Source of the DNA: Nitrosovibrio sp. Nv4
GTDB lineage: Bacteria > Pseudomonadota > Alphaproteobacteria > Acetobacterales > Acetobacteraceae
Length of the DNA stretch: 40,633 nucleotides
NCBI GenBank assembly: GCA_943330455.2
Contig: CALQHT020000013.1
Coordinates: 1-40,633 of the forward strand
Reading direction: 5' to 3'
The position numbers and the translations under genes are program-made. The notes under the pieces were generated by a model. The model saw only the letters and a program-made list of their open reading frames with translations. It did not search any database and was not told where the DNA came from. Shown here piece by piece: positions 1 through 40,633 of the stretch (position 1 is the first letter of the stretch; each line of letters begins with the position of its first letter).

Positions 1-85
1 CATGGCGTTTCAACGTCCGTGTTGGCCCCCTTTCGTCCCCGACCCAATAGTCGGCATCCAAGGCCCAGCCTTGGTGGGGTTCGAA

Positions 86-125
86 GGGGCAAAGCCCCTC
101 GCGGGGTCCGGGGCGGAGCCCCGAG
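86..125. repeat. GC-rich double hairpin repeat
   Basis: Two short perfect hairpins lie back to back: GGGGC-aaa-GCCCC at 86-98 and GGGGC-gga-GCCCC at 110-122. They sit just past the stop codon of the minus-strand amidohydrolase gene. Such GGGGC/GCCCC hairpins are common dispersed intergenic repeats in Acetobacteraceae-type genomes. It may help end transcription, but no T-run follows on the minus strand. Confidence 0.5.
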
Positions 126-157
126 GCTTTCTCTCCCCCCCCCGACCGCCCTGCGCC

Positions 158-973
158 TTACGCGGCGGGCGCGGACCAGCCGATCCAGTCGCAGAATGCG
201 CGTCCCATCACCAGGTCGAGGTCTGGCCCGGTCAGCCACGGCAGTTCCTCGGTGAACAGGGTGATGCATTGCCGCCATGAGCAGCTCATGCGTGTGATGT
301 CCGTGCCCCAGAACATCCGCTTGGGTCCGAACGCGTCGAACACCTGCCTCAGAGGCTGATGGATGCTGCGGAACGGATACGCATCCAGGGCGTAGCCGGC
401 CTGTCCGGTGGCCTTGACCGCGATATTCGGGTGTTTGGCCAGCGCCAGCAGTTGCGGCAGGTTGCGATAGGCTGCCTCGCCCTTGCTGGCGCGCGGCACG
501 CCCATGTGGTCGACGATCAGGCGCAGGCCGGGATGGCGTTCGGCGATCTGTCCGACCACCGGCAGGAAATTGGCCGCTGCCAGCGATACTGGCACGCCCG
601 CCCGCTCCGCTGCTGGCCATAGCCAGTCCATCGTGCCGTCGGTGGGCCAGGATTGTTCGTGCGGCTGGTTGAAATAGAAGCGCAGGCCCAGCATGCCCGG
701 GCGGTTCTTCCAGGTCGCGACCAGGTTCCGGCTTTCCGGGCGGTCCAGGTAGAACCAACCCATGATCGCGAAACGATCGGGATGTGCGCGGGCCGCCTCG
801 ACCGCCAGTTCGTTGGAATCCGGGTCCCACATGACCGGATGGATTACGGCGCGGTCGACGCCGGCCTCGTCCATGCCGGCCAGCGCCTGTTCCATGGAAT
901 AGGGTTCCTGGCGGTGATGCGCGGAGGGCGTGCCCTTCTCCCAGAGGTGGATCTGTCCATCGACGATCATCAT
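158..973 (-). CDS. Amidohydrolase family protein (TIM-barrel, COG3618-like)
   Basis: A 271-residue protein that opens with a metal-site strand, VDGQIHLWEKG. The usual HxH of amidohydrolases is QxH here, as in many members of the 2-pyrone-4,6-dicarboxylate lactonase-like group. Further family signs are LIVDHMGVP near residue 150 and FWGTDITRM near residue 225, which supplies the conserved metal-site Asp. Length fits the family (about 270-300 residues). Two ATG codons are in tandem at the start, and I used the first. It is the last gene of a minus-strand cluster, 34 bp after the solute-binding protein gene and behind a TauD-type dioxygenase, which suggests hydrolysis of a lactone or amide made in one catabolic route. 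The substrate cannot be read from sequence. Confidence 0.85.
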   Translation of the reverse strand: MMIVDGQIHLWEKGTPSAHHRQEPYSMEQALAGMDEAGVDRAVIHPVMWDPDSNELAVEAARAHPDRFAIMGWFYLDRPESRNLVATWKNRPGMLGLRFYFNQPHEQSWPTDGTMDWLWPAAERAGVPVSLAAANFLPVVGQIAERHPGLRLIVDHMGVPRASKGEAAYRNLPQLLALAKHPNIAVKATGQAGYALDAYPFRSIHQPLRQVFDAFGPKRMFWGTDITRMSCSWRQCITLFTEELPWLTGPDLDLVMGRAFCDWIGWSAPAA

Positions 974-1007
974 GGGGTGTTACCTCTGTTTGGGGTTCGG
1001 GGCGGGC

Positions 1008-2039
1008 CTATTGCCGCACGCCATAGGCCTTGGCCCAGTCGCTCAGCCATGGCGCGCGCAACCGGTCCGAGTCGGCCTGGGTCGGCGACCACATCCTGAC
1101 CTTGGCCAGATCGTAGCCGGTGGTCTGGGTGGGGATGACCTTCAGCGCGGTCAGGTGGCCCAACCGATCGATCAGCACCGCCTGGCCTTCCTCGGATAGG
1201 CACCAGTCCAAATAGAGGCGCGCCGCCGATGGGCGCTGGGACGATTTGGGAATACCTGCGGCGAAGGAGTAGACCGGGACACCCTCGGGCGGGAAGATGA
1301 AGCCCAGCGGCGCGCCCTCCCGTTTCTTGGGTGCGATGATCGTATAGATGACCGGTGCCACGCCGACCTCGCCGCGGACCAGCCCATCCGCGATCGCCGC
1401 ACTGGTCGGATAGATCCGAGGCTTGGTTGCTGCTCGTTTGTCCCAGTAATCCTCACCCAGGACGGTGCGTTCGAACATGACGCGGATCCAGGTGGACCCG
1501 CCGGTGAAGCCGCTGACTTCGCCATTCTGCCCGGTGTATTCGGGCTTCGTCATGTCCATCCAGGATTGCGGCGGATTACGGATCACCTCGGTGTTCCAGG
1601 CGATACACCAGCCGGCGGTCAGCCTAGGCCACAGTTTCGGCGACACCGGGATCGCCGGATCGTAATCGGCCGCGTTGGGCGGTGCGTAGTCCTGGAACGC
1701 GTCTTCCAATGTCTTCATCAGGCCAGGATCGGAATGATCCACCACATCCGCGGTCAGCTTGCCGGCCGCGATTTCGGAGCGCAGGCGGGCGAACATCTGC
1801 CCGCCTGGAAGATGCACAAGCTCAACACGCACAAACGGAAACCGTTTGTTGAACGTGGTGATCATCTCATGCTCCAGCTCCTCGATATTCGCTGTGTAGA
1901 AGATGATCCGACCGTCGCGCTTCGCGGCATCGACCAGAGCGGGGCTGGGTTCGAAGCGGGAAGCGGCGCGCACCGGCTTACCGAATGCCACACCGAACGC
2001 CGCCAGGCCGCCCAGGGTCGTGCGCCGCGTGAGAATCAT
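1008..2039 (-). CDS. ABC transporter substrate-binding protein, iron/2-aminoethylphosphonate-type fold
   Basis: A 343-residue exported binding protein. The start at 2039 was chosen because it gives a twin-arginine-like leader (MILTRRTTLGGLAAFG...VRAAS); the frame is open upstream but that part reads into the dioxygenase gene and looks non-protein. The mature part has the type 2 periplasmic binding fold of the AfuA/FbpA-like group: IIFYTANIEELEHEM near the N-terminus, ADVVDHSDPGLM, WCIAWNT, and LYLDWCLSEEGQ near the C-terminus. It lies 22 bp behind the TauD-type gene and 34 bp before the amidohydrolase gene, so the three are probably co-transcribed. No permease or ATPase gene is nearby, so it must use a transporter encoded elsewhere. 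Ligand unknown. Confidence 0.82.
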   Translation of the reverse strand: MILTRRTTLGGLAAFGVAFGKPVRAASRFEPSPALVDAAKRDGRIIFYTANIEELEHEMITTFNKRFPFVRVELVHLPGGQMFARLRSEIAAGKLTADVVDHSDPGLMKTLEDAFQDYAPPNAADYDPAIPVSPKLWPRLTAGWCIAWNTEVIRNPPQSWMDMTKPEYTGQNGEVSGFTGGSTWIRVMFERTVLGEDYWDKRAATKPRIYPTSAAIADGLVRGEVGVAPVIYTIIAPKKREGAPLGFIFPPEGVPVYSFAAGIPKSSQRPSAARLYLDWCLSEEGQAVLIDRLGHLTALKVIPTQTTGYDLAKVRMWSPTQADSDRLRAPWLSDWAKAYGVRQ

Positions 2040-2061
2040 GGTCCGTTTCCCCGCGAGACGA

Positions 2062-3081
2062 TCAGGCTTCGGCCAGGGCACTGGCGGGAATGCGGCCGGA
2101 GCGTTCGCGGTAGATCTGCTCGTAGATCTTGGCGCGTTGCAGGATTTCGTCGGCGATCGGTCGGTCGTTTTCGATCCGCAGCCAAAGCCGCAGCAGATGG
2201 CGCGTGTGTTGGGGCGAGTCCTGGTAGGCATCCCGCGCATGCAGCATCTGGAAATTGTGCCAGAGCATCATTTCCCCCGGTTCCAGCATGAACCGGATGC
2301 TCAGATCGTCGCGTACCGCCAGGGCGTCGAAACAATCCAGCGCTTCGACCAGTTTCGGCGGGACGGGTTCGCCACGCAGTTCGGCGGCCCGCTCGATGAA
2401 GGAGCGGGAGATGCCGCAACTGACGATCCCGTCGATGCAGCAGAATACCGGGATCTTGAAGTCGGTGACCGGCCTGGCGGAGAACCGGGCTTCCGCGATG
2501 GCATAGTAATAGCCCTCGTAGAGCGGTTCCAGCAGGTCCGGGCGGGTTGCCCGCATCTCGTTATGGATCGCCAGGCTGCTGACGATCCGGCTGAACCCGC
2601 CGGTTTCGGCGCGTTGCAGGCACATCAGGCCGACCATGCGGTAGGAATCGGTGTGCGGGGTCAGTTCTTCATTGCTGCGATAGCCGCGCGCGACGGGATC
2701 GTCCTTGACGTGTTGTACGTGGCCGAGCCGGTCACCGAGCATGCTTTGGGTGGCGGCATCGCCGAGATGGGTGCCGATGCCCCAATAGATCCGCTCCATG
2801 TCCTCGGCGCTGTAGGTATCCGGGGTCAGGCCATTCAGGATGACGGCGCCGCGACCATGGCGGATGGTCTGGTCCAGCCAGGCGGTGAGCGCGGTGACCT
2901 CGGGATGGTCGAAATCGGCGCGGGTCACATCGTGTGGTTTCAGATGGCGGGTTCTGGCCAGCAATTCGGCGAAGGCGGCGTGCTGGGCCGGGGTGAATTG
3001 GCGGGTCAGGCCGGATTTGCCGCCGATGCCCTTATTGGTCCAGGCGGCCGGCGCGGTGATCACATCTTGGTACGGGGTCAT
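2062..3081 (-). CDS. TauD/TfdA-family Fe(II)/2-oxoglutarate-dependent dioxygenase
   Basis: A 339-residue non-heme iron oxygenase. The iron-binding facial triad is visible: the HxD of LTPHTDSYR and the distal His of MLWHNFQMLHARDAY. The following RHLLRLWLR holds the Arg that normally binds 2-oxoglutarate. GGFSRIVSS and PLYEGYYYAI resemble the gamma-butyrobetaine hydroxylase/TauD superfamily. It is the first gene of the minus-strand cluster and is divergent from ahcY, with a shared 189-bp intergenic region. The neighbours (binding protein, amidohydrolase) point to oxidative opening of an imported small acid. The family hydroxylates very diverse substrates, so none is assigned. Confidence 0.85.
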   Translation of the reverse strand: MTPYQDVITAPAAWTNKGIGGKSGLTRQFTPAQHAAFAELLARTRHLKPHDVTRADFDHPEVTALTAWLDQTIRHGRGAVILNGLTPDTYSAEDMERIYWGIGTHLGDAATQSMLGDRLGHVQHVKDDPVARGYRSNEELTPHTDSYRMVGLMCLQRAETGGFSRIVSSLAIHNEMRATRPDLLEPLYEGYYYAIAEARFSARPVTDFKIPVFCCIDGIVSCGISRSFIERAAELRGEPVPPKLVEALDCFDALAVRDDLSIRFMLEPGEMMLWHNFQMLHARDAYQDSPQHTRHLLRLWLRIENDRPIADEILQRAKIYEQIYRERSGRIPASALAEA

Positions 3082-3221
3082 TGGGCACTATCTCCCTACC
3101 TGTTGGTCCGTCGTCCGTGGCAGGACGCGGGCGGTATTGCGCGCACTCAACACGCGATAGCGGACCGTGGCAACTCATCGCCCGATCGGGGTGCGGACCG
3201 GGCACGCCCGATATCGGTTGC

Positions 3222-3246
3222 AAACATGCAGATATCTTTATATATC
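3222..3246. promoter_or_regulatory. AT-rich imperfect palindrome upstream of ahcY (candidate operator)
   Basis: An AT-rich island in a GC-rich region, centred on GATATC at 3231-3236, with the pattern ATGCAGATATCTTTAT. The outer positions match only in part. It lies about 35 bp before the ahcY start. In Proteobacteria ahcY is often controlled by the ArsR-family regulator SahR, and its site would be expected here. I could not compare with a SahR matrix, so the assignment is a guess. I saw nothing like an SAH riboswitch. Confidence 0.3.
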
Positions 3247-3270
3247 GCCGCCGACCAATAGGAGTGACCC

Positions 3271-4587
3271 ATGCCCGCGACGAACGACTTCAAGGTTAAG
3301 GATTTCTCTCTCGCCGAATGGGGGCGGAAGGAAATCTCGATGGCCGAGGACGAAATGCCGGGCCTGATGGCGATCCGGAAGGAATACGGCAAGGCCCAGC
3401 CGCTGGCCGGCGCGCGGATTGCCGGGTGCCTGCACATGACCATCCAGACCGCGGTGCTGATTGAGACCTTGACGGCACTCGGCGCCAGCGTGCGCTGGTC
3501 GTCCTGCAATATTTTCTCGACCCAGGACCATGCCGCCGCCGCCGTTGCCGCCGCGGGCACCCCTGTCTTCGCCTGGAAAGGCCTGAACGAGGAAGAATTC
3601 TGGTGGTGCATCGAGCAGACGGTGCGCGGTCCTGCCCAGGGGACCGGTGACGCCTGGACGCCGAACATGATCCTGGATGACGGCGGCGACCTGACCGTCC
3701 TGATGCATCAGAAATACCCCGAGATGCTGAAGGACGTGCGCGGCATCTCCGAGGAGACCACCACCGGCGTGCACCGTCTGTGGGACATGGCGAAGGCCGG
3801 CACGCTGTTGACTCCCGCCATCAACGTCAACGACAGCGTCACCAAGTCGAAGTTCGACAATCTGTATGGCTGCCGTGAGTCGCTGGTGGACGGCATCCGC
3901 CGCGGCACCGACGTGATGATGGCCGGCAAGATCGCCGTGGTGAACGGCTTCGGCGATGTCGGCAAGGGGTCGGCCGCGTCGCTGCGCAATGCCGGCTGCC
4001 GGGTGATGGTGACGGAAGTCGATCCGATCTGCGCGTTGCAAGCGGCGATGGAAGGCTACCAGGTCGTCACCATGGACGATGCCGCGTCGCAGGGCGACAT
4101 CTTCGTCACCGCGACCGGCAATATCGACGTGATCACCATCGATCACATGCGCGCCATGAAGCATCGCGCCATCGTCTGCAACATCGGTCATTTCGACTCC
4201 GAGATTCAGATCGACGCGCTGCGCAACTACACCTGGGACAACGTCAAGCCGCAGGTCGATGAGGTCGTGTTCCCCGACGGCAAGCGCCTGATCGTGCTGT
4301 CCGAGGGGCGCCTGGTGAATCTGGGCAACGCCACCGGCCATCCCAGCTTCGTGATGAGCGCCAGCTTCAGCAACCAGGTGCTGGCGCAGATCGAGCTCTA
4401 CAACGCCGCGCCGGGCACCTATGACTGCACGCAGGTGTACACGCTGCCGAAGCATCTGGACGAAAAGGTCGCCGCGCTGCATCTGGCGAAGGTTGGTGCG
4501 ACCTTGACCAAGCTGTCTCCGAAGCAGGCGGAATATCTGGGTATTGCCACCCAGGGGCCGTTCAAGCACGACCTGTATCGGTACTGA
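3271..4587 (+). CDS. ahcY: S-adenosylhomocysteine hydrolase (adenosylhomocysteinase)
   Basis: Cleaves S-adenosylhomocysteine to adenosine and homocysteine in the cytoplasm, which relieves product inhibition of methyltransferases. The 438-residue length is normal for the bacterial enzyme. Visible landmarks are [16 protein letters not shown] near residue 50, the NAD-binding glycine loop [12 protein letters not shown] near residue 218, [10 protein letters not shown] near residue 296, and the C-terminal FKHDLYRY that reaches into the partner subunit's NAD site. An AGGAG at 3260-3264 lies 6 nt before the ATG and fixes the start. It is divergent from the TauD-type gene and stands alone. The window has many methyl-transfer enzymes but none is linked in an operon. 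Confidence 0.97.
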
Positions 4588-4670
4588 TCGCATAAGGGTG
4601 AATTCACCAGCTTGTAACGTGGACATGCTAGTGATGCCACCTGGCTTCCCTATGTTCCTCCCCGGGCGAT

Positions 4671-4685
4671 CCACCGATTCGGTGG
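4671..4685. other. Small perfect hairpin after ahcY
   Basis: CCACCG-att-CGGTGG forms a 6-bp stem with a 3-nt loop in the 132-bp gap between ahcY and the next small gene. It is not followed by a clear T-run, so it is a weak terminator candidate at best. Confidence 0.25.
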
Positions 4686-4719
4686 GTTGTTCGGCTGGAA
4701 TGTCAGGAAGTAACGAATT

Positions 4720-4941
4720 ATGTCTATCGCGGATACCGACGCCACGCTGCTGAGCTATGCGGCTGGACGGGCGCTGCAAAAGCCCGCCGATGACTGTGTC
4801 GTCGACGATTGGCGGTTCATGGAAAATTGGCAGCGCCAGATGTCGCCGTCCCTGGGTGCGATGCTGCGTGCCGGGCAGATCCGGCGCGCCAATCCGATGC
4901 TCGCCGCCGCGATCGAGGCGGAGGTGAACCGGCGCCCCTGA
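4720..4941 (+). CDS. Small hypothetical protein, 73 residues
   Basis: Not recognised. The product is soluble and has no signal peptide or membrane segment. It has one Cys, a Trp-rich patch (DDWRFMENWQRQM, residues 28-40) and a helical Ala-rich tail. An AGGAAG at 4705-4710 lies 9 nt before the ATG, which supports real translation. It is convergent with the MFS gene and ends 18 bp from that gene's stop. It could be a lineage-specific small protein; the evidence is the ribosome binding site and an open frame in keeping with its neighbours. Confidence 0.5.
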   Translation: MSIADTDATLLSYAAGRALQKPADDCVVDDWRFMENWQRQMSPSLGAMLRAGQIRRANPMLAAAIEAEVNRRP

Positions 4942-4959
4942 CGGAAACGGCCCACCGCA

Positions 4960-6459
4960 TCACAGGCGGCGCACCGGCATAGTGGCGGCCATCACGATGA
5001 TCGTGCAGGAAAAACATGCGACCGTCAGGAACACGCCGCGAAACGCGCTGGCGATGGCGGCTTGCAGCTCGGTCTGACGCAGGGCCGGCAGGCTGTCCAT
5101 GATGGCCGGCCCACGGCGCACCATGTCGAAGAACAGGTTGGCGATCTCGGGATCGTTGGCGGTCAGGATGCCGAACAACACCGCGCCGGCCGCCGCCGCA
5201 CCAAACGCCGACCCCAGCGAGCGTGACAATTGCACGGAGGCCGCCGCGGCGCCGAGCTGACGGGGGCCGGTGACGATCTGGACGGTGATCTGCGCGGTGA
5301 GCATGGCGGAGCCCTGACACAACCCGCCAATGGCCAATGCGAAGGACAATTCCTGCCGGGTCAGCGACGGCGCCCAGATGGCCAGACCGATCATGGTCAC
5401 GGCGGTGACCATCAGACCGCACATGGGAAAGATCGCGGTTCGTCCGCTGCGCGAAATCAGCCACCCGGTGATCACCGATCCCGAGGCGACCGCGGCGGTA
5501 AACGGGATCAGCAGAAGACCCGACTCGGCCGGGGTGGCGCCCGTCACGACCTGAAGATAGATCGGCAGGAAGGTGATCATGCCGGTCAGCGACGCGCCGG
5601 AGCAGAATGCCATCACGTCCGATCGCCAGAACGCGGGCAGTTTCAGCAGCGGCAGGGCCAGCAATGGCGACGTGGCGCGTTTCTGCTGCCAGAGCAGCGC
5701 CGCCAACATGACCGCCGCGAACACCAGCAACCCACCCAGGCGCGGCAACATCGTCGGGTCCAGCCGCTGCAACTGGGAGACCGCCATCAGCAACGGCACG
5801 ATGAACAGGCTCAACAGGACCATGCCGGTCACGTCCAGGGGCGCCTTGCCGCCCACCGGATTGCCCTTGGGCAGGCGGAGAACCAGGCCGATGGCGATCA
5901 GGCATAGCGGCACATAGGCCAGGAAGACGGCGTGCCATCCCCAGGCCTCGGTCAGGAAGCCTCCGACGACGGGACCGATGCTCGATCCGGCGACGATGTT
6001 GGCGGACAGGTAGCCTTGGTAGTTGCCGCGCTCGCGCGGGGGCACGTGTTCGCCGACCAGGGCCTGGGCCAGGGTCATCAGCCCGCCGGCGCCCAAACCT
6101 TGCAGCACGCGAGCGGCCAGCAGCGACCAGAACGTCGGGGCCACGGCGCATAGCAGCGACGCCAGCATGAAGATCGTCAACGCCGTCAGCATCATGCGCC
6201 GCCGCCCGAACAGATCCGCGAGCTTGCCATAGGTCGGCGCGGCAATGGTGCTGGCGATCAGGTTGGCGACGACGATCCAGGACAGCAGCTCGACCTCGCC
6301 CAGGGAGGCGGCGATCGCCGGCAGGGCGGTCGCGACGACGGTGCCGTCGGCGGCTGCGAGAAACACCGGGAGAATGACCGGCGGCACGATGGTACGGAAC
6401 AAATGGCGCGGGGCTTCGGTGTGCGGCGCATCCGGAGGGGTGGGCGGTTGGTCGGTCAC
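4960..6459 (-). CDS. MFS transporter, DHA2 (14-TM drug exporter) family
   Basis: A 499-residue inner-membrane exporter, probably proton-driven. The first helix carries ADGTVVATALPAIAASLG, the TM1 signature of the EmrB/QacA group, and motif A is seen as GKLADLFGRRR near residue 80. About 14 hydrophobic segments follow, as expected for DHA2. The frame is open for another 1.4 kb upstream, but that part runs antisense to the 2-hydroxyacid dehydrogenase and is low-complexity, so I start at GTG 6459 (VTDQPPTPPD). The ribosome binding site is poor (AGGGG about 16 nt away), so the start is tentative. It is divergent from the dehydrogenase gene. Substrate unknown. Confidence 0.85.
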   Translation of the reverse strand: MTDQPPTPPDAPHTEAPRHLFRTIVPPVILPVFLAAADGTVVATALPAIAASLGEVELLSWIVVANLIASTIAAPTYGKLADLFGRRRMMLTALTIFMLASLLCAVAPTFWSLLAARVLQGLGAGGLMTLAQALVGEHVPPRERGNYQGYLSANIVAGSSIGPVVGGFLTEAWGWHAVFLAYVPLCLIAIGLVLRLPKGNPVGGKAPLDVTGMVLLSLFIVPLLMAVSQLQRLDPTMLPRLGGLLVFAAVMLAALLWQQKRATSPLLALPLLKLPAFWRSDVMAFCSGASLTGMITFLPIYLQVVTGATPAESGLLLIPFTAAVASGSVITGWLISRSGRTAIFPMCGLMVTAVTMIGLAIWAPSLTRQELSFALAIGGLCQGSAMLTAQITVQIVTGPRQLGAAAASVQLSRSLGSAFGAAAAGAVLFGILTANDPEIANLFFDMVRRGPAIMDSLPALRQTELQAAIASAFRGVFLTVACFSCTIIVMAATMPVRRL

Positions 6460-6684
6460 GAGTGGTTCGCTGTCGCCCCTTGCCGGATTGAACGCATCTG
6501 TCCTGTCTCCCCGCTTATCGCGCGATCCGCGGATGCCGCGCCTTGTCCCTGTCCCGCCGCTCGCGGGAGTAGTGGCACGATGCGTCCCAGGCTGGAAGAC
6601 GCGCGCTGGCGGTTCCGCCATGCGCTTCCAATCCGGCCCCACACCGGTCCATAAACCTGAACGACGCAGGGGAGTGCGGAAGCG

Positions 6685-7647
6685 ATGAAACCAAGGCTGG
6701 TGCTGGCATGCCTGATGCCGACCGATGTCAACGAACGGGCCGCAAGTGAATTCGACGCGGTGATCGTGCAGGGCAAGGACGACATGACGGTGCCGCAGGT
6801 GATCGAGGCCGCGACCGCGCATCAGGCCGAGGCGATCATGTTCACCAACACTTTGCCGCTGACAGCCGAGGCCATTGCCGCCCTGCCGCCCAGCGTTCGG
6901 GTCGGCGCCACCAGCAGCGTCGGCTACGACCATATCGACGTGGCGGCCGCGCGTGCACGCGGGATGGTCGTCACCAATACCCCCGGCGTGCTGACCGAAT
7001 GCACCGCCGACCACGCTTTCATGATGATGCTGACAGCCGCTCGCCGAGGCTACGAATACGACCGGATCATGCGCCAGGGCTGGCGTTATCGCATCGGCCA
7101 GGGGGATCTGCTGGGCGTGCGCGTTACCGGCAAGACCTTGGGAATCCTGGGCATGGGGCGGATCGGGCGCGCGATGGCGCAGCGGGCGAGGGGGTTCGAT
7201 ATGAAGGTGGTGTATCATGCGCGCACCCGGTTGCCGCCGGAGTTGGAGCAGGGCGCTGAGTACTTTCCCGAATTTCACGCCATGCTGCCGCATTGCGACT
7301 TCCTGTCGCTGCATGCGCCGGCGGGTCCGGCGACGGATAAGATGGTGAATGCCCAGGCGTTGTCGCTGATGCCGAGGGGTGGGGTGCTGGTGAATGTCTC
7401 GCGCGGTGGGTTGGTGGATGAGGATGCGTTGTATGAGGCGCTGACCAGCGGTCAGTTGTTCGCGGCGGGGCTGGATGTGTTTCGGACGGAGCCCGATTTC
7501 GACATGCGGTTCGCGGCTTTGGACAATGTGTTTCTGTCGCCGCATGTGGGCAGTGCGTCTCGGGAGACGCGGAATGCGATGGGTTATCGGGCGTTGGATA
7601 ACATCGCGGGGGTGTTGTCTGGGCGGGGGGCGATCGATCCATTGTAG
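6685..7647 (+). CDS. D-2-hydroxyacid dehydrogenase (NAD(P)-dependent)
   Basis: A 320-residue cytoplasmic oxidoreductase that interconverts a 2-hydroxyacid and a 2-oxoacid. The Rossmann loop GILGMGRIGRAMA is near residue 155. The catalytic triad is visible in order: Arg in VNVSRGGLVDE, Glu in FRTEPDFD, His in LSPHVGSAS. VGATSSVGYDHIDVAAAR is typical of the GhrB/glycerate-dehydrogenase branch. Length is normal (310-330). The gene is divergent from the MFS exporter. It could be a glyoxylate/hydroxypyruvate reductase, but family members cannot be told apart by motif alone. Confidence 0.92.
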   Translation: MKPRLVLACLMPTDVNERAASEFDAVIVQGKDDMTVPQVIEAATAHQAEAIMFTNTLPLTAEAIAALPPSVRVGATSSVGYDHIDVAAARARGMVVTNTPGVLTECTADHAFMMMLTAARRGYEYDRIMRQGWRYRIGQGDLLGVRVTGKTLGILGMGRIGRAMAQRARGFDMKVVYHARTRLPPELEQGAEYFPEFHAMLPHCDFLSLHAPAGPATDKMVNAQALSLMPRGGVLVNVSRGGLVDEDALYEALTSGQLFAAGLDVFRTEPDFDMRFAALDNVFLSPHVGSASRETRNAMGYRALDNIAGVLSGRGAIDPL

Positions 7648-7762
7648 CCTGAATTGGTAACGATCCAGATTTTTCTGACTTGGTCGTTTCTCTGCCCTGC
7701 GAGGCAAGCTGACGATTTTCGCGTGCGGCAGTCCATCGCTTCCGAGACGCGGTCGTTGTATC

Positions 7763-8014
7763 CGGCTTATAGCCTCCGTGGACCACCGTGGCCCTCGGTG
7801 TTCTCCGTGGTTAGCCTTGCCGACCCCGCGAATTGGCATGAACCCCGGCGCCAATGGCACGTCGAAGCCGTTGTCCGGAGCTCCCCGTCGTATGTTCCGC
7901 AGCCAGGGCGGAGAGGGCTTAGCCTTACAGGCAACGTTCTGATGGTGGACGGTTCCGTAAGACTAACCACGGAGAACACCGAGGACCACGGTGGTCCACG
8001 GAGGCCACAAGCCG
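7763..8014. repeat. Pair of 52-bp inverted repeats, 148 bp apart
   Basis: The left arm (7763-7814) and right arm (7963-8014) are inverted copies that differ at 3 of 52 positions. The core reads CTCCGTGGACCACCGTGG then TCTCCGTGGTTAG. Repeats with this CCACGGAGAACACCGAGG core are scattered through many proteobacterial genomes and often yield spurious proteins with a TTENTEGHGG-like string. The interior has no recognisable gene. I saw no target duplication at the ends, so it may be a repeat pair rather than a transposed unit. Confidence 0.75.
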
Positions 8015-8184
8015 AGTAGACGATCGTGCCTCGGAGCCTGTTGCTTGTCGACCTCAGCAATACTCCGCGTCGCCGGTGACCCAGGGGAGCTTAGCAAGTC
8101 ACGATACGGTAATATAACGATGCCCGACGGTCACGGTCCCGTTTGACATTCGCAATAATAGTCGCCCCGGCAGGCGTACGAACG

Positions 8185-8372
8185 GGGTGCGAACCAAAGT
8201 TGTGCGGAGTAATATCGACGCCTCTTACCATGGACCGATACACTGCCCCCCAACCGTCATTGCCGGACTTGATCCGGCAACCCACTCACTGCCGCTGAAG
8301 CGCGGGTTGCCGGATCAAGTCCGGCAATGACGATGAGGCAATTACTCAATTGCACAACTTTGGTTCGCACCC
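8185..8372. mobile_element. MITE-like element, 188 bp, 21-bp perfect TIRs and 9-bp target duplication
   Basis: The terminal inverted repeats at 8185-8205 and 8352-8372 are identical over 21 bp, begin GGGTGCGAACC and end GTTGTGC. Both sides carry the 9-bp direct repeat GTACGAACG (8176-8184 and 8373-8381), as expected for a target-site duplication. A subterminal GAGTAAT is also inverted near each end. There is no room for a transposase, so movement would need an enzyme from elsewhere. The middle holds a palindromic REP pair. The family of the parent IS is unknown; 8-10 bp duplications occur in several IS families. Confidence 0.8.
8255..8332. repeat. REP-type palindrome, two perfect 29-bp arms
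   Basis: The arms 8255-8283 and 8304-8332 are perfect inverted copies around a 20-bp loop, and each starts or ends with the CGTCATTGCCGG core. Each arm is itself nearly palindromic (TTGCCGGACTTGATCCGGCAA). The same family recurs at 31755-31850. Such repeats are widespread between alphaproteobacterial genes. This copy lies inside the 188-bp MITE-like element. Confidence 0.85.
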
Positions 8373-8381
8373 GTACGAACG

Positions 8382-9293
8382 CTCCCAGTTGAAGTGATAA
8401 TGAGTGCGCCTCGGCTTACGACCGCGCCTGCGCCAGGAGACAGGCCAAGCTGGCCAACGGCGCGACAGCCGCCCGACCTGCCAAGCCTCTATCCGGCATC
8501 GTGCCCGAAATCAGGCAGGGGGCAAATGGCAGCCTACGAAACAGGCGGTAGTTGATGTTTTTCGACGCAGATATGAACGACAGGTTAACAACCGGGAGGC
8601 GGAACAAATACCCCCGATTCCCGCGCAAATTTGCAACGAAACCCCGGGCTTTCCACGGTATTTCGCAACGAACCGGGCGGCCGCCAATCTTAATGTAAGC
8701 TCTCAAAACGACCTGAATCATCGCATCATATCAGTCAGATACCATGTGATCCTGATGTCGTATCTTAAATACCGCGAGGACCGTGACAACCCTCCGCCCA
8801 GGCGTTCTCAAAACAAAGACGCGCGCGTTAACCGACTGCACAGTATTTCTACAGACATTGTCCAATCAATATCTTACGGCTCGATCCTCATCCAGAGACT
8901 CCGCCCGGATGCGAATTTCCTTGCCACAAGACATCTCGTCGCCCTAGAACATAAAGTGAATATCCAGGCTGCCCCGTGACCTCCCAACCGTTCAAAAACC
9001 AACCGCACGCGTTCGAATCCAGCCTGCGAGGCCGCGTGCGCATCTGTGTTGGGGTGCCGTTGGCGACGACCTGCCACTCGATCGCCGGCCTCTCCACCAG
9101 GTCGCCGAGCCCGGACGGCGGATTGTGCTCGTCTGTCCCGGAAGCCCGTGATGGCGGCGCTGCCCGATACGGCCGCTTCCTGGTCCGCGGCGCCTTGCCT
9201 GGTCCTCGCACGCCCGGTTTCCGTTCCGCCGACCATGAACCAGCGTTACAAATCAAGCTCGGCTGACCACCGGAAGGCGAGAAATCGAGCCCC
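8382..9293. other. Long stretch without a recognised gene
   Basis: About 0.9 kb between the MITE-like element and the DUF4337-like gene. Its first half is lower in GC than its surroundings. A 191-codon open frame (8404-8979, plus strand) exists but its translation is rich in Arg, Pro and Asn, shows no motif and has no ribosome binding site, so I do not call it. Overlapping frames on both strands at 8870-9330 also look non-coding. It may be a decayed insertion. Confidence 0.5.
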
Positions 9294-9869
9294 TCACCAC
9301 AAATGCAGCGCCACCCCGAACGCGAACACACCGGCGCCGATCCCGATCGTGCCGGCGCCGATCGCCATCGCCGGCACCGCGGTCAATGCCGAAACCGACG
9401 CCAGGACGATCGCGATTTCCACCGCGCTCGCCGCATATTCGAAGGCGTGATAGTCATGCAGAGCGTGATCCCGGATCGTCGTGCGCTCCTTCGCCTTCTC
9501 CGCGATCTGTTTCATCCCCTCCCCGGTCGCAGGCTCGTCGCGCATCCGCGCAACGTAATCCTTGGCATCCTGGATCTTCTTCGCGAGCGTCGGGTCGGTG
9601 GTACTGCCCAGCGTTTCCAGCAACGCCGCTTCCGACCCGCGAACGACCGAGCGCAAATTCTTCGCCTGATAGAACGCCCAGTCGTTGGTCAGCGAAATAT
9701 GGCTGGTCAGATATTCGTTCTGCGCGTGTTTCTCGCCGACCTGGATCAGCGCCAGGATCGCCGCCAGGCACGACACCAGGACCGCAATCCGTTTCATGCC
9801 CTTGTTGTCGCTGGCTTGATGCGCCTCATGATGCACCGCTTCCTGCGCGTGTTCCACCGGATTGGTCAA
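9294..9869 (-). CDS. DUF4337-like membrane protein
   Basis: A 191-residue protein of unknown function that matches the DUF4337 pattern I know: a His/Glu-rich start (NPVEHAQEAVHHEAH), one N-terminal membrane helix (RIAVLVSCLAAILALIQV), a conserved soluble stretch with NDWAFYQAKNLR, and two C-terminal hydrophobic helices (residues about 145-190). The soluble middle is rich in Lys/Glu helix. I chose the TTG at 9869 because GGAG lies 8 nt before it; another TTG at 9914 in frame has no such site. It is divergent from the CoA-transferase gene with a 62-bp gap. Role unknown. Confidence 0.8.
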   Translation of the reverse strand: MTNPVEHAQEAVHHEAHQASDNKGMKRIAVLVSCLAAILALIQVGEKHAQNEYLTSHISLTNDWAFYQAKNLRSVVRGSEAALLETLGSTTDPTLAKKIQDAKDYVARMRDEPATGEGMKQIAEKAKERTTIRDHALHDYHAFEYAASAVEIAIVLASVSALTAVPAMAIGAGTIGIGAGVFAFGVALHLW

Positions 9870-9931
9870 CGCCGCTTCTCCTTCACTTCGCCCTGCGCCA
9901 TGGTAGCGGAACAAGAGAGAGGAAGCAGCCC

Positions 9932-11125
9932 ATGAAAGTCCTGGACGGTATTAAGGTCGTCGATCTCAGCCGCGTGCTCGCCGGCCCCTATTGCGCGCAG
10001 TTGCTGGCCGATTTCGGCGCGACCGTCATCAAGGTGGAAAGCCCGGAGGGTGACGAAAACCGCCGTTGGCCGCCGATGTCGCCGGATGGGCAGAGCGCCA
10101 ATTTCGGCTCGGTCAATCGCGGCAAGCGGTCCATGGTGCTGAACCTGAAGAACCCGGACGCGCGGGATGTGCTGAAGCAGCTTGCCGCCAAGGCCGACGT
10201 GCTGATCCACAGTTTCCTGCCCGATACCGCCGCTCGCCTAGGCATCAGCCTGGAAGCGCTGCGAGAGGCCAATCCGCGTTTGGTGGTCTGCACCATCTCC
10301 GGCTATGGCGCCGAGGGGCCGTTGGCGGAAAAGCGCGGCTACGACCTGATGGTGCAGGCGTTTGGCGGCGCGATGTCGACGACCGGGATCGTGGACGGGC
10401 CGCCGATCCGCTGCGGGGTGTCGTTCATCGACATGTCCACCGGCATTTCCTGTTACGCGGGTGTGGTGACGGCCCTGCTGGCGCGCGCGACCACCGGCAA
10501 GGGCACCTGGGTGCGCGGGTCTCTGCTGGAAACCGCGATTTCGCTGCTGGGCTATCACGCGGTGGCCTGGATGCAGGCCGGCGTCCTGCCGCAGCCGCAA
10601 GGCTCCGGCAGTTGGCACCTGGTGCCGTATCAGGCGTTCATGTGCGCCGATGGCTTCATGCTGGCCGGCGCGCCGAACGATGGCGCGTGGAACCGGTTCT
10701 GCGACGCGCTGGAATGGCCCGACCTGGCCGTCGATCCGCGCTTCATCGGCAATATCAAGCGGGTGGAGCAGCGCGATGTGCTGATCCCGATGCTGGAGGA
10801 GCGTTTCGGCCGCCATCCCGTCGGCTATTGGGTCGAACGGTTCGAAGCACGCGGCGTCGCGTGCTCCCCGCTGCACACGGTGGACCAGGTGATGACGCAT
10901 CCGCAGGTGATCGCCAATGCGATGCGCGTGCAGGCGAAAGGCGCCGACGGCACGATGCAGGACCTGGTCGGCACGCCGTTCAAGCTGGCCGAGGGCGGCG
11001 GCACCGCCGCCACCGCCGCACCGGTTCTGGGGGCGGAAACGGAGGTGATCCTGGCGGAAACCCTGGGATTATCGCCGGACCGGATCGCCGCGTTGCGCAG
11101 TGGGGGAGCATTCACGTTGGGATGA
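9932..11125 (+). CDS. CaiB/BaiF family (class III) CoA-transferase
   Basis: A 397-residue enzyme that moves CoA between carboxylic acids in the cytoplasm. The N-terminus has the family signature LDGIKVVDLSRVLAGPYCAQ followed by LADFGATVIKVE. The catalytic Asp that forms the acyl-aspartyl anhydride is Asp167 in SFIDMSTG. Near the C-terminus, RGVACSPLHTVDQV is also typical. The start at 9932 is preceded by GAGAGGAAG; the frame is open upstream but that part is antisense to the DUF4337-like gene. A Bug-type binding protein and an MFS transporter follow on the same strand, suggesting uptake and activation of an organic acid. The substrate cannot be told. Confidence 0.92.
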   Translation: MKVLDGIKVVDLSRVLAGPYCAQLLADFGATVIKVESPEGDENRRWPPMSPDGQSANFGSVNRGKRSMVLNLKNPDARDVLKQLAAKADVLIHSFLPDTAARLGISLEALREANPRLVVCTISGYGAEGPLAEKRGYDLMVQAFGGAMSTTGIVDGPPIRCGVSFIDMSTGISCYAGVVTALLARATTGKGTWVRGSLLETAISLLGYHAVAWMQAGVLPQPQGSGSWHLVPYQAFMCADGFMLAGAPNDGAWNRFCDALEWPDLAVDPRFIGNIKRVEQRDVLIPMLEERFGRHPVGYWVERFEARGVACSPLHTVDQVMTHPQVIANAMRVQAKGADGTMQDLVGTPFKLAEGGGTAATAAPVLGAETEVILAETLGLSPDRIAALRSGGAFTLG

Positions 11126-11246
11126 AGGCAGGGGACTCACAGCTTGGGGCCCCGACGCGGATAGTGCGTCGGCCCCGTTCGCGTGATAAGCGAACCAGTC
11201 TATGCGCCCGTCCGGACAGGCACCGGCAGGCAACGGAGGAAACCGA

Positions 11247-12203
11247 ATGTCCCGACTGATCAGGGCCGCCTTGCTCGCGGCGGCGGCCCTTGCCTGTCTT
11301 GCCGGTCCCGCATCCGCCGTCTACCCCGACCGGCCGGTCAAGCTGATCGTCCCCTATCCGGCCGGTGGCTCCGCCGACCTGCCCGCCCGCATCTACGCCG
11401 AGGGCCTCCAACGCAAGCTCGGCAAGCCCTTCATCGTCGAAAACCGGGTCGGCGCCGCGGGTGCGATCGGCACGGAAGCCGCGGCCCGGTCCCCGGCGGA
11501 TGGCTACACCATCTATTGCGGACCCAATGGTCCCCTGGTGTTGCTGCCCCTGTTGCGGAAGCTGAGCTACAAGCCGTCCGACCTGGTGCCGATCGCCGCA
11601 TACGGAGAGGTCGTCTACGCGTTCGGCGTGTTGAGCACGATGCCGGTGAACAACCTGAAGGAATTGCAGGCGCTGGCGAAAGCAAAGCCGGACCAGTTGT
11701 CCTATTCGTCCCCCGGGGCCGGCAGTGCCACCAATCTGCGCGGCGAGGCATTCAAATCCCTGGCCGGTGTCGAGATCACCCACATCCCCTACCGCACCGG
11801 GGCCGAGGCAATCCCCGATCTGCTGGGCGGGCGGCTGGATATCATGCTCGACAATATCTACTTCCCGCAGGTGCGCATGGGCACCGTGAAGATGCTGGGC
11901 GTTCTCAGCGATCGCCGCCATCCGGAGTTTCCAAACGTCCCGACGTTCGCGGAACAGGGCTTCCCGATCGATCTGCGGGTCTGGGCAGGCTTTCTCGCCC
12001 CCGCCGGCACACCGCAACTGGTCATCGATACGCTGGCCAAGGCGGTGAACGAACTCAACCTGGAACCGGACGTCGTCGAACGGCAGATGAAGATCGGCTG
12101 GGTGCCGTTCATCGCTTCTCCGGCCCAACTGACCAGGCAGATGGCGGCGGAGGTCGAGTCCTACGGTGCCTGGATCAAGCGCCTGGACTTTAAGATCGAC
12201 TGA
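11247..12203 (+). CDS. Tripartite tricarboxylate transporter (Bug-type) substrate-binding protein
   Basis: A 318-residue periplasmic protein of the Bug (TctC-like) family that binds small carboxylates. The start at 11247 follows GGAGGA and gives a Sec leader (MSRLIRAALLAAAALACL...ASA). The mature part opens with the family signature YPDRPVKLIVPYPAGGSAD, then PFIVENRVGAAG and GAEAIPDLLGGRLDIM. No TctA or TctB membrane gene is nearby, which is usual for Bug proteins: they greatly outnumber transporters. It lies 121 bp after the CoA-transferase and 2 bp before the MFS gene, so translational coupling to the latter is likely. Confidence 0.92.
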   Translation: MSRLIRAALLAAAALACLAGPASAVYPDRPVKLIVPYPAGGSADLPARIYAEGLQRKLGKPFIVENRVGAAGAIGTEAAARSPADGYTIYCGPNGPLVLLPLLRKLSYKPSDLVPIAAYGEVVYAFGVLSTMPVNNLKELQALAKAKPDQLSYSSPGAGSATNLRGEAFKSLAGVEITHIPYRTGAEAIPDLLGGRLDIMLDNIYFPQVRMGTVKMLGVLSDRRHPEFPNVPTFAEQGFPIDLRVWAGFLAPAGTPQLVIDTLAKAVNELNLEPDVVERQMKIGWVPFIASPAQLTRQMAAEVESYGAWIKRLDFKID

Positions 12204-12205
12204 CG

Positions 12206-13756
12206 ATGGCAACGTCAGAACCGGCGGTTCCGCCCCGGGAACAGCAAGCGGAACCCGCCGGTCTGATGAGCCTGGCACCAAGGCAGTGGCTGGTCCTGCT
12301 GATGGTGCAACTGTCGACATTGCTGTTCGGCATGACGATCACCCTGGCCAACGTGGTGCTGCCGCAGATGCGCGGCGCGCTGTCAGCCACTCAGGATGAG
12401 ATTTCCTGGGTCATCACGTTCAACCTCGTGGCCACGGCTATCGCCACGCCGATGACCGGCTGGCTCGCCACCCGGCTGGGCTGGCGGAACATGATGCTGT
12501 TCTCGCTGCTGGGATTCACGGCCTCGTCATTCCTGTGCGGCATGGCGAACAGCCTGGAATCGCTGATCCTGTTTCGGGTCGGGCAGGGCATGTTCGGTGC
12601 CACCCTGATGCCGATGGGGCAGGCGATTCTGCTGGCGACCTTCCCGCGTCATTTGCATGCCACGGTGATGGTCATCTGGGGGTTTGGCGCGGTGTTCGGT
12701 CCCGTGTTCGGCCCGATCTTCGGCAGCATCATCGCCGAAACCTATGACTGGCGCGCCGCATTCTTCATGATCGTGCCGCCAGGTATCGCCGCCATGGTCT
12801 GTGTCTGGTTCGCACTCAGCGACCGGACCGAGCGTGGCTATACCCGCTTCGACTGGACCGGGTTCCTGACCCTGTCGGCGGCGATCGCCTCCATCCAGTT
12901 GATCATGGACCGAGGCCAGCGGCTGGATTGGTTCGAGTCTCCGGAAATCGTCATCAGCGCGATCGTCGGCTGCGTTTCGTTTTGGATCTTCTGCGTCCAT
13001 TGTCTGACAACCAAGACCCCATTTCTCAATCCGCGCCTGTTGCTTGACCGCAATTTCACCGTGGGCACCTTGGTTGCGTTCTTCATGGGCGCACTCAGCT
13101 ATGTCAGCCTGGTGCTGTTTCCCGGACTGCTGCACGACTTGCGGGACTATCCGGACAGCAGCATCGGGTTGTTGCTGTCCGCGCGTGGTTGCGGCAACTG
13201 GTTGGCGTTTCTGGTCATCATCCCGTTCAGTCGGCGCGCGCCCAGGCTGGCGGTGGCAACCGGTTTGGCGTTGCAGACCTTGGCGGCGTGGGAGATGTCG
13301 CAGCTCGACATCAACATGACCGGCTTCGACGTCTTCTGGACGAATGTCTTGCAGGGATTCGGCTTCGGCCTGGCCTATACGCCGATGACCGTGCTGACCT
13401 TCACCACCCTGCCGCGCGAGCAGATCACCGAAGGCACCGCCGTCTTCACCCTGGTGCGCAATTTCGGGTCCAGCATCTTCATTTCCATCACGGTGGTGCT
13501 GCTGGTGCGGTCCACATCGGTGAACTATGCCCGCCTGACGGAGTTTATCGCGCCCAATAACAAGATTCTGGCCTATCCGGGGCTCCCCGATGCCTGGGCG
13601 ATCGAAACCGTGACCGGCTTGATGCGATTGTCGAAGGAGATCCAGCGCCAGGCCGCGATGATTGGTTATACGAATGCCTTCCATCTGGTCGCCATGGTCG
13701 CGGCCGCGGCGATTCCGTTGGTATGGCTGCTGCGGGGAGCGCCTCGGGCTCCATAA
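12206..13756 (+). CDS. MFS transporter, DHA2 family
   Basis: A 516-residue membrane transporter with about 14 hydrophobic segments. TM1 carries MTITLANVVLPQMRGAL and motif A appears as GWLATRLGWRNMM near residue 90. The start at 12206 is only 2 bp after the Bug protein stop and lacks its own ribosome binding site; a second ATG at 12266 (MSLAPRQW) is a fair alternative that still keeps every helix. Context suggests it imports or exports the same class of acid handled by the CoA-transferase and Bug protein. It is convergent with the flavoprotein gene, with only 22 bp between the stops. Confidence 0.87.
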   Translation: MATSEPAVPPREQQAEPAGLMSLAPRQWLVLLMVQLSTLLFGMTITLANVVLPQMRGALSATQDEISWVITFNLVATAIATPMTGWLATRLGWRNMMLFSLLGFTASSFLCGMANSLESLILFRVGQGMFGATLMPMGQAILLATFPRHLHATVMVIWGFGAVFGPVFGPIFGSIIAETYDWRAAFFMIVPPGIAAMVCVWFALSDRTERGYTRFDWTGFLTLSAAIASIQLIMDRGQRLDWFESPEIVISAIVGCVSFWIFCVHCLTTKTPFLNPRLLLDRNFTVGTLVAFFMGALSYVSLVLFPGLLHDLRDYPDSSIGLLLSARGCGNWLAFLVIIPFSRRAPRLAVATGLALQTLAAWEMSQLDINMTGFDVFWTNVLQGFGFGLAYTPMTVLTFTTLPREQITEGTAVFTLVRNFGSSIFISITVVLLVRSTSVNYARLTEFIAPNNKILAYPGLPDAWAIETVTGLMRLSKEIQRQAAMIGYTNAFHLVAMVAAAAIPLVWLLRGAPRAP

Positions 13757-13778
13757 GTCCGATCGTGGCCGGTCGATA

Positions 13779-15005
13779 TTACAACGCCCCGGTACCCCGC
13801 AGCCACTCTACCGCCTCCAGGCCCGCCATCCGCCCGGTGCTCAAGCAGGCTTGCAACAGATACCCGCCGGTCGGAGCCTCCCAGTCCAGCATCTCCCCCG
13901 CCGCGAAAACGCCTGGGCGGTTCAGCAGCATCAACCGGTCGTCCAACGCGTCCGCCCGGACGCCACCGGCCGTGGAAATCGCCCGCGCGATGGGACGGAT
14001 GCCGGTCAGACGCAGGGGCAGCGCCTTGATCAGATGTTCCAGAGGTGGCGGGGCCGCCGCCGCATGCAGGGCTTCCTGCACCAGGCCGATCCCTTCTGGC
14101 GGCAGTCCGGCCTGTTTGCGCAGAAAGGTGGACAGTGATTGCCCGCGCCTGGGTACCGCCAGCTTGCGTGCCAGCGGTTCCGCGTCCAGGTCCGGCCGCA
14201 GGTCTATTGTCAGCGTCGCCGAACCATCGGCTTCGATCGCATCGCGGATCGGGGCGGACAGGGCGTAGATCGCCCCACCTTCGATGCCGTGCTCGGTCAG
14301 CATGGCCTCTCCGCGCACGGTTCGAGCCCCGAATGTCAGCGCCACCCGCTTCAACGGGTGGCCAGCGAAGCGCGTGCGGAAGATGTCCGACCAGGCCACT
14401 TCGAACCCGCAATTGGCGGGACGGAATGGAGCCACCGCCTCCGGCAGCGCATGCGCCCAGGCGCCGTCCGATCCCAGGCGCGGCCAGGATGCGCCGCCCA
14501 GGGCCAGGACGGTGGCATGGGGATGGGTCACTAAGGCCCCCTCGGGTGCGTCGAAGCAGAGCGCGCCGTCGCGGTCCCATCCGGTCCAACGGTGTCGCGG
14601 TCGGACCTGCACACCCAGCGTCGCCAATCGGCCCAACCAGGCCCGGAGCAGTGGGGACGCTTTCATGGTGCGCGGGAACACCCGTCCGCTGCTGCCGGTG
14701 AACACCGGTTGGCCCAGCGCTTCCACCCAGGCGATCAGCGCCGTGGGGGGAAAGGCGTCGATGGCCGGCTGCAGCCACGGACGAGCGGGTCCGTAGCGGG
14801 CCAGGAATGCCGGGAGCACTTCGGAATGCGTCAGGTTCAGCCCGCCCCGACCGGCCATCAACAGCTTCCGGCCGAGAGATGGCATCTGGTCGTAGATTGT
14901 GACCGCGCATGCGGCGTCCGCGAGGACCTCCGCGGCCATCAATCCGGCCGGCCCGCCTCCGATCACGGCGATTTCCGGCTTTGCCAACTGGGAGGAGGGG
15001 GACAT
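13779..15005 (-). CDS. BaiN/RdsA-like NAD(P)/FAD-dependent flavoprotein (TIGR03862-like)
   Basis: A 408-residue soluble flavoprotein. The FAD-binding Rossmann motif EIAVIGGGPAGLMAAEVL is at residues about 10-27, followed by the family-specific LLMAGRGGLNLTHSE near residue 53, and a C-terminal GVFAAGEMLDWEAPTGG that closes the FAD site. These are hallmarks of the HI0933/BaiN group, whose cellular role is mostly unknown. The start at 15005 was chosen for AGGA 8 nt upstream; the open frame continues 1 kb upstream but is antisense to the glutathione transferase gene. It is convergent with the MFS gene. Confidence 0.9.
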   Translation of the reverse strand: MSPSSQLAKPEIAVIGGGPAGLMAAEVLADAACAVTIYDQMPSLGRKLLMAGRGGLNLTHSEVLPAFLARYGPARPWLQPAIDAFPPTALIAWVEALGQPVFTGSSGRVFPRTMKASPLLRAWLGRLATLGVQVRPRHRWTGWDRDGALCFDAPEGALVTHPHATVLALGGASWPRLGSDGAWAHALPEAVAPFRPANCGFEVAWSDIFRTRFAGHPLKRVALTFGARTVRGEAMLTEHGIEGGAIYALSAPIRDAIEADGSATLTIDLRPDLDAEPLARKLAVPRRGQSLSTFLRKQAGLPPEGIGLVQEALHAAAAPPPLEHLIKALPLRLTGIRPIARAISTAGGVRADALDDRLMLLNRPGVFAAGEMLDWEAPTGGYLLQACLSTGRMAGLEAVEWLRGTGAL

Positions 15006-15257
15006 CGCAAATGTCCTAGCCGCAATAGACTCCGGGGTCGAGCGCTGGCGTCGGCTGCATGGCCGGGGTTGCCTTCTGGCATGATTTGCCGGCACATCGG
15101 GAACTGCGCCCGGATAGGGCGGCCTTGAGCGATTGCGGGCTTGGCACTGGTGCGGCGCCTGTCTCGGCCCACATAGGTATGGACGCTGACCGTTCAGGCC
15201 GAGCGCGGCTGGGCGTGGCGGGTTTTTTGCGGCATGCATCCGAACCTTGGAGCCCCG

Positions 15258-15956
15258 ATGATCGAAGTTTGGACCTGGCCCACCCCGAACGGGCACAAAG
15301 TGCATATCGCCCTGGAGGAGCTTGGCCTTCCCTACAAGGTCATCCCGATCGACATCGGCAAAGGCGACCAGTTCAAGTCGGAGTTCCTGGCGATCACGCC
15401 GAACCACCGCATCCCGGCGATCGTCGACCCGGACGGCCCCGGAGGGCAAAGGCTTGAATTGTTCGAGTCGGCCGCGATCCTGATTTATCTGTCGGAAAAG
15501 ACCGGCGGCAAGCTGATCCCATCCGATCCCGCCGGCCGCTATTCCTGCTTGCAGTGGATGATGTTCCAGATGGGCGGCACCGGGCCGATGTTTGGCCAAT
15601 ACAACCATTTCGCGAATTATGCGGTCGAGAAAATACCCTATGCCATAGAGCGCTACACCAATGAGGTTGCGCGGTTGCATCGTGTTATGGACAAGCGGTT
15701 GGGTGAAGCCGAGTACTTGTCCGGAATCGAGTACAGCATGGCGGATATCATCAACTTTCCGTGGATACGAAATCCGGAGCGCCGGAATATCGACTTGGCC
15801 TCGTATCCCAACCTGAAGCGTTGGCACGATACGATCGCCGCTCGCCCCGGCGTGCAACGCGGTGTGGAGGTGCTGTCGGAGAATCAGCGGCGCGGCCAGA
15901 TGACGGATGCGGAACGGGAGGTCATGTTTGGGAAAACCCAGTTCATGGCTCGATAA
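15258..15956 (+). CDS. Glutathione S-transferase, Nu-class (YfcG/YghU-like)
   Basis: A 232-residue cytoplasmic thiol enzyme. The N-terminal thioredoxin-fold domain has TPNGHKVHIALEELGLPY, and the NHRIPAIVD cis-Pro loop is near residue 53, with LFESAAILIYLSEK following. These match E. coli YfcG, a Nu-class GST with disulfide-bond reductase activity that binds two glutathiones. The C-terminal all-helical domain has YSMADIINFPWI near residue 160. GGAG at 15249-15252 sets the start at 15258. It stands alone, about 250 bp before the first pterin module. Confidence 0.92.
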   Translation: MIEVWTWPTPNGHKVHIALEELGLPYKVIPIDIGKGDQFKSEFLAITPNHRIPAIVDPDGPGGQRLELFESAAILIYLSEKTGGKLIPSDPAGRYSCLQWMMFQMGGTGPMFGQYNHFANYAVEKIPYAIERYTNEVARLHRVMDKRLGEAEYLSGIEYSMADIINFPWIRNPERRNIDLASYPNLKRWHDTIAARPGVQRGVEVLSENQRRGQMTDAEREVMFGKTQFMAR

Positions 15957-16097
15957 CTCGGGATCATACCCTCTGGGACCGGTCTGCTCGGCGTTACACC
16001 GAGCGTGCCTGGAGGTTGGTGTTGGATGCGGGTTGGTTCGCTCCGGTGAAGGTAACTTCGGTGCGGCCGGCCAAAAATTGAACATTGCGTCATAAAA

Positions 16098-16145
16098 TAC
16101 AACTATTCGACATTTTTGCGTGTCGGTTGTAATTGCTTTGAAAGC
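16098..16145. promoter_or_regulatory. AT-rich inverted repeats upstream of the first pterin module
   Basis: In an AT-rich stretch before the PTPS-like gene, CGACA (16108-16112) and TGTCG (16121-16125) are inverted, flanked by TACAA (16098-16102) and TTGTA (16127-16131), and followed by GCTTTgAAAGC (16135-16145). The AT content contrasts with the GC-rich neighbours and fits a promoter/operator. I cannot assign -35/-10 boxes or a regulator. Confidence 0.35.
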
Positions 16146-16203
16146 ATATCGACACTATCTTGGTACGTGAGCTTGTGTAACGAAAGCGTCGGTGGGACAG
16201 GAT

Positions 16204-16572
16204 ATGCTTGAAACATTTGTCGAATTCACGTTCGAAGCAGCTCATCAGGTGCCGCCACACTCGACACTTCATGGTCATTCGTTCCGCGTCGTCGTCTACA
16301 TGACCGGGGAGCGTGATCCGATTTTTGGCTGGTCGCACAATCTGTATGACGTCCAGGCCGCGGTGAGCGAGACCAGGCAGCGGCTGCAGGACTCCTATCT
16401 GAACGATATCGAAGGGTTGGAGATACCATCTCTGGAAAACGTCGCGACCTGGATCTGGGACCGCCTGGATCCGGTGGTCCCCGGCCTCGATCGCGTGCTG
16501 ATCCGCCGCGGCATCGAAGGCGCGGGAGAGGGCTGTTCCTACTCCGGTCGCGACCTGCGAAACGCCGCCTGA
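16204..16572 (+). CDS. 6-pyruvoyl-tetrahydropterin synthase/QueD-like protein, copy 1, catalytic residues replaced
   Basis: A 122-residue T-fold protein of the PTPS/QueD family, which converts dihydroneopterin triphosphate (the FolE product). The three zinc ligands are intact: His14 in FEAAH, and His23 and His25 in LHGHSF. The catalytic Cys (Cys27 of E. coli QueD, four residues before the HGH) is His19 here, and the catalytic Asp-His pair (Asp70-His71 in E. coli) reads Gln-Asp in RLQDSYLND. So normal QueD or PTPS chemistry is doubtful; a different pterin product or a binding role is possible. I chose the ATG at 16204, which aligns with copy 2; a GTG at 16192 is the alternative. The stop overlaps the folE ATG by one base. 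Confidence 0.85.
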   Translation: MLETFVEFTFEAAHQVPPHSTLHGHSFRVVVYMTGERDPIFGWSHNLYDVQAAVSETRQRLQDSYLNDIEGLEIPSLENVATWIWDRLDPVVPGLDRVLIRRGIEGAGEGCSYSGRDLRNAA

Positions 16573-17237
16573 TGACAGCCATCCATCGACTGGTCCGGCC
16601 TCGGCGCGCGAATGAAGCCATGGACGTGCCGCTGGTCGACGCGGAGCGGCAGCTCCTGACCGCCGCGGCGGCGGTCAAGATCGGAGAGTTGTTCGATATC
16701 CTGCATATCGATCACCGCAACGACCACAATACCCGCGATACGCCGCGCCGCGTTGCCAAGATGTTCGTCGAGGAGATGATGCGGGGCCGGTTTTCCGCCC
16801 CCCCCGTGCTGACCGGGTTCGACAATGTCCATAATTTCGATCAACTGATCGTGATCGGCCCGATCGATGTTCGATCCACCTGTGCGCATCATCTGATGCC
16901 AATATATGGGGATGCATTCATCGGCGTATTGCCGTCGGAGACTGGGCAGATCATCGGGTTGTCGAAATACGATCGCATCGTCGATCACTTTTGCGGGCGC
17001 CTCCAGATCCAGGAGGAGCTGGTCAAGCAGATCGGTCAGTTCATCATGGATCAGACCTCCCCTCGGGGCGTCGCGGTCCGCATCAGCGCCGTGCATATGT
17101 GCAAGACCCACCGCGGGGTGCGGGCGAGCCATCGCAGCCGCATGATCACCGGAGCCTATTTCGGCTCGCTCGCCGACGATCACGAACTGAAAGCGGAATT
17201 CCTGACGGAATGCGCGGAATTGGCGCGGTCGACTTAA
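16572..17237 (+). CDS. folE: GTP cyclohydrolase I, copy 1
   Basis: Converts GTP to 7,8-dihydroneopterin triphosphate, the first step of folate and pterin synthesis. It has 221 residues, a normal bacterial length. The zinc ligands are present in RSTCAHHLMP and AVHMCKTHRG. IIGLSKYDRIV and LQIQEELVKQI supply the substrate-site Ser, Lys, Gln and Glu. One oddity is CAHH where E. coli and human enzymes have CEHH; copy 2 shares it. Its ATG overlaps the stop of the PTPS-like gene (TGATG), so the two are translationally coupled. A housekeeping FolE may exist elsewhere; this one is probably dedicated to the signalling locus. About 75% identical to copy 2 (166 of 221 by hand alignment). Confidence 0.93.
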   Translation: MTAIHRLVRPRRANEAMDVPLVDAERQLLTAAAAVKIGELFDILHIDHRNDHNTRDTPRRVAKMFVEEMMRGRFSAPPVLTGFDNVHNFDQLIVIGPIDVRSTCAHHLMPIYGDAFIGVLPSETGQIIGLSKYDRIVDHFCGRLQIQEELVKQIGQFIMDQTSPRGVAVRISAVHMCKTHRGVRASHRSRMITGAYFGSLADDHELKAEFLTECAELARST

Positions 17238-17486
17238 GTGCCCGCACGAAAACAGAGTGTGGTTTTTCAAAGAGTTACCGAGAGGGGGGTGGCAGGCGCG
17301 GCTCTGAGAGCGATGCGGGGCCGCAACGCCCGAGACGCCCACGGTAGCCCATTGAAAAGGCACGTTATGTTTCCGGATGGACACTAAGAAAACCCAGTTT
17401 AGGAGCGGCGGACGGGACACTGCGGTCGGGGCAGGCCTAACGGCGGATTTTTCATACGGATATGGGGCATATCGGGGATCAACGAG

Positions 17487-17996
17487 ATGGGCTTGACCAG
17501 ACGCGCTTTCGGAACCTCGGTCCTTGCCGCTGGGATGGCGGGGCGCGCCCAGGCCGCGGAGCTGCCGCCGATCGCCGGCAAGGCGATCCTGACGGTGTCG
17601 GGGCGGATCGGCGCCTTCAACGCCGACAAGCGCGCGGTGTTCGACCGCCCGCTGCTGGAAAGCCTGGGAATGACCGGATTTACCACCACAACCCCGTGGC
17701 ATGACGGTCCGGTCCGGTTCGAAGGCGTCCTGATGTCGCGCCTGATGGAAACCGTGCAGGCATCCGGGGATATGGTGATCGCCACCGCGTTGAACGACTA
17801 CGAGACCCGTATCCCCATGATGGATTTTACCGAGTTCAACGTGCTGCTGGCATTGAAGCGCGACGGCGAATACATGCCGGTGCGTGACAAAGGCCCGCTG
17901 TTCATCGTGTATCCGTTCGACAGCAACCCGGCCCTGCGCCTGCAAAAATATTACAGCCGCTCCGCCTGGCAACTCGCGCGTCTTGTCGTGATATGA
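17487..17996 (+). CDS. PruR-like periplasmic SUOX-fold pterin-binding protein
   Basis: A 169-residue exported protein. The leader has a twin-arginine motif (LTRRAFGTSVLAAG) and likely ends at AQA. The body is a small oxidoreductase molybdopterin-binding (SUOX) domain: TVSGRIG, TPWHDGPVRFEGVLM (residues 70-83), PMMDFTEFNVLLAL, GPLFIVYPFD (residues 136-145) and KYYSRSAWQL. It has no cysteine at all, so it cannot bind molybdenum as sulfite oxidase does. This matches PruR of Agrobacterium tumefaciens, which binds pterins and controls the dual cyclase-phosphodiesterase DcpA. It overlaps the DcpA-like gene by 4 bp (ATGA) and lies 249 bp after folE; that gap holds no gene. The ribosome binding site is weak (GGGGAT). 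Confidence 0.85.
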   Translation: MGLTRRAFGTSVLAAGMAGRAQAAELPPIAGKAILTVSGRIGAFNADKRAVFDRPLLESLGMTGFTTTTPWHDGPVRFEGVLMSRLMETVQASGDMVIATALNDYETRIPMMDFTEFNVLLALKRDGEYMPVRDKGPLFIVYPFDSNPALRLQKYYSRSAWQLARLVVI

Positions 17997-20509
17997 CCGA
18001 CGGGCGGACGCCGCCTTCGATACAGCCCGTCGAACGAACCACGAGCGGTCGCAACACGCCCAGACGCTTTGTCGTGGCGCTGGGATGCCTCAGCGGGTTC
18101 CTGATCCTCGCCGCGTCATACATATCCGTCCTGGTGACGGAGCGCCAAAGGTCGCTTGAGGCGGTTTCCCGCTACAACTCCACATGGCTCCTCACCCAGG
18201 CCGCCGTGGAGGTTGCTCGCCTGGAAGCCACGATCGGTGGCTATGCGCTGGGGATCAGCGGTGTCGATAAGGACGAACTGCATCTTCGGATGGAGATCGT
18301 CGCCAACCGCGTCCGCCTGCTCGACAGCGGCGAGGTGCGGACCTTGATCGCCGTATTCCCCGATCTGGGCGCGGCCGAACAGGAGTTCCGCGAAGCCATC
18401 GCCGCGGCGCACCATTTGGTGGACGAAATCGACACGCCGGGCGTTCCGCAGAAACTGCTGGAGCGTCTGTCCGCCCTGAATCCCAAGCTGATGCGTCTGG
18501 CATCCTCGGGCTATGCCTATGGCGGTGATCTCGCCGCCGCCGATCTTGCGCAGTTAAGCTCGATGCATTGGCTGTTTTCGGGCGTACTGGCCGGCCTGAT
18601 CGGCTGCGGTTTCGCGCTGATCGGGGTTCTGGGCTGGCACAACCGCATGCTGTTCCGCGCCCATGCCGCGGTGAACGAACTGGTCACCGACCTGAAGCAC
18701 ACCAGTACCGAGCTGTCGGACGCAAATCAGCGTGTCCAGGAGGCGATGAGCGAGGCCCAGCAACAGAATGAGGTCCTGCGCGCTCGGGATGTGGAACTGC
18801 ATACCCAGAATGCGCGCTTCGACGCCGCGTTGAACAACATGTCGCAGGCGCTGTGCATGGTTGACGCGAACCAGCGGCTGATCGTCTGCAATGTCCGGTT
18901 CCAGGAACTGTTCGGCACCTTGCCGGATGCGGTGCAGCCCGGCAGCTCGGTGGCCGATGTGTATCGCGCCATTGAAGCGGCCAACCGATATGACATCCAA
19001 CTCATAGAGGCGATCCGGCGCGACCAGCAGGAGCTTGTGTTCTCGCATCGCCCCGGCAACTTCCTGCACGATGTTCCGGATGGGCCCGCCCTGGCGGTAT
19101 CCCACCAACCCATGTCCGGCGGTGGCTGGGTCGCCACCTACGAAGACGTCACCGCTCGGCGGCAGGCGGAGGCGCGGATCCGCTTCATGGCGCATCACGA
19201 TACCCTGACCAGTCTGCCCAATCGCGCCCTGCTGCATGAGCGTTTGGCCGCGATGCTGCGGGAGCCGGGGAGACGTGGGGAACGTCTTGCGGTTCTCTGC
19301 CTGGATCTCGACTTCTTCAAAACCGTCAACGACACCCTCGGCCATCCGGTCGGCGATGCGTTGCTGGAAGCCGTGGCCGACCGGTTGCGGCACTGCGTGC
19401 GGGATGACGATCTGGTGGCGCGTATCGGGGGCGACGAGTTCGCGATCCTGCAGCCGTCCGCGGGTCACCCGAGGCAGGCGGAACTGCTGTCTCAGCGGAT
19501 CATTGAAAGCCTGTCACAGCCATACGACCTGGACGGCCAGCGAGTCATCATGGGTGTCAGCGTCGGCATCGCGATTGCCATGGAACCCGGCGGTGACGCC
19601 AATCTGCTGATGAAATGCGCGGACATGGCTCTGTACTGCGCGAAGGCGGACGGCCGTGGCACCTATCGCTTCTTCCGTCCTGAAATGGGTGCGGCGATGC
19701 AGACCCGACGGACCATGGAACTGGACCTGCGGGAGGCGATGGTGAATGAGGACTTCACCGTCTACTACCAGCCCATATTCGACCTGAGGGCCAACCGCGT
19801 GAGCGGGTTTGAGGCGTTGGTGCGCTGGCAGCATCCGTTGAACGGGCTGGTCTCGCCGGGTGATTTCATCGCCTTGGCCGAAGAATTGGGCCTGATCGTC
19901 CCGATCGGCGAGTGGATCCTCACACGGGCCTGCCGCGACGCCGCGACCTGGCCGGACGAGTTGCGCGTATCGGTCAATCTGTCTCCCGTGCAGTTCCGGG
20001 GCGAGAGTCTGGTGACGACGGTCGGTCGCGCGTTGCAGGCATCGGGCCTGTCGCCTCGACGCCTGGAGCTTGAGATTACCGAGTCGGCCCTGTTGCAGGA
20101 CAGTGAGAAGGTCGTCTCCGAGTTGCACAAGCTGCGCGATCTGGGTCTGCGGATCGCGCTCGACGATTTCGGCACCGGCTATTCGTCACTGAGCTATCTG
20201 CGCAGTTTTCCGTTCGACAAGCTGAAGATCGATCAGTCCTTCGTGCGGGAAATGGGCACGCGTCCGGACTGCCGAGCGATCGTGCATTCGGTGGCGGCGC
20301 TGGCGTCGAGTTTGGGGATTATCACCACCGCCGAGGGGGTCGAGTCGGAAGAACAGCTCCAGGAGATCCGCTTGGCTGGCTGTGCGGAGGCCCAGGGCTA
20401 CTACTTCGATCGTCCGATGCCGGTCGAGGATTTGCATCGATGGTTTTATCCGCGTTCGGACGATCTCAAGGACAGACATATGTACCTTGAACCGAATATA
20501 CATGTATGA
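17993..20509 (+). CDS. DcpA-like membrane PAS-GGDEF-EAL c-di-GMP enzyme, copy 1
   Basis: An 838-residue inner-membrane protein that should both make and break c-di-GMP. Order: TM1 about 26-49, a helical periplasmic domain about 50-190, TM2 about 193-214, coiled coil about 225-270, PAS about 275-390, GGDEF about 398-560, EAL about 575-825. The active motif is GGDEF at 479-483, with a product-inhibition site RDDD at 470-473. The EAL domain keeps EAL at 607-609, VNLSP, EITES, DDFGTG at 724-729, KIDQSF and TAEGVE, so both activities look intact. Its start overlaps the PruR-like stop (ATGA). By analogy with DcpA, PruR would bind the periplasmic domain and bias the enzyme. The C-terminus ends in an unusual tail. 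Confidence 0.93.
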   Translation: MTDGRTPPSIQPVERTTSGRNTPRRFVVALGCLSGFLILAASYISVLVTERQRSLEAVSRYNSTWLLTQAAVEVARLEATIGGYALGISGVDKDELHLRMEIVANRVRLLDSGEVRTLIAVFPDLGAAEQEFREAIAAAHHLVDEIDTPGVPQKLLERLSALNPKLMRLASSGYAYGGDLAAADLAQLSSMHWLFSGVLAGLIGCGFALIGVLGWHNRMLFRAHAAVNELVTDLKHTSTELSDANQRVQEAMSEAQQQNEVLRARDVELHTQNARFDAALNNMSQALCMVDANQRLIVCNVRFQELFGTLPDAVQPGSSVADVYRAIEAANRYDIQLIEAIRRDQQELVFSHRPGNFLHDVPDGPALAVSHQPMSGGGWVATYEDVTARRQAEARIRFMAHHDTLTSLPNRALLHERLAAMLREPGRRGERLAVLCLDLDFFKTVNDTLGHPVGDALLEAVADRLRHCVRDDDLVARIGGDEFAILQPSAGHPRQAELLSQRIIESLSQPYDLDGQRVIMGVSVGIAIAMEPGGDANLLMKCADMALYCAKADGRGTYRFFRPEMGAAMQTRRTMELDLREAMVNEDFTVYYQPIFDLRANRVSGFEALVRWQHPLNGLVSPGDFIALAEELGLIVPIGEWILTRACRDAATWPDELRVSVNLSPVQFRGESLVTTVGRALQASGLSPRRLELEITESALLQDSEKVVSELHKLRDLGLRIALDDFGTGYSSLSYLRSFPFDKLKIDQSFVREMGTRPDCRAIVHSVAALASSLGIITTAEGVESEEQLQEIRLAGCAEAQGYYFDRPMPVEDLHRWFYPRSDDLKDRHMYLEPNIHV

Positions 20510-20629
20510 CTGCACAATTATTGTCGCTGACCGGTTCATAGTCTGGATTCGGATGTCTCGTTAACCGTTTCCCAACTATTGCGTGGCTAGGTTGTGGCAT
20601 GTGACGCCACCACCGGAACCCGCAAAGCC

Positions 20630-21001
20630 ATGCTTGAAACATTCATCGAATTTACGTTCGAAGCGGCGCACAAGGTGCCTCCGTACTCCGGTCTGCATGG
20701 CCATTCCTTTCGGGCCATCGTGTATATGACCGGGGAGAGAGATCCGCATTTCGGATGGACTCATAATCTGTTCGACGTCTCGAAGGCAGTGAAGGCGACC
20801 CAGCAACGGCTGGATGAGTCGTATCTGAATGACATCAAGGGTCTGGAGGTCCCGTCTCTGGAGCATGTCGCGGCCTGGATCTGGGAGGATCTGGACAAGG
20901 CAATCCCCGGGCTGGACCGGGTCGTGCTGCGGCGCGGTATGGATGGGGCGGGCGAGGGCTGCTGCTATTCGGGCCGCGCCACGGTTCGGAGTGCGGCCTG
21001 A
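20630..21001 (+). CDS. 6-pyruvoyl-tetrahydropterin synthase/QueD-like protein, copy 2, catalytic residues replaced
   Basis: A 123-residue paralogue of the protein at 16204, about 70% identical by hand alignment (86 of 122). Zinc ligands His14, His23 and His25 are kept. The position of the catalytic Cys is Tyr19, and the catalytic His is replaced (RLDESYLND). Both copies thus lost the same Cys and His but with different substitutes, which suggests neither position is under catalytic constraint. The tail GAGEGCCYSG is shared with copy 1 and differs from QueD. The ATG at 20630 is the shared start; the ribosome binding site is weak. Its stop overlaps the folE copy 2 ATG (TGATG). Confidence 0.86.
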   Translation: MLETFIEFTFEAAHKVPPYSGLHGHSFRAIVYMTGERDPHFGWTHNLFDVSKAVKATQQRLDESYLNDIKGLEVPSLEHVAAWIWEDLDKAIPGLDRVVLRRGMDGAGEGCCYSGRATVRSAA

Positions 21002-21666
21002 TGTCGCGGGTGCAAAGACTTTGTATTCCACGCCTGGCCAATGAATCCATCGACTATACGCCTTCGGACACGCAACGCGCGGCGATGATCGGCGCCGCGG
21101 CCGGTAAGCTCTCGGAACTGTTCGACATCCTGTATGTCGATCACCAGCACGACCACAACACGCGTGACACGCCCAGCCGGGTTGCTCGCATGCTGATCGA
21201 GGATACGATGCGCGGCCGTTTCTCCGGCCCGCCGGTCATCACCGGGTTCGACAACGTGACGGCTTTCGATCAGTTGATCGTGATTGGTCCGATCGATGTC
21301 CGCTCGACCTGTGCACATCACCTGATGCCGATCTATGGGGATGCCTATATCGGGGTGTTGCCGGCCGAGACCGGGCGGATTATCGGCCTTTCGAAATACG
21401 ATCGTATTGTTGACTATTTCTGCGGACGTTTGCAAATCCAGGAAGAACTGGTCAAGCAGATCGGCCAGTTCATCATGGACAAGACACTGCCGCGTGGTGT
21501 CGCGGTCCGCATCAGTGCTGTACATATGTGCAAGACGCATCGTGGCGTGCGTGCCAGCCACCGCAGTCGCATGGTGACCAACGCCTATTTCGGCGCGCTG
21601 GCACAAGATCCAACCCTGAAGGCGGAGTTCATGAACGAGATCGCCGATCTCGCGCGCCAGAGTTGA
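21001..21666 (+). CDS. folE: GTP cyclohydrolase I, copy 2
   Basis: A 221-residue paralogue of the enzyme at 16572. The whole catalytic core from GPIDVRSTCAHHLMP to CKTHRGVRASHRSRM is nearly unchanged between the two, while the first 60 residues have drifted. Zinc ligands, the Ser-Lys pair and the Gln-Glu pair are all present, so it should be active. It shares the CAHH variant of the usual CEHH. It is coupled to the PTPS-like copy 2 by TGATG overlap, and 102 bp later the second DcpA-like gene begins. No PruR-like gene lies in that gap. Two active FolE enzymes in 5 kb implies demand for a pterin beyond folate. Confidence 0.93.
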   Translation: MSRVQRLCIPRLANESIDYTPSDTQRAAMIGAAAGKLSELFDILYVDHQHDHNTRDTPSRVARMLIEDTMRGRFSGPPVITGFDNVTAFDQLIVIGPIDVRSTCAHHLMPIYGDAYIGVLPAETGRIIGLSKYDRIVDYFCGRLQIQEELVKQIGQFIMDKTLPRGVAVRISAVHMCKTHRGVRASHRSRMVTNAYFGALAQDPTLKAEFMNEIADLARQS

Positions 21667-21768
21667 GCGGTTGGTAGCGCCAGCTCCGATGATCGCATGA
21701 TCGATGTCAGTCCAACCCTCGCCATTGCTGACTTCTGACACGGTCCTTCCGCCGGCCGGGATGGTAAC

Positions 21769-24282
21769 GTGGGTGAGGCGATATTGTCCGGTCGGTCACT
21801 CCTGATGGGCGTGCTGTCATCGCGGTTCTGGTATTCGCTCCGCCGCGTGCCCGGTGCGGCGAGCGCGCAGTTCAACTTCCAGGTTGTCTTCACTTGCGTC
21901 ACCGGATTCCTGGTGCTGCTCGCGTCCTATATTTCGCTGTTGATCGTGGAGCGGCAGACATCGCTCGATGCCGTCTCCCGCTACAACTCGACATGGCTGC
22001 TCAGCCAGGCAGCGACCGAGATGGCGCGACTTTACGGCACAGTGGCGGCCTATGCGGTGCCCGGTTCCACGTTGGGACCCGACGATGTGCAGCTTCGGCT
22101 CGATATTGTCGTCAATCGCGTTCGGATGTTCGACGACGCGGAGGTGCGAGGACTGATCCGGTCCTCGTCCAGCCTGACCGAAATCGCGAACGACGTGCGC
22201 GACGCCATTGCTGCCGCGCAACTGATGCTGGATGGCTTGGACGGGCCGAGCAGTGTCGGAAAGCTGCTGGCGCATCTGGAGCCGGTGAACGGCAAACTCG
22301 TGCGGCTGGCTTCGGCGGCCCACGTCCAAAGCGGGGCGCTGGCGGCGGCCGATCAGGCGCAACTCAGTCGGTTGCATTGGATTTTCTCGGGCGTTCTGGT
22401 TTCCCTGGTCGCATGCGGGTTCGTGCTGATCGGTGTGCTGAGCTGGCATAACCGCTTGCTGGTGACCGCGCACGACAAGGTCAATCTGCTGGTCGACGAC
22501 CTGACCCATACCGGCAATGAACTGTCCGCGGCGAACCAGCGCGCGGTCGCGGCGATGAACGAGGTACGCTATCGCAACAAGATCCTGCAGGCGCGCGATA
22601 ACGAGTTGAACACCCAGAACGCGCGCTTCGATGCCGCGTTGAACAACATGTCGCAGGCTTTGTGCATGGTCGACATGCACCAGCGTCTGATCGTCTGCAA
22701 TGTCCGGTTTACCGAACTGTTCGGATTGTCGCAGGACGACGTGCCGCCCGGCACTCCGGTCGGGGAGATCTTCGGCAAGATCATTGCGCAGGCTCGACTG
22801 GATCCGGAACTGGTCCGCGGCATCCAGTCGGCGCAGGAGGCATTGGTCTTTTCCCACAACCCCGGCGGTTTTCTGAAGGAAGTCGACCAGGGCCCCGCGC
22901 TTGCGGTGTCACACCAGCCGATGATCGGTGGCGGCTGGGTTGCGACCTATCAGGAAGTGACCGAACAGCGACGGGCGGAGGCGCGCATCCGGTTCATGGC
23001 GCATCATGATTCGCTGACCGGCCTGGCAAACCGCGCGTTGCTGCATGAACGGATGACAGCCTCCCTGCGGGAACCGTTGCGGGGGGAGCGGCTTGCCGTG
23101 CTGTGCGTCGATCTGGATCATTTCAAGAGTGTCAACGATACCTTGGGTCACCCGTTGGGCGATGCCCTGCTGCGGATCGTGGCGGAACGCCTGCGGCGAT
23201 GCGTGCGCGGGGCGGATATGGTGGCGCGCATGGGGGGCGATGAATTCGCTGTCCTGCAATTCTCGTCGGATCATCCCCGGCAGGCGGAGCTGCTGGCGCA
23301 ACGCATCGTCGCCAGCCTGTGCCAGCCCTATTCGCTGGACGGACAGCGCGCGATCATCGGTGCCAGCGTCGGCATCGCGGTGTCCTCGGAACAAGCTTGC
23401 GACGCCGACATGCTGCTGAAATGCGCCGACATGGCCTTGTATCGCGCCAAAGCGGACGGGCGTGGCACCTATCGCTTCTTCGAGGCAGAAATGGATGCCG
23501 AAATCCAGGCTCGGCGCGCCATGGAGCTCGATCTGAGGGAGGCCCTGACCAAGGACGAGTTCGTCCTTTACTATCAGCCGGTCTTCAACCTCGCCTCCGA
23601 TCGGTTGAGCGGCTTCGAGGCGCTGATGCGATGGAACCATCCGGTGCACGGCATGATCCCGCCCGCGCGCTTCATCCCGCTGGCCGAGGAACTGGGTCTG
23701 ATCATTCCCATGGGAGAATGGGCGATCCGTCAGGCCTGTGAGGATGCGTCGGCCTGGCCGGGGGATCTGAAGGTGGCGGTCAATCTGTCACCCGTGCAGT
23801 TCCGCAGCGAGCTTCTGGTAGAGGCGATCGAAGACGCCCTGTCGCGCACCGGTCTGGATCCACGCCGGTTGGAGCTGGAAATCACCGAGACCGCCCTGCT
23901 GCGCAACACCGAAGCGGTCACGAACATCCTGCACCGGCTGCGTGACAGCGGCGTGCGCATCGTGCTGGACGATTTCGGCACCGGCTACTCGTCGTTGAGC
24001 TACCTGCGCAGCTTTCCGTTCGACAAGCTGAAGATCGACCAGTCGTTCGTGCGGGAAATGGCCACCCGCGCCGATTGTCTGGCGATCGTCAACTCGGTGG
24101 CGGCGCTGGCTGCGTGCCTAGGCATCACCACCACGGCGGAAGGGGTGGAGACCGCCGAACATCTGGCGCAGGTCCGAGGCGCTGGCTGCGGAGAGGCCCA
24201 GGGCTATTTTTTCGACCGACCGCAGCCGGTGCACGCCATTCAGAAATGGTTGCCGGTCGTGGAGGTCCGCCAGGTGGCGTGA
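21769..24282 (+). CDS. DcpA-like membrane PAS-GGDEF-EAL c-di-GMP enzyme, copy 2
   Basis: An 837-residue paralogue of the protein at 17993 with the same layout: TM1 about 38-60, a periplasmic domain about 61-200, TM2 about 203-224, PAS about 285-400, GGDEF 489-493, inhibition site RGAD 480-483, EAL 617-619, DDFGTG 734-739. Both catalytic domains look intact. The periplasmic domain shares SRYNSTWLL and the helical pattern after it with copy 1, but the middle of the domain is more diverged. The start is a GTG at 21769 without a clear ribosome binding site; an ATG at 21805 is an alternative. It has no PruR-like partner of its own and may share the one from module 1. Confidence 0.92.
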   Translation: MGEAILSGRSLLMGVLSSRFWYSLRRVPGAASAQFNFQVVFTCVTGFLVLLASYISLLIVERQTSLDAVSRYNSTWLLSQAATEMARLYGTVAAYAVPGSTLGPDDVQLRLDIVVNRVRMFDDAEVRGLIRSSSSLTEIANDVRDAIAAAQLMLDGLDGPSSVGKLLAHLEPVNGKLVRLASAAHVQSGALAAADQAQLSRLHWIFSGVLVSLVACGFVLIGVLSWHNRLLVTAHDKVNLLVDDLTHTGNELSAANQRAVAAMNEVRYRNKILQARDNELNTQNARFDAALNNMSQALCMVDMHQRLIVCNVRFTELFGLSQDDVPPGTPVGEIFGKIIAQARLDPELVRGIQSAQEALVFSHNPGGFLKEVDQGPALAVSHQPMIGGGWVATYQEVTEQRRAEARIRFMAHHDSLTGLANRALLHERMTASLREPLRGERLAVLCVDLDHFKSVNDTLGHPLGDALLRIVAERLRRCVRGADMVARMGGDEFAVLQFSSDHPRQAELLAQRIVASLCQPYSLDGQRAIIGASVGIAVSSEQACDADMLLKCADMALYRAKADGRGTYRFFEAEMDAEIQARRAMELDLREALTKDEFVLYYQPVFNLASDRLSGFEALMRWNHPVHGMIPPARFIPLAEELGLIIPMGEWAIRQACEDASAWPGDLKVAVNLSPVQFRSELLVEAIEDALSRTGLDPRRLELEITETALLRNTEAVTNILHRLRDSGVRIVLDDFGTGYSSLSYLRSFPFDKLKIDQSFVREMATRADCLAIVNSVAALAACLGITTTAEGVETAEHLAQVRGAGCGEAQGYFFDRPQPVHAIQKWLPVVEVRQVA

Positions 24283-24286
24283 CCCG

Positions 24287-24952
24287 TCAGCCCGTTGGCG
24301 TGTAGCGCCACACGCTCGCGGGCGGAAAATTCAGCGGGGTCCAGGCTTCCCGTTTGGCGGCCAGGTGGTGATGCCGATAGGGCAGGGGGGACGTTGCGCA
24401 GTAGCTGAAATGCAGGAATCCCTTGCCGGGTGCGACCGCGTCCATTGCGTCGATGAACCGGCGCTGTTCGTCCCGCGGCAGCAGCACCAGCGGGATGCCG
24501 CAGATGACGGTGCCGATGCGGCCCTGGCAATGCTCCGGTATCAGGGCAGGCAACTGGCGGGCGTCGCCCTGGATTACCAGCACGCCTGGCAGGACTCGAC
24601 GCAGGTGATCCGCCATATCCGGCACGATTTCGACGACGATCAGCCGGTCCGCCGGAACGCCACCGGCGAGCAGAGCCCGTGAAATGACGCCGGTTCCGGC
24701 GCCAAGCTCCACCACCACTTCGTTGGGTTTGTACTGGGTCTGCGCGACGATATGGTGGCACAATGTCGCCGACGATGGCACGATCGAACCCATCTGCAGC
24801 GGGTTGGCCAACCAGCGACGGAAGAACATGCTGCGATTGGCAACCTTTCTGCTGCCTTGGACGTGAGCGTCCGGCACAAGCCGGTCGTCCGACTGTAGTA
24901 TTTCTGTCATGGAACTGTCATCTTCCACATAATACTTGACGTCATTGCCCAT
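24287..24952 (-). CDS. Class I SAM-dependent methyltransferase, PmtA-like
   Basis: A 221-residue methyltransferase. The SAM-binding motif I is VVELGAGTGVISRALL near residue 82, and motif II is IVVEIVPDM near residue 105. The helix FFRRWLANPLQMGSIVPSS before motif I is typical of the phospholipid N-methyltransferase (Rhodobacter PmtA) and rRNA dimethylase-like group, so methylation of phosphatidylethanolamine at the membrane is the likely role. The start at 24952 is an ATG; another in frame at 24910 (MTEILQ) is possible. It is convergent with the DcpA-like copy 2 (4 bp between stops) and divergent from pleD. Confidence 0.8.
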   Translation of the reverse strand: MGNDVKYYVEDDSSMTEILQSDDRLVPDAHVQGSRKVANRSMFFRRWLANPLQMGSIVPSSATLCHHIVAQTQYKPNEVVVELGAGTGVISRALLAGGVPADRLIVVEIVPDMADHLRRVLPGVLVIQGDARQLPALIPEHCQGRIGTVICGIPLVLLPRDEQRRFIDAMDAVAPGKGFLHFSYCATSPLPYRHHHLAAKREAWTPLNFPPASVWRYTPTG

Positions 24953-25137
24953 TAGACCAAACCGGCAAGTGGCGGAAGCCCTGCTGTGAGAGCGCTCTGA
25001 TGGCGTCCTCCGGGCGCTTGTCCGGCAAATCGCGGTTTCAGCGCACGGGTCGGCTTTTACGCCGTGCCCGGCTGGGTTAATGTTTCAACGGCCGGTCACT
25101 CCGACGGCCGGTTGCAACAAGGTGAATCCCTCAAGGC

Positions 25138-26511
25138 ATGAGTGCCCGGATCCTGATCGTCGACGATGTGCCTGCCAACACGCGGCTTCTCGAAGCCAAG
25201 CTGTCGGCGGAGTACTATCAGGTAGCCAGCGCCCCGGATGGGTTCGAGGCGCTGAAGAAGGCCCGCGACTGGCAGCCCGATCTGATCCTGCTGGACGTCA
25301 TGATGCCTGGCATGGACGGGTATGAGTGCTGCCGAAAGCTGAAAGAGGCCCCCGCGACCCTGCATATCCCCGTGGTGATGGTGACCGCGCTGGGAGAGCC
25401 GAGCGAACGGCTGCGAGGGCTGGAGGCGGGGGCGGACGATTTTCTGACGAAGCCCGTGGATTACGACACCCTGCGGGCGCGTGTCCGCAGCCTGGTCCGC
25501 TTGAAGCGCCTGCTGGACGAATCCCGGGCCCGCGGGGAAACCGCTCGTGCGCTTGGACTGGCGGGAGATTTCCTGCCCGCCCCTTCGGTTGCCGGCGCCA
25601 ACGCGCTGATCGTGGACGACTGGGATTTGGGTGCACGCACCATTCAGGACGCGCTGGCCCGGGATGGCATCCTCCCGGTCGTGGTGCGGACCGAGGCGGA
25701 AGCCATGGCGAAGAGTGCCGCCGGCGCTTTCGACCTGATCGTGGTGAGCATGTCGCTCGCCGACGAAGATCCCCTGCACCTGATCTCCAGCTTGCGCGCG
25801 TCCGACAGGACCCACGACACGCCGATGCTGCTGATCGCGGAACCCGAGGAACGGGAGAGGATCCTGCGCGGCTTCGAACTGGGGGCCAGCGATTGGCTGA
25901 CCTTGCCGGTAGACGAAAACGAATTGCGGGCGCGGGCGCGCAACCAGGTGCGACGGAAATTCTACCAGGACAGGCTGCGGGCAGACCTTGGCACCGCCCT
26001 GGAAATGGCTCTGATCGACCCCCTAACCGGCCTCTACAACCAGCGCTATCTCCGCCGCCACCTGCTCGGCCTTATCGAGAACGGGCCGACCCGCGATCTT
26101 GCCGTCCTGATGATCGACATCGACCACTTCAAGTCGGTCAATGACCGGTTCGGCCATGCCACCGGCGATGAGGCATTGCGCATGGTCGCGGCCAGTCTGC
26201 GAGCCAACACGCGGGTGTTCGACTCGGTTGCCCGCTATGGTGGCGAGGAATTTGTTGTCGTCATGCCGGGTGGCGACATCGAAGATGCCGTCGCCGCCGC
26301 GGAACGGCTCCGTGTGGCCGCCGAGACGATCGAATTACCGGTCCCATTCGGCGGCACGACACACCTGACGATCAGTGTCGGCGTGGCGTGCTCGACCGGT
26401 GCCGCCGCCACGGTTGAAACCATGCTGCTGGCGGCCGATCAGGCGCTGTACGAAGCCAAGCGTGCTGGGCGCAACCGGGTCGCGGTCGCGCCGGTCACCG
26501 CAACTACTTGA
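25138..26511 (+). CDS. pleD: PleD-type response regulator diguanylate cyclase (REC-REC-GGDEF)
   Basis: A 457-residue soluble cyclase that makes c-di-GMP when phosphorylated. REC1 (1-120) has the acid pair Asp9-Asp10, phospho-acceptor Asp53 ([11 protein letters not shown]), Thr83 and Lys105. REC2 (about 155-270) is degenerate, with Ser204 at the acceptor position, just as in Caulobacter PleD where it serves dimerisation. The output domain has GGEEF at 368-372 and a product-inhibition site RVFD at 359-362. In many Alphaproteobacteria divK precedes it, but none is here. It is convergent with rpmG and the coding ends overlap by 8 bp. A 9-bp direct repeat ACGGCCGGT (25088-25096, 25104-25112) lies upstream. 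Confidence 0.95.
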
Positions 26512-26671
26512 TTTTGGCTTCCTTGAACGGGACGTGCTTGCGGACGACGGGGTCGTATTTCCGCATCTCCAGCTTGCCCGTCTGGGCACGAGCGTTCTTT
26601 TTCGTCACGTAGAAAAACCCGGTGTCGGCCGTTGACACGAGCTTGATCTGGACGGTGTTTGACTTGGCCAT
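26504..26671 (-). CDS. rpmG: 50S ribosomal protein L33
   Basis: A 55-residue large-subunit protein ([18 protein letters not shown] at the start, [10 protein letters not shown] at the end). It is the alphaproteobacterial, Cys-free form without zinc ligands. Length is exact for the family. The start at 26671 is the family start; the open frame upstream is not protein-like. It lies on the opposite strand to pleD and their 3' ends overlap by 8 bp, so no terminator separates them. The pleD-rpmG neighbourhood is seen in other Alphaproteobacteria. Confidence 0.97.
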
Positions 26672-26917
26672 GGCCTGATCCTTGAATGCGCGGGACGGTG
26701 TATGCCACGCGAGGCGATTGAGGCCGAGGAAAATGCGCATGAAGGGCGCCAGGGTCAAGTGTTGATACCGGGGAGCGTCTCGGCCGGGCCGGTCCGTGGC
26801 CGTCAACGGCCGGCAAACCCGCACGGAGCTTCCTGGACTGCCAGACGAAGGCGTGCCGCTGGCGTGGACACGGCCGGAATCCTCCGCCCGCGAAATCCTC
26901 GATAACAGGAGCCTGAG

Positions 26918-27586
26918 ATGACGATCCCGCTGCCCGGTCAGGACGACCTGCGCCGCCTGCTGTATACGCCCGTGGTGTCTGACGTGCTGGACAGCTTCGG
27001 GCTGATGCGCCAGGCGCTGCGGCCTTTCGTGCGGCCGCTGGACGATACGTTGGTCCTATTCGGGCGAGCGCGCACCGGCCGTTATGAGACTCTGACCGCT
27101 CCATCCAACTCCGCCAACCCGTATGAGTTGGAGATGGACCTGATCGATGGGCTGCTGCCAGGGGAGGTCGCGGTCCTGGCCTGCAACGGCCCGACCGACT
27201 GGGTGGCGCCGTGGGGGGAGTTGCTGGCGACCGCGGCCCGAGCCCGCGGCGCGGCGGGCTGCGTCACCGATGGGCTGGTGCGCGATGTCGGCCGCATCCG
27301 GGCGATGGGGTTTCCGGTCTTCCACGGTGGCATCGGCCCCCTGGACACGCGCAACCGGGCGGAGATGGTCGAGAAAGATACCGTGGTGGAGATCGCCGGC
27401 GCTCGGATCGCGCCCGGTGACTGGATTTTGGGCGATGTCGATGGCGTGGTGGTTATCCCCGCCGATCGGGCGGAGGCCGTGTTCCGCGCCGCGTTGGACA
27501 AGATTGCGGCTGAGGACACCACCCGCGCCGAACTGGAAGCCGGCGACAGCTTGCGCGCGGTCTTTGCTCGACACGGGGTCCTGTAG
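26918..27586 (+). CDS. RraA family protein (aldolase/decarboxylase-like)
   Basis: A 222-residue soluble protein of the RraA fold. The family site is seen as [13 protein letters not shown] followed by [14 protein letters not shown], where the Arg-Asp pair binds metal and 2-oxoacid in 4-hydroxy-4-methyl-2-oxoglutarate/oxaloacetate aldolases. [18 protein letters not shown] near residue 170 is also a signature. Family members include HMG aldolases, oxaloacetate decarboxylases and RNase E inhibitors; the first two are likelier for a stand-alone gene in this class. A 5' CAGGAGCCTGAG supplies the ribosome binding site. It is alone, flanked by rpmG and an untranslated region. Confidence 0.9.
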
Positions 27587-28125
27587 GTGGTCGTTGCAGG
27601 TTTTTGGATAGTTTCGGCTCGCGGTCTGGATATGTGCCGGTGCATGGCGACGGCTTCTTGTGCGGGAGGCGAGACTCAGGAGGCTTGTCCTCAGGCGGGT
27701 TTGCGCGTTGGCTCGGGCCGGGTGGGGACGTTACGCTGGGCGGTTTTCGCACCATCATGAACAGATGCCGTCGTGATCAGGGGATTTCCGGAGATCCATC
27801 GCCGAAATGGCGCTCGCAGGACGGCATATCCGTTCGGCCAGGGTCCGCACCGGTTTGGTGCTTATGAGCGGAGTTCCCAGATGGACACGCAGGCCGATTT
27901 ATGGCGGAGGCAGCCTCTTAATGTGGATGTGGAACGTTCGAGGCGCCGGCGAAAGTGGCACGAAAACCTTGCAGAAGGGGTGGCGGTCGCCGGTCGATGC
28001 GACTAAAGTTGTTGCAACGACGCCGCGAATCGGCAGACACCGTGCCATGACCGCAAATGTGCGGCCTGGACACGATCTTCTTGGGGGCGTCGCGCCGTTA
28101 AGCCGCGAACCAGCAAGGAGCAATC
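27587..28125. other. 539-bp intergenic region upstream of HU
   Basis: No gene is recognisable. Short open frames exist on both strands but show no motif and no ribosome binding site. A ribosome binding site AAGGAG lies at its right end before the HU gene. Given how highly HU is expressed, the promoter is probably here, but I cannot name its boxes. Confidence 0.5.
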
Positions 28126-28395
28126 ATGTCAAAAGCCTTCATCGCAGAGGTCATCCGGAATTCAGCGGAACTGACCGGCGCGGCCGCAAATCGTGCCGCT
28201 GGCGACTTGATGGAAGCCATCGTCAAGGAGCTGAAGAAGTCGGGCAAGTTTACGCTGCCGAGCTTCGGGACGTTTACGGTGCGGAAGACGAAGGCGCGCA
28301 AGGGGCTCAATCCGCGCACCGGCGAGGCCATCAAGGTGAAGGCGGGCAAGACGGTCCGCTTCAAGGCCTCCCCGACGTTGAAAAAGGCGGTCTGA
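28126..28395 (+). CDS. HU family DNA-binding protein
   Basis: An 89-residue nucleoid protein that bends DNA. It has the N-terminal helical dimer part (MSKAFIAEVIRNSAELTG), GKFTLPSFGTFTV near residue 47 and the flexible DNA-binding arm with KARKGLNPRTGEAIKV around residues 56-71, including the Pro that intercalates. Length is exact for HU. AAGGAG upstream of the ATG is a clear ribosome binding site. It is followed 28 bp later by an MFS gene on the same strand. The family also has IHF, but the ends match HU better. Confidence 0.93.
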   Translation: MSKAFIAEVIRNSAELTGAAANRAAGDLMEAIVKELKKSGKFTLPSFGTFTVRKTKARKGLNPRTGEAIKVKAGKTVRFKASPTLKKAV

Positions 28396-28423
28396 TCTCA
28401 CTTTCGACAGGGCTTGCGGCCGA

Positions 28424-29827
28424 ATGCCAATCCGGTATCCGGTCGTGAGCCTGCGTGTTTCGCCCGGCCTGGGTGTTCTGATCGTCGGACTTGGCACTGT
28501 GGTGGTGCCGTTCGACTCCTCGGTCAATGTCGCGTTTCCCCATATTATCCGCGCCTTCGATCTGCCGATCCCGGCCATCCAGTGGGTCGTCATTGCTTAT
28601 ACGCTGACCTATGCGGCTCTGACGCTCGTGTTCGGGCGCATTGGGGACATGCTGGGGTATCGCCGGATTTTCCTGATCGGCAGCGCCTGGAGCATGGTTG
28701 CGTTCGTCCTGTGCGGGGCGGCGCCGTCCTATCCATGGCTGCTGGCGGCTCGGGTGATGCAAGGCGTGGGCGCGGCCTTGTCGCTCAGTTGCGGCCCGGC
28801 GCTGGCCACCAGCCTCTATCCCGAGCAGGATCGCGCCCGCGTGCTCGGCCTTTATACGATGGTGTTCGGGATTGGCGGTGCCATCGGGCCGGTGATTGCC
28901 GGACAGTTGGTGGAGGTTTGGGGCTGGTCGGCGGTGTTCTGGTTCCGCGCGCCCATCGCCTTGGCGGCGTTCCTGCTGACCTGGACCTTGCCGGCCTCGC
29001 CGCGGCACGGGTCGGCGCGGTTCGATGCTCCTGGAGCCGCGCTGCTGGTGGTGTGGATCAGCGCCATGCTGCTGACGTTGAACCAGTTGCAGCATCTCGG
29101 TCAGACCGCGGTCTGGTGCGTGCTGGCAGCGACGGTGACGGTCTCGGCCATTGCCGGGTTCATCATGCGGGAATTGCGGACGGCCCAGCCGATCATCGAT
29201 CTGCGCTATTTCCGCGATCCCGATTTCGCGCTGGTGAACGGGGCGCATGTCGCGCTGAACCTGGCCGGCTTCTCCATCATGCTGCTGGTGCCGTTCTATC
29301 TGGACCGGATCGGAGGCCTGTCCGTGCCGGTGGGCGGAATGGTGCTGGCGGCCTCGCCATTGGGGATCATGGTGTCGGCGCCGATCGCCGGGCGGTTGGC
29401 GTCACGGGTGGCGCCGAAGCGGCTGGCTCTGATGGGCGCAGGCCTGATGGCGCTGGCCCAGATGGCCATCGGTCTGGCGGGAGCGCCGGCCAACATCCCA
29501 CTGCTATGTCTGTCGATGTTTGCGCAAGGCTGCGGGATGGGGCTGTTCCAGGTGGCCTATTTCGACATCGCCACCGCGACGATCCCGCGAGAGGACAGAG
29601 GTGTCGCGGGCAGCCTGGTGATGATGACCCGCACGGTTGGTGTGGTCACGGCGGCCACGGTGCTGATGCTGTTCTTCCAGACCCTCCGCGACGGCGCGCT
29701 GGGTCGGGGCGTGCCGGCCGAGGCTGCATTTCTGATCGGCTTCCAGGGCGCCTTCCATATCGCGGCGGCGATCCCGGTGCTGGTTGTGTTGGCCGCCTTG
29801 CTGCGCGGGTGGGGACGTCGCGCTTGA
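28424..29827 (+). CDS. MFS transporter, DHA2 (EmrB/QacA-like)
   Basis: A 467-residue membrane exporter with around 14 hydrophobic segments. TM1 carries FDSSVNVAFPHIIRAF, the DHA2 pattern, and motif A is seen as GRIGDMLGYRRIF near residue 73. The motif C-like GIGGAIGPVIAG of antiporters is near residue 148. The start at 28424 lacks a strong ribosome binding site; 28451 GTG is possible. It is the third DHA2-type transporter in the window, though not closely alike to the other two. Substrate unknown. Confidence 0.87.
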   Translation: MPIRYPVVSLRVSPGLGVLIVGLGTVVVPFDSSVNVAFPHIIRAFDLPIPAIQWVVIAYTLTYAALTLVFGRIGDMLGYRRIFLIGSAWSMVAFVLCGAAPSYPWLLAARVMQGVGAALSLSCGPALATSLYPEQDRARVLGLYTMVFGIGGAIGPVIAGQLVEVWGWSAVFWFRAPIALAAFLLTWTLPASPRHGSARFDAPGAALLVVWISAMLLTLNQLQHLGQTAVWCVLAATVTVSAIAGFIMRELRTAQPIIDLRYFRDPDFALVNGAHVALNLAGFSIMLLVPFYLDRIGGLSVPVGGMVLAASPLGIMVSAPIAGRLASRVAPKRLALMGAGLMALAQMAIGLAGAPANIPLLCLSMFAQGCGMGLFQVAYFDIATATIPREDRGVAGSLVMMTRTVGVVTAATVLMLFFQTLRDGALGRGVPAEAAFLIGFQGAFHIAAAIPVLVVLAALLRGWGRRA

Positions 29828-29844
29828 CGTCGGTGGTGTCGATC

Positions 29845-29870
29845 CCTAGTTTAGCCCACGTCTAGCTAGG
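29845..29870. promoter_or_regulatory. Palindromic candidate operator before the toxin-antitoxin pair
   Basis: CCTAG (29845-29849) and CTAGG (29866-29870) are inverted, and CTAGCTAG at 29862-29869 is itself palindromic, in the 52-bp gap before the antitoxin gene. Also TTTAGCCCA and TATAGCCCCA form a loose direct repeat. Phd/YefM-type antitoxins usually repress their own promoter through such sites. The match is a visual one. Confidence 0.4.
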
Positions 29871-29879
29871 TATAGCCCC

Positions 29880-30128
29880 ATGAAGACAATCAACGTGCAT
29901 GAAGCCAAATCGACCCTGTCCGTGCTGCTCGCCGATGTCGAGCGTGGGGAGGAGGTGACGATTGCCCGCAACGGCACGCCGGTCGCCAAGCTGGTCCGCG
30001 TCACCCAGGCCCATCCGAGGGAGCCGGGCCTGTTGCGCAGCTTGCCTGGCTGGAAGGATTTCACCTTCGATCCGGAGATGTTCGCGCCGCTGACCGATGA
30101 GGAACTGGTGGCGGAAGGCTGGGAATGA
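29880..30128 (+). CDS. Antitoxin, Phd/YefM (VapB-type) family
   Basis: An 82-residue antitoxin. The N-terminal part has the Phd/YefM fold sequence INVHEAKSTLSVLLADVERG and IARNGTPVAKLV, which binds the operator. The C-terminal tail (residues 55-82, acidic with FDPEMFAPLTDEEL) should wrap the toxin. It overlaps the PIN toxin gene by 4 bp (ATGA), the typical coupling for type II pairs. It would autoregulate with the toxin through the palindrome just upstream. Confidence 0.93.
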   Translation: MKTINVHEAKSTLSVLLADVERGEEVTIARNGTPVAKLVRVTQAHPREPGLLRSLPGWKDFTFDPEMFAPLTDEELVAEGWE

Positions 30129-30517
30129 CGGTCGGCTATCTGGCCGACGCTTGCGCGCTGATCGTTTTCCTGGCCTCTCCCGACGCCGACCGCATCATGC
30201 CCAACGCGTCTCGGCTTATGCGGTCCGAGGACATCCGCGTGTCGCCGATCACGGTCTGGGAGATCACCCGGAAGGCCGCGCTGGGGAAACTGCCGGCGGT
30301 CTGGGACCCATATCCGTCGCTCAGCCTGTTGCTGCGCGCACAGGGCTATAGCGTCCAGCCGCTGGGGTGGGACGAGGCGGAGCAGGCCAACCGGCTGCCG
30401 GCGTTGCACAAGGACCCGATGGACCGGATGTTGATCGCGACGGCCTTGCGGCACGATCTGGCGATCCTGACCGATGATTCGGTGTTCGCAGGCTATGGGG
30501 TGACGACGATCTGGTAG
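30125..30517 (+). CDS. PIN-domain toxin (VapC family)
   Basis: A 130-residue ribonuclease toxin. The acidic residues of the PIN active site are visible: Asp in LADACALIVFL, Glu in ITVWEITRKAALG, and the Asp pair in KDPMDRMLIATAL, with LTDDSVF near the end. The first motif is ADACAL where many homologues have LDTHAL, a mild variation. Length is normal. It is coupled to the antitoxin by ATGA overlap. Targets of VapC toxins are tRNA or rRNA, but this one's target is unknown. Confidence 0.92.
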   Translation: MTVGYLADACALIVFLASPDADRIMPNASRLMRSEDIRVSPITVWEITRKAALGKLPAVWDPYPSLSLLLRAQGYSVQPLGWDEAEQANRLPALHKDPMDRMLIATALRHDLAILTDDSVFAGYGVTTIW

Positions 30518-30531
30518 GGAGGCAGCGGTCG

Positions 30532-31560
30532 TCACGGTTGGACGGTTCGGCTCTCCCACATCGCCCGCGCCTGTGCGACGCAAGCCGCCGGATCGTCCGC
30601 GCGTCCGGCCGCAAACAGAGCGACGGCAGTCGTCGCAATCACGACGGTTTCGGCGCCCGGATCGGACTGGATCCCTTGCCAGACGGCGACCATATCCGCC
30701 GGCGAAACACTGGTTGGCTTGTCGACACCCTCCAGCGCCGGCCAGACCGACTCTCCCGTTCGACTGTTGAGCACGAGGGGCTTGACCCCGGTCCATTCCG
30801 CCTCTCCGCCGCCGCCTTTTAGCACCGCGATGCGCCGGCCCAGGCGTTCGGCCACAGCCAGGTGCAGGACGATATAGGCGGGGTGGAAGACACCATCGAT
30901 CGACCCGGTCGCATTTGCCGGATCCAGCAAGCGTCCCACCGTATTCAGTGGTGATCTGAGCCCCAGAACGCCCCTCAGGGCCAGCAATGCCGCGATTTCG
31001 GGGCTGAGCGCTTCGATCGGCACGAACGCAAAGCCGATCGAGCCCAGACTCTGTTCGGCCGCGACCGCGGTGGTTGCTGGGGGGATCGCCAGCGCATCCA
31101 AAGCGTCGATCATCGGCTGGCGGCCGGGGCCGGCCGACGGGCCGTGCATCATGACCCTGACGCCATTGCGTGCGACCAGCAGCGCGGCCAGAAGGTACCA
31201 GGGCAAACCCCGGGTCCGACCGTCGGCGTAACTCGGCCAATCGAGGTCGACCGGTTGCGAAAAGCGCCATGGCAGGCAGGCGTGATCGCGGGCGGCCTCG
31301 ACCAAGCCCACGATTTCGTCGGCCGCCTCCCCGCGATAGCGCAGCAGCATCAGCATTGCGCCGACCTGTTCGCGCGTTGCCTCGCCGCGCAGCACCATAC
31401 CCAGGGCCAGACGCGCCTCGGCCCGCGTCAGGGATCGCGATCGGCCAGGGCCGCGGCCGAGAATGCGGATGAAGGGCGCGAAGTCGTGTGTGTCGGTGCT
31501 CGCACGGGGCGGGATTGCGGTCTGGTCGGCGGCTTCGGGAGCTGAATGTGCCTCTGTCAT
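30532..31560 (-). CDS. TrpD2/YbiB-like glycosyltransferase-fold protein
   Basis: A 342-residue protein of the anthranilate phosphoribosyltransferase-like superfamily. The helical N-terminal domain carries LTRAEARLALGMVLRGEAT and the C-terminal domain has GLRSPLNTVGRLLDP near residue 200 and AVLKGGGGEAEW near residue 244. TrpD normally has a KHGNR-type loop for PRPP; the corresponding part reads VMMHGPSAGPG, so normal anthranilate transferase chemistry is not expected. E. coli YbiB/TrpD2 binds nucleic acid, a role that may fit here. It lies downstream of parE on the same strand, separated by a REP pair. Confidence 0.82.
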   Translation of the reverse strand: MTEAHSAPEAADQTAIPPRASTDTHDFAPFIRILGRGPGRSRSLTRAEARLALGMVLRGEATREQVGAMLMLLRYRGEAADEIVGLVEAARDHACLPWRFSQPVDLDWPSYADGRTRGLPWYLLAALLVARNGVRVMMHGPSAGPGRQPMIDALDALAIPPATTAVAAEQSLGSIGFAFVPIEALSPEIAALLALRGVLGLRSPLNTVGRLLDPANATGSIDGVFHPAYIVLHLAVAERLGRRIAVLKGGGGEAEWTGVKPLVLNSRTGESVWPALEGVDKPTSVSPADMVAVWQGIQSDPGAETVVIATTAVALFAAGRADDPAACVAQARAMWESRTVQP

Positions 31561-31754
31561 GCCCTTGCCCTTGCCTCCGTCAGTGCGGCCGATGCGTCGG
31601 GCGCGGACCTGGGATCATATCGGTCAACCACGCAGGCGATTGCGGCGTCACAGTCGCTACTTGTCCGAGGCGATCTGGCCCGCCGCCGCCCAAGATCGGG
31701 CGATCAACCGGCAGCCGCACTCATACCAACAGCCCGAACCATCGATTTACCGCG

Positions 31755-31850
31755 TCCCCTTACCGTCATTGCCGGGCTCGACCCGGCAACCCGCGCTTCA
31801 ACGTCAGGGGGCAGGTTGCCGGATCAAGTCCGGCAATGACGGTAAGGGGA
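31755..31850. repeat. REP-type palindrome pair, 37-bp arms
   Basis: The arms 31755-31791 and 31814-31850 are inverted with 3 mismatches in 37 and begin TCCCCTTACCGTCATTGCCGG. The core is the same as in the repeat at 8255-8332. It lies in the 324-bp gap between parE (ends 31885) and the TrpD2-like gene (starts 31560), both on the minus strand. It could form a large hairpin that ends or stabilises the parE transcript. The remainder of the gap has no gene. Confidence 0.85.
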
Positions 31851-31884
31851 GGACGGTATCGGTCGGTGGTTAGAACTGGTGGCA

Positions 31885-33894
31885 TCACACATCCAGGTCT
31901 TCGACCGTCCTCGCCCGTTCCTGGATGAATTGAAAACGCAGTTCCGGCCGCCGCCCCATCAGGCTTTCCACCAAGGTGTTGGTCGCTGCCCGTTCCTCCG
32001 GCGCCGCGACCACTTTCAGCAGGGTCCGCCGAGCGGGATCCATTGTGGTTTCCTTGAGCTGCATGGGGGGCATTTCGCCGAGGCCCTTGAAGCGACTGAC
32101 CTCCACCTTGGTGTTGGCCTTGAACTCCCGCTTCATCTTGCGTTCCCGATCGGCGTCGTTCATCGCGTAGACGGATTTCGCCCCCTGGGTCAGGCGGTAC
32201 AGCGGCGGCTGCGCCAGGTAGACATTCCCGCGGCGGACCAGTTCGGGAAGTTCGCGATAGAAGAACGTCATCAGCAGGGACGCGATATGGGCGCCGTCCA
32301 CATCCGCGTCCGTCATGATGATGACGCGGCCGTAGCGCAGTTTAGCATGATCGAAGCGGTCGCCGACGCCGCAGCCGAGCGCCTCGATCAGGTCTTTAAG
32401 TTCCTGGTTTTGGCGCAACTTGTCGGCGGATGCGCTGGCGACGTTCAGGATTTTCCCGCGCAGGGGCAGCACCGCCTGGGTTTCCCGGTTGCGCGCCTGC
32501 TTGGCCGACCCGCCGGCGGAATCGCCCTCGACCAGGAAAATCTCGGTCTCGGCGGCATTTTCCCGAGAGCAATCGGTCAGCTTGCCGGGCAGGCGCAGGC
32601 GGCGGGTGGCCGATTTGCGAGGCGTGTCCTTGGCTTCCTTGCGGCGGATGCGCTCTTCCGCGCGTTCCACCACGAAGGTCAGCAGATTATCGGCCTGGCC
32701 CGGATCGGCCGCCATGAAATGGTCGAACCGGTCGCGCAAGGCGGTTTCGGTCAGGCGGGATGCCTCGGAACTGGTCAGCTTCTCCTTGGTCTGGCCTTGG
32801 AACTGCGGATCGCGCAGGAACAGCGACAGCTTACCCGCCATCGGCTCCAACACGTCGTCCGCGGTGATCTGAGCGGCGCGCCGGTTGCCCCGTTGTTCCC
32901 CCCAGGCGCGCAACCCCTTGATCAGCGCCGCCCGGAAGCCGGCTTCATGGGTGCCGCCCTGTGGCGTGGGGACGGTGTTGCAGTACGAATGCAGGAACCC
33001 GTCGGTTTCTTCCAGCCAGGAGACCGCCCATTCCAGCCGCCCGGTGGCTTCTCCCGGCAGATCCGCCTCGCCGGCCCAGATGGATGACAGCACGCGGGGC
33101 GTATCGCCGATATCGGCTTCCAGACTGTCCCGCAGGCCGCCCGGGAAATGCAGCACGGCTTCGGCGGGCGTCTCGTCCTTGCCGGATTTCAGCAGGGCCG
33201 GCGCGCAGTTCCAGCGGATTTCAACGCCGCGATACAGATAGGCCTTGGACCGGCACAGGCGGTAAAGCCGAGCGGGGGAGAATTGCAGGTCGCCAAAAAT
33301 CTCGGTGTCCGGCTTGAAGCGCATGGTGGTGCCGCGCCGGTTGTTGATCGGACCGGCATTGACCAGCTTGGTAGTGGGCTTGCCGCGGGCGTAGCTCTGT
33401 TTCCACAGCACGCGGTCGCGCGCCACCTCGACCTCCATCACCTCGGACAGCGCATTGACCACCGAACTGCCGACGCCGTGCAGGCCGCCGGAGGTCGCGT
33501 AGGCCTTGCCGCCGAACTTCCCGCCGGAATGCAGGGTGGTGAGGATCACCTCCAACGCGCTGAGATCCTTGAACTTCGGATGCGGATCGACGGGGATGCC
33601 GCGCCCGTTGTCGTGGATGGTCAGCCAGTTACCGGTTTCCAGAGTCACGTCGATGAAGCTGGCATGTCCGGCCACGGCTTCGTCCATGGCGTTGTCCAGC
33701 ACCTCGGCCGCCAGATGGTGCAGAGCGTTCTCGTCGGTGCCGCCGATATACATGCCGGGGCGGCGGCGCACGGGCTCCAGACCCTCCAGGACCTCGATGT
33801 CCTTGGCGGAGTAATCGGTATCCGGCTGTGTCACCGGCTTGCCGCGTTTGGGCGCGGACGGCTTGTCAGAACCTGGACCGAACAGATCGTTCAT
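31885..33894 (-). CDS. parE: DNA topoisomerase IV subunit B
   Basis: A 669-residue ATPase subunit that decatenates chromosomes together with ParC. The GHKL ATP site is seen as EVLDNAMDEAVAGH near residue 65, DNGRGIPVD near residue 95 and GGLHGVGSSVVNALS near residue 135. The TOPRIM site has IFLVEGDSAGGSAKQARNRE near residue 450 and MTDADVDGAHI near residue 525. The length and lack of the large GyrB insert favour ParE over GyrB. The start is the ATG 33894 (MNDLFGPGSD). A 15-bp tandem repeat lies 50 bp upstream. parC is not in the window. Confidence 0.93.
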   Translation of the reverse strand: MNDLFGPGSDKPSAPKRGKPVTQPDTDYSAKDIEVLEGLEPVRRRPGMYIGGTDENALHHLAAEVLDNAMDEAVAGHASFIDVTLETGNWLTIHDNGRGIPVDPHPKFKDLSALEVILTTLHSGGKFGGKAYATSGGLHGVGSSVVNALSEVMEVEVARDRVLWKQSYARGKPTTKLVNAGPINNRRGTTMRFKPDTEIFGDLQFSPARLYRLCRSKAYLYRGVEIRWNCAPALLKSGKDETPAEAVLHFPGGLRDSLEADIGDTPRVLSSIWAGEADLPGEATGRLEWAVSWLEETDGFLHSYCNTVPTPQGGTHEAGFRAALIKGLRAWGEQRGNRRAAQITADDVLEPMAGKLSLFLRDPQFQGQTKEKLTSSEASRLTETALRDRFDHFMAADPGQADNLLTFVVERAEERIRRKEAKDTPRKSATRRLRLPGKLTDCSRENAAETEIFLVEGDSAGGSAKQARNRETQAVLPLRGKILNVASASADKLRQNQELKDLIEALGCGVGDRFDHAKLRYGRVIIMTDADVDGAHIASLLMTFFYRELPELVRRGNVYLAQPPLYRLTQGAKSVYAMNDADRERKMKREFKANTKVEVSRFKGLGEMPPMQLKETTMDPARRTLLKVVAAPEERAATNTLVESLMGRRPELRFQFIQERARTVEDLDV

Positions 33895-33944
33895 GCTGTG
33901 TTCCCATCGCTGTCTCGCACCCTACAAGGGCGGCGGGAGTCTGA

Positions 33945-33980
33945 GCAACTGGAGTTTGGGCAACTGGAGTTTGGGCAACC
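33945..33980. repeat. 15-bp tandem repeat upstream of parE
   Basis: The unit GCAACTGGAGTTTGG is repeated 2.4 times in the gap between the large unknown gene and parE (33945-33959, 33960-33974, partial to 33980). It is in the probable 5' leader or promoter of parE. Copy number could vary by slippage. Confidence 0.7.
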
Positions 33981-34112
33981 GTGACGTTGGGGGTGGCGGC
34001 CCATACCGGCCAGATCGTGGACCTGACAGAGGGCCAGTCCCGTCGACCGGCTGGGTGAAGGCGGGCCGATCCGTGAATGGAGGGCTTGCGGGATGCTCCG
34101 GCCGGTTTCCGC

Positions 34113-35843
34113 TCAACCGGCCGGGACGGGACTGCCTTGCTCATCGCAGATTTCCGCGAGCAGGGTCATGAGGCGACCGACCGCCTCCATCAGCAATTCG
34201 GCTTCCTCCTCGGTGAATTTGTCGGCCGAACTCATGTCTGGCGCATTCCAGCAGCGACGGGCCTGTCGGATGGCGTCCAGGAGCGGTGGCGGCAGGTTGG
34301 GTTGCGCCCGCAGCATCCGCATGATGGCGGTCCAGCTTTTCCCCTCAATGTCCGGCATGCCGGAACACCGGGCCAGCGCCCGCAAGCCGATCCCCAGAAT
34401 GCGCCCGAGATGGAACGCGGTGGCGGTGGAGCGGCGGAACACCAGGCAGCGATGGGCTTCCCGCAAGTGGAACACCGCACTGGGGAACCTGTCCACGAAA
34501 TCGGGGCCGAACGCGGCGTCATCGGCCTCCGATTTCAGCGGTTCGGCGAGTGTCCGCGACAATGCTCGGGCCTGGGCCAGCAAATCGTCCCGCGCCGTCG
34601 TGGACGTCTCGGCGGCGGCTGGTTCGACGGAGTCGGCGGCGACGAATTGGCCCAATTGCTCCCGGAATAGCGTTCCCATCGCCGTGTCGTTGGCCGGTCC
34701 GCGGTCGATCTCGATGCCGTCCGAGTCGATTTCGTGACGCCACACCTGACCGTCGGCATCGCCGGAGACCACCACCATCACATTGGACGGTTGGGTCAGA
34801 TGCGTGTCGAGGATCGTGCGTTTTTCATGCGTTTCCGCATAGCGCAGCCACCGCTGCTGGTCGGTCGATCCGTCGGTTTGCCGGCTGGCCCGATGCCGTT
34901 CCACCCGCACGGTGGTGCCGTCATGGCGCAGGATGAACAGGTCCGGCCCGTTGCGCCGGCGTGCCAGCACCGCGGCGCCGGTCCGATCGATCCGCACCTC
35001 ATGACGCACAAGGTCGTGGGCTTTCAGCACGGTGTCGATCGCCGCGTCCTGGTCGGGCGGCAGGGCGAGCGGCTGGTCGATGCGCCCAAAATCGGCCATC
35101 AGAACGAAGGCCAGCGTGCCGTGCCAGCCGATGCCGCAACCCCTGACCCGCTCCCCGATCCTGACATGGACGACCGTGGACAGACCGATCGCGTCTTCGA
35201 ACAGGTTGGGGGAGCGGCGGGCCAGGACGATGACCCCGGTGCCGAGATGGGCGTGCAGGGCAGCGTCTTCGCCGGCAAAGGCTTCCAGCAGAGCGGTTGG
35301 GTCGGGTCGGTTGAATCGTCCCTCCGGCGGTGGCAATTCCACCAGGGACTGGCGCAGGATCGGGCCGGTGCGATCGATCCCGTCGCCCGCCCTTGGTTGC
35401 CCTGGATGCGATCCGCCGGCCTGATCGGATTGGGTGCCATAGAGACGCACGGCCCTGACGGCGCCCATGAATTCCACCCGGGCCGGGTGTCCGAAATACG
35501 GGCCGTCGATCGCGCCGATCCGTCGTTCCAGGATGCATTCCCTGATCTGGTCGGCTTCGTCCAAGGTCTCCCGGATGACCAGGATCGCCACTTTGTGCTG
35601 TTCGGCGCCGGTGGCCTGGTTCCGCGTGAGCCAATCCTGGAACCCGACTTCATCGGTTGAACCGTCATGGTTGGGAAGCCGGTAGGCCGCGCGGGATTGC
35701 CAGGTGTCCGTTCCGCCCTGACGCAACGTCTCTCGCATGATGACGAACAGCGACGGCATCGCGACGGAGCGGGAGGCCGCGGCCAGCCATCCGGCAAGCT
35801 GCGCTCCAGTCCATATATCGGATCGCCTGGCAGTCGTGCCCAC
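34113..35843 (-). CDS. Hypothetical protein with HEPN/DUF4145-like C-terminal domain
   Basis: A 576-residue soluble protein that I do not recognise as a whole. The N-terminal 100 residues include FVIMRETLRQGGTDTWQ and HKVAILVIRETLDEADQIRE; the middle is a mixed alpha/beta region with GTGVIVLARRSPN. The C-terminal about 120 residues look helical, HEPN/DUF4145-like (FHLREAHRCLVFRRSTATAF, GIGLRALARCSG, KFTEEEAELLMEAVGRLM), as in many orphan proteins whose partners are unknown. There is no signal peptide. I chose the GTG at 35843 since GGAGG lies 11 nt upstream; a TTG at 35909 extends it but without a ribosome binding site. It could be a stress or defence protein, but nothing decides this. Confidence 0.65.
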   Translation of the reverse strand: MGTTARRSDIWTGAQLAGWLAAASRSVAMPSLFVIMRETLRQGGTDTWQSRAAYRLPNHDGSTDEVGFQDWLTRNQATGAEQHKVAILVIRETLDEADQIRECILERRIGAIDGPYFGHPARVEFMGAVRAVRLYGTQSDQAGGSHPGQPRAGDGIDRTGPILRQSLVELPPPEGRFNRPDPTALLEAFAGEDAALHAHLGTGVIVLARRSPNLFEDAIGLSTVVHVRIGERVRGCGIGWHGTLAFVLMADFGRIDQPLALPPDQDAAIDTVLKAHDLVRHEVRIDRTGAAVLARRRNGPDLFILRHDGTTVRVERHRASRQTDGSTDQQRWLRYAETHEKRTILDTHLTQPSNVMVVVSGDADGQVWRHEIDSDGIEIDRGPANDTAMGTLFREQLGQFVAADSVEPAAAETSTTARDDLLAQARALSRTLAEPLKSEADDAAFGPDFVDRFPSAVFHLREAHRCLVFRRSTATAFHLGRILGIGLRALARCSGMPDIEGKSWTAIMRMLRAQPNLPPPLLDAIRQARRCWNAPDMSSADKFTEEEAELLMEAVGRLMTLLAEICDEQGSPVPAG

Positions 35844-36355
35844 GGTGCGCTTTTCCTCCGGCCGAAGGAGCCAGTGTGAATGGCGACCTGAGTCGCCCGT
35901 TGAATGCAAATAATGAGAAATAGTCAGTTAATAGAATATCTCAAATTCGCAACCAGACGCGCTGTCGAACGAACCTCTCCATACTACCGACCACGCGCTG
36001 ATGACGGCAATATCACAAGATCGGAAAAAATTCGTTTCATCTGATTCGAACCGCCCTCATTATTTCACGTATCGCCCCTCCTCCCGCTCGGCTTTTACCG
36101 GCCAGTGCCATGCTGGGCGGTGGAAAAAGCTGGGAAGGTCGAAGTGCGTTTGGGAAACGGTGTCGGGGCGAGGATCCAGCAGGCACCCTCGTTCAGATAT
36201 TCGGGAGGGTGGTGCGCTTCTAGGAGTTGAGTTTATTTCCGAGTATTACACGCATCCGAGGCGCGTCGCCCGCATGCAAGACCCGACACGATCCACGTTG
36301 ATTCGTCGGCCGGTTTGTCCGACAACGCATACTTGTTTCGCTAGGTCCCACGCAC
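35844..36355. other. 512-bp AT-richer intergenic region upstream of cysS
   Basis: No gene is recognised. The left part (35890-36060) is clearly richer in A and T than the surroundings. An open frame of 120 codons (36001-36363) runs into cysS but has no motif. It separates two divergent genes and so should hold both promoters. I saw no T-box or other leader RNA before cysS. Confidence 0.5.
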
Positions 36356-37708
36356 ATGCCTGAATTGTTCGTCCATAACAGTCTGAGCCGCCGGAAGGAG
36401 CGGTTCGTCCCGATCGATCCAGCCCATGTGCGCATGTATGTTTGTGGACCGACGGTCTATGACTTGGCGCATTTCGGAAACGCTCGACCGGTCGTTGTGT
36501 TCGACGTTCTGCTGCGCGTGCTGCGCCGGCTCTATCCGCGCGTCACCTATGTTCGCAACATCACGGACATCGACGACAAGATCAACGCGCGGTCGAAGGA
36601 AAGCGGAGAGCCGATCGGCACCATCACCGCCCGTACCACCGCCGACTACCAGGCCGACATGGCAGCCCTGAGCGCCTTACCGCCTGACGAGGAGCCCCGG
36701 GCCACCGCCCATGTGGCCGAGATGATCGCGGTGACGCAGCGATTGATCGACTCCGGCCATGCCTATGAGGCGGAAGGCCATGTCCTGTTCGCGGTCCGCA
36801 GCTATGAGCGTTACGGCCATCTGTCCGGCCGCAGCCCGGAGGAGTTGCTGGCCGGAGCGCGGATCGATGTCGCGCCCTACAAGCGCGATGCGGGCGATTT
36901 CGTGCTGTGGAAACCGTCCACCGACGATCTGCCTGGTTGGGACAGCCCATGGGGCCGCGGTCGCCCCGGATGGCATATCGAGTGCTCCGCCATGGCCTGG
37001 CGCTATCTCGGCGAGAGTTTCGACATCCACGGCGGCGGGTCCGACCTGATCTTCCCGCACCATGAAAACGAGCTGAGCCAGAGCCTCTGCGCCTTCCCGG
37101 GTAGCGTGTTCGCCCGCTACTGGATGCATAACGGCATGCTGCTGGTGAACGGGGAGAAAATGTCCAAAAGCCTGGGCAATTTCTTCACCGTCCGCGATGT
37201 GCTCGCCAAGGCGCCTGGAGAGGCGGTGCGGCTTTTGCTGTTGCGGTCGCATTACCGCGCATCGCTGGATTTTTCCGATGCGGCGCTGGCCGAGACGCGC
37301 GGCGATCTCGACCGGTTTTACCGGGCGTTGGCGCGATTCCCCGATGTCGATGGGACGGCCGAGATGCCCGCGTCCGTCATGGATGCGTTGTGCGACGATC
37401 TGAACACGCCACTGGCTCTGTCGGCGATGCATGCTCTGGCCGACAAGGCGATGGCCGGCGATTTCGAGGCCGCGCGTGGGTTGCGGGCGGCCGGCACGCT
37501 TATGGGCGTGCTGGCTTCGGAGCCGGAGGCCTGGTTCCGCGGCGGCACCGACGATTCAACGTCCATCGAGGCGGCGATCGCCGACCGGATCGCGGCGCGC
37601 AAGGCGCGGGATTTTGCTCGGGCGGACGCGATCCGCGCCGATCTGTTGGCACAAGGCATCGTGCTGGAGGACGGGCCGAACGGCACGACCTGGCGACGCG
37701 CGAGCTGA
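36356..37708 (+). CDS. cysS: Cysteinyl-tRNA synthetase
   Basis: Charges tRNA-Cys with cysteine using ATP. It is 450 residues, normal for bacteria. The HIGH-like site is in [18 protein letters not shown] near residue 30, which also gives the first zinc Cys; [10 protein letters not shown] and [10 protein letters not shown] give the other zinc ligands. KMSKSLGNF near residue 268 is the class I ATP-binding loop. The C-terminal DALR-like domain has [20 protein letters not shown]. It precedes a TrmJ-like tRNA/rRNA methyltransferase by 30 bp, so the pair probably forms an operon. Confidence 0.97.
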
Positions 37709-37738
37709 CAGTCCGGTGACAGTGTTCACGAGGGTCCT

Positions 37739-38530
37739 ATGACCGGGCGCGATGGCGGTGCCGATCTGCATCCGATCGGCAATGCGCCGGTGGTGATCCT
37801 GGTGCGCCCGCAACTGGCCGACAATATCGGCGCCTGCGCGCGCGCCATGGCGAATGGCGGGCTGTTCCATATGCGCCTGGTGGCTCCGCGCGACGGCTGG
37901 CCGCAGGAGAAGGCGTGGCGCATGTCGTCGGGCGCGGATCGCATCCTGGACGATCTGACGGTGCATGAGAGTGTGGCCGACGCGGTCGCCGATCTGCACC
38001 ATGTGTTCGCGACCTGCCCAAGGCCTCGGCACATCGTCAAACCCGTCATGACCGCGCGGGGTGCGGCCGTCGAGCTCCGGGAAATTGCCAGCCGCGGCCT
38101 GCGCGCCGGCCTGTTGTTCGGGCCGGAGCGGGCGGGGCTCGATAATGACGACATGGCGCGGACCGACGCGCTGATCCGCTATCCGCTGAACCCGGCGTTC
38201 ATGTCGCTGAACCTCGCCCAGGCCGTGATGATCATGGCCTATGAGTGGTGGACCGCCGACGATGTGACCGTGCCGCGCACCCTGATGACCAATGAATCGC
38301 AGGTGGCGAACAAGGGTCGGTTGGATAATTTCCTGACCCATCTGACGAACGAACTGGACGCCTGCGGCTTCCTGCGCAACCTGCCCAAACGGCCCGGGAT
38401 GGTGCGGAACATCAGGCATCTGTTCGAACGCGGAGAGGTGACCGAGCAGGAGCTACGGACCCTGCACGGCATCGTGACGGAACTGGCCATCGGCCGCCGT
38501 CAGCGGGGCCGGCAGGAGGATGGGGCCTAG
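37739..38530 (+). CDS. TrmJ/LasT-like RNA 2'-O-methyltransferase (SpoU family)
   Basis: A 263-residue knotted (SPOUT) methyltransferase. The three SpoU motifs are visible: motif 1 LVRPQLADNIGACARAMANG near residue 22, motif 2 GLLFGPERAGLDNDD near residue 123, and motif 3 YPLNPAFMSLNLAQAVMIMA near residue 147. The order and length match TrmJ, which methylates position 32 of some tRNAs, although homologues with rRNA targets exist. It lies 30 bp downstream of cysS on the same strand, which supports a tRNA-related role. A GC-rich inverted repeat follows. Confidence 0.9.
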   Translation: MTGRDGGADLHPIGNAPVVILVRPQLADNIGACARAMANGGLFHMRLVAPRDGWPQEKAWRMSSGADRILDDLTVHESVADAVADLHHVFATCPRPRHIVKPVMTARGAAVELREIASRGLRAGLLFGPERAGLDNDDMARTDALIRYPLNPAFMSLNLAQAVMIMAYEWWTADDVTVPRTLMTNESQVANKGRLDNFLTHLTNELDACGFLRNLPKRPGMVRNIRHLFERGEVTEQELRTLHGIVTELAIGRRQRGRQEDGA

Positions 38531-38594
38531 GGGTGCATCGGGGTTTCTGTCTGCGGGGCGTAGGTGCGACGGAACTTGCGTTGCCGTGAGTGAA

Positions 38595-38709
38595 GAAAAT
38601 CCTCCCCCTCCCCTTGCGGGCGGGGGTTGGGGGGAGGGGTTTTCGCACGCTTGTGGCCGGTTATCCCCTCCCCCCGGCCCCCTCCCGCAAGGGGAGGGGG
38701 AGAATTTTC
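38595..38709. repeat. Nested inverted repeat between convergent genes (probable bidirectional terminator)
   Basis: The outer arms, 38595-38620 and 38684-38709, match over 26 bp with one mismatch (GAAAAT then CCTCCCCTTGCGGG). An inner pair, GGGGGGAGGGG near 38629 and CCCCTCCCCCC near 38665, nests inside. The arms end in GAAAAT/ATTTTC, so a T-run follows the stem on both strands. It lies between the TrmJ-like gene and the GT39-type gene, which are convergent, so a bidirectional terminator is likely. It is also a family of dispersed alphaproteobacterial repeats. Confidence 0.75.
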
Positions 38710-38751
38710 TATGGTGCGACGATGCGACGTCCGTCAGGCGTGCGCGGACCG

Positions 38752-40236
38752 TCAGCGCAGTGGCCGCGGCAGCACGACCAAAGCCGGGTCCTCGCCCCGG
38801 ACGGCTCGCACCCGGAAGATATTGAACCGTTCCAATGCGGTGCCTCGCCCGGATCGGGTGGCCTCTCCCACAAGTGAGGAGCCGGACCAAAGCGAGGGAT
38901 CGAGTTGGTCGCCGTGACGCATATCGCGCACCAGCAACCCCTCGCGGCCGCGCATATCCGCGTGTGGCAGATCCATCAGCGCCCAGCGTGACTCGGCCCC
39001 CAGCACGACCGTCTCGCGCGCCAGGCCATGCGCGAGTTCAGACGCCAGCGCATACTGATCGGCGGCGACGAAGGCCGCCCCCTGGTCTCGGCGAACCGTG
39101 TCGATCTGATCGGCCAGACCGTCCCAACCGGACAGCCGCAGGGCGATCGGATCGATGCGGGTCGGGATCGGGATGAGATGGCTCACCGCCTGCACATAGG
39201 CCAAAGCCGTCAGACCCAGACCCAGTGCGACCGCGGGACGGTAAAGCCGCACCCAGACAGGGGCGATCAGGCCCGTCGCGGCGATCATTGCGGCCGGATA
39301 AACGATCGCCGGCCAGTTGCCTTGCACCCGGTCGCCGATCGCGTGCTGGCAGAAGAAGATCGTCGGCGGAACCGTCAGTGCCGCGAGCAGAATCCACCCC
39401 GTCTCGCGCGTCCGCAGGGCCTGCCGGATAGCCAGCACGATACCGGCCAAACTCAGCGCCCAAATGCCTGGGGTGACGAGCCCGGCCTGGCCGCCAATCA
39501 GTTCGGCGACGAATTGCACGCCGCGTTCCGGCTGCCAGTCGTTGATCCGGCTGCCCTGGCGCAGCAGCCCGGCCCAGCCGTGACCGGCATTCCAGATCAG
39601 GACCGGCAGGACCATCGTCCCTCCCACCAGGGCCGCGACCCAGGGCGCGGGGCGACGCAGCCAAGGCCGCATCTGGGGGGAGAGCAGCAGCCAGGCGCCG
39701 ATACCGACCCACAGGAAGACGGCGGTGTATTTGCTCGCCAACGCCAGGCCGGCGAAGACACCGGTGGCGATCCACCACCGGAAGCCATTGGTGGTGGCAG
39801 GTGTGTCAGGCGACGGCGAGCGCGGAACCGGCACGCGTGACGCGGCCCAGAGCGCGGCGGTCCAGAAGAATATCAGCGGCGTGTCGGGAGTCATGATCAC
39901 GGACCCCACACCCATCAGCAAGGTGGCGTTCAGCAGGATGGCGGCCATGGGGCCGGCACCTCGGCCGGGTAGCAGCCGGTTTGCCGCGTCCGCCAGCAGC
40001 CAGGAACCGAGCGCGGCGGAAATCGGGCCAAGGAACCGAATGCCAAGGGGGGAATCGCCTAGGATCGACGTGCCGGCCTTGATCCACACCGCCACCATCG
40101 GCGGATGATCGAGGTAGCCGAGAGCGAGCGCCCGCGACCAGATCCAGTAGTAGGTTTCGTCTGGGGCGAGCGGCGCCCAGGCGGCGACCAACAGCCGGAT
40201 CGCCGTCAGGACCGCGATGGCGGCAATCCAGATCAC
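38752..40236 (-). CDS. Glycosyltransferase family 39 (PMT/ArnT-like) membrane protein
   Basis: A 494-residue inner-membrane glycosyltransferase with about 10-12 hydrophobic segments. The first external loop has the catalytic acid pair in APDETYYWIW (Asp26-Glu27), as in protein mannosyltransferases and ArnT. YLDHPPMVAVWI near residue 41 is also a family sign. It would transfer sugar from a polyprenyl-phosphate donor to a lipid or protein on the periplasmic side. The last 150 residues are soluble-like. A GtrA-domain gene, probably a polyprenol-phosphate sugar synthase, lies upstream on the same strand, so donor synthesis and transfer may be linked. Confidence 0.9.
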   Translation of the reverse strand: MIWIAAIAVLTAIRLLVAAWAPLAPDETYYWIWSRALALGYLDHPPMVAVWIKAGTSILGDSPLGIRFLGPISAALGSWLLADAANRLLPGRGAGPMAAILLNATLLMGVGSVIMTPDTPLIFFWTAALWAASRVPVPRSPSPDTPATTNGFRWWIATGVFAGLALASKYTAVFLWVGIGAWLLLSPQMRPWLRRPAPWVAALVGGTMVLPVLIWNAGHGWAGLLRQGSRINDWQPERGVQFVAELIGGQAGLVTPGIWALSLAGIVLAIRQALRTRETGWILLAALTVPPTIFFCQHAIGDRVQGNWPAIVYPAAMIAATGLIAPVWVRLYRPAVALGLGLTALAYVQAVSHLIPIPTRIDPIALRLSGWDGLADQIDTVRRDQGAAFVAADQYALASELAHGLARETVVLGAESRWALMDLPHADMRGREGLLVRDMRHGDQLDPSLWSGSSLVGEATRSGRGTALERFNIFRVRAVRGEDPALVVLPRPLR

Positions 40237-40351
40237 CGAACGAGCCCTGCCATCCGGCGGCCGAATGGCCCCGATCTATCCGTCGTCATGCCCGCGCCGG
40301 CCCCGGATGTCCCCGAGGGCACGACACGTCGAGGGGGTTTATGAAAATCGA

Positions 40352-40450
40352 GCATGATCACGCTGAGCGGAACGTCACAGCGTGTGAATCATGCGATCAA
40401 ACAAAGAGCTAGACCGATTTTCCGTTTCCAGTCAGGGTGAAACCGCTCTA
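40352..40450. repeat. Dispersed intergenic repeat with two inverted-repeat parts
   Basis: The first part pairs GCATGATcACGCTG (40352-40365) with CAGCGTGtgaATCATGC (40378-40394). The second part pairs AGAGC (40405) with GCTCT (40445) and carries TTTCCGTTTCCAGTCAGGG between. Similar AGAG...GTTTCACCCTGACTGGAAACGGAAA strings are a known type of dispersed repeat in Rhizobiales/Rhodospirillales genomes. It fills the 274-bp gap between the two glycan genes. No gene lies here. Confidence 0.55.
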
Positions 40451-40510
40451 TCCGACCTCGTGCTCGGGGCCTGCCCGCGCCTGACCAATCTGGTGCCAAC
40501 CGACCGCACG

Positions 40511-40633
40511 TCATCGGGCGCGCCAGACCAGGGTCGAGGACACCGCATAGTTCCAGGCCACCCCGATCATCGCACCGATCGCGCCGGCCACGGTCCAGGT
40601 GGCGCGCGATTCATAGAGCACCTGGGCAATGCC
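40511..40633 (-). CDS. GtrA-domain protein, C-terminal fragment (cut by window edge)
   Basis: The last 40 residues of a gene that enters from the right edge on the minus strand. The fragment VAGAIGAMIGVAWNYAVSS then TLVWRAR is the typical last helix and tail of a GtrA domain, often fused behind a polyprenol-phosphate mannose/glucose synthase domain. That donor synthase would supply the GT39-type enzyme downstream. Only this end is visible, so whether it is a fusion or a lone GtrA is unknown. Confidence 0.7.
   Translation of the reverse strand, partial: GIAQVLYESRATWTVAGAIGAMIGVAWNYAVSSTLVWRAR

Follow-up and report, generated by a model that had tools for sequence, protein, structure and literature searches.

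The locus described here raises the question of whether a PruR-DcpA pterin-signalling system can carry the enzymes that make its own ligand. The 2026 review by the PruR authors (PMC13259868) describes as unclear which pterin PruR binds in vivo, states that a pterin efflux system has yet to be identified, and records that pteridine reductase is missing from some PruR-bearing bacteria. We analysed a stretch of 40,633 nucleotides (the window), in which a first-pass annotation had placed a PTPS/QueD-like gene, folE, a SUOX-domain gene and a GGDEF-EAL gene in one run at 16204-20509, proposing that the run reports a dedicated pterin as the level of c-di-GMP, a signal controlling surface attachment. 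All four genes are present at these positions, with matches to PF01242, PF01227, PF00174 and GGDEF-EAL, and both the TGATG overlap at the first junction and the ATGA overlap at the last are found in the sequence. Judged by its sequence, the locus is a tandem duplication and thus larger than first described, since a second PTPS-FolE-GGDEF/EAL module with the same TGATG junction follows downstream at 20630-24282. The genes are as follows.

PTPS 1, 16204..16572, plus strand: PTPS/QueD-fold protein, 122 aa; PF01242, 72.9 bits.
FolE 1, 16572..17237, plus strand: GTP cyclohydrolase I paralogue, 221 aa; PF01227, 147.2 bits.
PruR-like pterin-binding protein, 17487..17996, plus strand: 169 aa, Cys-free, with a twin-arginine-like N-terminus; PF00174, 7KOS.
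DcpA-like 1, 17993..20509, plus strand: two hydrophobic segments flanking a W-X7-E region; PAS_7, GGDEF with RxxD, EAL.
PTPS 2, 20630..21001, plus strand: 123 aa; PF01242, 71.7 bits; 73% identity with PTPS 1.
FolE 2, 21001..21666, plus strand: 221 aa; PF01227, 143.6 bits; 75% identity with FolE 1.
DcpA-like 2, 21805..24282, plus strand (start uncertain, GTG 21769 also being open): W-X7-E, GGDEF, EAL; 64% identity with DcpA-like 1 over 793 columns.

In the second module, pruR is missing from the interval between FolE 2 and DcpA-like 2, and the window locus holds no export gene. Between folE 1 and pruR lie 249 bases with no called gene, near which we found neither a terminator-like nor a promoter-like site on the plus strand. 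Terminator-like sites showed no excess (6, against 6.2 in shuffled sequences), and promoter-like sites numbered 5, against 2.3.

The SUOX-domain protein proves to be PruR-like, as the annotation had suggested. It matches PF00174 at 26.8 bits (cut-off 24), and its best PDB match (E 4.8e-53) is 7KOS, a solved pterin-binding SUOX-fold protein. The pterin-site residues Trp, Tyr and Asn are all kept, with Trp replacing the molybdenum-ligating Cys, and N103, Y105 and W161 are invariant in our alignment A4. A molybdoenzyme is ruled out by the complete lack of cysteine together with this pterin-binding best match. The stretch TRRAF, read by eye, stands near the N-terminus, and the length fits the ~170 aa expected of a secreted PruR. 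On the output side, both GGDEF-EAL proteins carry the GGDEF and EAL motifs of a candidate dual-activity enzyme. Between two predicted membrane segments they have the W-X7-E motif of DcpA, starting at residues 65 and 64, which bears out their assignment as DcpA-type outputs. Hydrophobic peaks at ~26-44 and ~194-212 bracket this periplasmic region of the DcpA-like protein.

The two enzymes differ in how much of their catalytic machinery is retained. In FolE, residues C104, H106, H107, H175, C177, S131, K132, Q147 and E148, which we take to be the zinc and catalytic sites, are the same as in the housekeeping FolE of the window genome. FolE 1 scores 133.7 under the curated NCBIfam folE cut-off of 181.6, so we regard the protein, from its sequence, as a divergent GTP cyclohydrolase I paralogue with its zinc and catalytic residues kept. 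For PTPS 1, the AlphaFold model (pLDDT 90.5) has the QueD fold, with TM values of 0.82-0.86 against E. coli QueD chains, and the score against the curated QueD model is below the cut-off (55.9 versus 89.25). The zinc histidines are kept and the catalytic cysteine of QueD/PTPS is absent: where QueD has CxxxHGH, the window protein reads AAHQVPPHSTLHGH, with no Cys, and so lacks the QueD motif. The copies of the window genus also lack the His of the Asp-His pair, and none of the motifs of PTPS-II (CxxxxxHGH), PTPS-III (ExxHGH) or PTPS-IV (FGPAQ) occurs in the window copies. The earlier suggestion that the enzymes beside the sensor could make its signal has to be qualified for PTPS by the missing cysteine.

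This loss extends well beyond the window. Among 33 PruR-linked PTPS copies, 24 lack the catalytic Cys and nine, of an HGY type, have it; the zinc His is present throughout the aligned Cys-less linked copies and, outside the window genus, Asp-His is retained in most of the linked PTPS. Loss of the cysteine was rejected as proof of a dead enzyme, since 11 of 16 que-neighbour PTPS examined from other Alphaproteobacteria likewise lack it. The window-type PTPS is, on this evidence, a putative pterin-forming enzyme.

We then asked how regularly these enzymes accompany PruR. Of the 39 PruR loci whose score reaches 228 bits, a cut-off set after the data were seen, 32 have a PTPS gene no more than 3 kb away. 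In sharp contrast, none of the 110 weaker PruR loci has one, which rules out that PruR in general carries pterin enzymes. Both counts omit L031, which lacks PruR, L068, a duplicate of the L035 record, and L113-L115; with loci found through PTPS removed and L068 added back, the proportion is 26 of 33. Of the seven strong loci with no PTPS in range, one is truncated at the end of its contig; another is the window genome's second PruR, on contig C57, which has a histidine kinase output. From the first survey, 44 of 45 places outside the window genome entered the counting; the 45th, in G145, where FolE and an HGY-type PTPS stand beside a PruR fragment cut by the contig end, is outside the counts. 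The second survey covered 60 of 63 places (G362:C8, G308:C17 and G492:C4 left out), and the third, of 36 places, contributed 31 newly examined ones, five being already covered. On plasmids, with the window PTPS as sole query, all seven records above 140 bits have the PTPS within ~0.35 kb of a PruR match; seven of the 40 records listed, from 590 with PruR matches, were inspected. The pairing thus occurs on Aminobacter and Paroceanicella plasmids as well, and G287 has one window-type PTPS away from PruR.

The FolE paralogue is the less constant partner of PruR and PTPS the more constant, yet FolE's own placement is strict. In 200 Acetobacteraceae genomes it occurs at 10 places (at least 339 bits, the next score being 259), all 10 beside PruR or DcpA, each accompanied by a PTPS gene, and none was found elsewhere in these genomes; all nine genomes bearing it have at least one further FolE match. 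An HGY-type PTPS follows it in six genomes, and in two (the L032/L033-type operon) an EamA transporter gene lies between FolE and PruR. PTPS kind, orientation, FolE presence and output kind vary among the loci, and PTPS still adjoins PruR. The outputs include a histidine kinase at seven linked loci (L073, L076, L081, L083, L084, L116 and L117), so the module is not always related to c-di-GMP. A lack of co-occurrence in related genomes, the first outcome that the first-pass annotation had named as refuting its reading, is not what we find: within one clade of PruR the linkage to pterin-type enzymes is recurrent, nearly exclusive and beyond chance.

Given the observed gene content, the linkage and the residues conserved in FolE, PruR and the outputs, we consider it probable that this is a PruR-DcpA pterin-signalling locus carrying enzymes for its own ligand. 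FolE would convert GTP to 7,8-dihydroneopterin triphosphate, from which the QueD-fold PTPS may form a tetrahydropterin, a conversion for which QueD requires no additional reductase. This product would then reach the periplasm, where a PruR bound to it is predicted to dock on the periplasmic domain of DcpA-like 1, and perhaps also on DcpA-like 2, whose module lacks a pruR gene; DcpA would in turn shift c-di-GMP turnover, presumably towards breakdown by analogy with A. tumefaciens. The original picture of a complete circuit stands as regards the PruR and DcpA types and the enzyme linkage, and has to be qualified by the output that is sometimes a kinase, the missing export gene, and a PruA-type SDR reductase gene on contig C72, outside the locus. 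Because of this last gene, a reductase could also supply the ligand.

Queuosine biosynthesis begins with FolE and then QueD, and the two enzymes might serve that pathway, with PruR monitoring a leaked intermediate or merely being co-regulated. The window genome has QueC, and PF01242 finds in this draft only the two window PTPS copies and one FGPAQ-type protein, with no ordinary QueD, so PTPS might serve queuosine there; Cys-less PTPS also occur in que operons, as noted above, and the HGY type likewise lies between queE and queC on Aminobacter pSR3. However, at loci scanned for both, neither QueC nor QueE adjoins the PruR-linked PTPS; a search of the window and of the initial 20,000 bases of contigs C94 and C72 gave no QueE; the loop of the window-type PTPS is shorter than in que-operon proteins; and the FolE paralogue keeps to PruR/DcpA in genomes that have other FolE genes. 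Aminobacter sp. SR38 carries a PTPS next to PruR on one plasmid and, on a second, a further PTPS within a queE-queC cluster; here the PruR-linked copy comes in addition to the que-operon enzyme. We regard a queuosine role with no dedication to signalling as unlikely.

Still less probable, in our judgement, is that PTPS is a non-enzymatic cytoplasmic pterin-binding or feedback protein, the PruR ligand being made by this FolE or the housekeeping FolE together with PruA. The missing cysteine, the altered Asp-His pair of the window genus and the PruA-type gene would fit such a role, but the zinc His of the linked Cys-less copies, the Asp-His and HGY-type copies elsewhere and the Cys-less copies in que operons speak against it. 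Gene order inherited within one lineage, with no functional tie, would account for the confinement of linked PruR to one part of the tree (48 rows, SH-aLRT 89) and for the GST, methyltransferase and response-regulator GGDEF genes that flank the window locus, L032 and L033 alike. It is very improbable, however, given that PTPS stays next to PruR through all the variation described above and on plasmids of two genera.

A self-supplied ligand, our preferred reading, has a bolder and only tentative extension: a PruR clade with its own tetrahydropterin signal, made by FolE and a QueD-fold enzyme with no reductase, exported by an EamA-type protein in some lineages and read outside the inner membrane by PruR with DcpA or a kinase, would resemble an autoinducer system, with synthase, exporter, receptor and output in one operon. 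The signal would plausibly be 6-carboxytetrahydropterin, a queuosine precursor, in HGY-type loci, and perhaps a tetrahydropterin with another side chain in Cys-less ones. The PruR-tied enzymes are thus candidates for the source of the ligand and for a reductase-free route, and the EamA transporter is a candidate exporter. The recurrent enzyme-sensor pairing offers a direct way to learn which pterin PruR detects, and Aminobacter, Paroceanicella profunda and Pseudoroseomonas aerophila are named carriers in which the pathway is testable.

Compared with E. coli QueD (PTPS-I), the window PTPS shares fold and zinc His, but its loop is about six residues shorter, it lacks the CxxxHGH Cys, it scores below the cut-off and it adjoins PruR. 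The CxxxHGY cluster with FolE neighbours (PMC5445326) has the motif of the HGY-type PTPS found beside PruR, whereas the window PTPS is of another type; the part of that paper on this cluster makes no connection to PruR, and the relevant part of a Novacetimonas paper (PMC12405394) has nothing on PruR-linked pterin enzymes. PruR-DTB, in which PruR pairs with a histidine kinase in the review's account (PMC13259868), resembles the seven kinase loci and the C57 PruR; the window outputs, by contrast, are GGDEF-EAL proteins, and PTPS, in some cases together with FolE, is an addition at the linked kinase loci. In the related PruA-PruR-DcpA system of A. tumefaciens, PruR and DcpA are described as forming a two-gene operon, and the review's operon section describes no linked folE or PTPS gene (PMC13259868). 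Its PruR scores 231.9 bits, above our cut-off, which counts against the ligand-enzyme reading. Both systems have a pruR and a DcpA-type GGDEF-EAL gene with W-X7-E, overlapping in the window, and a PruA-type SDR gene in the genome. What appears new, then, is the linkage of PTPS and FolE paralogues to this known PruR-DcpA system, together with a second tandem module that has no pruR.

By gene calls and family matches, all four genes that the first-pass annotation had claimed are present: a PTPS/QueD-fold protein and a GTP cyclohydrolase I paralogue (hereafter PTPS* and FolE*, two copies of each in the window), a PruR-like SUOX-domain protein and a DcpA-like GGDEF-EAL protein.

16204-20509: first module, PTPS*, FolE*, PruR-like protein and DcpA-like protein 1
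20630-24282: second module directly after these four genes, PTPS-FolE-GGDEF/EAL without pruR

The two DcpA-like proteins, both GGDEF-EAL, share 64% identity over 793 columns, and PruR may perhaps be shared by the second, whose module is without pruR. Both modules also occur in G017, a same-genus MAG labelled Asaia bogorensis, spread over two contigs, the second module in neighbourhood L031. The window corresponds to contig C13 in a draft genome of 6.48 Mb (G000); among named records, Acetobacteraceae and Rhodospirillales MAGs come nearest to it. A PTPS of the window type, with an identity of at least 60%, is found in 5 of the 33 genomes of the genus, its own counted. On the 3' side of the locus, a gene of the methyltransferase type and one for a response-regulator GGDEF protein (24290-26508) are arranged as in neighbourhoods L032 and L033.

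The PruR-like protein contains no cysteine and matches 7KOS (E 4.8e-53), a solved pterin-binding protein given as Agrobacterium tumefaciens PruR in a review of the PruA-PruR-DcpA pathway (PMC13259868). The pterin-site residues named there, Trp160, Tyr104 and Asn102, have Trp161, Tyr105 and Asn103 as counterparts in the window protein. By sequence, both DcpA-like proteins carry a W-X7-E region flanked by two hydrophobic segments, an RxxD preceding GGDEF, and EAL motifs. Of 51 outputs, 32 have W-X7-E with RYNxxW context, the remainder having Phe or another context. A second PruR of this genome, on contig C57, precedes a histidine kinase that also has receiver and Hpt domains, of the PruR-DTB type (the pair at L112 4998-7905); no PTPS adjoins it in that neighbourhood.

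PruR was searched in 200 genomes of the family (43 matched at 1e-12), 337 of the class (53 at 1e-20), 398 of the phylum (31 at 1e-35) and in plasmids (590 matching records, neighbourhoods of 7 inspected), and the neighbourhoods were retrieved and then annotated by script. At or above a line of 228 bits, chosen post hoc with the data already seen, PTPS adjoins PruR in 22 of 26 family loci, the exceptions being L072 (cut by a contig end), L082, L086 and L088; FolE* is there too in 7 of the 26, and all 18 family loci below the line have neither. Across all loci retrieved, PTPS lies within 3 kb of PruR in 32/39 at or above 228 bits and FolE is found in 13/39 (canonical FolE in L117), while PTPS or FolE was found within 3 kb in 0/110 below it. 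Seven of the 39 (the window and six others) had been found through PTPS; without the PTPS-found loci, and with the duplicate L068 restored, 26/33 are linked. A. tumefaciens PruR itself, at 231.9 bits, falls above the line, and its gene is described as part of a two-gene operon in the review (PMC13259868). In an unrooted tree built from 110 PruR rows, one branch (SH-aLRT 89) sets off all 32 linked rows together with 16 unlinked ones, which include pairs from Phyllobacterium, Pseudochrobactrum, Neorhizobium and Enterobacter; the linkage label changes 7 times on this tree versus 27.7 in shuffles.

The converse linkage was examined by running a FolE* profile, built from both window copies, five close relatives and a housekeeping FolE, on the 200 family genomes. 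At 339 bits or more it found 10 places, two in the window and one each in G073, G163, G144, G216, G145, G120, G205 and G247, the latter eight absent from the query profile. All 10 adjoin PruR or DcpA and are accompanied by a PTPS gene; the next score is 259, and every one of the nine genomes carries at least one additional FolE match. From 175 bits upwards, window-type PTPS adjoins PruR or DcpA at 12/12 places in the family (11 of them query members) and at 4/5 in the class (all four query members). At the fifth, 0.6 kb from a contig end in G287 (C75), no PruR was found in the 9 kb inspected; another window-type copy in this genome adjoins PruR. With the window PTPS* as sole query, seven plasmid records scored above 140 bits, six from Aminobacter and one from Paroceanicella profunda, each with PTPS* within about 0.35 kb of a PruR match; the next match (102 bits) is from E. 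coli.

FolE* falls below the curated folE cut-off (133.7 vs 181.6), and alignment with housekeeping FolE of the same genome shows that the two have the zinc-binding and catalytic residues in common. The PTPS* model (pLDDT 90.5) has the QueD fold (TM 0.82-0.86 to E. coli QueD chains), and alignments show the three zinc histidines kept, the catalytic-Cys loop about six residues shorter than in QueD, and the Cys absent. The Asp-His pair after this loop is also altered in the window genus and is kept in most other linked copies. Elsewhere in G000 (contig C198; L113 6973-7368), a PTPS-family protein carries FGPAQ, the motif given for PTPS-IV. Cys-less PTPS adjoins a PruA-type SDR gene and folB in L229 (492-1875) and L240 (1453-3118).

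The PTPS next to PruR is of three kinds: the window type with close relatives, a short Cys-less kind (L074, L075, L079), and a CxxxHGY kind with the Cys present (9 of 33 linked copies). Their orientation to PruR is co-directional or divergent, and the outputs are GGDEF-EAL proteins or histidine kinases. Since unlike parts thus occupy the same place, we favour a tie to PruR over inherited gene order. PTPS* could instead serve queuosine in the window organism, because G000 has QueC and PF01242 finds there just the two PTPS* and the FGPAQ-type protein. Elsewhere in the Alphaproteobacteria, que operons commonly carry a Cys-less PTPS; the catalytic QueD Cys is lacking in 11 of 16 PTPS examined in queC-queE clusters (L226-L242, L024). 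QueE was not found in the window or in the first 20,000 bases of contigs C94 and C72. G000 also encodes a PruA-type SDR (370.9 vs a family cut-off of 281) adjoining a FolB gene. This SDR, the outputs that differ in their W-X7-E context and the second PruR with its PTPS-free neighbourhood likewise count against reading PTPS* and FolE* as the ligand-making enzymes of a PruR-DcpA pathway.

QueD-type chemistry yields a tetrahydropterin with no reductase needed. A. tumefaciens PruR prefers a tetrahydropterin, according to the review (PMC13259868). The HGY-type linked enzymes may make 6-carboxytetrahydropterin, since an HGY-type PTPS is encoded between queE and queC on plasmid pSR3 of Aminobacter sp. 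SR38. On this plasmid (L187, 4070-8868), the genes of a PruR-DcpA pair diverge from those for an acyl-homoserine-lactone synthase with its regulator, and queE-PTPS-queC lie downstream. Between FolE* and PruR, L032 (G031, 8950-9972) and L033 (G019, 3592-4551) encode an EamA transporter, a candidate pterin exporter.

Searching an open-access literature library by titles and abstract openings, we found no report tying PTPS or FolE genes to PruR. PruR-regulator pairs are described as two-gene operons in the review (PMC13259868). A network study reported FolE among the gene neighbours of PTPS with the CxxxHGY motif (PMC5445326), which may be partly explained by loci of the kind described here.
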